Source of the DNA: Dendrophyllia cribrosa
Taxonomy: Eukaryota > Cnidaria > Anthozoa > Scleractinia > Dendrophylliidae
Direction: 5' to 3'
Assembly: GCA_024195265.1 (NCBI GenBank)
Contig: JAJLRJ010000006.1
Location: 6,379,639-6,443,638, forward strand
DNA: 64,000 bases
Positions 1 through 64,000 of the stretch are shown piece after piece; position 1 is the first letter of the stretch; each line of letters begins with the position of its first letter. The notes under the pieces were generated by a model. The model ran no database searches. It saw nothing but the letters and a program-made list of their open reading frames with translations, and was not told where the DNA came from. Made by a program: the position numbers and the translations under genes.

Positions 1-29
1 ATTTTTTCGCGGCTATTTTCTCAAAACAG

Positions 30-206
30 GGATACTAATTAGGGGATACTCAGAAGCCGCTAGGGTGGAAAAAGAACAGCTTTCAGGGATAAAATCTTGC
101 CTCGAGGAACTTCATACGTTTTTATCAATGCGGGAGCAATGCGGTCGAATTTCAGAACTGAAGAAGCGGAGATGTAAAGAATTTCCAGCAGTCGAGAGAC
201 TTAAAG
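30..206 (+). CDS. Candidate internal exon, charged helical segment
   Basis: A 177-bp open segment lies between a strong acceptor (T-rich tract ending in CAG at 27-29) and a consensus donor (AAAG/GTAAAT at 206/207). Both borders fall in phase 1, so the exon would keep frame. It encodes about 59 residues rich in Glu, Lys, Arg and Leu with three Cys, and looks helical or coiled-coil. I do not recognise the family. No ATG marks a start, so it would be internal, with the rest of the gene to the left of the window or further right. A chance open frame with lucky splice sites is possible. Confidence 0.35.
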
Positions 207-734
207 GTAAATTTTCGATGGGAATTTATGTTGATATCAATCTGTGATTGACTTTTTATTTGTATTTTCGTTAGTTTTGGAGAATTGTTTATAAAACGTG
301 CTCAAATTTAGTCGTTTTGATTTCTTTCATCGAAGACAGGTTCGCGTTTTGTTTTTAAACATAAACTTACGGAGATTTGAATAAAATTTTTCGAAGGAAG
401 ATTGTGTTGTCCATTTTTATGTGTTTGTTCATTCATTGCATACTAGGTTGAAAAGCGGTTTTATGTAAACAAAACAAATATATTTGTGTATTTTTTGCAA
501 TTTTGATTTCCAAATCAGTTTCTCGGGCAAGTTTTGATATGCAACCAGTGTATTTTATTCGGAAATTTTTTTCTTTGTGAACGTTTGTACGGTCTAAATG
601 TACTGTGCAGACGGTCGCGTAATGCTGTTTTTGAGAATTGCTAAAATTGCAAAATAGCCCGGTCGTCAATCTTAATTTTTCACCTCAGTTAAGTTTATCA
701 TCGGCTTTCTGTTCAGAGAGCTACTCTGTTAGGC
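207..734. other. Non-coding, AT-rich; no recognisable feature
   Basis: Possible intron following the exon candidate at 30-206. The reading frames here are short and low-complexity. I see no repeats or RNA signatures. Confidence 0.4.
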
Positions 735-1250
735 TCAGCCTATATATATATATATAAAAATATATATATATCTAACTGGATTTGACAAAACATGGCTGCC
801 AATTGAATTTCAGTCAAAGTCTTAAAAAGTCTCCGCTGCCCACCCCTGTTCCTCGGACACACAACACCGGCTCCCCAGCCACCCACCCACGGTTAGCCCT
901 GACCAAGGCGGCCCAACCACAGGCCAGCTAAAAAAATTTTCACTAAAACTGACTGCACTAACATTTATTAAAACGGATTTCAACTCGAAATACAACAGAC
1001 CAACAGGTTGAATTCCACTCAAAGTGTCAAAACTCCCCCCTCCCCACCCCTGTGGTTTTGACGCACAACCCCCAGACAACCAGCGGCTGTTAGCCCTGTC
1101 CCTGGGCTATGTCGCAGCATATCGGGTTACGGCAAGCCCCCTCAATTTTCAGCGACGGGAGTGGCTTGGACATGGGCCGGGCCCATGTCCAAGCGAAAAG
1201 TTAGCGAGCATGTTTTGTCAAATCCAGTCAGATATATATATATATAAATA
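735..1250. mobile_element. TIR element embedded in TA repeats
   Basis: Inverted ends of about 26 bp (771-796 and 1208-1233; core TGGATTTGACAAAACATG) are each bordered on the outside by TATATA runs. The GC-richer interior holds two diverged copies of a roughly 200-bp segment (about 798-930 and 1007-1130), each starting with a TTGAATT..CAGTCAAAGT-like motif and continuing with CCCACCCCTG and GTTAGCCCTG. No coding region is seen. It looks like a non-autonomous element that inserted into a TA microsatellite or brought one with it. Confidence 0.5.
1165..1193. repeat. Perfect 29-bp palindrome
   Basis: Fourteen-base arms (CTTGGACATGGGCC and its exact complement) flank a single central G. This forms a strong GC-rich hairpin near the right end of the TIR element at 735-1250. 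No function is evident. Confidence 0.8.
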
Positions 1251-1318
1251 ACACAAATGAACTTAAACCAGTCAAATAAAGAATAAATAAACACAAAGTG
1301 AAAACCTTAAAAATTGTC

Positions 1319-1320
<2 letters not shown>

Positions 1321-1367
<47 letters not shown>

Positions 1368-1372
1368 TATGA
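1321..1372. repeat. (TA)n microsatellite
   Basis: An almost pure TA dinucleotide run, with one phase break near its end. Confidence 0.9.
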
Positions 1373-1384
1373 TATATTAGTCTA

Positions 1385-1470
1385 TTATCTGATGTATTGC
1401 TTACTTGATCACTGAAAATCCTCATGTGAGGATGTACTCAATAAAATATGTTATGTTATGTTGTTATGTG
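1385..1470 (+). mobile_element. Probable LINE or SINE 3' tail
   Basis: The motif TGAGGATGTACTCAATAAAA is followed by a short (ATGTT)n repeat. This layout is typical of the 3' ends of CR1/L2-type retrotransposons, whose tails are short microsatellites rather than poly-A. No reverse transcriptase remains upstream, so the copy would be strongly 5'-truncated. Confidence 0.35.
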
Positions 1471-1908
1471 TGGCAGTCATACCGTTGTCATGTAATAAGA
1501 AGGCTCGACTCAGTTTTTTTTTTGCCGTGGGGTGTATGTTTTCAAATCAAAATTTCGCAGTGAAGACATGCTTAAATTGCTTTCATACTTCACCAATTTA
1601 TGATATATGATCGAAGTGTTGTGTCATTGGTCTCCAAGCGACAGCAGTTACTATAGCAACGCCAGTTTATTGCCCTATGTTTTAAACAATGTCGTTTTTC
1701 TCATCAATCTAGTCAATTCATAATGAAACTTCAAAATGTATCACTAGCTGCAGATGAAGATTCAAGAAAAATCATAAGACGGTTTTCGAGTAAATCAAAA
1801 ATCATTTGTTACGGCATGATAGACAAAACAGTAATAAAGCAAAATATTTCTAAAATGTCCTTACATATTATTTTAAAACAGCCAGGCATTAAAATAATGA
1901 TTTTAAAG
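1471..1908. other. Non-coding AT-rich stretch
   Basis: An accidental 68-codon frame at 1723-1929 has AT-driven codons and no domain. Nothing else is supported. Confidence 0.4.
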
Positions 1909-2231
1909 TCAAGGACAATCATTATTTGAACGGCTGGGCAAGGCGATATCAAGTCCCAAAATAATACTTAAAGTATTTTTAAGGCTGTTATTTACAAAAT
2001 GCACCGTTGAGGCAAACGGATTAAATATTATATTCAGCAACTCAACCGGGTTTGGTTTCCTGCTCCCCGTGTAGAGATCACGTAGTGTGAGCGCAGGATC
2101 ATTTTCCAAAAGGCGACTGGCAATGGAGCCTAATTTCACTACTACTGTATAATGTATACCCATTTTCCCATGATCTTGTTTCAATCTACGAATCTGACTT
2201 GTGACACATTTCACGACGATGTCATACGAAG
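1909..2231 (-). CDS. Candidate 3'-terminal coding exon, unknown protein
   Basis: On the minus strand a 107-codon frame runs to a TGA at 1909-1911. It follows an AG at 2233-2232 that would give a phase-1 start. An in-frame TGA lies a few codons upstream of that AG, so the exon must begin here if it is real. The product is balanced in composition, with a helical, hydrophobic middle (for example LGSIASRLLEN), and its base composition is less AT-rich than the flanks. I do not recognise a domain. It may belong to the same gene as the exon at 3052-3447, but the phases of the two do not join directly (0 against 1), so another exon would be needed. Confidence 0.35.
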
Positions 2232-3051
2232 CTATGTACATTCAAATAGTTGGCATTTTCCGTATATAACGTTTTAAACTGAGCAACGTGTTAACACAAA
2301 CAACAGATCTTTTTTAGGCTAATCCTCGACAATCGTTCTTGTTTTTAAAAGTCCATTCCAATCCATATTATTCTGTAAAATCCCGGCATGCTTTGTGCAC
2401 ACCCTTTTATCAGTGTGTTGTGAAAACGTTTTCGAAGATCATGTGCTTTTATTTCTGACAACCAAAATCCCGGTAGTCTAATCATATGGTAAGCTTTTAG
2501 TTGTTGTTTTCTCGGACTTTCTTGGAGTGTGTAATGCCCGTGTATTTTCGTGTAGGTTTTTACGGAATTGCGACGTCCAGTCTGTCCTGTAAGATGTCCA
2601 GTAAAAGGTGCTGACGTGTGCGACTTGAAACTGTGGAAATTATAGTTGTGTTTTCAACATCTTGTGGTGGAATTCTCAAGTGTGTTTGTCCCCTGGACAG
2701 ATCTCAATGATCTCAATCATGGTTTTTGTGGAAAATTAAATGCGCGGATTTTTAGCGAGCCGTAAATTGAGTCTATACCAAATTTGGACGGAAAATACTT
2801 TAAAGTGACGAATTGAAAATTTGATAAGGTAATAAGGTGAATTGACTATCGTAGCAAAAGTTTCAAAAGCTGACGGTTCGACTGGGACAACTTTCTCCTA
2901 ATAATAAGTGGATAACTTTCTCTAAATCAAGAAAACCAAAGCTTTGCTTCCATGTGTATTTTTACTTCGCTTTGTTAAACGTTTTGAACCACATTGGAAA
3001 TTTGCCAGTGGTCGACAGAAGATAAATATTGGGCTTCAAGCTATAAAATAC
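2232..3051. other. Possible intron; nothing recognised
   Basis: AT-rich sequence between two minus-strand exon candidates. No repeats, RNA motifs or long frames are visible. Confidence 0.35.
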
Positions 3052-3447
3052 CTGTAAGGGCGCATGTGTCACACTTGAGGCTCTATAGTCTCTGGCCACG
3101 GGAATCATAATAACAGATGGGCGCTCCTCGTTAAAAACAGGAAATGGAGATGGTAAGTGGCATACACACGGACAAGCGTTGGGACAACTAAGTGTATTAG
3201 CCACGGTCTCCGTTTGGAATCCCTGAGAACGGTAACCTACATCAGTAGACTCGGGCTGGATGTCAGTCTTTTTCTTTTCCACTGGAAAACCAACTGTTAT
3301 TTCCTCCAGGCTATCCAAGCTACTCAGTGGCGATGTGGCTTCATGGCAACTGATGCGAGGTGATGAAACGCCTTCATTATTAGAAGCGAGTCGATATAAT
3401 GGCATTATCTCAGAAGCACCACTCAGGGTATCGAGCTGACAACTCAT
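3052..3447 (-). CDS. Candidate coding exon, Ser/Pro-rich unknown protein
   Basis: A minus-strand frame begins with ATG at 3447 directly after a candidate acceptor (..TTTACTGTAG). It runs about 132 codons to a donor-like ACAG/GTATTT at 3052/3051. Beyond that the frame continues with intron-like content to 2962. The product is polar, rich in Ser, Glu and Pro, and contains a short Cys cluster (CPNACPCVCH) about three quarters of the way along. This suggests an intrinsically disordered cytoplasmic region. No known family is recognised. The balanced composition argues for real coding sequence, but the flanking exons are not secured. Confidence 0.4.
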
Positions 3448-4008
3448 CTACAGTAAATAGAAACAAAATATTATTTGATTACGAGCGTGAAATCAACCAT
3501 TCGTTAAAATGAACGTGTGTGAAAAAAATGATCCTTTTCAACTGATTTGTTTTTGTTTTGTCGCTTCATTAATGTAAATAAAACTATTCACAGGGATACA
3601 CATTTATTATTTTTAACGCAACCACTACTCTATCACGCGCTGACCAAGAAGCTTGGGCACGTGATTCAAAGGTTAGAGGTTGAGGGCGGGGATTGTGATG
3701 GAGATCGCGGGTTAGAATCACGGAGCGCTAGCGGAGAGCTTGCTCGCAGACTCTAACAAATATAATAAAGGAGTTTTAATAAAAAAGTCCATGATAATTG
3801 GATATAATTGGATAATTAAATATAAAACCTTTTGAACACAAAAACGTTTGAAGACCACAAAGAAGTTGATCGCATTCCCTGGCTTCATTAAAAGCCAACG
3901 TAGGTGTCTACTTACAGCTATCCAATTTAAAAACGTTGTTATTGGACAGCCATGTGACAGCGCGCCAATTACATAAGAAATGGGCAAGCATATGTTATTG
4001 ATATGATT
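3448..4008. other. Non-coding; no gene seen
   Basis: The part at 3640-3750 is GC-richer and contains GGGTTAGAATC, which resembles a tRNA B box. I could not find a matching A box or a fold, so I do not call a SINE. Confidence 0.35.
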
Positions 4009-4145
4009 ATGTATTGTAATGTAATGTATTGTTATGTAATGTATTGTGTTGTATTGTACGACTACGAACGCGAATGCGACCACGAACGCGAACGCGAACG
4101 CGAACGCGAACGCGAACGCGAACGCGAACGCGAACGCGAACGTGG
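4009..4145. repeat. (TGTAATGTAT)-like and (CGAACG)n satellites
   Basis: Imperfect TGTATTG / TGTAATG units (4009-4060) pass into about eleven near-perfect hexamers of CGAACG (4072-4141). A related GCGTTCGTGGTCGCGGTCGC segment lies inverted at 4613-4632. The block may therefore be one terminus of a roughly 570-bp TIR element whose end has expanded. Confidence 0.75.
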
Positions 4146-4639
4146 CGTTCGCATTGGATTGCGTACAAGCAATTTGTATGAATCCGTGCCAAAGACGACC
4201 ACGAACGCGGCTGGAAATTGGTTCGTGTGGAAAGTCGCAAAGATTGCCTCAAGAGCGAATTTTTATGCGATGGTCGCACGAACTATTCCTTGTCAACCAA
4301 TTAGTTCTTTTGTTTTCGTATAACTCGGCCCAGGTCCGGTCCGTTTCTAGGTGGTGGTATTCGCCATAAACATGACGCTTCTGTAAAATCGGGTGTATAG
4401 ATATTCGCCTGTATTTCCTCTTCCTTCTCCTTCTCCATGTGAAGAGGTAAAATGCTAAAATGTCATCAGAATCTCTGTCTGAGGAGTTTGTTGCCATTTT
4501 TATGATGGTGATGGACATTGCGACTGTCACAGCCCGAATTATACCGCGTTCTGTATGAACGGTGGTTCGTGCGATCTTTCGAGCGGAAAATTGCGCGGAA
4601 AGTCCCAATGGTTGCGTTCGTGGTCGCGGTCGCGCTCTG

Positions 4640-5290
4640 TATCAACAGGCCTTAAAAATGCTAAGCGAAAAAGGGACGTTTTCAACTTTGTTTTAAAAAC
4701 ATCAACAGTCTCGACGCTTCTAACATCAAGTGGTAGCGCATTCCAGAGCTTTGGTGCAGCGCTAGTAAAGGACCGGACCCGTCTCCAAGTGATGCTCTGG
4801 ATTTAAAACTAGGATCATGCTAAGTAATGGATGGAGGCTTAAGAGAAATGAGAGAGGATAAATAAAAAGGCGAAAATCAGTGCAGGCTGCTGTTGTATTG
4901 TTAAGAGATTCGTCTGCGACGCAGTGATTGCTGCTTGGCAGGTTTCGAATTGGCGAAAAACATACAAACAGTAATACATTAGATTGTGCTCGCCTAACTT
5001 ATAACCGGACAAATACAATTCGTTACGTATCAAGTCATTTATTGATGAACAACTCAGTTTCTTTTCCAGATTAGGGAGGTAACGTTTCATTCGAGTCACC
5101 TCGTGTGTATGTTCTGTATGTTGAAACTTGTAAATAGGTTGTAGTTTCTTTTCTTAGTTTAGAACCTGAAAATGTCCCGAATTGATAGATAGAATTGCCG
5201 ATAAAAAGAAATTGCAACTCTGCTTGCTTGGAAAGCTGCTTGTAATTTGGCTTTCAGGCGCATCGTGCTAAATAACTTACTTGAGTGAAT
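4640..5290. other. Non-coding; no gene seen
   Basis: There are only short accidental frames here. Reading both strands shows no repeat structure. Confidence 0.35.
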
Positions 5291-5339
5291 AATATAGTAA
5301 TCGTAGGACAACTTTGATGCCTGACCCTTGTGGCTGACT
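5291..5339 (+). repeat. Dispersed repeat, short copy
   Basis: These 49 bp reappear at 10961-11029, interrupted there by about 20 extra bases. The left part (AATATAGTAATCGTAGG) and right part (GATGCCTGACCCTTGTGG) match exactly. Confidence 0.7.
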
Positions 5340-5356
5340 TTAGTACAAGCCCGGTT

Positions 5357-5440
5357 GGGGGGGGGGGGGGGGGGGGGGGGTACTCTCATATGTGCCGCGA
5401 GATAGGGTATAGTTTTTGAGGTGCACAGTCATTAAATGGT
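5357..5440. repeat. G24 tract with GTACTCTCATAT family end
   Basis: A run of 24 G is followed by GTACTCTCATATGTGCCGCG and AGGGTATAG. The same start is seen at 15195 and related interior sequence at 22826. It marks a truncated copy of a dispersed repeat that begins with poly-G. Confidence 0.6.
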
Positions 5441-6488
5441 ATTGCAATCCTTGGTAAGGTTCTTTTCAATTGTATTAGCTAAATTACAGTACCTAAACGA
5501 AAAAGGTATGATTATGATGGCGTATTAAGTAATGGTCCTAATAAGAACTAGGCAACCTAACGGCAAGGAATGCAGAAAGGTGTTAATTAATTGTGATATT
5601 GTTGAAACCGTCCACCTCATTGGCTAAAACGTGAAAATCTACCATCACTTAGCCAGGTAGTGCATTTATTTCTCTCTAGTTTACTAATTGGTTCCCTTTT
5701 AGTGAAAACTATTCTGAGTTTTAATGCAACCAAAATTATATGAGGGAAACATGTAAAATTAGAAGCCTTTCTTGGCCATTGTTTTGGATGAAATCTTGTA
5801 GCACAAAAGAAACATCACTTTAAAATAAAGTTCCAGTAAATTTTATTTAAGAAAACATGTTTTCCATAGGTTGATGTATTACCAGTAACCTAAACAATCT
5901 TGAGGGGAAAGCGAAATGCCGTGGAACAACAGAGCATTGGATTTGCCTAGTTCTTGCACGCATTGTTACTTAATGAACTAGGGTCAGTCTAGTGTTCTAT
6001 GCCTGATGCTAAACTTTCCATGTACAGAAAAGAAATGAAAACGACCTGTTCACACAATTCTAGGATAAGATATTTGAAAGGCGACCCTAATTTTGAAAAA
6101 TTGGTCTTCCTTTCAGGATGTGACCCCAATGTCTGTTAGTCTAAAAATATTGCAAATAAATCTCTAAAATGCAACTTTCTTTCCCAAATTTTATGCGAGT
6201 AGGTCTGTTCAGCAAATTCATTAAACTGGTGACGTTCCTTAAAGTAAATTTAATCTTTAAACGACAGCATTTGCAAACTATGACAGCCGCAAGTTGGCAG
6301 GATTCGATGTCGCGCGGGTAGAAAAATAGAAAAAATTTAAACTTCCTACATTGATTTTTTTGTTCATTTTTTCACAATCTGTCGAGAATTTTCAAAGAGA
6401 ATTATCTATCAAAAAAAAATCGGGGGTTACCGACCATCCAAGCGAGTTAAATCTAATCAAAGTTAAAGTGCACCTAACCCCCAAATTT
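5441..6488. other. Non-coding; no gene seen
   Basis: AT-rich, with no frame above about 60 codons, no RNA fold and no clear repeats. Confidence 0.4.
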
Positions 6489-6489
6489 T

Positions 6490-6706
6490 TTTTGGCTTGA
6501 AGAATCTGACCCACCCAGTTTGCATTGCGCGCTTACGTTGGTTCATCCGCCATTTTCAGGGCCCCCGAAAATCCATACTGTATTGTAGATGACAAATTCA
6601 CTCGTGCAAGAGGTGATATGCTTGCCCAAATATGGAATAGAGCCGTATCATAACAGTAAGAGAAGCGCGCAATGCAAACTGGGTGGGTCAGACTCTTTAA
6701 TCAACT
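6490..6706. mobile_element. Short hairpin MITE
   Basis: Inverted arms of about 40 bp (6496-6536 and 6662-6702; core CTGACCCACCCAGTTTGCAT, continuing into TTGCGCGCTT) enclose about 125 bp of non-coding DNA. It is immediately followed by the larger foldback at 6713. Confidence 0.65.
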
Positions 6707-6774
6707 CTATGTACATCCCTTGTTATTTTGACGAATAAGCCGCTACACAAAATCGCATAGCACTGCAAAATAGG

Positions 6775-6924
6775 GGGTCTTTCTGCATGTACCGGTACCC
6801 ATGAACCACTCATTGTCTTCTATCGTTTGTGAGGTATTGTATTTTTGGTCTTGATTTGTATTATTGTCGTTCTTTGTTCCTTTTGTTTTGCGTAATATGA
6901 ACTCCGGTACATGCAAAAAGAAGC
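6775..6924. mobile_element. 150-bp MITE with 9-bp target duplication
   Basis: The ends are inverted (GGGTCTTTCTGCATGTACCG and, at the other end, CGGTACATGCAAAAAGAAGC). CAAAATAGG occurs on both sides (6766-6774 and 6925-6933). The uninterrupted arm of the surrounding foldback has the site once (complement near 7480-7490), so the insertion is directly visible. The duplication length fits Mutator-like (8-9 bp) or hAT-like (8 bp) transposition. Confidence 0.8.
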
Positions 6925-7140
6925 CAAAATAGGCGCCATAAAGGCGTGAAGAACAGAATAGACCTCGGATGCGCGGTCAGCACTGGGCACCAGAGTAAGC
7001 TCAAAGCCCAACAAGGAAGGTTGTGCCTAAATCATACCGTCCAGAAGGACGTCGGACACCTTATTGAGACTTATATAACGTAATGTCGACACTTAGAATT
7101 TTATTTTCAAGAAATTTTTAAGTGTAAAAAAGAAAATCTA

Positions 7141-7223
7141 AAATCCCCACTCAGGATTGAACCTGTGACCTAAACTAGGCTTAGGCTTACATAGCCTACC
7201 GTACCACTATACCACCTAGCTTC
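7141..7223 (-). other. tRNA-like sequence, likely SINE head or decayed tRNA
   Basis: On the minus strand an A-box-like GGTATAGTGGTA is followed after about 40 nt by a B-box-like GGTTCAATCC. I cannot fold a full cloverleaf with a complementary acceptor stem, so it is not called a functional tRNA. Confidence 0.4.
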
Positions 7224-7976
7224 TCGGGTTGCTTAGTCCTAAATTTAACTGTATAAACTGCTACCCCCAACCTCAACTGAAAGCTAACCAGTTACTCCGT
7301 TATATAAGTCTCCATAAGGTGTCCAACGTCCTTCTGGACGGTATGATTTAGGCACAACCAACAAGGAAGGGCATGTTCGATTTTGTCTCAAAATTTTGTC
7401 AACCTGTCCTTGATTTTATTCTGGTGCCCAGTGCTGACCGCGCATCCGAGGTCTATTCTGTTCTTCACGCCTTTATGGCGCCTATTTTGCAGTGCTATGT
7501 GATTTTGTGTAGCGGCTTATTCGTCATAATAACATGGGATGTTTAATTTGTTCGAAGAAATGTAATTTAACGTTATTCTGCTGTAAGGACGACCAGTCAG
7601 AATGGGAGCAGCACCTATTTTTGTGCAAAAAATGAGCCATTTGTGGACACGTGTCGTAAGCTACCGAACTCTCCTTCCTTTCAGTTATATTATACAAGGT
7701 AAGATAAATGGACTAAAAATCGTTCAAATAGCGTAGAAACACTGTATAAAGATCGAACACAACACCAATAAATGTTTCAACGATTTTATTCAGCAATTTT
7801 GATTTTATATATTGCTTAAAACGTTCAATTCGAAATTCTATTCAACGTCTTATATTTTTGATTATCATTAATATACAAACAATACGCTTGGGTTTCCTGT
7901 GGCCGTACTCAAGACCTCTGGCACGGTTTTTTCCTATACGGACCTCCCGACTGCATGGTAAATAACATATATATTT

Positions 7977-8365
7977 TTCATGCTTTTGCCGCACCTACCA
8001 CCAAAAAATGTGTGAAAAATTTTCACCTGCATTCAGCACTATTACAATAAACATATAATCCGGGTTTACAAATTCTAACAAAACAGTGCGAAAACGTTTA
8101 ATTTTTATTGCTTTTACCACACATACAACCAAAAAATGTGTGAAAAGATCTCACCCCCCTTCAACACTATTGCCATAACAAATAATCAGGTTTTATAATT
8201 TCTAACAAAACAGTGCCAAAACATTGATTTAAAAACTTCTAATTTTTCATGCTTTTGCCACACATTCCACCAAAAAGTATGTGAAAAGTTGTGACTTGTC
8301 TTCAACACAATTCCTAAACAAATAATCAGGTTTCACAATTTTTTTGACAAAACAGTGTGACAAAA
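7977..8365 (+). repeat. Three diverged tandem copies, about 130-140 bp each
   Basis: Units start near 7979, 8108 and 8249. Each carries TGCTTTTGCCGCAC-like sequence, CCAAAAAATGTGTGAAAA, ATAATC..GGTTT and TCTAACAAAACAGTG. The copies differ by substitutions and small indels. Confidence 0.75.
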
Positions 8366-8732
8366 ATTAATATTTAGCCTTTGAAATGCGTGGCTATATC
8401 ACAAAACAAATAAGCGATGTTTTCTGGGGATGACCAGCCACATGGACTTAATCCAATTAAGAAAATGATAGACGGTTGCTAGCCGAAACGTGTCATCGCT
8501 CAAGATGATATGTCTATGGTTGCTTATTGATTTTCAGTCAGTTATGCAATCTTCCTTTGCCACATTGAATTGCTAAATCTGGCCATAGTAAACATCATTT
8601 CTTCTTCTTAGAACACAATGAGGTAACAAAATGATTATTTACGACCACAGATAGGTCGATCTAGCTAAGATCAGTCATCTTTTTACTCCGAAAACGAAGA
8701 AATAGTCTATTACATTGAGGGTTATCTTATTT

Positions 8733-8759
8733 GCGCGCCAATATTTTAATTTTGGCGCG
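8733..8759. promoter_or_regulatory. Inverted pair of E2F-like sites
   Basis: GCGCGCCAATATT and ATTTTGGCGCG form an imperfect palindrome. Each half matches the E2F consensus TTTSSCGC. It lies about 60 bp upstream of the ATG of the first-exon candidate at 8820. This is a motif match only, and GC-rich palindromes also occur inside MITEs. Confidence 0.3.
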
Positions 8760-8819
8760 ATCGGGAGATTTACCTATATCCCTCACGTTCGATAAAAATC
8801 TGCAAGCTTATTTTCTCTA

Positions 8820-8889
8820 ATGGATTTAAAATATATAATTGAAGTTGCTACACTACACATTTGCTGCCCATTTATTAATGACCCAGAAG
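8820..8889 (+). CDS. Candidate short first coding exon
   Basis: An ATG at 8820 opens 23 codons ending at a perfect donor (GAAG/GTAAGT, phase 1). The peptide starts MDLKYIIEVATLHICC. E2F-like sites lie just upstream. No following exon was identified: the frames at 8974-9398 on both strands look like repeat DNA with GGGTGYATCGCCTTYGCTT duplicated. The call rests on start, donor and promoter layout alone. Confidence 0.25.
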
Positions 8890-10960
8890 GTAAGTACCTC
8901 CATATTTATTACGATTTCAATTTTCAGTGAAGATCAGTATAGAATCAGTAAATAGATTAATTCCACGAACTGTGTGCGACTAAAATTCAAGGGGATAAAT
9001 TGCATTATTTCTCAGTGGATTACTTTTCTTTTGAATTGGCGTGGTTTCCAGTTAATTTCTGACTGGTGTTTCGCCGGTGAGAACGAGCAATCGGGTGCAT
9101 CGCCTTTGCTTTGTGACAAGACTCTGACCCCAGTGGGTTTTTCCAACACCGCATGGCAGTCCTTCTTTCGGGTGTTTCGCCTGTTAAGGGAAGTGATCGG
9201 GTGTATCGCCTTCGCTTCGTCATGCAAGATGAGCTGGCTGGTTCCTGTGAATCCTTCGCATGTTTTTTCTTTGCTTTGATCAAATATTATTAAAACGAAA
9301 CATTTGGTCGCACGCAGTTCATTGTCGTCGAACATGGATTGTAAACGATACCCGATTATCATCAGATATTCTATAGCTTCGAAACCAAGTTTAAGCAAGG
9401 CTTCAGCAAAATAAGTATTTAAATTATTTTTGCAAGGATGTTTAATAGTAGTAAGTATATTTCGGAAATATTAGCTCCTCTTTGTCCATTTTTTGAGCCA
9501 TCGCTGTTGCGTGATTCAAACCCGACTTATCCTAGCTGGATACCGACATCCAGACGTCTTCGAAATGGTTTTCGCCTGTCAACGGTGCACTCGCGTCTGA
9601 TCGTGAAACAATAGATTTTCTCACTTGAGTGACAACCTTAAATGCTGTAGGGTCCAATATGGCGCCCGTTTCTGAGCCATGCGGCTGGTCATAACAAAAA
9701 TAATATGGTGTTTATTTACATGCTCTGAGTTATCAAACGCCCTTCGTTTAATCAGGTTCACTGACCAAGAAAGAGTCAGACTAGAACGATTTTTAAACAA
9801 AACATAGAAAAATGAACGGAACAAAACAAAGCAAAGCACTGAAAGCAAAGCGAAATAAAAGAACACTATGGTAGGACAAAGGACAATGTATACATGTATG
9901 TCGTGGTGCAAATTTATCCTTGGTGCAAAAGAGAGACTCTCTCTTTTAGGGACGAAGAAACAGTTGAACTAAAACTCGCTGGAATCGCTTCGAATCGACC
10001 CCAAAACAACTCAAGACACAAGTAAACGCACAAAGAAGTTCAGGTGAGCCAGTTTTATTCAAATATCGTTCCTAATTTTACGCTCAAATTCGAAGCGAAT
10101 TTTCCCCATACAAATCCTTATAATTTTGCTATGACGTTTAAATTACAACGTGTAAACATCACTTGAGCTTGGGTTACCTGTGATTTGACAAGGAAATCAT
10201 TTTTACAGATACTGTGTACCATTAAACCAATCGTAAGCGACTATTTTGCTTCATGTAAAAATAATAAACTAATCAAAAGTTTACACACTTCTCGGTGATT
10301 TCACTCTGTCACGCGCGCGCTTCAATGACTTTGGCAATAATTTTCTAAAAACTTCTCAAAAGCATTAAAGTTGGCATTCGTGTGCTTTTGCTACCTTAGC
10401 TCTGAGGTATGCCGTTGCCATCTGTTGCCGACTTGCCATTGCCGTCTGCCGCTATGCCGTTGATAAAACAAGCCAAGCAATAAATGTCTATCTCAACAGA
10501 CTGTCCGTATTTTTGCGAGCATTCGAAGTTGAATGAGCGAAAGGTCGAGAGTTCACGGGCGTGAATCAGCACATGAGCATACGCCTCCTCTCCGGATCTT
10601 GGCAAAGATAACTCGCTTTAAGGACATGTACATGTACATCAATGATACCTCACTGGGCCATGGGAGATGCTTTTTTGACAGGTCAGTTGACAGGAAATTA
10701 TGCTCAACTTTCAACTTTCAACAGTCACCGTTTGTATACGATCGCACTCGCGGGAAATCTAGATTAGATTAGGAAAACAAGAGTATGGTACAATTCTTTG
10801 TCGGAGCTCATGGGACTGATCGAAAAACAATAGAACGTACGTTTTAAATGTATAACTCGTTATTGTTTTCCTTCTCTCTAGTCCACTAGAAAAAAAGTAC
10901 GACTGATCGCAGGTTAGTTACGCAAACCACTCATGCTTGGTACTTAGTGAATTAGCTAAA
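8890..10960. other. No gene supported
   Basis: 9080-9260 contains a repeated GATCGGGTGTATCGCCTTCG-type motif. 10396-10460 has imperfect TGCCGTTGCCA repeats. Frames on both strands of 9012-9398 overlap one another and have no domain. Nothing else is recognised. Confidence 0.35.
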
Positions 10961-11029
10961 AATATAGTAATCGTAGGACAACTTTGGTTATCAAATGGCG
11001 ACTTTGATGCCTGACCCTTGTGGCTGACT
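10961..11029 (+). repeat. Dispersed repeat, long copy
   Basis: Matches 5291-5339 on both sides of an extra segment of about 20 bp (GGTTATCAAATGGCGACTTT). The duplicated ACTTTG at the junction suggests either a small tandem insertion here or a deletion in the other copy. Confidence 0.7.
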
Positions 11030-11349
11030 ACAGGGGTTACATTCGTCTGCGCAGTGGTTACAGCTTTCGCCTGGGCGAAACACGTACAAACAGTTTCTTG
11101 ATTGAATTTTTGTTCGAATTAACTTGGAGAACTTCAGTGATTTTATTTAAGGGGACGATTTCTAAAAAAATAAAAAAAAGGAAACGTCCTAAAACCACGA
11201 TTCATTGTCGCGAGAACAGCACAGATCAATGAAGAAGACCTTTGGTATAAATAATCTACAATTAATTTTACATCGTTCGGTCAGAGTGACAAAACTGAAT
11301 TGACATTGGAATCCTTTCACAGAAACTGAATAGGCCGACACACAAAAAC

Positions 11350-11915
11350 AGGAATCTTGTTTATCTGTAACAGATGAGAACGACTATTTATCTCAACTGG
11401 GTCATTTTTGTCTGTGATAAATTTCCTCTTTTAATCCTTGTCTGTGATAATTCTACTCGAAGTAATACGAAATTATATTAAGATATACAATCTTACATAC
11501 ATTAAATCAGTATAGCAAAGAGTATGTAACGAAAGGATTTTCTGCGTAGCACTTTCCCGTGCATGCATGGTCAGTTTAGTGAAGTGTCGATTTAGTTACG
11601 AAAGCGTTCAGTCTCATCTGGTAGATATAGAAACATAACATTGGGAGAATAGGGCGCATTTTCCACAAGGTTAATTAGAATTTGTAGGAAGCCCAACGCC
11701 ATTCGATTCCATGAAATTTATTTGAATCTTGTTTATCTGAAACTGATGAGAACGACTATTGATCTTGTCTGGGTCAATTTTGCCTGTGATAAATTTTCTA
11801 CTCGAATCCTTATCTGTTATATATCTACTCGAAGTAATACGAAATTATATTAAGATATATTAAAAAGCGAACAACCTCAAATGATTTTCTGCGTGCCACT
11901 TTCCAAATGCACATC
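11350..11915 (+). repeat. Direct repeat of about 210 bp, period about 380 bp
   Basis: Two diverged copies (about 11350-11575 and 11728-11912) share GAATCTTGTTTATCTG, GATGAGAACGACTATT, ACTCGAAGTAATACGAAATT and a GATTTTCTGCGTRGCACTTT tail. No coding region is present. Confidence 0.75.
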
Positions 11916-13350
11916 GAAACCTCGGGAACCGCTTTATTGCACGCCAATATCAGCGCTGGCATTTACTAATTGCACCGTTCGAACAAAGTGGCCAATATAT
12001 CAGTTATATGTTTCATCCCCCGTAGCTATCGCACTTTCTAGTCTTTCTATGGAAGTATGAATTATATGACTGCATTTGCGAATGAGAAGTTTTCAGGTGA
12101 TCAAGCAAATAAGTACAGGGACGGTAAATATAACTCTCGTCCATAATATGTGGTTTTCCACCCTGATTGAGTAGAAAACTGAGGAGCTAAGGTTCTTCAT
12201 TCGACAAAGTAATCAATCTTTTTTCGAGGCCATGATCATGAAATCAGGATAAAGAACTTGAAAGGCGTTTGATTTGCTCCAATGGCGCTTTGTCAGATTC
12301 AGGTCTAACTGAATGGGGGCGTTTTCACTCTGTTTTTTACTCCTTGCTTAACCTCGAAGAAGAACCCGTGCATTTGCGGTACTCGGGTTTGTATGATGTT
12401 CGAAATTGTAATTTTGTTTCACCAACCTTTATAAAATATAATGCTTATTACGATGCCTTCACATTCCTCCAGCACAAAAGCTAAGAATGTCAGCAGTTCT
12501 GTAAGTTCTCGAAAGTGGGGTTGTTTTTAGACTTTTTGTATCAACGTTACGTGTTGACAACTGTGGTAGTTAAACCCATTCCTCTTGCCTGGTTAATTGT
12601 AATGAACTTAGCTTTGAACCACTGAGGTCGTTCTCGAGCTTTTATATCAGTATGAACATAAGAATCAAGATTCAGTGCAAGTGTACATCGTTGCAGCATG
12701 ATGGTCATAAGAGAGATTGTTTTGTTTAATTACCAACTTCTTTCCCAACTCTCAAAAGGCGGTGTATCTGTTTATTCCTCTCAGGCTCATAAGTATAGAC
12801 CGGAATAGATAATTGACTAACTAACCTGTGTTTTTAGCTGTTAACCTTTTTTCTTCTTCTTTCTTTCCTGACTCTTTTTGCCTATGCTTCAGTTCATCAG
12901 GAGTTCGAATGGCATACAGTTGCCGACTGATTTGCGCATGTTTTGGCATGAGACATCCTCGTGCGTCTCGTTTATATGGTTCGATTTTTAATGATGATTT
13001 TTGAAGTTATTTTGATATGTAACTGTTAAGACTACTTTAGATCATTGTTTTGTCTAATTTATGACAATCCGGGCTTTTAAGAGTGACAGAGTTCAAAGGA
13101 CAATAGTCTCAAATTTATATTTCCTTTCGCAAAATAGGTCAAAATACAGTCAACAAACTAGGATAAAGGAAAAGTCCGGGGGAGGTTCTTATATAAATGG
13201 GACGGGTCAGGATGTTAAAAAATGCGGTTTTTGGTATCTTTTTTTCGGGAGTTTATTTCAAACTGTCCACTTTTGTAAATATCGAGGTACCTTTCAGGCT
13301 AAATACCTTTTAAAGCGATGTTCATGATCATACGACACCTATTGTCCTTC
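11916..13350. other. No gene supported
   Basis: There are several AT-rich accidental frames (12269-12484, 13061-13327). A polypyrimidine stretch at 12840-12880 is the only notable composition feature. Confidence 0.35.
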
Positions 13351-13352
13351 AG

Positions 13353-13765
13353 AGGCCCGGGGGTGGACTCCCATTTAAAGTTGCTCGCCTGAAATTTTCG
13401 AAAAATATTGTAACCGTTTGTTTCCATCTTCACTTAGCTTTCTCAGCCCCTGATGAAGGTTAGTTTTGTCGAACCAAAATATTGGGCAATATTAAAAGAA
13501 ACCGAACAAATTGAGCTGTCTGATCAGCCTTGCATGTTAAAGTTTTTTACCCCAAAAGGTACCAGAATTTCGTCTGATTGGCGTGGCTTAAATATATGTA
13601 CCTATTCTAAAGTACCGCATGTCATATTCTGTCATATTTTCCAGCTGGGAAAGAATACCGTGATAAGGGTAACGGTGGTCATTTTAGATTTAAGCAACCA
13701 AAACAGCACCAATCTGAAAATTTTGACCCCAGTTATCCTTATATGGGAGTCCCTTCCCCCAGCTT
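13353..13765. mobile_element. Probable TIR element, GGGAGTCC ends
   Basis: The left end (GGGGGTGGACTCCCATTTAA) and right end (TTATATGGGAGTCCCTTCCC) are inverted relatives. Both resemble the poly-G / GTACTCCCATAT family at 15195. The interior frame at 13453-13776 has no domain. A decayed hammerhead-like motif lies at 13450. Confidence 0.45.
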
Positions 13766-13852
13766 ATGAGATTTAGTTCTAAAAATTCCGTCAAGCACAT
13801 TCCCCGTCACTGCCTTGATGTGGGAGTTGTCAAGCAGTAAAGCGAAAACGAA

Positions 13853-14020
13853 ATTTGGCACCTAGCCGGAAGGTCCAGCTCGTAAACATTTTTAAGTAAA
13901 ATGGCGCTCAAATGATTAAAAGACGATTTGTTTTGAAGGTAGCAAATATTTGTTGAATTTGGCACCTAGCCGAAAATTTCCGTCGCCATAAACATTTTTA
14001 AGTAAAATAGCGCTCCAATA
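13853..14020 (+). repeat. 102-bp tandem duplication
   Basis: AATTTGGCACCTAGCCG and AAACATTTTTAAGTAAAATR with GCGCTC recur at 13853 and 13955 with moderate divergence. Confidence 0.75.
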
Positions 14021-14035
14021 GGTCATGCACAGACT

Positions 14036-14570
14036 ATTCTTGGTTTGCATGTGACGTCATCAAATTCGAAAATCATGAATCGCAATGTCTTCTGAGTTTA
14101 TATGTCCACCAGGTTAAAGACGTCTTTCGCTTTGAAAATACAGCTTTTTGAATTTCTGACCTTTCACCCATGTAAGAGCAACATAGCGTCCGTGACAAAG
14201 CTTTATCCTATGAAATAAAGGCATTTCCTCGTGATTTTTAGCACTTTGGGTAGTTAAAGTATTAGGAGAGCAGTGTATGTGAATGTATAGTAGTTCACGA
14301 GAAAAAAGTAATCGCTTTCAGAGCGAAAGTGAAGTCCAGATGTTTTTATTGATTTCCGGCGGCATGGCGTTTCCATACAAAGCTCTGTAAATTTGAGTCG
14401 AAGGCTTCGGTGAATAATTCAACAACGGCATAGTGCACAGATCAGAGACTTGGAGAAGTTGTTAATTTGTTAGTCTTTTATAACATTACAAATTATTGGC
14501 TTCTTTCACTAAATGGTTTCGATTTTAAAAATTTATTGCGCCCGATTGCGTGACGGTGCAAACCAAGAAT
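14036..14570. mobile_element. 535-bp MITE
   Basis: The inverted ends read ATTCTTGGTTTGCATGTGAC on the left and the complement of ATTCTTGGTTTGCACCGTCA on the right. No transposase and no clear target duplication are visible. Confidence 0.65.
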
Positions 14571-15182
14571 TTGTTCAGAAAATAGCAAAACTTTCTTTGA
14601 TGAATTGCCGCCAAGAAAAAAGAAAACATCGAATGAATACTCTTTTCTGATGGAGATTAAATATTTCTATCCCTTCACGTTTGGAATGACCGTCCATTGT
14701 TCTGTAAAACAATTTTATGAGATCAAATGAGGTTATTTTCTCCTGAAGAAAAGGAAAACAAAACAAACAACAACAACAACAACTTTGGACTTTGGATTTT
14801 TCATAAAATTATATTAAAATTAAAGACACGCAGAAATATATTGCGAAATTTTAAAATTCTGGTAACATGACATGTAAAATGATCAAATTTATTCGTTAGG
14901 CTTAATTATATATAATGAGACATCATCTGGGAATCATTTTTTCCTGCTCTAGGCAATCTACACTCGTTTATAACAACGTTGAGGCTGCGAATGGTGGAAA
15001 TTTTAAGAACATGCTAAGAACATACCTAGGCTAACATTTTGTTAAGATCGTCTTTATTTTGCCCTCTTATTTTTACAGTTAGCTAACTAAGAATAAAATA
15101 ACGGGTAATAATTTAGTCTACAATGCTTGAATAGCACGCAAAGTTGCAGGTCGTTTTCTATTTAAAATAGCAAATTTGTATA

Positions 15183-15525
15183 TCCGAGGGGGAGGGGGGG
15201 CGGGGGGTACTCCCATATATGAGCTATATAGGTATGTGCCGCTGTGAAGGGTATGGTTTTCAGGCAGTTTAGTCTGGGATAGGGTATAGTATTCAGAGAT
15301 TTTTGGTCTAGAATAGGGTATCATTTTACGCGACACTGATCAGTTGCGTGAAAAATTTCGTCTAGACAAGGTTTACTAGCAAATGGAATTTAAAAATCGG
15401 TACGGCGAGCAGTACGGCATTTTTACTGACCCCTGGTAACTAATAACTGTGATAGTGAACGAGTTTCTGGAAATTAGCGAGTCTGGAATAGGTCTAGGAT
15501 ATCCCCCCCCCCCCCCTCCCGGTTT
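15183..15525. mobile_element. Poly-G / GTACTCCCATAT repeat, longest copy
   Basis: It starts with a G-rich tract and GTACTCCCATATATGAGC. Degenerate AGGGTATRGTWTTC / GTCTAGAATAGGGTATCATT modules follow. It ends at GATATCCCCCCCCC, an inverted G tract. Related sequence lies at 5381 and 22826. Confidence 0.6.
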
Positions 15526-16099
15526 GTATAACAGTTAGAAAATTGGTAAAACCCGTTGCACTGCCCTTCTTCTCGCTCAGGACTATGATTTACTGATGCA
15601 GAACTACTATACAATTTACAATTTATCCTAGAACATTTTAAGAACGTTTTCAGACTCAAATCGTCAGAAAAAATAAAAAAGTTCAGTCCCAGCTCAGCCT
15701 CAGGACAAAGATTAGACGTTTTTATGAAAAGAGTGTAGCCGTAGATACTACCGATAAACCATTATGATATTTTCCGGGCACAGTTCAGTTGAATTAAGGT
15801 GTTTCCGCACCCCACTTCCCGAGAGCACAGCTTTCATTTAATTGGACACAAGTCAGGTTTTTATGCACTGGTTTTAAAGTTGGAGCAACATAAAACGCAT
15901 ATTCTCGAGATTTGACTCTGACAAGTGAAAGCATTTTCCAATTTTAGCCCGGGCTTAGATATCTCCATAGGAAATCGTAGCCTGTGGCCGTTGTTTTGGG
16001 TTCAGTCTGAGGAGGGGGGATCTGGTATCATGGATCGGCGGCGCTCCGTCGCCCCTTCTACCTCCCCAGGCCATGCTTTATTTTATCAGAATTTAAATT
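15526..16099. other. No gene supported
   Basis: Unremarkable sequence. The frame at 15925-16110 has no domain. Confidence 0.35.
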
Positions 16100-16290
16100 C
16101 TCATTTCTAGTCCTATACATTTCCTATAGAAGTAGTGGGAAGAAATTGTTTGGATATCAAGAGAACCCATCTTGTGTGATCATGTTCTTAATTCTCATAA
16201 CCTCTTTGATTGATAAGGCATTAATATTACAAGGAGAAATTTGATGCTGATCACTCTTTAAACCGATACCCCCAAAAAGGAGCTTGTTCA
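16100..16290 (+). repeat. Dispersed repeat, unoccupied copy
   Basis: Similar to 37440-38050 over TTTCYTATAGARGWAGTGGG, CACCTCTTTGATTGAT-like and TTACAAGGAGAAA..TTGATGCTGATCACT. Here the site reads ..AATATTACAAGG without insertion. In the other copy a 444-bp element sits at the TA. Confidence 0.75.
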
Positions 16291-17553
16291 CAGGCTGCGC
16301 TAAGGAAGGAAATCATTGTTCGGCAAACGGACAAACTATCCTGGGTCTTTGTCCGTGAATAAAAGGATCATAACTTGTCGAAAATCTAACCGACCAAGTA
16401 GGTTTATTTTTAACATTCGTTGAATTAGTTTGTTATGACGACTGGCCAACATATCGCTACGTTGATTAGTAAACGTAAGCGCCTGCAAACTTGAGTTGTC
16501 ACAAGTTGTCCCCCACATCTTTCGAAATGAATTTCAGGGGTCACGGCCGATCAATACAACACCCACAAACAATTGATAACAATCCTCATCATGGGGCACA
16601 GAAGGATTAGAATGTAATTTTCCAGACTCCGAGGAAAGAAACACAAAATAGTTACGGTTACACATAGCCCTTTTCCGGTGGTTAATAGAAAAAATATAGG
16701 CTATTTACCGTGGTAACATGGTTAGCTTGGCCTGTGTGACCGCCATTTTCCAAGGTAACTTTACAACGGTGAATTTCCATGGATTCATAAAAAAGAACAA
16801 AAGAATCCCCCATGACAGTTACTGAGGTAAATAGGTAACTTTTTCAAGCACCCCAAGATGAGATGACCAATCGCGATGCTAAATGTTTTTAAGAACGGAA
16901 ATATATGAAATGAAATATGATGGCTTGAGGATTAGCTTCCGAATACCTAGGAAGTTCAAAACAATCGTTTCTTTATCTTCTAAAGTTGTCAGCTGTCTCA
17001 GCTTTTGCAGCTTTTTTTTTTGGCCGACGACTCATGATAAAATAGGGAATATTCTGCAGTCTAAACTTGCCGTTCTAATAAATTGCGGTAAGAATTGGCG
17101 CGGGTTTCTTTTCTCGCGTGTGTATCTTGACAACTAAGTACTGATCCAAAAAGCTGGCAAATGTAATTGAACGTCGCTCTAGAAACTTGAAAATTGCCTT
17201 TCCACGGGTGATCTGGCACTCGATCGTCCAGTGAACTGGAACCAAGGGCGCGTTTCCCGAAAGTCCCGATAACTTATATAGCCCGCAAAGCGATTTGACG
17301 GTGCGCAATATTCACATTAAAGATCAAATTTTATATTTTGTTTGTTTTGAAAGCTAAGCAATGAAATTAAAAGTTGACGAAACAAGTCGGGTTGGTTTGA
17401 TGTCTAATAAATTATTTATATTTTGACACCTCAATCTTTTTAAGGGACTGCGAACATTGGGATGTTAAAAACGTTACTTATATTACCATCATTCAATCGC
17501 TAAAAACTAGCTCAAATGTTGCAGGCTTTCCACTTAAAACCGCTAATGCACAG
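16291..17553. other. No gene supported
   Basis: 17215-17310 contains GGGCGCGTTTCCCGAAAGTC, a palindrome-like piece resembling a MITE end. Otherwise only accidental frames are seen. Confidence 0.35.
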
Positions 17554-17562
17554 CCGCCAGGC

Positions 17563-19214
17563 TAGTCTCCTACGCAGCCGTTATTAGGGCTCGTCACGCA
17601 ACGCTCCTCCCCCACTAACGGCTGCTGCAATCTGAACCACATTCCTTTGCACGGTTTAGCCAATCACAGCTTCGCTCCTATAACCGGGAGCCAGTCGCGC
17701 CAAAACCACTTGTCCAATCACAGCTCGTGTTTTATCGTTGACTACTTTTGTGCCAGCAGTGCAAACAAGATAGCGTCGCTCGACGAAGCTTTCCATTTGA
17801 CTGCTTCGAAGTTCAAAATTCCTGACTTAAATGAATATCAAAAGCTAGCAATTCAAAAAATCGTTTTGCAGAAGGGTGATATTTTTGTAAACTTGCCTAC
17901 GGGATTTGATTTATCAAGCTCTTTCGACAGTCTTCGATCATGTCAGCAATCTTCCAGGGCATATCGTTGATGCATGATGTTGTTTATCCACTGGTTAGTC
18001 TAATGGAGGATCAGGTCCATTACTTGACAAGTATTGGCGTGAGCGCAGTTAATATCAGCAGCCAGGCTGAGATTGACCGGTCAAGTTGAGAATGGAGAAT
18101 TTTCTGTCGTTTTCGGCTCGCCAGAAGGGCCAGAAGCATGGCTAATGAATGGCCATTGTATAAAAATAGACATGCTAAACACGACTCCCACTCGTCGCAA
18201 AAAAAGTATTTTAAAAGCCTTAAGTATAAAACTTTCCCAGTAAGACTTCAGAGAGGATTGCGCCTTTAGATCACGGTTATGAATTTGTTCTCTTCGATGA
18301 TACTGACCTTTTGATCTCGGCGAATTATCTCTCAAATTGATAGGAGGATTCATGCTGTCAGAGCCGTTGGCGGAATTATTTTATTTCTTTATACCGTTGC
18401 TCGGTGCTAGCTCTATTGACATACATTGTGGTTCGTTCTTTGGCTCACTTTTGTTGTGAGATAAATACTTATCGGCTAAAGTTTGTTACCGCTTTGAAAT
18501 GACAGGATCTTTAAAAATTTCTCAGGCCGTGATTTTTAAAATGTCTAAAGTCTGCGGTGTGCAAGACTTGTGAGAAAGTGTTTCCGGCATCACGGATATA
18601 GGCGTCTTAGATCCGTGTCTCAAAAAGCCGTAGTCTACAATTCCACTGTTTTGAAATCATGAATTCTTGCATTAATTTTTATCTTCTTAGTTAGTTCTGT
18701 AGTTGAGTAGTGTGTCTCAGTGGAGCTAGGATAAACCTCCGTTGTTTTTTAATAGCGTTTGATTTGGTATCCAACAGATATTAATCTGTAGCATGGTTGC
18801 TGTTTTGTAAATCTCACGGATGCTAGTAAATTCTTACGTTCCTTCCTTAAGTAAGGAATGAACACAATTTAATGTCTTAAAGCAATTTCGAAGCTTTTTT
18901 TGGGTGTTTCTTGGTGTTGCGAAAGCCATTGTAGGTTAGCTTTTGTGTTGTGGTGTGGGTATTGTTCAATGTCTTTTGAATCTTTTGTTTTACGTCATTT
19001 GGTGATCACACCATCCGCAACACCAAGAAACTACCCTTTTTTTCGAGTAGGTGTCATGACACTGTCAATCGCTGATTGGTGCAATCACTAATTATCACGT
19101 GCAAACGCCACGCGCTCAAAACAAAAGGAAAGGAATGTGGTTCAGATTGAAGCAGCCGTTAGTGGGGGAGGAGCGTTGCGTGACGAGCCCTAATAACGGC
19201 TGCGTAGGAGACTA
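17563..19214. mobile_element. 1652-bp Mutator-like element with 86-bp TIRs and captured gene fragment
   Basis: The TIRs 17563-17648 and 19129-19214 are inverted copies with a single visible mismatch (TAGTCTCCTACGCAGCCG at the outer end). CCGCCAGGC is directly repeated at 17554-17562 and 19215-19223, a perfect 9-bp target duplication. Long TIRs with a 9-bp duplication are typical of Mutator-like elements. No transposase is present. The interior carries a broken RecQ-like helicase fragment with CCAAT-containing upstream DNA, so the organisation resembles a Pack-MULE. A small inverted pair (TTTCTTGGTGTTGCG at 18906-18920 and its complement at 19017-19031) may be another nested insertion. Confidence 0.85.
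17690..18160 (+). pseudogene. RecQ-like DNA helicase N-terminal fragment, broken
   Basis: Reading several frames in order gives pieces typical of RecQ-family superfamily 2 helicases. First comes a Q-motif-like LNEYQKLAIQKIV, then DIFVNLPTGF followed by a disrupted Walker A where GKS is expected (about 17905-17925). Next come PLVSLMEDQVHYL..IGVSAVNIS (motif Ia region, 17993-18060) and FSVVFGSPEG..WL (about 18100-18142). The frame changes at least twice and stops intervene. The DEAH box and the second helicase lobe are absent. It cannot encode an active enzyme. Because the fragment sits inside a TIR element, capture followed by decay is the simplest reading. Confidence 0.75.
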
Positions 19215-19223
19215 CCGCCAGGC

Positions 19224-19961
19224 GTGTAGGGAAAAAATCCAGCCGTTGGCGCCAATTTATGGTCTACTTACACGGAGGGTAACCCAGTTAGCTTTACCTA
19301 CGTTAGGTAGCTAGCCCGCCTTGATGCAACATTTTTAACCTCTTTACCCGGATTACTGCAGCGTCATTGAGGTGTATTGCGGCGGCGCAAGAAATGCCAA
19401 CTGACGACCAAGCGGTCTAGAATCTTTATTCCTGTTTTCAATGCCCTTTAAGCCTTGCAATAAGAAGGGGAAAGGCGTTTACTTGACTAACACAAGACGC
19501 GCCGAATTGAGGCTTAAACAACCTTGAACAACTTTGACAGCTTTGTAATAGATTCTAACGATTACGCGTGGTATAAAGCGACGTCATATCTATCTATCTA
19601 CTTCGGGCACACCCGCACCGATATAATGAGTTTTTTCCACTCTCCTTTGTCAGACATGAAAACTGGGAATTCCTGTCGTGCCAGTCCAGCGTCCCTCTCT
19701 AACTGGTCTATAAACGTTATTGCTGGGCACCCCTCGATCGCCAGCCATGTGTTGGATCCCAGAGAAGTAGCTGAGAAGCAGTCTCGTTCTTGCTTCTCCA
19801 GCAATGTCCACTAAACTGTAGTCTACGAGTCTGCAGAGTTTTTGAGATGGGAGGTAGATTTCCAATTAGGTTTCCATAGAGCTCCTTGTTGGTTATATGA
19901 TCTTTGCAGCTTCAAAATACGACCAACTCTCTGATATGCATGAGAGGATTCACTATATACA
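19224..19961. other. No gene supported
   Basis: Overlapping accidental frames on both strands at 19524-19865. No repeats recognised. Confidence 0.35.
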
Positions 19962-20428
19962 CAGTGGAACCCCGCTTTAAAGGCACCCGCTTAATACGGA
20001 CACCCGCTTATTACGGACAGTTTCGTATGTCCCGACAAAACGCTCATATGTTTTCTCTTAAATTAGCCCGCTTAATATGGACACCGCAATACGGACAACG
20101 GACACGCTCTCGTACAAAACCAACCTCGCATTACAGACACTGGTTATCTGTGCACTGTATAACTGTATAATTTCATTTGTCACGATTATGTGTTAATTGT
20201 GGTTGTGTTTTCACTAGGACAATTTTAGCTAGATAAAGTCGGAAAAGTCCCGGAAATACAGTGAAAACACCTCGTCTTGTGTCTAGCGAGTTTATAAAAA
20301 TGCAAGCTGTTTTCACAAGAAAATAACAAGGGATTTTCTCGCCTTCATGACCGGAAATTCACGCAAAGTTATACTACCTTGCGAGGGGTTTGACAAGGCG
20401 GTAAGTTCAATGCGGTGAGTTACCAATT

Positions 20429-20848
20429 TGAATTTTCAAAATCTTGCCGGCCAGATCTTGAATTTTCAAAATCTTGCTGGCAAGATCTTGAATTTTCAAA
20501 ATTTTGCCGGCAAGATTTTGAATTTTCAAGGTCTTGCCGGCCAGATTTTGAATTTTCAAGGTCTTCCTGGCAAGATCTTGAATTTTCAAAATCTTGCTGG
20601 CAAGATCTTGAATTTTCAACATCTTGCCGGCAAGATCTTGAATTTTCAAAATCTTACTGGCAAGATCTTGAATTTTCAAAATCTTGCCAGCTAGATCTTG
20701 AATTTTCAACATCTTGCCGGCAAGATCTTAAATTTTTAAGATATTGCCGGCTAGATCTTGAATTTTCAAGGTCTTGCTAACAAGATCTTGAATTTTCAAA
20801 ATCTTGCTAGCAAGATCTTGAATTTTCAAAATGTTGCTGGTAAGATCT
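20429..20848. repeat. Fourteen copies of a 30-bp self-complementary satellite
   Basis: The unit is about AATTTTCAAAATCTTGCCGG followed by CAAGATCTTG. It contains the palindromes CAAGATCTTG and CTTGCCGGCAAG, so the array reads almost the same on both strands and is open in several frames. About three degenerate units reappear at 25052-25142, at the outer end of the opposite arm. Confidence 0.9.
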
Positions 20849-20850
20849 TA

Positions 20851-22665
20851 AGAGTCTGTCCACGAGAGGACCAGGCAGACGTGACACATGCCATCTCACC
20901 GATTTCTTTCAAACTTTCACAGATTTTTAGGTTCACTAAGTTATTCAAGAAACCAAAGTGGTTCGGTCGCCTGACCATTCCCTGGGGTATTAGAGGCCCC
21001 ACCTCAATTCCCAGGGGTAAAACCCAAAAATATCCCTCAAAAATGCACTGACAAGAGACTTCTCTCAAACAAACAGAATGTAATGGATTCTAATCTAATT
21101 TCATCCAACAATTGCTGGAACCCTTAGGAACTGAAAACTTAAAGTTCATGTAATTTAATATTATTTCTGTCAATTAAGAGCTGTCAATCATTGACCATGT
21201 CACGCAACTTCGTCAAATTGTTCTTTTTCAAATGCAATTATCTCCAATGGGCAACATTGTAATTCAACAAACGTTATACTACAATACAAACCTATCCTAG
21301 TACTATGTTTCTGTGAAAAAAAATTTTTGGCATCTGTGAAATATTCTTAATGGCATTCATTTAAAGTAAGTGACCAGCGTCTTCAATTTGCTTTTTTTTT
21401 CGACACAGAGAATATCAAAAAAATGAATGCTGACGAGCCATTCGACGCTGTAATTATCAACATGCCCCCTTTCACTATATATTATGCATCGAAACACATT
21501 TTCAAGACAGTTTAACTGCTAAATTTATAGCTGATATGCTAAATATTCGATGACAGCGCAACGTGGACTACGTTAATCAGTATACATAATTAATTAGCAT
21601 CCACGTCTCTGCTTTATCGGCTCCATTTGTAGCCTACACATTGTTAGGGGAAAATGTTACCCAGTTGAGTCATTTCAAAACTCTTTTAAGTAATATTTGC
21701 GTTGAAATTATCGCTCTGCGCGATTACCTATTTTGGCCATGTTACTCATGTTTCATTCGGTGTTGTTTTTGTTGTGTTATCATATTTTCCGGCGTATTTT
21801 ATACTATATTACGGGGGAATACGATACAATACAAACCTGCAGACGATGTAAAGTCAACTTTGGACAAATTTCCAGCTTTGAAATAATTACTTTTCTCTTT
21901 TCAAGTCATTTTTGAGTGTATTGAATGTTCTGAGCGACAAATGAAATCAACATTGCGTGACAAGGTGAACAGAAATGTTCATAAAATGTGGGTGCGTGAC
22001 GTGACATCCGCCAGGGCATTCTTTTAAAAACATTTTGGCTTGAAAATAAAGTTCAGGTTCACATTTATTATAATTACTTGAGTCACGTACTTAGAATATG
22101 AAGTTTAGCTGAAAATCCGCTTTATACAGAAATTTATCTTTCTCTTATATATCTGACTTTTACCATCACATTCAGTTCACGTTTCTAATTACCAAGGTCT
22201 CGCTTTCTGTAAACAACAAAATATAAATCACAAACGAAGCGCTTCGTGCTGGCCGGAGTCGTATTATTGTTTACTTGTTCAGTGCAACGAAAAAAGAGAA
22301 TATCTGAAGTTTTAAACAGCTTGCATCTTACTACAGCAGCCTTTATGGCTGCACATTGTCAGAATTGTCGTGTTCGTTTGTTGCATACTGCAACAACAGT
22401 TGCGATGTTTCGGCACGATTTCCTGGGCGTATTGAGTTTTTCACTCTGTCTGCATGTGTGAAGGACATCTATCTATCTACATCAATGCAAGTCCCATCTG
22501 CGACAGCTAAAGTAGCCCAAACTAACGTTAGCACAGAAAGATGTCTTATTTTAGCGCGTGTTGGATTGTTTGATCACGACCCGGGATCACGGCGGACATC
22601 ATATGACCATTTGTCCAAAGCATCGTACTGCGCTAGGAACATGGTGGAGAACAAGCCTGAAATGT
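20851..22665. repeat. Left arm of long inverted repeat
   Basis: Inverted copy of 23357-25064. Landmarks include GAGTCTGTCCACGAGAGGAC at the outer end and CGCTAGGAACATGGTGGAGA at the inner end. About 94 bp near 22470-22565 are missing from the other arm. Frames present in both arms (for example 21641-21886 and 24026-24271) have identical sequence because of the duplication and show no known domain. Confidence 0.85.
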
Positions 22666-23356
22666 CACCATTCTCTTTACGGCAATTCCCGAAGAACCAG
22701 GCAGAAGGAGGAGCAAAACCTCGGTACACAAAGAGATCATGGCTAAATGGAACGTTATTGTTCCAGATGGTGCAGGTCAGACGATACCCGAGGATTTTTA
22801 AACTCTCATATTTACGCTATATGTAGGGCATGGGTTTCAAATAATTTTGTACGTGATAGGGTATAGAAATCCGATAGTTTTGGTCTAGAATAGAGTATCA
22901 TTTACCGAGAACAAGATCAGTGGTATGAAGAATTTGGTCAAGAATTCACAAGAATAGAAATTGGAAATCGGAAGTGACACGTAGTTGCATGCAGCCGGAA
23001 ATTGGTGATTGCACTGTACAAGAACTTTAGTTCAGTATTCCCATTACTAAATGCATGGTATTGTCGAGCAATTAAAACGAGTAAGGAAATTACAATAATA
23101 CAAAATATAAATAAATAAGGTCTGTTCAACCGCCTCGTTGATCTGGTGGCCACATTGCCCACAAAACTTTGCTGAAGAAGAACATTCGGCACCACAAGAA
23201 CTGCAAAACATGACGGAAAATAAGGCATCTTCATCTCGTGAGTCGTGAGTTGAGTAGGCCCTGGGTATAGCTGTACCGAGTCCTCCTCATTTAAGCAACT
23301 ATTTTTTATTTGCAGCAACTTTTTTATTTGCAGCAATGTCCCTTGTGGACCACCGT
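22666..23356. other. Unique centre of the inverted repeat
   Basis: Includes 22826-22985, a copy of the AGGGTATAG / GTCTAGAATAG repeat family seen at 15195 and 5381, and a minus-strand frame (22938-23441) that runs into the right arm. No transposase motifs were recognised. Confidence 0.5.
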
Positions 23357-25064
23357 ACATTTCAGGCTTGTTCTCCACTATGTTCCTAGCGCAGTACGAT
23401 GCTTTGGACAAATGGTCATTATGTCCGTCATGATCAAACATTGATGTCCTTCACACATGCAGACAGAGTGAAAAACTCGATACGCCCAGGAAATCGTGCC
23501 GAAACATCGCAACTGTTGTTGCAGTATGCAACAAACGAACACGACAATTCCGACAATTGTGCAGCCATAAAGGCTGCTGTAGTAAGACGCAAGCTGTTTA
23601 AAACTTCAGATATTCTCTTTTCGTTGCACTGAACAAATAAACAATAATAAGACTCCGGCCGGCACGAAGCGCTTCGTTTGCGATTTATATTTTGTTGTAA
23701 ACAGAAAGCGAGACCTTGGTAATTAGAAACATGTGTACTGAATGTGATGGTAAAAGTCAGATATACAAGAGAAAGTTTAATTTCTGTATAAAGCGGATTT
23801 TCAGCTAAACTTCAAATTCTAAGTACTTGACTCAAGTAATTATAATAAATGTGAACCTGAACTTTATTTTCAAGCCAAAATGTTTTTAAAAGAATGCCCT
23901 GGCGGATGTCACGTCACGCACCCACATTTTATGAACATTTCTGTTCACCTTGTCACGCAATGTTGATTTCATTTGTCGCTCAGAACATTCAATACACTCA
24001 AAAATGACTTGAAAGAGAAAAGTAATTATTTCAAAGCTGGAAATTTGTCCAAAGTTGACTTTACATCGTCTGCAGGTTTGTATTGTATCGTATTCCCCCG
24101 TAATATAGTATAAAATACGCCGGAAAATATGATAACACAACAAAAACAACACCGAATGAAACATGAGTAACATGGCCAAAATAGGTAATCGCGCAGAGCG
24201 ATAATTTCAACGCAAATATTACTTAAAAGAGTTTTGAAATGACTCAACTGGGTAACATTTTCCCCTAACAATGTGTAGGCTACAAATGGAGCCGATAAAG
24301 CAGAGACGTGGATGCTAATTAATTATGTATACTGATTAACGTAGTCCACGTTGCGCTGTCATCGAATATTTAGCATATCAGCTATAAATTTAGCAGTTAA
24401 ACTGTCTTGAAAATGTGTTTCGGCACATAATATATAGTGAAAGGAGGCATGTTGATAATTACAGCGTCGGATGGCTCGTTAGCATTCAATTTTTTTGACA
24501 TTCTCTGTGTCGAAAAAAAAGCACATTGAAGACGCTGGTCACTTACTTTAAATGAATGCCATTAAGAATATTTCACAGATGCCAAAAATTTTTTTTCACA
24601 GAAACATAGTACTAGGATAGGTTTGTATTGTAGTATAACGTTTGTTGAATTACAATGTTGCCCATTGGAGATAATTGCATTTGAAAAAGTACAATTTAAC
24701 GAAGTTGCGTGACATGGTCAATGATTGACAGCTCTTAATTGACAGGAATAATATTAAATTACATGAACTTTAAGTTTTCAGTTCCTAAGGGTTCCAGCAA
24801 TTGTTGGATGAAATTAGATTAGAATCCATTACATTCTGTTTGTTTGAGAGAAGTCTCTTGTCAGTGCATTTTTGAGGGATATTTTTGGGTTTTACCCCTG
24901 GGAATTGAGGTGGGGCTTGTAATACCCCAGGGAATGGTCAGGGGACCGAACCACTTTGGTTTCTTGAATAACTTAGTGAACCTAAAAATCTGTGAAAGTT
25001 TGAAAGAAATCGGTGAGATGGCATGTGTCACGTCTGCCTGGTCCTTTCGTGGACGGACTCTTAA
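23357..25064. repeat. Right arm of long inverted repeat
   Basis: Inverted copy of 20851-22665. Divergence looks low by eye, with scattered substitutions, which implies either recent formation or gene conversion between the arms. Confidence 0.85.
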
Positions 25065-25186
25065 ATTTTCAAAATCATGCCAGCAAGAATTTGAACATTC
25101 AAAATGTTGCTGGCAAGATCTTGAATTTTCAAAATCTTGCTGACGGATAGAACGTGTTGGTCGATCCAAATGAGTCCGTCGAATTT

Positions 25187-25268
25187 AATTGAGACAAACG
25201 TCGAACTTCTCATGAACTTAATTCGCTGAATTTAGTTCGACTCATGAAAAGTTCGACGTTTGTCCCGG
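25187..25268. mobile_element. Small hairpin element
   Basis: GACAAACGTCGAACTTCTCA and its near complement (..TGAAAAGTTCGACGTTTGTC) face each other around CTGAATTTAGTTCG. It is a short foldback inside the composite element. Confidence 0.6.
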
Positions 25269-25967
25269 GCCTTAGCGGCTTAAATTCCGGGGTAAATTTC
25301 ACAGTGAAAACAGATGTCACGTTTAACTATAGTAAATGTCGGTCTGTAAACAAACACCTAGAAATAATATTCAGCTAGTAGATCGGTCTAGTGAAAACAC
25401 AACCTGTGCCTTGTTAGCGAAGATAAAAGCTTTCTGGCGATTATACATGCCGGCAAATGATAATGTTGTTACGTTTGGAACAATTAAAAGAGAAATTTCG
25501 TTTCAGTTGACTACTGTGTATTTGGATAAGCGTAGGATTTCTTCAGTTTAGACTTACATAGTTACAGTTATTTAGACATTAAACATCGTTCTGTTGCTTT
25601 TAATGGTAAGATTTAGTCTTTGTAACGATAAAAAATGTGTCCCTGACGTTTTTTGTTCTGGGAGCCCGCTTAATACGGACATCCGGATAATACGGACACT
25701 TTGGCGTGTCCTTTCGGTGTCCGTATTAGCCAGGTTCCACTGGAAATGGTCCTAAAATTATGCAAGCGGGTTCATAATGCGATATTATATATGGAGGGAC
25801 GCGGAAAACGTTTCTCGCTAAAATGCATGAAATTAACAAGCATGACTTTCATTGATTTTGATTTCTTTTGTTACAAGTTACGGACAAAGCCATTGATGAA
25901 TTAATTGTTCTTTCCCTCTTTTTGACGAGTTTTGTCTTAGTTGTCGTTCAGTCAGTTAGCGAGTTTG

Positions 25968-26446
25968 TTATTTGGTACAAACGACACAAGTCAGTTCATA
26001 GCCCTCGATATACGGCTTACATGGTAAGCCGTAAGTGCAAGATGACTGAACTACGTACAGCAGTGATCCATCTGTGCTACGATGGCTTCCTGGGATAACC
26101 TCAGCATCCTTATCAACGCACACGTAGTCATTGGAATGCGCATGTCCGTAGTGAGAAGACATCAAGTACCCATGGTACTCTCTGGTCCAACCCAAAGGGC
26201 ACTTGTTGGTTGCAGGGATCATCATCTGAGAACCGCGTGATCTAACGTAACACACGGTGCACGGTGCATCATGGTCATTGAGATTGTTGCTAAAGCCTGG
26301 AAAACGTCCTGACTGGTACTCAGTGCCGTAAATGCCCGCTGTACCCTGCCAACCGCTGATGTACTTGTCATATATGGGATTGTTGGGGAGACAGAGAAAG
26401 TTAGAACCTCCGCCGTGGTGTGCGTGGTAACCACTTCCCATTACTC
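25968..26446 (-). CDS. Collagen gene exon 6: C4-type domain and stop
   Basis: After the acceptor TACATAG it encodes about 159 residues to TAA at 25968-25970. Conserved features are GSNFLCLPNNP, HDAPCTVCYVRSRGSQMMIP, an EYHGYLMSSHYGHAHS segment and the CVVCTK end. Multiple Cys fit an extracellular disulfide-bonded domain. The 3' UTR runs into the composite repeat element. Confidence 0.9.
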
Positions 26447-29400
26447 CTATGTACAATTTGAAATAAAAACATGAATGATAATAAGATCCAAGGCTCCTAG
26501 GAGCCAACTCGTGAATACTAAAAACTCTGAATAAAAGATTCTGCACTGAAACGTAGTCGCTTGGAGTGCGAACATATTTGAGCAAGGCTTGGTTTTAATT
26601 AACGACGTTTGGACCTTCCCCTTTCCTAGGCGATTTGTTCCACCGATTCCCCACCCCCTGCGTCCAACTCCCACCCCCTGCGTCCCATGCTACCCTCCCT
26701 CCAGTGCCATCCCCATGGGTAAGGCAGATGACATTACATATCACGAGCTTAATGTTTACAGCCGATCGACCGAAATTTTGTTCCAATGCTATAACTGGTG
26801 GAACTAGTGTGTAGAGCTGACAATATACGATTTTCACGATGGCGTCATTTTACTAGAACTTTTTGTATTATTTAAATCAATATTTATACAGGAGCAACCA
26901 GTTTAGCATAGCTAGTTAGGTGCCTCCCTATAGTTATTGTCTAGTGAAAATACAAAACTGAATGCATGGCTGGCACTACGGCAAAGGGCAGATTTATTAA
27001 TGGCCAATATTTCGACTAATAGTATTAGTCTTCTTCAGGGCCAGGGCTATACTGAAAGAAAATATTGTAACGGCTCCTCAAATTTGAAAATTACATTGTT
27101 ATAAATGATTGGCTAATACATGACATGTAGACAGCGCACTTGTAAACATAAGATAAAAATAATATATGACATATATAGTGTATATAGTGTACTCGCTCGA
27201 GTAAAGAGCGAGTCCGTTCCTTTCCATCAATCTCATATTTAGCTCCAAAACCGCAGTCATCGCTTCATAAAAACGATAAATACAACCAGAAAGTTCAATG
27301 CTCTCCAATCCTTGGATGGTCGGACATAAAAGCCTGTTACGGGCGGGTTACAGGCGCCCGTTGGCTTGGCTTAGCAGCCAGGCCGTTTGGTTCAAAACCC
27401 TCTCGTCAGGGAGGGACACGAGCAAAACAATCGTTGCAAAACTGGATTCGCACGAGTACCCAGGGGACGCCTTGTCAACATTCGAGCCACTCGCCCGGTT
27501 GTTCGAAAAGTTGGCGGGACTACTTTTTTCTTGTTTCAACCTCAAATTCCTTCTATAACGCCGAGAATAGCCGCGGTTGCACGAAGCACTTTCGATTTCT
27601 GATACAAACCAACGAGTGCGTAAATACCGTACAAAGCACTGCCCATGCTGTAATTTGTTTATTTTACACAAACTGAGATTTGTGATTAGACGAAACGTTT
27701 TTTTCACGTGTGAGAAAGTCGTTTCGCCATTCTAATTGGATTGGAACCCCGAACGGGGTATTTCAATAGAACATCTCGATAAGTATGATATAATCTTATA
27801 TTTGAACTGCGGAAAAACATGAATGAAATTTGTGATCCTCGCAGTGTGCTCTCAACTTAAGTAGTTGAAAAAACAACCTGAAAAAAATTCAGGCTTGAAC
27901 AGGATTCGAACCCGTGACCTTGCGATACCGGTGCAATGTTCTATCCACTGAGCTATCAAGTCACATGGATAGATGGTCAATTGTGAGTTTAAAGCCTGTC
28001 TCATTCACAGTAAATCCCTAATTAGTCTAGGCCAATTTCTTGTAACTTTGAAGTCTATAAATGAAATTTTATATCACCTGATAATCAAGAGGCAGGCTCT
28101 ATTATTTATTGATTCCACGAAACTCGTGCTGGCCATTAAATCGAACGATTTAGCAAATTTCCACCGGTTTTCCGTGGTGCGGACTCTTATTTACCACGAT
28201 TTACGTCATCACATGGTCAAAATGTTGTGGACTCAATGAAAAGATTCGAAGACAACACACAATGAAAAGATTCGAAGATAAATCTTAACTAGTAGGCAAT
28301 CTAATATACCTATTTATTTTCCATGGACAACCGAATTTCTGAGGCAAACCTTCTGAAGGATCTCTTTTCTTGACAGCCGCCTCGAGCCTTCGGCGGCGTT
28401 GCTTAGAAAACGTATCAGTAACGATGGAAAATAAAAGAAAACATACAAAAACAAGATGCAAATCAATGCCCTGAAGTTAATAGACGATACAGATTCCCCG
28501 ATGTAAACAGATTATTTTAGGAATCAAACTTTCTCGCCACAAAATTGATTTTCGTGGCCCCAGAAATTCTAGAACGCCCGCAATGCATCACGGTAAGTGA
28601 CGATGGGCCATTAAGATAGGAAATACCAAACACTGCTTGCATACAGAAAATCAGGATAAGTAACTGAGCAAAATCTCGAAGTAAAGAGGAATATTTTATG
28701 CACGATTTATTACCGGTTCGCGCGATTTTAGGCAGTATTTTCATTTCATGTGAGCTGCGCGTGCTACCTTTTTATTTCAAAATCAGCTGACGCATGCGTT
28801 AATGCATGACGAGTGTAAGTCGCGCGCGTATGCAGATGAAAACGCTTTCTAGCCTTCTTGATCTATTTTTGTTTTTGTTTTCAGAGGACGCTTCTCCTTT
28901 CTTACCATTATACACAACAGAGGCATCTCCGGAGCAGTTAGTTCGTCCCCATCGGTTGTACCTCACACCTGATAGCGCCTGTCCTTGAGGTCCTCTATCT
29001 CCTTTAGGACCGGGGGATCCCATTGGTCCAGGAATTCCAGTCAGACCAACATCACCTGATGAACATTGTAGAGTCAGTCTGAGAAGCTTATTACGTAGGA
29101 TCACGTCATGTTAGTTTTGTTCGAGTTGGGCTCGATTTCACCACTCTAGTGTATCATAGTCTAGCGTAGTTTAGTATAGTAAAGTCTAAAGTTAGTATGG
29201 TTTCTTCATTCTTTCTGTTCTAGCATTGGCTCATTTCCTAAATGCGTCTGGTAATCGCTGGTTATCGAGCGTATGGTTGGAGAAGAACTATACGATGCCA
29301 CCAAATGAAACCAAAGCACTCTATTCCCCACCCGCTTCTCCAGCAAATGTTGGTTCGTGTTCGGTTTTTGAACTTCTTCCTCCTTACCCCAAAAAGGGTG

Positions 29401-32400
29401 TCAACCTTACGAACTAACTATTTCTTTGCTTCCGATACCTTTTGGTCCTATAAGTCCGCGTGGTCCCGGGGGTCCTTGCCTTCCGTCTCTTCCGTCCCTT
29501 CCTAAAAATTAAGCATAAGGCTGTTTAGTAAGTCTTTGATGTTTTAAAAGTTACGTTGTTCCACTTTGAACTGATTAAGTTAACCTTATTGTTATAGTGC
29601 TTAATGTCGGGAATTTGATTAATGATCTCTTGCCGATTCAGCGCTCGCTCGGGTGGTCGCAATATCAAGGAGTGAATAAAAATACAATAATTTGATACTG
29701 TGGCAAGATACGAGAATTCTGCTGTGTGTACTCTGGATCCGCGAGGATATGTTCATCAGCTGAAAATTCAAACAGTATAAACAACCAGTCCAAGATAAAT
29801 AGAGCGTATATTAGGAAGGCTTGTACAATATTTCCGCTGACCAAACAAGCTTTCGTCAGGTACAAAATATTACTGTTCAACCGGACTGGATATTAAACTT
29901 ATGCACTTTTCCGTTGTATCGTACAGTTGTATTGTGCAGTTGTATCGTTCATGTGGACGGTAGCATTGAGCATATACTTCCCCACTGGATCTGTCTCGTT
30001 CCCAGGCATCGCTCCTTGTTCTAACACAGCGCGCTTGAGGTTGTGGGACGGATGTAGAGAGGAAGGCCCATGACCCACGCTGCCAGAGCATCTGCGCTTT
30101 TTTTAATTCGAGGGAGCGGGAAAAAAAATAGCCCTGGGAACAAGGTTGTTTCACGGCGCCCCGCGCTCCCTGTCTTTCCGCCATTTCCGTGAGCCTGGGT
30201 AGTAATAATCCCGTAGATTCAGGATATCAGTTTAGTTATCACTTTTATGAAGTTGTTCTTATCCTGGTGGTCGATAGCGCGGTCTATGGCACGAGTAGGA
30301 ATTGAAAAAGAGCACAGTTGACGTTTTTACATAAAAGCAGCGTAGTGTGTTAAGAATTACCAGCAGGTCCGGGTGAGCCCTGCATGCCATCTCTCCCGTC
30401 TCGGCCTATAAAGAGTAAATACATTAATAAACGACCAACAAGTACATAATTATCGATGCTCAGAGTGGTTTTTACTTGACTGTTTTCACTGGTCATTACA
30501 AAAAGACAGACGTAGACAATCCAACGAACCAATGAATTTGAGCTCGAAGTAAAAGAAGTCGGCGCAAAACGCGCGAAAAAAAATTGTGAGTAACTCGCAA
30601 TTGGTTTTAGTTTTACTTCTGATTAGTTGATAATGTGGCATGAGATATTTTGCAAAATAACAAAGCGTAGCATTACAAAACCAAAACCAAACAACTTTCG
30701 ACACTCAATTGAAAACCGCTCTATGTTACAAATTTTAAAATAAAGAGGACCACTCAGCACTATGATAAATTTCGTGGTAACGTAATCTCCTTAAAGAAGG
30801 GATGCTTGTACGAAACGTCACTCAACGTATGGAAAACAACACAAACTGCAAGGTTTAAACTATGTTGGCCCAACAATGTTGGCCCATCGAAATTTTTTTT
30901 TCGCTGAATTAATGTTGGTCGAAATTTACAAATATTTTGATAGGCGCAACAATGTTTGAACGTTTTTCCGTCTTTCCTACACAACGATATGAACGCAACA
31001 GCCTATCAGGTTGTTTCGGACACGCGTCCAACAAATGTTGGTCAGCAATTTTGGAGCGTTTAGCCGCGCGTTCAACTGAAAAGTTGGCATGGATGGAAAT
31101 GTCGCACGTCCAACAATAGCCGCACGTCCAACAATGCCATCCAACAAATGTTGGCCAGTAATATTGAAACGTTAAGCCAGGCTTTAGTGTCTGATGAAAA
31201 ATATAAAGGAAACACATGATCGTTGACGTCATCCTGAATGTCACAGATGGCAAACGTTTCCTTTTAAGGCGCGGTTCTGCTTCAAGATAACTTTTCTTGA
31301 AGTCTCTTGGTGCAATGACGTCAGAGAGGCAATTGCCCTCCGTTACTATTCATGACTAAAGTGAATGGATTCAACAGTGCATGCAAGAACAGCCCTGACC
31401 TGGACTCCGGAGGGACGAAGGAAAAGAGGGCGTCCATGAACAACATGGAGGAGAACGATACTGGGAGAGATGAGAAGTTCTAGTATTGAATGGAGAGCGC
31501 CGTAAGATCAGCACAAGACAGTACGGCTTAGCTGGACCTTGTAGAGGCCTTATATGCCACTGGGCACGATGAGAATAATTGAGTGTGCTATCCATGACGC
31601 CTGGCTTGTTAACGTTCTCATTATTAGAAAATCAGCTATAAAATCGTCAGTAAAAACCTCGGTCCTTGTTCCTCGGATATTTTAAGGTGATTAAAGTTTA
31701 AAACCGCTAAATAAAAAAAAAATTGTATACTGACCACGGCATGATGTTTTCGTGCTCAACTCTTCCGTGAGTTTAATTATTCTGTGAAAGAAAAAATAAT
31801 AATATTGAGAAAGTTTTGTTTTCGTACACATAGTTTTATCCCATAAAACCCAGGAATTATGGATAGGGGCAAACGAACAAGCAAAATATTTTTCTTTATC
31901 AGTCGCATAATGCAGTATAACAGTAAAAAAAACCGTTCATTTCATCAGTTAATTTTCAGAGCTTCTGCTTGCTATTATCCGTTAATTTAAATTTCTGGAA
32001 AGGGACAAATTGGTTTGTTTAGCTTCTTATATCGTTATTTTATTTTTCTTTCTTATAAAACCAACTGATAGTGCAGCAGGTGAAGGATGAAAACGTTTTT
32101 CATACTTTCGTATGTAAAAAATAATTACTAACCAGGAGCCCATCAATGGGGGGCTCCTGATTAAACATATTAAATATATATCCGCATTATTAAATGTGCC
32201 CATGTATCTTATCTTTACCGTACCTGCTTTCAAGTGTAATGATTCTCTTATCAAGGCCCGACAGACTGATCTGCGGGTTAGTTGCCCTCTTATACCTTGC
32301 AAGGGGTCTTTTAACGTCGAGCTTTCCAGATTGCTCCTCGTCACTGCCAGCTCTGAGTTCCTCGAGATCGCTCTTAACATCAGCAAGTTGCCTCTTATCG

Positions 32401-32533
32401 AGACGAAGAAAATGGACTGGAAAACGATGAAGGATAACATGCAGACGATTGTCACGAAATACACGATGGAAAGAAATCGCTCTGATAGAAATCCTTTCGT
32501 AGGTTTACGACTTTTGACCGACTCTTGCTCCAT
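25968..32533 (-). CDS. Transmembrane short-chain collagen with C4-type C-terminal domain
   Basis: Six exons on the minus strand (32533-32224, 31781-31735, 30405-30361, 29501-29439, 29055-28906, 26446-25968) give about 363 residues. Order: a cytoplasmic Lys/Arg-rich tail, one membrane segment (about residues 20-46), a coiled-coil-like stalk with a furin-type RYKR site, about 20 Gly-X-Y triplets spread over three exons, then a roughly 190-residue Cys-rich C-terminal domain. That domain opens with a YxRWGRTxC-type motif and ends with ELTCVVCTK, as in short-chain collagen C4 proteins of sponges and cnidarians. Exons two to six join in phase, the last four junctions splitting a Gly codon (G/GN), as usual in collagens. 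The likely role is a type II membrane collagen that can be shed as a trimeric matrix protein. The first exon carries an apparent one-base frame conflict, described under its own entry. Confidence 0.85.
27001..27038 (-). other. Hairpin with hammerhead-like layout, decayed
   Basis: The minus strand reads CTGAAGA, then a perfect 7-bp stem (GACTAAT..ATTAGTC), then GAAA. This is the order of hammerhead core elements with one core substitution. The downstream part does not form the expected stem III, so it is at best a relic. It lies in the last intron of the collagen gene. Confidence 0.3.
27770..27966 (-). mobile_element. tRNA-derived SINE
   Basis: The minus strand opens with a tRNA-like head (A box TAGCTCAGTGGATAGA, B box GGTTCGAATCC). 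A CCTGAATTTTTTTCAGG hairpin and a GCGAGGATCA..TTTCATTCATG..CCGCAGTTCA body follow. The same head, hairpin and GCGAGRATCA motifs occur at 58790-58940. It sits in the last collagen intron. Confidence 0.75.
28906..29055 (-). CDS. Collagen gene exon 5: last triplets and start of C-terminal domain
   Basis: 150 bp encode eight further triplets (ending KGDRGPQGQ) and then a GVRYNRWGRTNCSG motif that opens the C4-type domain. The donor AATG/GTAAGA leaves a Gly codon split. Confidence 0.85.
29439..29501 (-). CDS. Collagen gene exon 4: Gly-X-Y
   Basis: A 63-bp exon encoding seven triplets (GRDGRDGRQGPPGPRG, then LIGPK). Acceptor TTTTTAG, donor AAAG/GTATCG. Confidence 0.85.
29995..30155. mobile_element. 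Short MITE in collagen intron
   Basis: Inverted ends TCTCGTTCCCAGGCATCG and CCCTGGGAACAAGG bound about 130 bp of GC-rich DNA. No coding. Confidence 0.5.
30361..30405 (-). CDS. Collagen gene exon 3: Gly-X-Y
   Basis: A 45-bp exon encoding five triplets (GRDGRDGMQGSPGPAG with a split first Gly). 45 bp is a classical collagen exon length. The borders are TATAG acceptor and GCTG/GTAATT donor. Confidence 0.85.
30847..31195. mobile_element. Element with repeated CCAACATTTGTTGG palindromes
   Basis: At least six near-palindromic CAACAATGTTGG / CAACAAATGTTGG motifs are clustered, with weakly inverted ends (GGTTTAAAC.. and ..GTTAAGCC). A non-coding repeat in a collagen intron. Confidence 0.5.
31391..31600 (+). 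mobile_element. LINE reverse-transcriptase 3' coding fragment, broken
   Basis: The plus strand encodes ALTWTPEGRRKRGRP, a stop, then TTWRRT. This matches the C-terminal WTPEGKRKRGRP..TWRRT motif of many non-LTR retrotransposon polyproteins. Stops and frame loss follow. It lies in collagen intron 2, antisense to the gene. Confidence 0.7.
31735..31781 (-). CDS. Collagen gene exon 2: end of stalk
   Basis: A long T-rich tract and CACAG acceptor at 31782-31783 precede 47 bp encoding IIKLTEELSTKTSCR plus the first base of a Gly codon. It continues the heptad pattern of exon 1 and supplies a Cys just before the triple helix, a usual place for inter-chain disulfides. The donor is CGTG/GTCAGT. Confidence 0.8.
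32224..32533 (-). CDS. Collagen gene exon 1: membrane anchor and stalk, with frame conflict
   Basis: The ATG at 32533 opens the frame containing the hydrophobic segment (FLSIVYFVTIVCMLSFIVFQ). The stalk, with heptad-like LDKRQLADVKSDLEEL, the RYKR site and GLDKRIITLES, is in another frame of the same exon. Only that second frame ends in phase 2 at the donor (GCAG/GTACGG) and joins exon 2. The exon coding length is 310 bp, and one more base would reconcile both ends. The switch must lie between about 32400 and 32430, near GAAGAAAATGG. It is either a real one-base deletion or a sequencing error. Confidence 0.75.
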
Positions 32534-34420
32534 TTCATTTACGCGATATCAAATTCTTGAACTTGAACGTGTCTCGATCACTGAATCTTGGATTTAATAG
32601 CTCCTAAAAAGCATGTACTTTATTTATATACTTTATTTTTAAGTGCGTGCAATCGAGTGCAAGCACGTTCGTGCAGTATAATAAAATAGGTACATGCATC
32701 GTAGCGCGACAACTCTATAAAAACATATCACGTTTTGCTGTCAGTAAATGGAGTGTTTCATCTACTGGATGAACTTCTGTTTCAGCTGGCATGCACGGGT
32801 GCACGTTAGCCCTAGGTGGATATCTATTAGGGGAGTGGAATCGTCTAGCAACTTGTGCGTCTCGACAAATCTAACCAGAGTCGCAATATCTCCGAATTTA
32901 AAACAAGAATCTCGGAACATTGGGCTCAAAATCTTTTATTGTAAAAAACGTATCATGTCTGAGTCACGTAAATCCTATCCTAAAGTCCGTGTCATAATTC
33001 CTTGGCAGTTCACTTGGCAGATTGTATCTCAGCGTCCCTTCCCCGGCCTAGTTATCCAAAGTTAGAAGAAATGGGGTGACGGGGTGCAAAACGTCTAGTT
33101 GTCCCAAATTCCAAACGTTTAGTTCGAGGTTTTAATAGGTTTAATTTGGAAATTATTCAGAATTGACTAAAAGAAAATACCCATTAAAAAATATGTCAAT
33201 TTCAAACTTGTAGGAGAATTCAGTAAAACTTCTATAGTGGTCTAGTCTAAAACATTTCGGACACTAGCCATTTGAAACAGGGTTCTATACTCTACGAAGG
33301 CATCTCTAAGATTCTCAGTTTTTGACATTCTAAAAATCGCCACTGCATTAAATGTTATTATTAATTCAGAACTGAAAATAATATAACCGATTAATTCACA
33401 TCTGTCAGATTGGACTATAATTAGTACATAGGTCACGTTACCTTAAAATTTACTTCTGAATCAGTTTTAAGTTATATCAACATTCAGAAGCAGTACAAAA
33501 CATATTTCGACTTCAAAATGTTTATAGAATTGTGTAGAGTTTAAAACTGCACATCTTTTGAAGCGCAAGAGCATTTCGTTCCAGAGTTATAGGCGACGAG
33601 TATTAGACATTTTTAGTAAAAAATGTATGGAGCGACCAGCTTGGTGTCCCAGACCCCAACATGGCGGCAACAACTTCAAAGTCTTAATAACACCAGTAAT
33701 CTCATTACAAAAGAAGCTTAAAGATTGGATTCACTATAAGTTCCATAAAATCGGCTTATAAGCATCTATAATGCAAAAATAACTTTAACTGGTTCAATTT
33801 TATTTATTTTCACGGCTTATCTCCGAATCACTGGTTAAAACTTTTTGTGAAAGATTGTAACACTGGTATCCACATACCATGTTAGAAACAGCTTTGTAGG
33901 ATGAATAGTTTAGATTTTTGAATTTTTATGACGTCATGTGCAAATAAAAAATAGACTGTATAGATAGCGCTGTGTTGCGATATCAGTGAATCACAGCATT
34001 GAGCACGGTAAAAAAAGGCTGTATGACAACTGTCCAAACAGGCTAACAGAAACTAAAGTAACCCTCGATAACTTGAACTATGTTCCATTTCTTCTGCTGG
34101 GTCGAGTTATGGTAAAAGAAAATCACTTTAGATAAGTGTACCGAACGTACGTTTTAAACAGAACGAATGAAACGTTTGAAACAGATAAAAGGATATTATT
34201 GTTGGAACGGCAGAAGATCTCTTCAGAGCCTACATTCTCTTTTTAGATCAGCGTCGATCGGATTTAGGCAAGTGCAGGTTCTACACTGTCTTTTATTGCG
34301 GAGTCTTTGGGCCGAGAAACTTTTAAATAAAGTAAACTTCACAACTAAAGCATTTGGAAGCAATGATCACAAGACTCGTCTCCGCGGTATGACCACATCA
34401 CAGCCATATCACCTGGGCAG
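32534..34420. other. No gene supported
   Basis: Upstream region of the collagen gene. No TATA box or 5' UTR exon can be assigned with confidence. Short accidental frames only. Confidence 0.35.
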
Positions 34421-34470
34421 TGGCAGCCATGGACAGCTGTTTCGTCCTCATCAGCATGACATAGCCAGGC
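34421..34470 (-). ncRNA. Hammerhead-ribozyme-like motif, very short stem II
   Basis: The minus strand contains CTGATGA (34454-34448), GGAC (34447-34444), GAAA (34443-34440), C AGCT G (34439-34434) and then UC with cleavage expected after 34432. Stem I pairs GUCAUG (34460-34455) with CAUGGC (34431-34426). A second block (CCUGG against CCAGG) extends it across an internal loop. Stem III is two base pairs with an AGCU loop, as in the ribozyme at 47592. Stem II is only one G-C pair, so activity is doubtful. The region may come from a Penelope-like element or a retrozyme. Confidence 0.5.
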
Positions 34471-34948
34471 GTAAGGGTCGATTATCGATAAGTTATTGGT
34501 TATTGGAAAAAATGTCCGACAAAGCTTACTTTAACACTGCATTTACACTGCAAGCAATATTTCCATTTTCACTGATATCCAAAAATCTTGGAGATACAGC
34601 GATGGGCACGCTATTGGGAAGTTTCAAAGTCACGCAATCAGGCAGTGTCATCATCGCCACCGGAAAGGGACAGATACCATGCAGCTCTTAACAACCTCTA
34701 ATTTTATTTGGACCTGGGTATCACGCAACTCTATTGTTTTCAGGGCTAGGGTCCATCCATTGTTGTGTTGCAACAATGTTCTGTTGTCTTCAGAGAAGAC
34801 CTTGTCAGAGCTACGTACTCCCCCGAAATGGACAAGATACACAAAACGAAATGTCAATTTCGGTGTAAACTGAGGCACATTCGCAACCGAAAAGACTCTG
34901 GGGACGAGGTTGACACATTAGTGCTGCATGTTTACCATTTATGTATCA

Positions 34949-35436
34949 CTTATATCACGTGATATCAAATTTAAACGTTTAAGTAATGCTCCACATAAGA
35001 ACTATAGTAAACTTCATTGTTCTGCGGCATTGGCTCTTTCCAACGTAGAATATCTTTGGTTTCAAGAATAGAGGAGGGGCTGATGGCTCATAATTATATT
35101 TCAGTATAAAAATAAAGAAAATCCATTTGTTTCAATTAAATTTTAGGAAATATTCATGCTTAACCAATCAGAATAGCAGAAGACAATAGCTAATAATTTT
35201 GCTTCTTTGAGGAAGTTCCCCAAATACAATATCTTTTAAAACTTGCATGTTGTGCGATAGGGTCTCAAATTACTTGAAACCTTAAAAAAATTAGACAAAA
35301 TGCAGCTTGAACCTTAACTTTATAGTAGTTTTTGAGTCTAGGCCAATGAGATCACTAGTTGTAACAATGAAAAAAGTGACATTCCTTCGTGCATTGCCGT
35401 TCAGCGACTTCCTTCTTATGCGGATCATTACTTAAT
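34949..35436 (+). repeat. Dispersed 488-bp repeat, copy 1
   Basis: Inverted relative of 53229-53713. It begins CTTATATCACGTGATAT and ends CTTATGCGGATCATTACTTA. Similarity covers the full length with small indels. No coding region, and neither copy shows clear inverted ends. Confidence 0.8.
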
Positions 35437-35668
35437 TGAAAAATGAAAAAATCTTCGTAAAACGATAGCTTTTCTTTTTGCGGGTACAATTATCGATCTT
35501 TTGGCTCTTTTACTTTAGTGTTATTTTCGTGCTTTTATTAATAGTTTTGGTACTCCTTTTTATTAGTGTTTTTCTTGTATCGTTTTAAACTCGTGAATAC
35601 GCGCAAGCGTAATAAACGGGTTATCGGTAACGGTGGCTAATTCACTCACCCACTTGATCGATCACTCA

Positions 35669-36083
35669 GACTACGTTTACACTAGAGGAGATTTTTCCGG
35701 ATTCATAAATGTTTCCGGATTTATTAAATTTAGGGTATTCGGATTCGCAGGCGTTTACACTAAAGGGTATTCGGATTCCCAACCGTTTACACACATCGAT
35801 AAATCCGAGGACATTCATGCGGGAACGGTTACAAAGCAGGCGAAAAAGTATCCGGATTCATGGGAACAACTGTTTACACTTCAAAACATTGCGGATTTAC
35901 AGTAATCGGATACAAAGTATTCACTTTAGATTTCGGATTCAAAATCTCCGGACACGCGACCAAACCGGGACGTTTTTATTTCGGATTCACCCATCTGCGT
36001 GTAAACGGCAAAACGAATCCGGTACCAAAATGTTCCGGATTCGTCATGAATCCGGAAAAATCTCCTCTAGTGTAAACGTAGTC
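35669..36083. mobile_element. 415-bp MITE with TCA duplication
   Basis: The ends are inverted over about 38 bp (GACTACGTTTACACTAGAGG, then AGATTTTTCCGGATTCAT). TCA occurs at 35666-35668 and 36084-36086. Three-base duplications are typical of PIF/Harbinger-type elements. The interior is filled with degenerate GTTTACAC and CCGGATTC motifs. Confidence 0.75.
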
Positions 36084-36437
36084 TCAGATGTAAACTTTTC
36101 CCGAATATCTACGTTAAAATAACAAAATTTGGCCTCGATGATTAGCCAAAGTGGGTAAACGATACAACAACTTTTTTTTCGAACTGAAAATTACTGTTTT
36201 TTTTATTTTTTTATTATTATTTTTTTTTGCGTTCATCAAAAGTCGTTCCATTTAATTTCCAAATAAACCCCGCAATATTGCGTTACCGACAGCATTTCGT
36301 GTTCACAGGTTGGCTCATAAGGAGCCTCTGATTTAGTTTTTTATGTGTCTTTTGTTGACGGTACCTACTTTTACCTTTTTATCCATTGTGAAGCGAATGT
36401 AAATAGCACTATATAAGTATTTAAATTATAACTTTTA

Positions 36438-36464
36438 TATTATTATTATTATTATTATTATTAT
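36438..36464. repeat. (TAT)n microsatellite
   Basis: About nine ATT/TAT trinucleotides in a T-rich neighbourhood. Confidence 0.9.
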
Positions 36465-36469
36465 AGTTA

Positions 36470-37439
36470 TTAAATCCTGTCATAATTCAAAATAATTTTA
36501 ACGACTTTTCTCGCGTTCGGCGTCCACCAAAACTCAACTTTTCCCGCCCGCAATGAAGTGTAGTGGGTCGCGTGTGATTGGCAAATGATGTGAATTAGAG
36601 CGATTTTCGTATGACAGTTTACCTGATTGTTCGCGATTTATTTCATTTGTCAGTAGTTGACAGGATCAAACCAAGTTTTGCTCGTTTTCCCGCTAAAAAT
36701 ATCCCTTACATGTAAAGAGCTCGAGGCTTGTTGAATTGACCTATCAGAATGCTGAAAAGCGAGTGACGTCAAAGAAAATAGCTGCTTTTTAGATCGCAAT
36801 ATGTTCGCATTGCTTTGCGTGTTCGCTAAAACAACCAAAAGCCATGCGCGCGTTTGCTTCTGTTCGCTAAGCCAATCAAATTGCTTTCGTCCGGTTCGTT
36901 CGTTGTTTCCATCGTGTTTAGGCGTAATCATTTCTAATCAAGTTCATAGGAAAATCGCTCTAAAACGTATAGTAAATGCACGAAAAGAACTTAACGTCTT
37001 ATGCTGTGTTCACACAGGGAGAAACAGATTTAGGTTAAACCACAAACTCGTGCATCCACGCACCAGCAAGTTCGAGCTCTATTTTGTTTCGGTTCATGTG
37101 TAATAAAGATTTAATGCCAGCTTATTCCTGTTTCGTAAAACAGCATAAATAAAATAAATAAATAACTATATTGCGCATGCTCCATATACATAATATTTTA
37201 TCTTGACATGCGCATTACATAAAAAAGATATAAGAAGTAAAAAAGAAAAATGTATAGTGATAGAACATACACTGATAGAACCAGACGTGAAACGTGTTTT
37301 TATATTAACAACTAAAGTGAACAAAAAATGTTTCGGTGCTAATGTGAAAACAGCATTAGAATCTTTGTAAATGGAACCTTCCGCAAGTGAACACCTCTAT
37401 TAACCCTTTAATACCCAAGATCAAAATGCAAATTCTCCT
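36470..37439. other. No gene supported
   Basis: 36500-36540 shares CGTCCACCAAAACTYA with 50250-50270 and, inverted, with 49835, a dispersed repeat end. Otherwise accidental frames. Confidence 0.35.
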
Positions 37440-38050
37440 TTCTTGTCCCATGCGTTTCTTATAGAGGAAGTGGGGTGAATTTGTTAAATATTAAGAGATC
37501 TTATGATCAGGACCTTCCCTCTCCTCACCTCTTTGATTGATTAAGCATCGAATACAGTAAAAACCCGCAAGTACGAACCTAGTTTTTAAGAACCTGTTAA
37601 GCTAAAATTTGCCAGTTAGACCCCCTCTATATAAGAACCTGTTTAGCCTAAAATTTGAAACAGGTTCTTATTTTCTAAAATTTATGTACACTTGGGCAAT
37701 TAAGAGTAGTACATGTATATAATGTTATGTTCTGAAGGAGGTACTCAAAATGTGATCAGTGCTTCGATTTTTCTTATTATAGTCATTTTTACAATACTTA
37801 CTTGGTATGCAGATTTTATATAAGGAATAGACTGACTACCACTAAATTCTATTAGCTACAAATGAATGTATTTTTTTTCTTCAGAAACTAAGAAACTATT
37901 AATCTAAATAGCCTAAATTTGTGCTAATTACCATTTATGTAAGAACCTGTTTAGGCTAACTTGGGAAAATGCAGGTTCTTATTTGTGAGTTTTTACTGTA
38001 TTACAAGGAGAAAATTGATGCTGATCACTATTAAAACCCAGACGAGCTCC
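37440..38050 (+). repeat. Dispersed repeat interrupted by a TIR element
   Basis: Same family as 16100-16290, here split at a TA by the element at 37555-37998. Confidence 0.7.
37555..37998. mobile_element. 444-bp pogo-like MITE, TA duplication
   Basis: The inverted ends CAGTAAAAACCCGCAAGTAC and (right end, complement) CAGTAAAAACTCACAAATAA are flanked by TA at 37553-37554 and 37999-38000. The interior repeats AAGAACCTGTTTAG-like motifs. The unoccupied site at about 16233 confirms the borders. TA duplication and CAGT ends fit the pogo/Tigger group. Confidence 0.85.
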
Positions 38051-38164
38051 TAACCACACACAAACGTAAAAGTAACCGTTGAGGGGACACCTCTTAAAGC
38101 AAACATTTTGACCTTTGCGTAAAGGGAATTCTCGTAAAGTTCTTAATATATTTATGTGAACAGG

Positions 38165-38398
38165 TTACATAACAGGGCAATTTTTGCCTTCCTTGTACGG
38201 GTTTCCGCCCGCGGGAATCCCTTGAAGAAGACAATCGTCCCTAGCATTTTCTAGACAGTAGTTCATCAGTTCCTCAGCTGATCTTGAAACCTTCATCCGC
38301 TGCATTTTTGCTTGTATCCGAAGAAGGTCTACAGTTTCTTTAAGTGCAGATTTCTTAGCAGACAATGTACAAGAGTTTTGTTTTGAAGGAGAAGACAT
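38165..38398 (-). CDS. Heterotrimeric G-protein gamma subunit
   Basis: An ATG at 38398-38396 starts 77 codons ending in TAA at 38165-38167. The protein has the G-gamma layout. A helical N-terminal half with TVDLLRIQAKMQRMKVS (about residues 22-39) pairs with G-beta. EELMNYCLENARDDCLLQGIP and NPYKEGK follow, then a C-terminal CPVM prenylation box. Length fits the family (65-78). The final Met predicts farnesylation, whereas most G-gamma proteins end in Leu and are geranylgeranylated. The whole coding region is in one exon. A good acceptor (TTATTTGCAG) 31 bp before the ATG suggests a 5' UTR intron. The role is membrane-anchored signalling below seven-helix receptors. Confidence 0.92.
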   Translation of the reverse strand: MSSPSKQNSCTLSAKKSALKETVDLLRIQAKMQRMKVSRSAEELMNYCLENARDDCLLQGIPAGGNPYKEGKNCPVM

Positions 38399-38428
38399 CG
38401 CGAGCAATCTTTTCCCTTTACAATTGTT

Positions 38429-38433
38429 GCTGC
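38429..38433 (-). promoter_or_regulatory. Splice acceptor in 5' UTR of G-gamma gene
   Basis: On the minus strand TTTTATTTGCAG ends at 38430 and the exon would start at 38429. The upstream exon was not located. Confidence 0.5.
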
Positions 38434-39054
38434 AAATAAAACAGAGTGTAAGTACCAGATACGAAAACGGTTGTAAGGTTATTGATTGATTAATGGATTG
38501 ATTAATTTATAGGTTTGACCATTTGGTTGTTTTGTGTTGACACTGTCACTCTCAAAATAGAAGTTGTACAAAATCGATGACGGGTATCAAACAATATACC
38601 CTCCTCCCACTCCGATTGCATCTTCAAGTGTAACTATTTGTTTCGATCAGACATAAGTTTGTTTTTGAAATGAAATGATAAATGTTTGAAGATTTCCCAA
38701 AGTATTTTAGCTCGTGAAAGAGTACTATATAAACGCTTATCTCATTTTATGTGGTACTTACTATAAAGGAAATTGTAAGTAGGAGCATCAGTGTAATGAA
38801 AGCTTTTGAGTAGTACTGTAATTTCTCTGTTGGCGACTTTCTACAATAATTATGGTATGCCTGGTGGGAAGCGCATCCTCATTAAGCAGTGCTTGGAGTG
38901 TATCACTCGCATGCATGCGGGACCCTGGCTCTCTTTTTATTATCGAGAGTGTTTTTTCATTACTATAAAATTCATTTCAGCTTCAATATAACAACCGTTA
39001 ATGTAATCTGTATAAATAAACTGTTGAAGTGGGTAAAAAGGTAAGTCTTCACAA
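38434..39054. other. No gene supported
   Basis: Likely holds the promoter or 5' UTR exon of the G-gamma gene. I see no decisive motif. Confidence 0.35.
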
Positions 39055-39310
39055 GCTTAATGGCACACAAATGCCGCAGCTTAACCCGATTTCTGTAGCA
39101 TGAAGCGACTGAGAGTATGACTCCATCGCAAGGTTACCCCCACCATGTCGCCGGTACTCATTTATACACCTGGATGGAGAGAGACAATGTGGAGCAAAGT
39201 TTCTTGTCTCAGGAAACAACACGACGGCAGAGACCAGCTTGAACCACCGACCTTCAGGTTGAAAGTCCGACGCGCTAACCACAGTAGACCACCGCGCCTG
39301 GCCTCCACTG
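39055..39310 (-). mobile_element. tRNA-derived SINE, second family
   Basis: The minus strand has a tRNA-like head (GTTAGCGCGTCGGACTTTCA, then GGTGGTTCAAG as B box) near 39240-39300. A body with CCATCCAGGTGTATAAATGA, CCTTGCGATGGAGTCATACT and CGCTTCATGCTACAGAAATC ends in TTAAGCTTGTG. It differs from the SINE at 27770. The body layout resembles widespread invertebrate tRNA-SINEs. Confidence 0.75.
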
Positions 39311-40013
39311 TAGAAGTAGAAACTTTTAATTTGTTCAGATAAGCATAATGGAGCATAATAATGGCGCCTGTCGAGCATAACAGTGACATTTTTTTAGCAT
39401 CGAGCATAAACATATATAAAAGCGACAAATTCGAGCATAATGTGGACAATCCTAGTCATGTGTAAATTTCCAACTGAATGTGTCAAAGACTGAATTATTT
39501 AATTATTGAAATAAATGTTGAGTTTTTCGGCGTATCTTTTCAAAAGTTCAGTTCATGATTTTTAAGGCGAGGTACACACAATAAAAGAGCAAGTTGTAGT
39601 TTTTTTGTGAGTATTTGTCGAGTGTGAACACACTGCGGGCGTTCGCTAAAGTATTGCAAATTGTAAGCGACCAAGCAAAAAAGAATATGAAAGGTTAGCT
39701 ATTGTTGTCTTTTCTTGTAAAAGAACAAGGAACGCATGTTGTGTGCTGTTTACAGTTAGCGGAAATCGCAAATATAACTGACATTCATCAACGATTAAGG
39801 CGAATTCAATGAGCTGATCTGAGCTGTCTATTCATGATAATCATGTGCATCTTGATGTGCAAACATTACAAAGACAGTAAAGTATTTGTGGACAATCGGA
39901 TCCTTTATGTTAGCGTTTCATTCTTGTGTTAGTTTAAATACTGCCACAGCGGGCGATAAACTATAACTGTTTTGTATGGATGAAATCTTCTCTCCGTCAC
40001 AACGTGGAATATG
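39311..40013. other. No gene supported
   Basis: GAGCATAATG recurs four times at 39344-39440, a small degenerate repeat next to the SINE. Nothing else is seen. Confidence 0.4.
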
Positions 40014-40384
40014 ACACTGTCCCGCCGAAATAATGAAATTGTGTTATATACGTTACTTAATTTCCATGTTATATCGCCAAATGCCACCAAATACATAAAA
40101 CTAAATTAGATGAAAAGATTCTATAGAGCAAACCAGAAGCAAAGTTAGGAGAAAAAGTGCAGGATTACAATCGGATGGAAGTGGATGACAGTTCATCAGT
40201 TATGATTTCGTGACAGGCGGTCATTGACGATACCATAAAGTGTCCATTCTGGTTGAATTTTTAGTTCTTTAGTCGTTATTTTGTCTTTTTAGTTCATATT
40301 TCGTTGCGTCCCATACTTTTGGCTATTTTTTCGCCTATGTTAAGATAAAAAAGCAAGCTTATTATATTTCAGTCGGGACACTGT
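40014..40384. mobile_element. 371-bp TIR element, ACACTGTCCCG ends, copy 1
   Basis: ACACTGTCCCG (40014-40024) faces CGGGACACTGT (40374-40384). The interior matches 53716-54169 over CCATGTTATATCGCCAAATG, GGATGGAAGTGGAT and the AAGATAAWAAAGCAA end. Degenerate frames only. Confidence 0.8.
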
Positions 40385-43300
40385 TCCTTCTGAACCCTTC
40401 TGAACGTGATGATCGCTTTGCGAAAATTTGCTTCTTCTAAATTTCGCTTTATGGAAATTTCGTTTGATATTTCGAATTGTCGGCGAAGTTTCCCCTTTTT
40501 GATACTGCACCCGTTCAACATTTCGTTTCCATCGCAGAAATTTCGCAAACTTTTCGTTTTCGTTTTCAATCACATTTCGTCTACATTTTTTTAATAAAGA
40601 GCAAACTCTGTCGAAATTCGTTTGTATTACTTTTGCGCAGTACTGTACGAGTGTTAAGAGGGAAACTTTCTCTAACCGCCAGACATATCACGGCAGGTAG
40701 TGAAAAACTAATTAGTCAGATAAGAAACCTCATGTAGTTTGTTTCCGCTAGAAAGCGCTTTAATCTAAAGAAAAACGAGAACAAGATTTTCGCGTTGAGA
40801 AAGAAAGAACGGCCGAAATTAAAACGTGAAATTTGTTACTATTAACTCACATGGCGCTAAAAAACGAAAGCGCACAGGGAAATTGGGAAACTAATCATCA
40901 CCACAAAAAGCCTTTTTTCAAAGCTCAGGTGGCAATATTAATTGCATTACTACTATGACAAGTGTCATAGTCAATAAATCAAAAATGACAGGCAAGTTTC
41001 GAAACTATGGACAATTGGACATGTGCCATAAGGCCCAAATTTTCTCAGTCCTTATTTAATTAACTATATACATTGATCTAAAGACACACCTCAAAATTAA
41101 CTTTCGGTTATTGGCAGCTTTTTCTTCAATACGGCGTCGAAGCTAGCATATCTCGTGAAATGTGCCCAAAACGATAAACATTCCTGTACTCCACAAATTT
41201 CAAGTTTCAATTTCGGTCATTTTGCCTTTCCCAATGCGAAAATCAATTTTTCTTGTTTTTTTTTTCTTCAAACAGAAGCGCTTCTGGCAGAAAAAAGCTA
41301 CATCATTTTTCTGTTCGTGCTAAGATCTGTCGTGAAATACAGATTTTGCTCGATTTTTAGAGATCGTTGCTTTATAATCACAACTTAACTGCTCAACGCA
41401 TACATTAATATAACAGAAAAAAATGACCTAAGTCCAGCCAAATAAATAAATTGTTGAACGTTTTACTATATATGCATTACTGACATAACACAAACTTTCC
41501 GCAGCATGTGGTCTTATTTACAATATACCAACATGGTATTCTTGCATAATCGCAAATGATTTATACTGTCAAGTATTGCTGTATTGAACGCTCGCAATGA
41601 CCTCTACCACTCAGTGAACGAGGCAGTTTTATAAATGGAAATATCAACTTGTATTCCAAACATATATTACAATGTTAATGAAGAAGTAAATATGTTTTAA
41701 AATTAAGATCTATATATACAGACAAATATTAACGTTAAAAAGGTATATTATTTCATATTAAATAGATATGATAATTTAAACTTCATGTATTTAAAACCGG
41801 GTATAAAACAATGAAAAATCGATCCAACGAGTATTTCGACCACGAAGCTGATCAGTGATTGGAATTTGCTACTCACTGATTTGCACAATTCGGAAAGTTT
41901 AGTAGAAAAAGAAAGAGGGAGAACATTCCCTTCGTATACGTACTTTATTCTTCTCAGCCGTCAGGCCGTAAACGATGTAGAATTGCGCAGAAGATGACTT
42001 AAAATGTTGATCATACTAAGAAATTATTAACTTTTCATATTGTAATTTACTTTTTGAAAGAGTTTATATATCAAATAACATAGAATTTTGCCTAGGGAGG
42101 TTTTCTTTTTCAATTTTTGAAACAATGAATGATTTATAGGGCATTTTATGCAAAGTTGTAATCGTTGTTAAAACTGTATACGAAACATAAAAATGAATTT
42201 TTCTCCTGTTACAACACGATTTTAGAATTATTACTCACTCCGTCACAAACAATGAGACAATATTTTCTTTATTTTCAATCGATTTTAGGCCGTTTAGCCA
42301 AAAAATACTTACAAAGGATCAAAGAAAACTAAGCTTTCTATATCGCGAGAAATTGAAATAAAGTGTTAGCCATCAGGCACTTCTACATTAACAATGCATG
42401 AAACACAGAACAATATCGACAGGCAAGAGTGTATATTGTACATTTAACATGCTGCCTATGACTTAAATACAGAAAACGATCAATTTTAGTGGTTTATTCG
42501 CCTTAAAAAAAAAACAAACAGTACAACGGTAACACATGTTCCGGCTGAGGTATCAGACTATGACAGAAATGATGTGGCATTTATTCGTGCATAGAACAGT
42601 CGATCATATTGACAAAAAGATCTAATCAAATTGCATTACCATTTTTTGGAAAAGGGAGAAATGTAAAATTGTTTTCACGAGGAAAGCGATGGAAAATCAA
42701 TTTAACAGCCTCTGTGAGTTTAAGTTTTTAAGTTGTTGTCGCTGGCAATCGAAATTTCTTTAGAATCATTTTTAATTTGCCCACACAAGCTATTTACTGC
42801 CAACGGCGTATTTTAGAAGAAAACGCAATGGAAATAAGATATGACATATTATTCCACGCAGTAAACTGACATAAAGACATTCAGCCTGAATGCGGTTTTT
42901 CCCCTGAAGATAAGAAGAATATGAGATTTACGAAAGAAATATATCATCGCTTTAATTTCTCACCTTTACAAATTGGCGTCCTCTAGACTTGTATCCCGAA
43001 TGGCTTTCACCGCAGATGGTTTCCTTTGTTTGATCCCCAAAAATTCTACAGTGCGGTATTTCCTGCTTGTACGGAGATTTCTTTAAGAATTTCGCACATA
43101 AAATAGCGGCAAATTGATGCTATAGAGGAGGCAGCGCTTGAAGATTCTCTCTTTTCAAAGCGCAGAGCTGTTCGATGAAAAAAGGTCTCTGAGCTTACCC
43201 CAGGTTGTAGATAATAATATGCGCGCTGATCTTAGAAACGTTTTTGCAGGCGATACTCTTGAGTCGATGTGACAAATAACCGCATTAGAACAAAATCATG

Positions 43301-45224
43301 ACGTTGGAAGAGCCATTTTGTACATTTCCCTTTAGGGATAGAATATTTTTATATCGCAGTGGTTTGGTTTACGGATTTCGCCGAAGAATTCTTCTCGACA
43401 AATACGTTTCCAATATAATATGCACTGACGTCCGGCGGTAAGGTTAATATCGATTCGTATGGCCGATAAAGCTGGTCCGCTGGAGTAAAAAAAAATAACT
43501 CCACTTGCACGGGTAGATATTTTTTTTTTAAACTTCGCCAAAGAAGAAAAGCCAGTTGTATTTGTGGTCACAACGTTGAAATTATTTCACTTTGGCTGTC
43601 TGAGATCACAAATTGAAATGAAGGTGGCTATTTGCCTCGCTAAATTTGCATTTGAACTGTCACTGGAGACAAAAAAGAAAATGATTGGCGATTAATTCAT
43701 AAAAATCTTTGCGTTTTAAGGCGGAGATAATTCGAAAATTTAAGTTTGTCGAAAAAAAAACTGCAATTGAAAAGAAGAGTTTTCATCTTGGAATTAACAA
43801 AAATAAAAACACAAATACAACATTCGGTGATATAGAAAATTTTAGTCGCGCCTATTGCGTAAACACAGATGTTTTTCTTTTACTCTAAATGTTATCTGTA
43901 GTCCGACTGATTTTAATATCAAAGACACCCGCAAATGAGATTGACACATCGTAAAGATGTGTTGTGGAAACTAAAAAAAGGCCAAGGATTAAGCGAACTT
44001 GTACACTGGCTTATTGATTACGTAAGCGATCCGGAAAGGCGAGAGTCATCTCGGTTAGGCTATACGCGTAAGGTGATGTATTGCTGTATTCTACAATTAC
44101 ACATGGTATAATTTGCATACAACCTGACAAGGGCCCCAAAACAAATAAATCCTACCCTAAATTACAGAGAGTGGCGTTGTCTTGGAATTTTGAAGTTATT
44201 GTTTAAATAAGGATAGAATTAAGCAGCGAGAATTAAGGACAACTCGTATTAAGGTGACAGACACAATAATGAGGCACGGCAAAATTATACAGAACAGTTC
44301 TTTTGCTATAAACAAAAGGGAGTGTTCGAATGGAAGTGTTTGTCGTTGATCGATACAAAGTAAAACACAATATCAACCCAAAAGATAGAATCGCAATGCC
44401 ACAAAGACCACTGATTGAATCTTTTTGCGAGTCCCTTCTTTTCGAAGCGTGATGCACGGTTTCTGTTTTTGTATCCAAACTCTGGTCGTTGAATTGAAGT
44501 CAGAAGCAACTCAGTGGTCATCATGCAATCCGCGTCGCAATACAACTGTTTGAGTCACTATTAAAAATAACGAAGAGTAAGATCAAGAGACACTTTTAAC
44601 ACTGAATCGCTAAAATTAGTCCTGTCTAAATGTGAGTGAACTACTTATTTTTTTGTACTCGCTGCAATGGAGTGTTTTTCGGTTCATTGAAAAACACCTG
44701 GTAAATCTGTTATTTTTATACAGTATGGTATTGTTCATAATGCATACGATCGCTATACTAGAACGGCAACGTGTTCGATCGAACTAATTTCGAATTAGTC
44801 GAACAAAACGGCTTTTCGAGCCTCATGGTTGATAAAAAAGCAACAGTGTAAAATAACACCAATGGCATTTTAAAAGTAACCCTCTTTTTATTAAATCAGT
44901 AAAAGAGAACAAGGGGAGGTGTTCTCTTGAGAGAAGCAAACTGTAGGGCAATTTGAAATTATTGTTTTTAATCATTCAATTTTGTTATTTAATATTATGT
45001 TTACCCGAACACAGTTTTCAGTCCAATTTCGTTCGGTTTTAATTGATCGGAAAGTTATAAAGGCAGAACTTTGTTTGAAATTTTTAATTGACAGCTGCAG
45101 GAGCCACGCACTATTTCAGGCTGCGGAAAGAATCCTTTGTTTCATGAAATTGTTCACCGCCGTTTGTTGATCTATGAGGACCCTGGTCCTTTCGAATATT
45201 GCGTGGGTATTTCAGATCAAACAT
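40385..45224. other. Long stretch with no gene supported
   Basis: About 4.8 kb of AT-rich DNA. Minus-strand frames at 43332-43571 and 44233-44545 are the longest, but they lack a proper ATG or splice context and carry no domain. I see no repeats, RNA folds or element ends here. It is the least repeat-marked part of the window and could hold UTRs, introns or enhancers that cannot be read by eye. Confidence 0.4.
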
Positions 45225-45234
45225 AGCGAAAACT

Positions 45235-45912
45235 AGGACTAGACACAAATATCCCGATATTTTTTTTAGATATTTAGAAGATTTTTAGATATTTAGAAAA
45301 TCTCATGATATTTAGAAAAAAATTGGGATATTCAGAATTTTTGAAGGAAAAATTATTAAAATCTTTTTTTTTTCTAGCAAAATTGAGAAAGAAAGCTATT
45401 TCAATGCTAATCAGGGCAGCAATTGCCAGAAATTCAAAAAAATTCTCCATATGGGCCTGCAGTAATCAGATTAAGCAGCATTCTCCATTTATAATATATG
45501 CCATGCGTGTCTAATGTTAGCGTTTGCTTGTTCAACAAAATGGCGGATGCTGAAAGGTCAAATGCAGTGAATACAGTACAGTTCCAGATGACGTACCCTC
45601 TATAACTGTGCTGCCCTAGTTTTCTAGGAGGCTGCGCCGCTGCGGGGTGCTAAAATACGTCCAAGGCCAAATTTATGTAAAATTGTTTAGAGTTTCGTTA
45701 CCATTTCAGATGACAGGCTACTTTTTGAGGTTATCACTATAATATTTATGAGAATAAAGCCAGATATTTTCGAGATATTTAGAACTTTTTCGAGATATTT
45801 AGAACTTTTTAGAGATCAGTTTAGAATTTTTTTCGAGATATTTAGAAAAAAAAAATATGGAATTTCCGAAAACATATTTAGGCGATTTTGCTTGATATTT
45901 GTGTCTAGGCCA
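45235..45912. mobile_element. 678-bp TIR element with 10-bp duplication
   Basis: The ends read GGACTAGACACAAATATC and (complement of the right end) GGCCTAGACACAAATATC. AGCGAAAACT is directly repeated at 45225-45234 and 45913-45922. The subterminal DNA on both sides is packed with GATATTTAGAA motifs. A 9-10 bp duplication suggests a Mutator-like relative. No transposase. Confidence 0.8.
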
Positions 45913-45922
45913 AGCGAAAACT

Positions 45923-46965
45923 GAAGGGTTCTTTTGACCGTTTTGACGTCAGGCTTCTTATTGCTCGTCTCAGCAAGACGCACATTTGACTTTTATTTCT
46001 TCTATTTTCACCAGGCGAATCGATTTTGTCAAAGCAAACTTAACTTAGAACGTGCCTTGACAAAGCATCAGACGATCGTGTTACACGTCTGGTGAAATTT
46101 TATCCCCAAGCCGAAAGCCGCATACAACAATGACTGTGGGCGTGTTGTCAGGAGTACGAATAGTTCCTATACTTTCTTCTCGGCACTTCGTGTCTCGTCT
46201 CTTCGCTTTCCCGAGGCTAACACTGTCGGATTTCGGTTTGAGCTTAAAATTTCACCATTTGCCTAACACGATTGCCTGATTCTTGCTCAATCACGTTCAT
46301 ATGTTTGCTCTAACAAAATCGATTCACGGTAAAAACAGAAGAAATTACAATTAAATTTGACTCTTCTGTCCTCAGTGCCAGACGTCGAGATAAGAAACAT
46401 GGCACATAAATTATTTGGATAAAGAACACGTCAGCCTATAAGAGAGAGTATCAGAGGATAAGAAACCAAAAAATATTTTGAAAGGCGCAATTTACAAAAA
46501 GAAAATTCGTGAAAACTCGACTGAGAAAACATCGCTTGTTGAGTACAAGACTCTAACCGTTCACAGGTGATGTGTAGCGTAAATGATAACTTTGAAAATT
46601 TGTTTTGACTTTCATGTCCGGCAAAAAATACTTTCCGAAAACGTAAGTTATAACTCCGGAGTGCCCACCCCCTGGGGTTATAACCTTTTGATTCCCGCGA
46701 TACTTGTCCGAGATATCCATAATGCACCATTTTCAATGGGCATAACGCCCTGCTGTGTTTTCTGGGTACCCTGTGCAGACACCTACAAAAAAAACGCATT
46801 CCCTGCCTTGTTTCATGGATATCCTGTGCAGTCTTTCAAGGGCTAATCTCGAGACTTGTAGTAGACTGTACTATGTACGAAATATCACGTCTCGATCAGT
46901 TAAAAACAAAAATTTCGCTGTCGTACAGTGTGAAGGTATGGCGTCACAATTCGATGCCAGCGCGG
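45923..46965. other. No gene supported
   Basis: Overlapping frames on both strands at 46431-46846 cancel out. No domain is seen. Confidence 0.35.
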
Positions 46966-47591
46966 TAAGGGACGGACCATTAGAAAAGTGATGGGGGGGG
47001 GGGGGGGGGGGGGGGGGATTTTCAGCTTGCACGAATTTTTTTTTTTCGCCCATTGCTTGTGTAGGATTTTTTTTTGCAGGTGAAACCCTCTGCACGAATT
47101 TTTTTTTTCAGACAAATATTGCTTTGTTTTTCATTTACTAATTAAAAAAGGTGTAATACTTAAAAACCATTTTTGACCATTACGTATATCTGAAAAATAT
47201 ATATTAGGAATTGTCCGCTACGTTGCACAAGACTATATCCTATTATGGAACGCATGAAACAAACACAACTTGACACCAGAATTACACGCCTGTTGTAGAA
47301 AAAATATGCAGTGTATCTTGAATTCATTGAGACATACACGAGACCTCCTCTCTACAACACTAAAAGAACTGTTCCTTGTGTCAGAAAATATCATACATGC
47401 TATGAAATTAAGAATAAAGCCTCAGAAAGAAACACAACTTAACGTCGGATCGAAACTACACCAATGCTATTGGTTCAATTAAACGAGCCAATGAGAAAAC
47501 GGAACATTCGATCCTTCCCAAGAGTACAAAAGCGGCAAACATTTCATGTACAATTAACGGAATAATTTCATATTATTCCGCGAGACAGTTA

Positions 47592-47659
47592 CTTATGGGA
47601 GCAACTGATGAGGTTCACCTAAGAACCGAAACTCGAGTCTTGCTTAAGAAAAACGTAAG
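47592..47659 (+). ncRNA. Type I hammerhead self-cleaving ribozyme
   Basis: All core elements are present in order: CUGAUGA (47605-47611); stem II GGUUC/GAACC, five pairs with an ACCUAA loop (47612-47627); GAAA (47628-47631); stem III A-U and C-G closing a UCGA loop (47631-47638); and C at 47639 before the cleavage site. Stem I pairs GAGCAA (47599-47604) with UUGCUU (47640-47645). After an internal loop (1 against 8 nt) it continues as CUUAUG (47592-47597) with CGUAAG (47654-47659). Very short stem III and a looped stem I are known for ribozymes of Penelope-like elements and animal retrozymes. It is predicted to self-cleave if transcribed. Confidence 0.88.
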
Positions 47660-47789
47660 AATTCACTAGCGTCCGTGAGATTTTCAATACAGATCACCAT
47701 ATCTGTTCATGCCATGTCGGGATGCAATAACGCCATGATGAAACAACACTTCTCAGAAACAGAACTATATATAAAACAAGGAGCTAAAA

Positions 47790-48077
47790 CAGAGGCGGAT
47801 CCAGGGATTTCTGAAAGGGGGGTCCGGGTTCATGCCTGCCCGGAAATTTTTCCAATTTTACCCTCTGAAACGCCATTTCCAACACTCCTGAAACTCGAAA
47901 AGCGTTTGTTAAGTCAAAAAATTGACAATCAGTCAATTGGTGGAGGTGAAACAACTACGTATAAAACAATTTTATTCTATTATTTTTATGAACCACAAGG
48001 GAGACACAGGTCTGAAAGGGGGGGGGGGGGGGGGGGGTCGGGGGGGGGGGTCCGAGCCCCCCCTGGATCCCCCACTG
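47790..48077. mobile_element. 288-bp MITE with 5-bp duplication
   Basis: The ends are CAGAGGCGGATCCAGGG and (complement) CAGTGGGGGATCCAGGG. TAAAA flanks both sides (47785-47789 and 48078-48082). G-rich runs lie inside both ends. An accidental 261-codon frame runs across it and the next MITE. Confidence 0.75.
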
Positions 48078-48216
48078 TAAAACATAAACTGCAAGAAGTC
48101 ATGATCCCAATAGAGACACGGCAGCTTCAGACTTTGATCTTAGACGCCTACATCCGTGATAAAGATCCACTTTCTCACAAGTCTTGCACACCGCAGACTT
48201 TGACACTAAATCACGG

Positions 48217-48371
48217 TAGGGGCGTAGCCAGGAATTTTTCAGAGGTACGCACAATCAATTTCCAAACACTCCCCCTACCTCCTCCCCCACCCTCAAGTCC
48301 CAAATCTTTCTTTTTTCCCGACTTTTTCAGGTACGCACGTGCGTACGTGCGTACAGGTAGCTATGCCCCTG
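48217..48371. mobile_element. 155-bp MITE with 5-bp duplication
   Basis: The ends TAGGGGCGTAGCCAGG and (complement) CAGGGGCATAGCTACC resemble the MITE at 47790. CACGG lies on both sides (48212-48216 and 48372-48376). Five-base duplications are reported for some hAT-type and Transib-type groups. Confidence 0.7.
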
Positions 48372-48882
48372 CACGGGCTGAGAGAGTGACTGATCCTAGC
48401 ATATTCATAACAATAACAAAAACTGCAGCCGATCACTACATATCTTGCAACAAAAGTTAGCCAAAGAAGCCCTAACATATGCCAAGAGAGCTAGCATAAC
48501 GAAGGCATAGAGAAACAATAATTCCATAAATGGCTACACAGCATGAAAATCTCTTGTCACTTAAGAGATTTTTATCCCAAAGATCATCAAAGAGTCATAC
48601 AATACATATCGAGCATGCAAAACTGAGACAGAGAAAATAGTGACTAGTCACAATTCTATATTGGTGATCTAAAGGGAACAAATATCTCGTAGACCTTCTT
48701 GGGAAAGCATTTCTAAAGGCTTCTTTATACATTTTGCGACTAGCGGGAGTCGTGTTTGGCCTGTCATCTTTATAATTGCTGCGGAACGAGCGTAGCGAGT
48801 GAGCAGCAACATAATCAGGATTTAAGAGAAATATATGAGAAAAAAATATAAGCTACGAAAAATCTCGATTTGATCGCTTTTT

Positions 48883-48975
48883 ACCAGAATTCACTGCGTC
48901 ACGCACACATTTTGGGCCAGAATTCACTGCGCCACGCACACATTTTGGGCCAGAATTCACTGCGCCACGAACAAT
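48883..48975 (+). repeat. 36-bp tandem repeat, about 2.6 copies
   Basis: CCAGAATTCACTGCGYCACG followed by CACACATTTTGGG is repeated at 48885, 48921 and (partial) 48951. A further 27-bp doublet (GAGCTGAGCGCGTGGRGACG) lies at 49197-49250. Confidence 0.85.
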
Positions 48976-49825
48976 AGCCTCGCTTGCTGCTTCAAGCTGT
49001 TGGCTGCGAGATTTGTAATATTTTAGTCCAACATGTGCCAGTCGTAATCGGATCTGAAGTGTCGAAGACTACCGCGAGTTGAGCGAGGACTGTGAGGCAT
49101 GGTGATAGGACCGTTGGATAGCAAAGATTTTCGAAGATTGTACGGAATAAAAGACAAATTTATTTTGAAATCACTCCGACAGCGGTCGATGAGACTGAGC
49201 TGAGCGCGTGGGGACGCGAAATCTGAGCTGAGCGCGTGGAGACGCGAACACAATACGGCTAGCTAGTAACGCAACATATTCATTATCAATAATTAAGTTA
49301 AACCTAAATTTTCACACCTTCCTCGTGGTGAACGCGTCCTTTGCTCAACAATATTCTACAGACATTGCAAGAACTTAATGCGTGAATTACAAAACAAAAT
49401 TAGTCCTGATCAGCTGGAGTTTTCGTCGATTCATCCCGGTCACATTTGCTTTGCTTCCCCTCAAAAAACGAAAGAGAAAATTCTGTAATACCAGCGAGGC
49501 GATAAAACAGCATTATTACAACAAATTTACCGCAGCAATTACTATCTTTTGGATACACTAGTACTATTTATAAATAATAGTATAGGAAGGCCCCAAGAAT
49601 GTTTTGAATTTTTGAAACGCCAAGAGCGCTATTTTCAATAGGCACTTTGGCAGCTTTTATATATTAAATAACAACCACAATAGGACTTCTCCTTTTTTTT
49701 CCTGGCATTTTCCCTTGCACGAATTTTTTTTTGGTTTATTCCCCACCCCCCCCCCCCCCACCCCCCCCCACCCCCCCCATCACTTTTCTAATGGTCCGTC
49801 CCTAATTTAGCTGTAATTGATCATG

Positions 49826-50268
49826 AGTTTGGTGGACGTCAATCAAAGGAAAAGAACTAAATTCCGACTAGATTTCGAGCGAAATAACAAAATATTGAGC
49901 CATTTTATCAGCAAAGAGATATGAAATTTTTTAAATAACCTAATTCGAGGTCAGTTACAGTTTTCAAGAAAAATTTCATTCAACACGATAAAAATTGGCG
50001 CTCCATGAAGCGGCTTTATGATACGCCTGCCATTCATACATGATCGAGTTTCCAAATCGGAGTAACGTGCAGTGAAGTTTAAACGTTTTATTTAAACTGC
50101 GGTATCTTTTACATGGGCTTGAAAAGTAATTTTAATAAAGCTTTTACATTCTCTTAGCTTGCAATAATATTGACGATTCTTGGGCTCTGTTTGTTTGAAA
50201 TCCTGTCAGTGAGAATTCATTTTAACGGCCTTTCTTTCATTGACGTCCACCAAAACTTATCTTTATCC
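49826..50268. mobile_element. Inverted-repeat element, GTGGACGTCAAT ends
   Basis: GAGTTTGGTGGACGTCAATC (49826) faces ATTGACGTCCACCAAAACTT (50250). A related end is at 36517-36535. No coding is seen inside. Confidence 0.5.
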
Positions 50269-50351
50269 GCTTCTTTGATTTGAACAAGGTAGATCGTGTG
50301 TTATCGGTAGCTGCTGTAATGAATGGTTTATGAAATCCTTAAGCTTTCATT

Positions 50352-50896
50352 TTTTTTCATTTATTTATTTCTCCAAACCTCAGCAGATGATAATACAGAA
50401 TTTAATATAAGGTGAAAAAAAAGTAAGTAAAAAATACAAAATTTTCAAGGAAAGAAAACGTACAGTACAAAATTGCACCACTTAAATTAAGTCACATTGT
50501 ATATAGGAAGGAGAGGAGAGGGATACGTCTAAATAAACTAATATCGTACCCTTTAAGTTACGTCAATATAACAAAAAAAAAACTTGTAATTTTTTAGTAA
50601 AAAAGTAAAGGAAAACTTTTAAAAGTAACTCGGTAAATTGTCAAAGAGATGTTTCATTAGTATTCAGCAAGGTACCAGTTTAAAAGTGATTTTCTAAACA
50701 TCTTTTTAGATGATTTGTATCTAATTAATTGAGGAATACTATTCCAAAAAAATCTTCCAATAACGCTCGGGCAGAATCTCCTGAGATTAGTTCGAAATGA
50801 AAATATGACTACTTGATTAGATGATGCACTGCGGGTATTAAGCTTGCGAACACAGAAAAGTGGCCTTTGTATATGGTAATGTGCTCGGGGTTCCAC
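50352..50896 (-). mobile_element. 5'-truncated LINE, 3' end with RT C-terminus
   Basis: A minus-strand frame of about 79 codons (50896-50657, ending in TAA) has the conserved C-terminal signature of CR1/L2-type polyproteins: RTNLRRFCPSVIGRFFWNSI, PQLIR, a SKKMFRKSL-like basic helix, then WYLAEY. A 3' UTR of about 300 bp leads to a GAGAAATAAATAAATGAAAA tail. The frame is intact, so the copy may be young. Everything 5' is missing. Confidence 0.8.
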
Positions 50897-51020
50897 CCAG
50901 GTCGGTCGAATTCCCTACTTAGCGAGACCAACTTTGAGTTCCAAAATGCCGGCGTTTACCCGTGGAGAGGGGGAGGGTAGGGTAGGAGTGCCGGAGTGCC
51001 CGATGATCGCGCTTGGAATG

Positions 51021-51211
51021 GCCCTTATCGTAGTTGAGTACGCCACGCCAACATATCAGCGGTTTCTCGCTTTCTTGACCCTATAGTCTCATTTTGATGT
51101 TTACGAGAACCTCTGACGACGATGAGCGTAAACATTAAAACGCAACTATAGGGTCAAGAAAGCGAGAAACCGCTGATATATTGGCGTGGCGTACTCATCT
51201 ACGATAAGGGC
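51021..51211. mobile_element. 190-bp foldback element
   Basis: Arms of about 75-80 bp (GCCCTTATCGTAG.. inward to ..GACCCTATAG) are nearly perfect inverted copies with about 35 bp of loop. No coding. RNA from either strand would form a long hairpin. Confidence 0.85.
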
Positions 51212-51894
51212 TATTGACTGACAGATAAGGCGCGGGTTTCTTCGGTACCAAAACTGTTTGAAAGAGCACCGGATCGCAAGGTATGCCAGCATTCTGCTGA
51301 AATATATTAAAACTATATATGTTATGAATGCTTAGCGCCATCCTAAATCAAAATCGTGTGATGTCTTATGAAGTTATACCTTAAAAGCAAAGCCCTTTTT
51401 GTCTCTGTAACGCGTTTTAACAGGTCGCTGTTGGTTTTCGTGAAGGACAAACCGGTGGTTACTGTGTTGGTGGTGAAACATTTACCAAAAAACGCCACTG
51501 GCGAATTCAGATATGTTAAGTAAATAGGGGCGGGATGTTATGTTTCATGTAGTTTAAGGTAAGTATCATTGTTAGTATCGAATGCAATAGAATCGTCTAT
51601 TTTGAACACGTAATTCGGATCACACCGAGAGTCCATATAGTCTCTTGCTTCAACTAAATTACATTCCCTTTGGATACTCGTAGATAAACATTTGACTTAC
51701 AGTAAAACTGGCTAGTATGTGTAATCTCTCGCTTTATCAAACAATTCTAGTTTCCTTAAGTGCTCGATTCGTTTGTAGTATATTTTAAAAATATCACATT
51801 TATATTATTGTAATTGTTGTTTGTGTTTTAATTTAAAAGCAGCAATGTAATCCACCGGTTACTTTTGTCGGTCGACAACCGTTCGTCAGCAAGA

Positions 51895-52460
51895 AATTGG
51901 TAGTCAGGAATACGTGTACGTATATCATTTTTCGTCATTTCATCTACACTAATTACAATTCACAAACTCGGGTTTTTTCATTTGATTTTCGCCACGAAAT
52001 AAAAACCGGCATTAGGCGAAACTTTACTCGTGTGTTCCGCGTGTAGCGCTATTGATGCGTTTACACGCCGGCAATTGTCAAAGAAAAATTGATAGTCGCG
52101 AAGGTCTCAATAGCGTCCGATTTTACTTGTTTACATTTCATCTACAGTATTTATGGAATTACAATTTATGCATTCAATTCACAAACAAACTCATTTGATT
52201 TGTTTTCTTTTCCCTGAACTGAATAATATCAGGCAACATTTTGCACGTGTGTTGGTCGGCGGGTATCAGGAGTTCTTCTACAGGGTGTATATCGGTACAC
52301 GTCATGACGGTTATACGACATATTTTCACCAATAATGAATTGATAGTCACGGATGGCTAGTTCCTTTTTGTTTTTCACTCATTTTAACTACAGTATTTAC
52401 GTTGTATGTATGCAATTGACAAAGAAGCTTGTTTTTTTTTCGTTCCGCGACTCTTAAGTT
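51895..52460 (+). repeat. Three diverged tandem copies of about 200-250 bp
   Basis: Each begins GAAATTGGTAGTC, AAAATTGATAGTC or TGAATTGATAGTC (51893, 52085, 52335). Each continues with CATTTCATCTACA..TATTTA and CAATTCACAAAC-like motifs. Confidence 0.6.
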
Positions 52461-52749
52461 TACATCAGTGCTACTAAGAAAGCTCAGTGAGTTCATTATT
52501 ATACACACAATCTACTCGTCTACCAAAAAACTATAAAATTTCTAAACTTAATCACCTACAGTTTTTAACTTTATGCAAGTTAGGGCCTGGTCGCACTACA
52601 GTCATGAACAAAAATTAGCCCGTGCAAAAATCGAGGAAAACAAAAGAAACCGCTCCGGTGGGACACGCTTATGTAGATCATTTTATAACTTTACGATTGC
52701 CCTCTTTGAAGCTATGTTAGTCTTACCTACAATAACGTATTTTACTTTA

Positions 52750-53226
52750 GGGCTGCGTTTTTTTGGGAGAATCCGAAATTGGATTTGTGATCTCGGATCA
52801 TATGGATTTTTCATGACCAAAAAAACGAAAAATCCTAAAACGGATCATTTAACGTAAAAAAACCGTTGGTATGCAAATGAACCTATTTTGACTCGCTTGT
52901 GTTTATCAGCCTGCTCGACAAATAGTTTTCAAAATATAAGCAATAAAATCTTACCTGAATTGCCCATAATATGAAACAAAACAGCGAACGGAACGAGTAA
53001 ACTTGCACGAAAGACCGCTTGTCAGATGTACTTTTTTCGAATCCATTCCCAAAAAAACGCTCAGATCACGAATCTAAAAATCCGGATTTGGATTTGATCC
53101 GAAGAATCCACCCTGAGTGTGGATTTTATGGATTCATGATCCGTTTTTGGATTTGCCCAAAAAAACGCAAAATCCGTTTTTGGATTCAGAAATCCGGATT
53201 TGGATTTTCCCAAAAAAACGCACCCC
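52750..53226. mobile_element. 477-bp MITE, GGGCTGCGTTTTTTTGGGA ends
   Basis: The left end GGGCTGCGTTTTTTTGGGAG and complemented right end GGGGTGCGTTTTTTTGGGAA are inverted. The interior repeats AATCCGGATTTGGATT and GGATCA motifs. The right end stops 2 bp before the next repeat (53229). Confidence 0.75.
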
Positions 53227-53228
53227 AG

Positions 53229-53713
53229 ATTAAGTAATGATCCGCATAAGAAAGAAAGTGCTGAACTGCAATGCACGATGGAATGTCAACTTTTTTCATT
53301 GTTACAACTAGTGATCTCATTGGCCTAGACTAAAAAACTGCTAAAACCTTAAGGTTCAAGCTGCATTTTGTCTAATATTTTTAAGGTTTTAAGTAATTTG
53401 AGACCCAATCGCACAACATGCAATTTTTAAAAGAAATTGTATTTGGGGAACTTCATCAAATAAGCAAAATTATTAGCTATTGTCTTCTGCTATTCTGATT
53501 GGTTAAACACGAACATTTCCTAAAATTCGTTTGACGCAAATGGATTTTCTTTATTTTTAATAATGAAATATAATTATGAACAATCACCCCTTCCTCTATT
53601 CTTGAAACCAAAGATATTCTATGTAGGAAAGAGCCAATGCCGCAGAACAATGAAGTTTACAGTAGTTCTTATGTGGAGCATTAATGTTTAAATTTCATAT
53701 CACGTGATATAAG
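53229..53713 (-). repeat. Dispersed 485-bp repeat, copy 2
   Basis: Full-length inverted relative of 34949-35436. It fills the gap between the MITE ending at 53226 and the TIR element starting at 53716. Confidence 0.8.
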
Positions 53714-53715
53714 GA

Positions 53716-54169
53716 ACACTGTCCCGCCAAAATAACAAAATTTAGGTTATCATATTTCCATGTTATATCGCCAAATGCCACCAAATGTACAACTTTATTG
53801 GATAAAAAGAATCTATAGAACAAAACCGAAGCAGTAGTTTGGAAATAAAGTGAAGGATTGCAAGGATGGAAGTGGATCTGATTACATGCCAGTTCATGAA
53901 ATTTCGCTGATTTCGCGAAAGACGGTCAAGAAATCAAATTGTCATATTTGTGAAATTTTGACTTTGGTCGCAGTCATTTTTGTCGCTTTCGTTAACGTTT
54001 CTTTGCTTTTTGGGGATTTTTTTGTCTTCCTAGTCAAGATAATAAAGCAATGTTAAACAATATCAAACAATCACGAAAACACGATATATCACTGGGGACA
54101 CTGTCGGGACACTGCCGGGACACTGCCGGGACACTGCCGGGACACTGCCGGGACACTCAGACACTGTCC
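53716..54169. mobile_element. ACACTGTCCCG element, copy 2, with amplified right end
   Basis: The left end ACACTGTCCCG (53716-53726) and interior match 40014-40384. The right end is expanded into a tandem array of 11-bp units (GGGACACTGCC, five full units from 54095, then partial units). The frame at 53850-54056 encodes a hydrophobic stretch by chance composition. I found no support for a gene. Confidence 0.75.
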
Positions 54170-54302
54170 TTTAAGTTCGATGCATTCTACTTCTCGACTA
54201 ACATGCATTTCTTTTCTAGCACGTTATACGAGGAAACAAGAGAAACCTTAATGCCCCACAAGTTGGTAAGCGTCTGACGGTTGGTGTTACTTAGTGAGTG
54301 AT

Positions 54303-54385
54303 ATAAATTAAATTACATAAATTAAATTAAATTAAATTGATATAAATTAAATTAAATTTATTATATAAATTATAAATTACCATGG
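54303..54385. repeat. (AATTA)n-rich low-complexity DNA
   Basis: Repeated TAAATTAAATT and ATATAAATT blocks upstream of the ShK gene. Confidence 0.85.
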
Positions 54386-54598
54386 GTCTGGAGGGGTTCG
54401 TACTGCGCTTGATAATTAAGTCACCCTTATTTAGAGAGCTATTATTTAAGCGGAACAGGGATTTGTGCGGCGTCTATGGATGAACTGGGATAAATTGAAA
54501 TTCTTTATCCACTTCCAGGTGCATAATCAAAAACCTTTTCAAACTATAGTTTTACTCTAAAGGTGAAATCAGTATTTCGATTTTTACTTAACAGGGCG

Positions 54599-54731
54599 AT
54601 GGCTTCAACCTGGAAGAACGTATTTGTTCTTTCAATTCTCCATTTGTTGTTCTTAACGGATAGTAAGCCAACTTCTAGGTCCTGGATGACGCAGGTAGCT
54701 TCGAGAAGAAATCACGGCGGCATCCTCAAAG
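54599..54731 (+). CDS. ShK gene exon 1: signal peptide
   Basis: The ATG at 54599 follows a possible acceptor (TTTACTTAACAG at 54594). It encodes MASTWKNVFVLSILHLLFL, a clear signal sequence, then a basic stretch. Donor AAAG/GTAACT. An earlier GTG-started extension was rejected. Confidence 0.8.
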
Positions 54732-57700
54732 GTAACTTAACAGGCAGAGTTAGACCAGAAAATTAATAGGGGGAGCACTTGAAATTTTGCAAACCTGTAA
54801 AGCTTTAGTTCGATCTCTTCTACGTTAATATCCCTTTAAGCTATAATAGTGGTCTCTTATATATTACTACATATTCAAAAATACAGGTTATGCGAATAAA
54901 TATAATAAATTAACTTTACCCAACGAGTATCATAGGAAAGATATGTAGACCAGTAAGGAGAATATACATGTTGATGAACAATGATGAGAAGCGATAGTCT
55001 CATGATCATTTAACATGGGAACTTGGGAAACCCGATTCAGTTGGATGAGTTGGACCTCTGACTCATCATGTGTTACGCAGTATTCAAAACGCCGAACTCA
55101 TTCTGAGAATGTCATACCGTCAGGATCCAACTGTTCAAAGATGAGCGGATAACTTTATTCAGTTGTAAGAACTTTATTAGTTAGTTAGGGATTACCTGAA
55201 AAAAAGCCCTCTAGTTTCTCTTGCAACTACTGTTTATAAATTAGCACAGGAAAATTGCTGAGAGCAACGTAGTCTGCACAACAGGCGCTTTTGGGGGTGC
55301 TCAAGTGTGTTTTGGCGCGCGAGCAACGAGCACGTAGCGCGAGACACGCGAGGGGAGGACCCCAAAACCCCCATGGGCACCCGCAAAAGCGCCTGTTGTG
55401 GAGACTACGTTGCTCTCAGCAATTTATTCTTGCCAATTTATACAACTAGCTACAGTAGTTGCTAGAGGAACTAGAGGGCTTTTTTAAGTTCTTACAACTA
55501 AATAAAGTTATCCGCTCATCGCAAATACTTTGCATAATACTTTGCATAATACTTTGCATAATAATTTGCATAATAATTTGCATAATAATTTGTATAAGCA
55601 AAGAGCGAACGCCCTTAACTGAGGTGGTCACACTGGGAGGCTCAACTGTTAGTATTTGAATTTCTAATAAATGCGTATAATTTATGAGGTGCATTTTTTT
55701 CCTTTCAGTAAATGACGAACAGTGCATTGATCTGGATAAAGAACGTTGCAGCAATTACGATATGTACTGTAGCACACGAACAGAATTCATGAGCAAAAAT
55801 TGCAAGTTTACTTGCAAGATGTGTCATCAAGGTTAGCATGGAACTATGCATGTTCGTTTATTACATTATTTGCTACCGATCAGGCGCGGGTCCAGACATT
55901 TTCGATAAGTGGTCCAATTTGTAGTTTGTGAACATGAGACTCTGAATACCATGTTTTACTTCCAAAATTCCAGTTCTACCGGGGAACTGATCGAGGATTT
56001 CGCTGTGTCCCCATCGTCTGGGATTTTTCCGACACATGAAAACCGAGCTTAAGAACAATATTAAACACGGCCATCAAAAACGTTGGCCAAACGAATAAAG
56101 CCTTAAGGTTTTATGATGCCGAACAGTAGTGTTTCTCTCATTTGGTTAGTATCTTATATAAAAGTGTTATGGCCTGTCACTATCATATGGGAATCATCCG
56201 GGAATTTGCGATCCTTTTAATTATAAACTGATGTGTGCACTGAAAGCGATTTCTCATCCTTTTAGGCGATCCCCTTATGGACCTATCAAGTAAATGCAAT
56301 GGAGACTTGAAGAAATACGGGAAAGACCTTTGCCTCAAATTAGCATGGAATACCATTTGTCCGCACACCTGTCGAGGTTAGGCTCGTTTATTCTTGTATT
56401 TGAGTATGAGAGGGCACTCAAAGGTTTTAAAAAAAGCAATTCAGACCAACTGTTGCAAAGTGGGTCGCATCTGTTGAAATAATTCTCTTTTTTTAAAATA
56501 GTTCTTGTACCTTCATTGCTAGAATACATCTGCGTTGACAAGACACCTGAAAATTGTAAGTCATGGGCATCCATCGGTGGGTGTGTAACAAAACACACTT
56601 ACATGACAGAAAACTGCATGCTTTCTTGTGCGATGTGTATACCAGGTAAGTGAACATGGTCCTGGAACATATTTATTTTATAAGATTTCTAGCCTACCTA
56701 TTCGCATACATTTCAAGGAAGAGAGAGTGTCAGTGGAGCATCAAACAAGATTGAGAAATGAAAAGAAGTTATGAAAGGTTTATAATATGTACACAAAACG
56801 GACATACAAATCGGATAGAAAAAAAATGATAAAGGTAATACAACGCGCTTTTAGCTCATGTGGCAAAATTTGTTTTGATCACGATGGTATGCAATGACGG
56901 GCGTTCTGATGGATCTGTATTATACTGTTTACATCGACAAGCATTTCCTGGTCTAGATTTCTACCTTTGTGTTCTTTGCTTGAATGTCATTTTATCTACC
57001 AATTGGCAGGACACTGCATTTTTTTTAAAACTAATGTTGATACCAGTATCAATATTACCCAACATTTTAACCAAGAAATTGGCACAGTCATGCATGACTT
57101 CGTTTTGTGCCAAACGTTCAGTGTGCTGTAAATGGGCTTTAAATAATATTCATTATGCACATCTTAAGGTAACCCAGTAATGGACACTTCGAGTGAGTGT
57201 AAAACCAAAGAGAACCTATGTAGGGATGCAGAATGGCAAGAGATTTGTCCCCTCGCATGTAAAGAATACATTCCAACTACTGCACTTCCACAACCACAGC
57301 AACCAGTTGGAGTGGTTCAACCTCTCCAGCCGCCAACACCCGATAAAGTGCCCCAGCAGCCTGGAGTGAATGTCGGAATTCAACCTGTACAAGCACAACC
57401 CGCTGGAGTGGGTCAACTTATTCCATCACAGCCCATTGCAGTGGGGCAGCCTGTGCAAGCTCAACAGCAGCCTGGAGGAGTGATTCAACCCGTACAACTT
57501 CAACAGCCTGGTGGAGTGGTTCAAGCCGTACAACCGCAGCAGACCGGAGTGGCTCCAGCTATACAACCTCAACAGCCCGATGGAGTGGTTCAGGCCGTAC
57601 AACCGCAGCAGACCGGAGTGGCTCAAGCTATTATACCTCAACAAGCCACTGGGGTGGGCCAACCTGCACTAGCACAACAGCCTGTTGCCCAGCTACCTCA

Positions 57701-60254
57701 GCCTCAGGTAGCTATAAATCCAGCCGGACAGCCTTTACAACAGCAAGCACTGTTGCAACCAACACAGCCTCAAGTAAACCAACCTGTGCAACCAACACAG
57801 CCTCAAGTAAACCAACCTGTGCAACCTTTCCAGTTGCAGTCTGGAATACAACCGATCCTGGCTCAAACACCACCCTATGCAACTCAAGTACCTTTACAGC
57901 CGCAGTATCCTGGCCAGGTACAACCTACTTATCAGCGCTTAGTATATAACCAAGGTATGGTAATGTAATAAAAAACGGCTGCATTATCTTAAACACAGCA
58001 AAAATTCACTATACAACATTAATCAACAAAAGTTTTTCTACCGTAGCCTTTTTTCAGAAAGGCTAATTAAGTAAATGACAAACTAGTAAATTAAAAAAAA
58101 AAAGAAAATCATCATTGCCCGGAAGGGAGACATGATCATACATAATCTCGTGGCATTGCCTGTTAATGAAAAAGACAGTTTACCTAAAAGTACAAAAATA
58201 CAAACAACGTCTTTGGCAATATCGCGAATGAACTTTACAAATTGCGGATCGAAAAAACGACTACTGAAAGTCAGGCACCTTGAAAAATAGGATCTTTGAT
58301 CTCCTGCCAACCTAATCGTCGATCAAACTTCATTTCAAAAACATGCTCCACATCTCTCGCCCCCCCCTCCTATCCCCCCCCTATCCCCCCCTATCCCCCC
58401 CTATCCCCCCCTATCCCCCCTATCCCCCCCCTATCCCCCCCCTATCCCCCCCCTATCCCCCCCTATCCCCCCTATCCCCCCCTATCCCCCCCCTATCCCC
58501 CCCTATCCCCCCCTATCCCCCCCTATCCCCCCTATCCCCCCCTATCCCCCCTATCCCCCCCCTATCCCCCCCCTATCCCCCCCTATCCCCCCTATCCCCC
58601 CCTATCTCCCCCCCCTATCCCCCCCATCCCCCCTATCCCCCCATCCCCCCCATCCCCCCCCCCATCCCCCCCCCTATCCCCCCCCCCCATCCCAAATACA
58701 AGTTCGTGAGCTCACAATAAGGAAAAGCTTTCCCATACAAGTTGTTAAGGCATATAGCTATTAGCAAATTACAGAAGACAACAATGACTATATGAAATGA
58801 AAAGAAATGACGAAATGATTCTCGCATTTGATGCAATTGTGAATAACGCCTGAAAAAAATCATGGCTTACAACGGAATTCGAACCCATAGCTTTGCGTTG
58901 TTGGTACAATGCTCTACCAGCTGAGCTACGGAAGCCTGGTATGTTGTGGTGTCTGGAACTCACACACCATTTGTTCATGATAAGAATGTTATAACAATGA
59001 ATATATGGTTTAAGTAGTTTTTAACTACTTATAAAATTTTACTCCACAGCTTTACCACTCCAGCCTGGAGCGGTAGGACCAATGAAGAAACAAAAAGGCG
59101 AGAAAGTACCAAAAAAAATACCATCGAAACCTACCGCCGTTAATGAAAAGACAGAGAGTACAGAGAAAATGAATAAACCTGGTAAAAGTGGAAAGGAAGA
59201 GGAAGAGAATCCCGATAGTCAAGGCATTGAAAAGTCTGGTGACGTTAGTAAAACAAAAGACACAGCAGATAAGCACACGTCAAAGAAGGTTAGGAAGAAT
59301 AAATATGAAAAAGAGGCTTACAGCAAAGAGAAGAACGTTAGCGATAATAAAGACAGAAACGAGGCTAATAGCAAAGATAAGAAGGTTAGTGATAATATAG
59401 ATGAAAACGAGGCCGATAGCAAAGACATGAAGGTTAGCGAAAATAAAGTTCGAAACAAGGTTGTTAGCAAAGACAAGAAGGTCAGCGATAATAAAGATGA
59501 AAGCGAGGCTGATAGTAAAAACATGAAGGTTAACGATAATAAGGATCGAAAGAAGGTTGATAGCAAAGACAAGAAGGTTAGCGAAAATAAAGATCGAAAC
59601 GAAGCTGATAGCAAAGACAAGAAGGTCAGTGATAATGAAGATGAAAGCGAGGCTAATAGTAAAGACATGAAGGTTAGCGAAAATAAAGATCGAAACAAGA
59701 ATGTTAGCAAAGACAAGAAGGTTAGCGATAATAGAGGTGGAAACGAGGCCTATAGTAAAGACAAGAAGGTCAGCGATAATGAAGATGGAAACGAGGCTGT
59801 TAGCAAATACATCAAGGTTAGCGAAAATAAAGATGGAAACGAGGCTGTTAGCAAAGACAAGGTCAGTGATAATGAAGATGGAAGCGAGGCTGATAGTAAA
59901 GACATGAAGGTTAGCGAAAATAGAGATCGAAACAAGGTTGTTAGCAAAGACAAGAAGGTTAGCGAAAATAAAGATGAAAGCGAGGCTGATAGTAAAGACA
60001 TGAAGGTCAGCGAAAATAAAGATCAAAACAAGGTTATTAGCAAAGACAAGAAGATCGGTGATAATACAGATGAAAGCGAGGCTGATAGTAAAGACATGAA
60101 GGTTAGCGAAAATGAAGATGAAAGCGAGGCTGTTAGCAAAGACAAGAAGGTTAGCGATAATAAAGATGAAAGCGAGGCTGATAGTAAAGACATGAAGGTC
60201 AGCGATAATAGAGATGGAAACGCTGACGAGGAAAGAAGGTTAGAACTACACTGA
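54599..60254 (+). CDS. Secreted ShK-module protein with Pro/Gln-rich and Lys/Asp repeat regions
   Basis: Six coding exons (54599-54731, 55709-55831, 56266-56376, 56502-56645, 57178-57954, 59050-60254) all join in phase 1 and total 2493 bp, giving 830 residues. Order: signal peptide (1-21); an ShK-type module with six Cys (45-85); a four-Cys partial module (86-122); a second six-Cys ShK module (123-170); another four-Cys segment (about 175-200); a Pro/Gln-rich region with QPQQ..GVVQ repeats (about 200-429); and 19 units of a 16-residue Lys/Asp/Ser repeat (about 520-824). ShK folds occur in anemone channel toxins but also in many matrix and enzyme proteins. Size and repeats argue against a venom peptide. 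An extracellular matrix or skeletal-matrix role is only an inference. Confidence 0.85.
55138..55522. mobile_element. Foldback element in ShK intron 1
   Basis: The outer arms (GATGAGCGGATAACTTTATT at 55138 and its complement ending 55522) and an inner pair (ATTGCTGAGAGCAACGTAGT at 55253 with its complement ending about 55430) form one nested hairpin. The centre is GC-rich. Confidence 0.75.
55524..55600 (+). repeat. 13-bp tandem repeat
   Basis: About six units of TTTGCATAATACT / TTTGCATAATAAT directly right of the foldback. Confidence 0.85.
55709..55831 (+). CDS. ShK gene exon 2: complete ShK module
   Basis: The acceptor is TTTTTTTCCTTTCAG and the donor CAAG/GTTAGC. Six Cys lie in the ShK order, including YC, a KNC and the closing CKFTCKMC. 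Confidence 0.88.
56266..56376 (+). CDS. ShK gene exon 3: partial four-Cys module
   Basis: The acceptor is CATCCTTTTAG and the donor CGAG/GTTAGG. The segment keeps the terminal CPHTC but has only four Cys. Two of the six ShK cysteines are missing, so one disulfide is lost. Confidence 0.8.
56502..56645 (+). CDS. ShK gene exon 4: complete ShK module
   Basis: The acceptor is CTTTTTTTAAAATAG and the donor CCAG/GTAAGT. Six Cys end with CMLSCAMC. Confidence 0.88.
57178..57954 (+). CDS. ShK gene exon 5: partial module and Pro/Gln-rich region
   Basis: The acceptor CCCAG has a weak pyrimidine tract. A four-Cys segment closes with CPLAC and is followed by about 230 residues dominated by Pro, Gln and Val in imperfect repeats (for example QAVQPQQTGV). 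Donor CAAG/GTATGG. It is probably disordered. Confidence 0.85.
58358..58690 (+). repeat. (CCCCCTAT)n-like minisatellite
   Basis: About 40 units of TATCCCCCC with unit-length variation lie in the last ShK intron. The other strand (ATAGGGGGG) has dense G runs and could form G-quadruplexes. Frames made only of Pro, Ile, Tyr and Ser here are artefacts. Confidence 0.92.
58790..58940 (-). mobile_element. tRNA-derived SINE, same family as 27770
   Basis: The minus strand has a tRNA-like head (GTAGCTCAGCTGGTAGAGC; GGGTTCGAATTCC) followed by TTTTTTTCAGG and GCGAGAATCATTT. The head could fold roughly like a Val tRNA, but the acceptor and anticodon stems have mismatches and position 33 is C, so it is not a functional tRNA. 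Confidence 0.7.
59050..60254 (+). CDS. ShK gene exon 6: Lys/Asp repeat and stop
   Basis: The acceptor is TTTTACTCCACAG. A Lys/Glu-rich linker leads into 19 units of SKDKKVSDNKDESEAD-type sequence (59322-60233). Eighteen units are 16 residues and one is 15. SKDMKVSEN and SKDKKVSDN forms mostly alternate, which suggests a 96-bp duplication unit. It stops with TGA at 60252. Highly charged and probably disordered, with many Ser next to acidic residues. Confidence 0.88.
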
Positions 60255-60439
60255 AAGAGGACGGCGGATCAAATGCGGCCATTTTAAAAAATTCGATCTC
60301 AACGTCACCCTTCTGAAGACACTTACGTATTATTTCATGAAGTCTGTAATAGGACGGTGTAACTTTGTTGTCGTAAGTCTGTAATAGTCGTGAGAATATT
60401 GCTCAAATAGAACAGTCCACTCGTTGAAGCGAGTGAAGG

Positions 60440-60445
60440 AATAAA
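60440..60445 (+). terminator. Candidate polyadenylation signal of the ShK gene
   Basis: AATAAA about 185 bp after the stop. A second AATAAA lies at 60605. Confidence 0.45.
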
Positions 60446-61007
60446 ACCCTCTTTAAGCGTCAATATTAACTTGCGACACTGGAATGGAGAAAAGTATAGA
60501 TAGCTGAATAATAATAAGGGAAAGCAATTAGCTCTGTAAATTAAATGATCGTAAATGTATAAAATTGTATCTGGTTTTTATAACGTAATACTAAGGATTT
60601 CAGATAATAAAAGTTGCAAATATAATAATGTCTATTTTACATCTCAGACGAAGAAAAAGCGATGCATGCGAGCAGCTTCCCGTATAACTTTTCATACATT
60701 TGAAAATATAACCGATCAGCATCTAGAGTGGAACTATACCCAGCCAATCAGAGAATGAGCTCTGAAATGGCTTCCAAGGTGATTTTTGTTTAAATATGGC
60801 ATTTTGTACTTTGAAAACATGGCTGTGCATTTTGTTCATATACAGTTACCTATAAAGGAGCAGTTGAGAATATTAGCCCAAAAATATCTGGGTGAATAAT
60901 TATCAGCATTCATCTTGGGGGTATATCGCTAGCCAGAAGGAGGATGAGCATTTGACACTATAATATGCGCCGAAAGTCATGAAAGCCAAAACGTATCTTT
61001 GGACGGG

Positions 61008-61165
61008 AAGGCACAAAACGTGGAACCCCTTCCAAATGGGGGTCCAAATTTGGGTCCAGATGGGGTTCAGGTGGGGATCGTAATGGGGGTCCTGATGGGG
61101 TCCAGACGGAGCCCAGACGAGGGAGGGGCGAAGAAGGGAGGTGGTTCACGTTTTGTACCGATCCT
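61008..61165. mobile_element. Small GC-rich TIR repeat
   Basis: CACAAAACGTGGAACCCC faces GGTGGTTCACGTTTTGT. The interior repeats GGGGTCCAGATGGGG-like units. Confidence 0.5.
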
Positions 61166-61724
61166 TTTGCAGCGCCAGCGTGACGTTATTCAGTCGATCG
61201 TTCTGGTATTTCTTGATATGAATTGATCTGTATAAACTCATCATTTACGTTGTTTGCTCGCCTGAAAAGAAACCGAATGGAATAGGAGGCACCAATCGCG
61301 TTAAAAAAACACGATGCACATAAAAAATCTCTACATTTGTAACTTTTTAACATCAAAATTCTCATTAAGCATTTTTTATATTAATATTATAAAATACATC
61401 ACAGTACAGTCTACAATTTACACATACAAAAGCGATATTAATATGTACACTGTTTACAATTTCAGTTCTTATTATTTTAAAGCAGGTAGGCACAAACTCA
61501 CGCAAACTTAAAAATAACAGTAGAAAAAAGAAAAAGAAAAATTATTTAAAAGGGGGCATACATTAATGGCCCTGAAGAACGTTTAATTCTATCATGTCCA
61601 ATCACAGTTAAGCTCAAGGCATATTTACCATCTCCCCCGCCCATATACTGGGAGGTAGGGAACAAAACAACAACAGCAATAACCTAACGATGGTTGACAG
61701 CAGGATTTTTAACATAATACATTA

Positions 61725-62928
61725 CATTAAACTCCCAAAAATTTCGGACTCTTTTTATTTCAGACAAAAATTTGTCCGAAATTAAATCAGTCCGAAATTT
61801 TTGTTGTCCGAAATTTTTAATGTCCGAAAATTCTACATCGCTCAATAAAGTTAAGATTTTGAAATTGTGGATTTGTCAGTCTGCCTTGTGCGACGGTAAG
61901 GACAGTGAGTAAGGCCGGCCTATCTGTGGAACAGAATACGTTTTGTTGAAATAGATAAATTTTTTAAAGTTCTTTTGGCATTCACAACTCCATATTCTGC
62001 ACATTATTAAAAATTAATGAAAGCAGAAAAAAAATTATTTCAACCTCTAATGTTTATCAGTTTAAGTCCACTTGACCAAACAGTAAATGGTCTGGCTAAA
62101 CATGTAGAGTTTTTAAAAGGAAAATTTGAAGAATGGTACGCCAAGAAAAGTTCCAAACAAGTTGACTAAGGGGTGGATGTCTACAGAATTAATGACTAAT
62201 GTCAACACAAAATTGTCAGTGATGAAGCCAATACATGCCAAATGGCTTATTGGCTTATATGACCACCTAAGGAACAAAACAGAGACAACAAAAGAGGGTC
62301 ATTTTCGGGTTGGCTGGAATCGAAGAAACAATTAACGCGAAAATTGAAGCTGAAGATCCCATCGAAGATTCAAATGCAGTTTTGCTTGACGTTTTCACTC
62401 TTTTAAAACTGCATTTAAATTAAAAGCTCGATCTCTTTATTGCCGAGGAGTTAGTCAGAGCTATTTGCAGAGAGTAGTAATTTAAGTTTGAGGAAACTTT
62501 CTGTCAATGGTAATTTAATGATAATTTGTAAGAGATATGGAATGTTTTGACCGCTTATATTTCAAACATGAAAAAATACATGGTAAAAATGTTTCAGCGA
62601 TTTATTATAAATAGAAACAGTTTAATTTGTTTGAAATTTCTCCATTTAGTGTGCTACACTGTGTAGATTACAAAGCATTTAGTCGCTTGTCGCGAGTAGC
62701 CTCAAAATCGAAAGATTGTTAGAAAAAACTATTTTATTTTTCGCCATGTTTGTTTACCGTTGCTGTGGAAACGCTGATTAGCATAGAAAAGAACATCATC
62801 CAAAACTTTTATCCAAGCCTAATATCTGGTATCTAGTTAAGACTTGGAAAATCGCATTAAAAAGAGAAGTCCCCCGAAAAACTACTTGCAGCCACCTTAA
62901 ACGCGTCCGAAATTTTTGGGGTTTAATG
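61725..62928 (+). mobile_element. 1.2-kb pogo-type element remnant
   Basis: The ends CATTAAACTCCCAAAAATTT and (complement) CATTAAACCCCAAAAATTTC, each followed by CGGAC, are flanked by TA (61723-61724 and 62929-62930). GTCCGAAATTT is repeated several times inside the left end. It carries a pogo-like transposase C-terminal remnant. Confidence 0.75.
62126..62395 (+). pseudogene. Pogo/Tigger-like transposase C-terminal remnant
   Basis: The frame encodes LSVMKPIHAKWLIGLYDHL, matching the KP.HAKW..GLY.H signature near the end of pogo-family DDE transposases. A frame change then leads to AGIEETINAKIEAEDPIEDS. The DDE core and DNA-binding domain are absent, so it is inactive. Confidence 0.65.
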
Positions 62929-62939
62929 TAAGTCATAAA

Positions 62940-63415
62940 CGTTGAAATAACAGACATATAACAGTGCATACGTAAGTCACTTGTAAAATGGCCGCATAAC
63001 ACTTACTGTGCCTTTCAGTAACATGCGGAATGCGGTTGCGTTATTCCCTTCCATCAATCATAATTAATACGACAGCCAACGGACCATGTAAAAAGGAAAC
63101 AAACAAAATGGATCGAAATCTACCAATCATAATGCACGGACGTGACCTTTTGAACTCATTGAAGTGAAGATCTGTTTCCTGAGAGGTAAGCTAAGATGAT
63201 TGACGGCAGTGTAAAACGCAACCGTTGGTGGAAGTACGTTTTAATTTCAAATTCCTCATGTTATTGACGGGCGCAGTAAAGCCTTAAGTTTTTTATGGCA
63301 GAAGTAAACAAAACATAAATCAAAGTGCCCTCTGGGCTATCTCCTGTAAGTTTTTCCCATCATGCAATGCTGTCAGATTATGTCTGGATATTGTTTTTGA
63401 TGTTGCAATTGGACT
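62940..63415. other. No gene supported
   Basis: Nothing recognised on either strand. Confidence 0.35.
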
Positions 63416-63421
63416 TTTAGG

Positions 63422-63650
63422 TTAGAGTGCGTGGTTTCTTGACTTCAATTTCTCTTTCGACAAGTAAGTTTCCATGTTATTGGTAATGGTTATGCAGTCC
63501 TCTTGTCTTGTGTCTGGAGCAAGTTTCAGTACTTTCAACTCGTCTGGATTTTCACCTGGTTTATTATCAAGAGCTTCATACAAACATTGTGTTACTGTTG
63601 CCTTCCCTAAACCCACGCCACTACTTAAAGTGTCAATTGATTCTCGTCGT
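63422..63650 (-). pseudogene. PIF1-like helicase fragment
   Basis: The minus strand encodes GVGLGKATVTQCLYEAL, then NPDELKVLKLAP. This resembles the Walker A region and following strand of PIF1-like helicases (usually GxGKT/S followed by LLAPTGKAA). The Walker A Thr/Ser is replaced, APTGKAA is lost after AP, and the frame ends soon after. It is a decayed copy, possibly of mobile-element origin, truncated by the window or by deletion. Confidence 0.55.
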
Positions 63651-64000
63651 TTTTAACAGAGAGTAACATATGGTAAAAAAAAACGCCATTTGTTCTCTGT
63701 TGAAAGATTAAACAAGTTCTCTATAACTGTTATCATCCATACGATTAATTACTAGCTTTTCATTATCAATTTTGCTGTAGAAAAAATTCCAGCAGTACTT
63801 TAAAAAAGATTGGTCCCTTGGTGATTGTTCTCTAAACATGGTTTAAAACAACCAAATAGTTCCCTGTACAGTACACTGTATCTAACTGATCACGTTCCTT
63901 ATTTTCAGGATCTCCCATAACTTTATGTAAGAGTTCTCCTTGCTTTTCTTTCAAATATAACATGTTTTATTTGCTCCAGTATAGGAACATGATAGGAGCT
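63651..64000. other. No gene supported
   Basis: AT-rich end of the window. Minus-strand frames upstream of the PIF1-like fragment are interrupted by stops. Confidence 0.35.

Follow-up and report, generated by a model that had tools for sequence, protein, structure and literature searches.

The window, i.e., the whole stretch of 64,000 nucleotides of Dendrophyllia cribrosa DNA that was analysed, harbors a type I hammerhead ribozyme located within a transposon bounded by terminal inverted repeats (TIRs). The coordinates of the ribozyme, of its helices and of the surrounding features are reported in Table 1. The conserved core and the three helices that had been claimed by a sequence-only reading of the window were confirmed letter by letter, and the identity of the motif as a type I hammerhead was borne out at the sequence level. 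The motif contains the type I core (CUGANGA, GAAA and UH before the cleavage site), its loop II reads ACCUAA, and the internal loop of stem I has 1 and 8 nt; the pairings of the three helices, with stem I open, are all present, though without minimum-energy support in the monomer. The 2.8-kb TIR element recognized by the same reading was also recovered, together with the TAA triplets flanking it.

Table 1. Features of the ribozyme and of its carrier (positions are those of the window; a dot indicates no strand).
Feature	Position	Strand	Remarks
Non-autonomous PIF/Harbinger-like TIR transposon with ribozyme unit	46969-49802	.	2,834 bp; TAA on both sides
Left terminal inverted repeat GGGACGGACCATTAGAAAAGTG	46969-46990	+	TAA before (46966-46968); 353 exact 28-base ends in the genome, control 0
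PLE-related region, upstream of the ribozyme	47148-47575	+	aligns to L066 1087-1496
Ribozyme-bearing unit, ends approximate	47214-48776	+	also outside the transposon; head-to-tail 1,456-bp repeats in L065
Perfect hairpin CGGAATAAT-TTCAT-ATTATTCCG, upstream of the ribozyme	47558-47580	+	also in L061 and L062
Type I hammerhead, short stem III	47592-47659	+	letters; RF00163, 22.8 bits; 290 exact genome cores
Outer stem I, CTTATG with CGTAAG	47592-47597 with 47654-47659		sequence
Inner stem I, GAGCAA with TTGCTT	47599-47604 with 47640-47645		sequence
35-nt segment CUGAUGA / stem II / GAAA / stem III / UC	47605-47639	+	sequence; genome pattern count
CTGATGA core box	47605-47611		sequence
Stem II, GGTTC with GAACC	47612-47616 with 47623-47627		5 bp, loop ACCTAA; sequence
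GAAA core box	47628-47631		sequence
8-nt palindrome ACTCGAGT	47631-47638	+	continuous stem III possible between two ribozymes; sequence and unconstrained two-strand fold
Stem III, A-U and C-G, loop TCGA			sequence
TC before the predicted cleavage site	cleavage between 47639 and 47640		sequence
Nested MITE-like insert GGCGGATCCAGGG...CCTGGATCC, ends approximate	47794-48073	.	absent from the L065 unit (alignment)
Second nested MITE-like insert GGGGCGTAGCC...GCTATGCCCC, ends approximate	48219-48369	.	absent from the L065 unit (alignment)
Right terminal inverted repeat	49781-49802	-	TAA after (49803-49805)

The covariance search that had been proposed for this motif did yield a match to RF00163 (Hammerhead_1) at positions 47599-47645 (22.8 bits, E 0.003 over the 351 bases searched), but below the gathering score of that model, which is 34 bits; on the curated model alone the motif is thus borderline. 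At the gathering cut-off, Rfam returned no hammerhead in the window, and in the search of the whole window HH9 was the sole hammerhead model listed (19.5 bits, E 4.2). A descriptor combining the core and the stems matched once in the window, while 30 Mb simulated with an order-1 Markov model gave no match. The core pattern CTGATGAGGTTC-N6-GAACCGAAACTCGAGTC was found 290 times as an exact match in the genome (151 + 139) versus 0 in the reversed control and, on the basis of this comparison, the hammerhead of the window is a real one as far as its letters tell; the previous statement that it stands alone is, in turn, contradicted by the same count. A query of 321 bases retrieved 903 genome candidates; 40 of them were scored, all of these (40/40) matching. 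Loop II is variable among the genome copies, with ACCTAA, ACCTTA, ATCATA, ACCAAA and other types, and the viral contigs contain no match to the core pattern. Since the loci fetched for comparison (indicated by L and a number) were chosen by means of the exact core pattern, the conservation of the core among them is partly built in.

The minimum-energy fold of a single window copy does not comprise a complete hammerhead, the probability of stem III being near zero. The palindrome ACUCGAGU pairs with that of a second copy over 8 bp, and in the unconstrained co-fold of two window copies the minimum-energy dimer is a dimeric hammerhead with all its helices. The same outcome was obtained with two copies of L080; for L064 and for the copy from a Penelope-like element (PLE), the dimers contain the shared 8-bp stem III and stem II, with an incomplete stem I, and the co-fold of the AAUCC form gave no hammerhead. 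The energy gained on dimerisation is ordinary, being equalled in 93 of 200 shuffles; for this reason the stability of the dimer was dropped as evidence and the agreement in shape alone was kept. Outer stem I consists of CUUAUG/CGUAAG in the window, of UACAU/GUGUA in L080 and of UACAU/AUGUA in L064; this pairing was assigned by visual inspection and with the help of the folds of L080 and L064. In a gapless alignment of eight rows, 98.1% of the pair cells hold standard pairs, against 20-46% when the rows are slid; over the same eight rows, compensation affects only one of the 13 pairs, and the observed covariation values are reached by 64 of 500 shuffles, which makes the covariation of the stems thin. 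In dimeric form, the ribozyme is probably capable of cleavage. Dimeric hammerheads of PLEs were reportedly described by Lunse et al. in 2017; as in those, the weak stem III would suit cleavage by two molecules.

Transposons of the PIF/Harbinger type possess terminal inverted repeats and 3-bp TAA or TTA duplications. Both features are common to their non-autonomous members and to the element of the window, which we take to fit this family on account of its TIRs and 3-bp TWA duplications; it differs in that it bears a retroelement-derived ribozyme unit, and no transposase has been tied to it. For 15 of 30 loci of the family, both ends fall within the sequence that was fetched; matching 3-bp duplications are present in 14 of the 15 (13 TAA or TTA and one TAG), the exception being L003. 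Contigs C1-C3 carry 61 exact cores and, counting exact TIRs only, a TIR is located within 2.5 kb of 27 of the 33 cores with the ACCTAA loop versus none of the 28 with other loops (16 ACCTTA, 6 ATCATA, 5 ACCAAA and 1 ACTAAA). Apart from this, L082, one of the ACCAAA copies, has an identity of 91-92% with the window family along some 470-545 nt. The exact TIR pairs on the same contigs span from 151 to 9,498 bp, and 13 out of 23 hold an exact core. L105 (151 bp) and L106 (734 bp) are TIR shells devoid of the ribozyme unit, the latter running past element position 243, near the start of the unit in the window family, and in L107 the unit is inverted and cut inside the ribozyme. The existence of shells without the unit and its inversion in L107 indicate that the ribozyme unit is a cargo of the TIR element. 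The longest frame in the 3,001 bases read of a TIR pair of 6,353 bp encodes 121 aa. The exact TIR pair of 9,498 bp (G000 C1:38841880-38851377) is a candidate autonomous partner.

The ribozyme-bearing unit, whose size is about 1.1-1.46 kb, also occurs outside the TIR element. The sequence-only reading had proposed a search for tandem copies, and none of 150-450 bp was found at 46500-50000; in L065, units are arranged head-to-tail with a spacing of 1,456 bp. Three of the L065 ribozymes share a strand, and the opposite strand has two, in one of which a core letter is changed. A head-to-tail junction similar to that of L065 is present in L102, which shares with L103 and L104 a common 3' end, the 5' ends being different. 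Diverged relatives are represented by L064 and, L082 excepted, by the L079-L086 group; their identity to the flanks of L005 is 67-72% upstream and 59-73% downstream of the ribozyme. Stem I is defective in L061 and L062, where its inner strand is largely lost, and in the L063 family, where its 5' strand is replaced. In L061 (C1:13943000-13947000) and L062, the ATCATA ribozymes are embedded in inverted repeats, convergent and about 1.2 kb apart; the arms of the L061 repeat are 1.69 kb long, and five convergent ATCATA pairs are listed genome-wide, two of which were read.

The sequences of L077 and L090 diverge right after GTC, and the idea that this breakpoint at the cleavage site records cleavage in vivo was discarded, the divergence at L090 being due to a foldback insertion. 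In its extended version (L094, positions 3557-4003) the insertion has ACCTAAACCC ends and lies exactly after the hammerhead GTC; a telomere-like reading of ACCTAAACCC was likewise ruled out, these being the ends of the foldback insertion.

When the core pattern was modified at one pair of stem II, 8 matches were found in the genome (control 0), 7 of which keep stem II pair 2; L067, in which this pair is unpaired, was judged a chance match. In L066, L070 and L071 a hammerhead of homologous sequence adjoins a PLE ORF, i.e., it is in the pLTR position; an ATG begins 16 bases downstream of the cleavage site and, in L070 and L071, is the start of an ORF. No such ORF follows the ribozyme of the window. 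The ribozyme of these three loci is 84% identical to that of L002 over 51 nt (80-86% over 40-61 nt among the compared loci), with stem II pair 2 changed from G-C to U-A and loop III changed from TCGA to TATA, which is still palindromic. The similarity extends upstream: with the ribozyme excluded, the PLE-related region of Table 1 aligns to L066 with a score of 146.6, while 500 shuffles gave a mean of 89.6 (sd 11.0) and a maximum of 122.8; downstream of the ribozyme, no comparable alignment signal with L066 was detected in the window. Because of the related PLE ribozyme and of the upstream alignment of about 430 bp, the ribozyme most likely descended, judging from these similarities, from a PLE rather than from a retrozyme.

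As for the proteins of these PLEs, one reverse transcriptase (RT) frame of the group matched RVT_1 with 26.4 bits (E 6.5e-6), under the cut-off of 29.6, and two of the three PLE pieces matched no Pfam family; out of three database homologues compared with RVT_1, two pass (33.0 and 30.9 bits) and one is below the cut-off (24.4). The RT of L066 is 30% identical (E 2e-25) to an RT of the genome that immediately precedes a GIY-YIG domain. For one PLE protein piece, the identity to named Acropora proteins amounts to 71-75%. No GIY-YIG domain was seen in L066-L071, and the RT frame of L066 (positions 1-1043) runs into a stop just after the RT region; for the latter reason, the L066 group may represent a Penelope-like group lacking the GIY-YIG endonuclease. 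In several of six loci, GIY-YIG domains are followed by strings resembling what we take to be the minimal PLE hammerhead. Searching the window with the PLE protein pieces yielded nothing beyond chance matches (best E 3.2), in agreement with the earlier remark that no reverse transcriptase adjoins the ribozyme; in the absence of an RT or GIY-YIG match, the window element is regarded as PLE-derived and not as a PLE. The suggestion that the motif is the leftover of a Penelope insertion thus holds for the origin, since a PLE of the same genome has, at its 5' end, relatives of both the ribozyme and the region upstream of it, but not for a one-off event, the unit being a many-copy cargo of a TIR element, with related units elsewhere and one locus in tandem.

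The reading that is preferred here, and that is considered rather likely, is that the hammerhead belongs to the PLE lineage and passed from the 5' region of a PLE to a non-coding unit, and from this to a PIF/Harbinger-like TIR transposon copied as DNA, in which it is a passenger. The PLE 5' region, consisting of the upstream sequence and the ribozyme without the reverse transcriptase, would have given rise to the non-coding unit, which would still form head-to-tail repeats; one unit would have come to sit within a non-autonomous TIR transposon, and a transposase provided in trans would then have copied it throughout the genome. In sense transcripts, two ribozymes might pair via ACUCGAGU, forming one 8-bp stem III, and the resulting dimer would represent two complete hammerheads, cutting after GUC.

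The passenger status of the ribozyme was evaluated on the copies anchored on stem I. Among the 100 listed of 248, the 3' strand of stem II (GAACC) is kept in 71, some of which have other changes in the core or in loop III; 14 copies have AAUCC and 9 have AAUGC, both breaking stem II, and 6 show other changes in this strand. The 23 copies with a broken stem II form two subfamilies recurring on several contigs, so that the ribozyme is apparently not needed by the transposon; since these copies still spread, it is probably a passenger, and the most likely interpretation is that it has no selected role in the TIR transposon. In a study on a reptile PLE (PMC11167929), hammerhead mutants still insert in vitro. 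A function under selection in the transposon, for example the cleavage of read-through transcripts or the release of a non-coding RNA, is unlikely. The 71 copies retaining GAACC, although some of them are changed elsewhere in the core or in loop III, might speak for it, as might the identity of the 47-nt ribozyme to ten distant relatives (96-98%), higher than that of the flanks (67-72% upstream and 59-73% downstream); however, the search pattern prescribed 29 of the 47 positions, so that much of this contrast comes from the sampling. In addition, the TIR copies are young and subfamilies with a broken stem spread. For a class II transposon to have kept a working, dimer-acting retrotransposon hammerhead that now processes the transposon's own transcripts to its own benefit appears similarly doubtful.

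It is very unlikely that the TIR family was the older home of the ribozyme, with the PLE-like units derived from it. In its favour, an empty site searched for with the joined flanks as query was not found among the 40 scored of 580 candidates, whose matches cover the 3' side only, none including the first 21 of the 101 query letters; against it, shells without the unit exist (L105 and L106), L107 holds the unit inverted, and none of the 28 non-ACCTAA cores on C1-C3 lies near an exact TIR.

Little probability is also assigned to the possibility that the ribozyme belongs to a metazoan retrozyme unit, one of the two origins put forward by the sequence-only reading. In its favour, the motif belongs to type I, the genome contains further type I hammerheads with high scores, and one related locus (L065) is in tandem; nevertheless, the unit is about 1.1-1.46 kb long rather than 150-450 bp, no tandem repeat of the latter, retrozyme-like size was found at 46500-50000, the ribozyme differs in sequence from the high-scoring hammerheads of the genome, and its upstream region is PLE-like. 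The reading as a lone retrozyme unit is not supported. According to the literature on metazoan non-LTR retrozymes (PMC7229834, PMC7761336), these share with the window unit the type I hammerhead and the occurrence in stony corals, and those of axolotl also the short stem III with a palindromic tetraloop, while size, context and ribozyme sequence are different. Type I hammerheads scoring up to 56.2 bits, retrozyme-like by sequence, are present at G000 C1:6376673 and at other loci (L031-L060), some of them forming inverted pairs whose members are separated by about 200-270 bp.

That a string resembling a hammerhead arose by chance in a transposon is also very unlikely: the score is below the Rfam cut-off, the monomer misfolds and copying by the transposon would multiply a chance motif, but the same fold exists at the 5' end of a PLE with stem II compensated, and L080 and L064 retain outer stem I in spite of a different sequence.

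Under the preferred reading, a PLE-lineage ribozyme carried by a TIR transposon, both partners are of known kinds and, as far as the searches show, their pairing is new; in a literature search by titles and abstract openings, with subscription journals mostly outside its coverage, no hammerhead inside a TIR DNA transposon was found to be described. PMC11167929 places the hammerhead of PAc of Anolis and of other PLEs at the pLTR-ORF junction and describes PLEs as arranged in tandem or partial tandem. Junction position and tandem arrangement are alike, and the window copy differs in lacking the RT, in its 2-bp stem III with a palindromic tetraloop and in its carrier, a TIR DNA transposon.

Animal genomes contain many dispersed hammerheads whose spread is poorly explained; for one Acropora genome, the reported number of type I motifs exceeds 6,000 (PMC7229834). 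One hammerhead lineage is now tied to a concrete vehicle and, since this vehicle is a cut-and-paste transposon, the copy number of hammerheads need not reflect an RNA-based mobility. If the copies cleave, dimer-acting ribozymes would be scattered through coral transcripts.

Other features were observed in the window. Positions 51017-51215 hold an 89-nt inverted repeat, 92% complementary and with a 21-nt loop, to which several miRNA models match below the cut-off; many miRNA models also match below the cut-off, on both strands, at 20425-20822, which is perhaps a repeat. Two tRNA matches over the cut-off, possibly SINE heads, are located on the minus strand (27891-27962 and 58864-58935). The minus strand also harbors, at 25968-26594, an ORF similar to coral short-chain collagen C4-like proteins, and a window protein of 157 aa is 78% identical to a protein of Desmophyllum pertusum.
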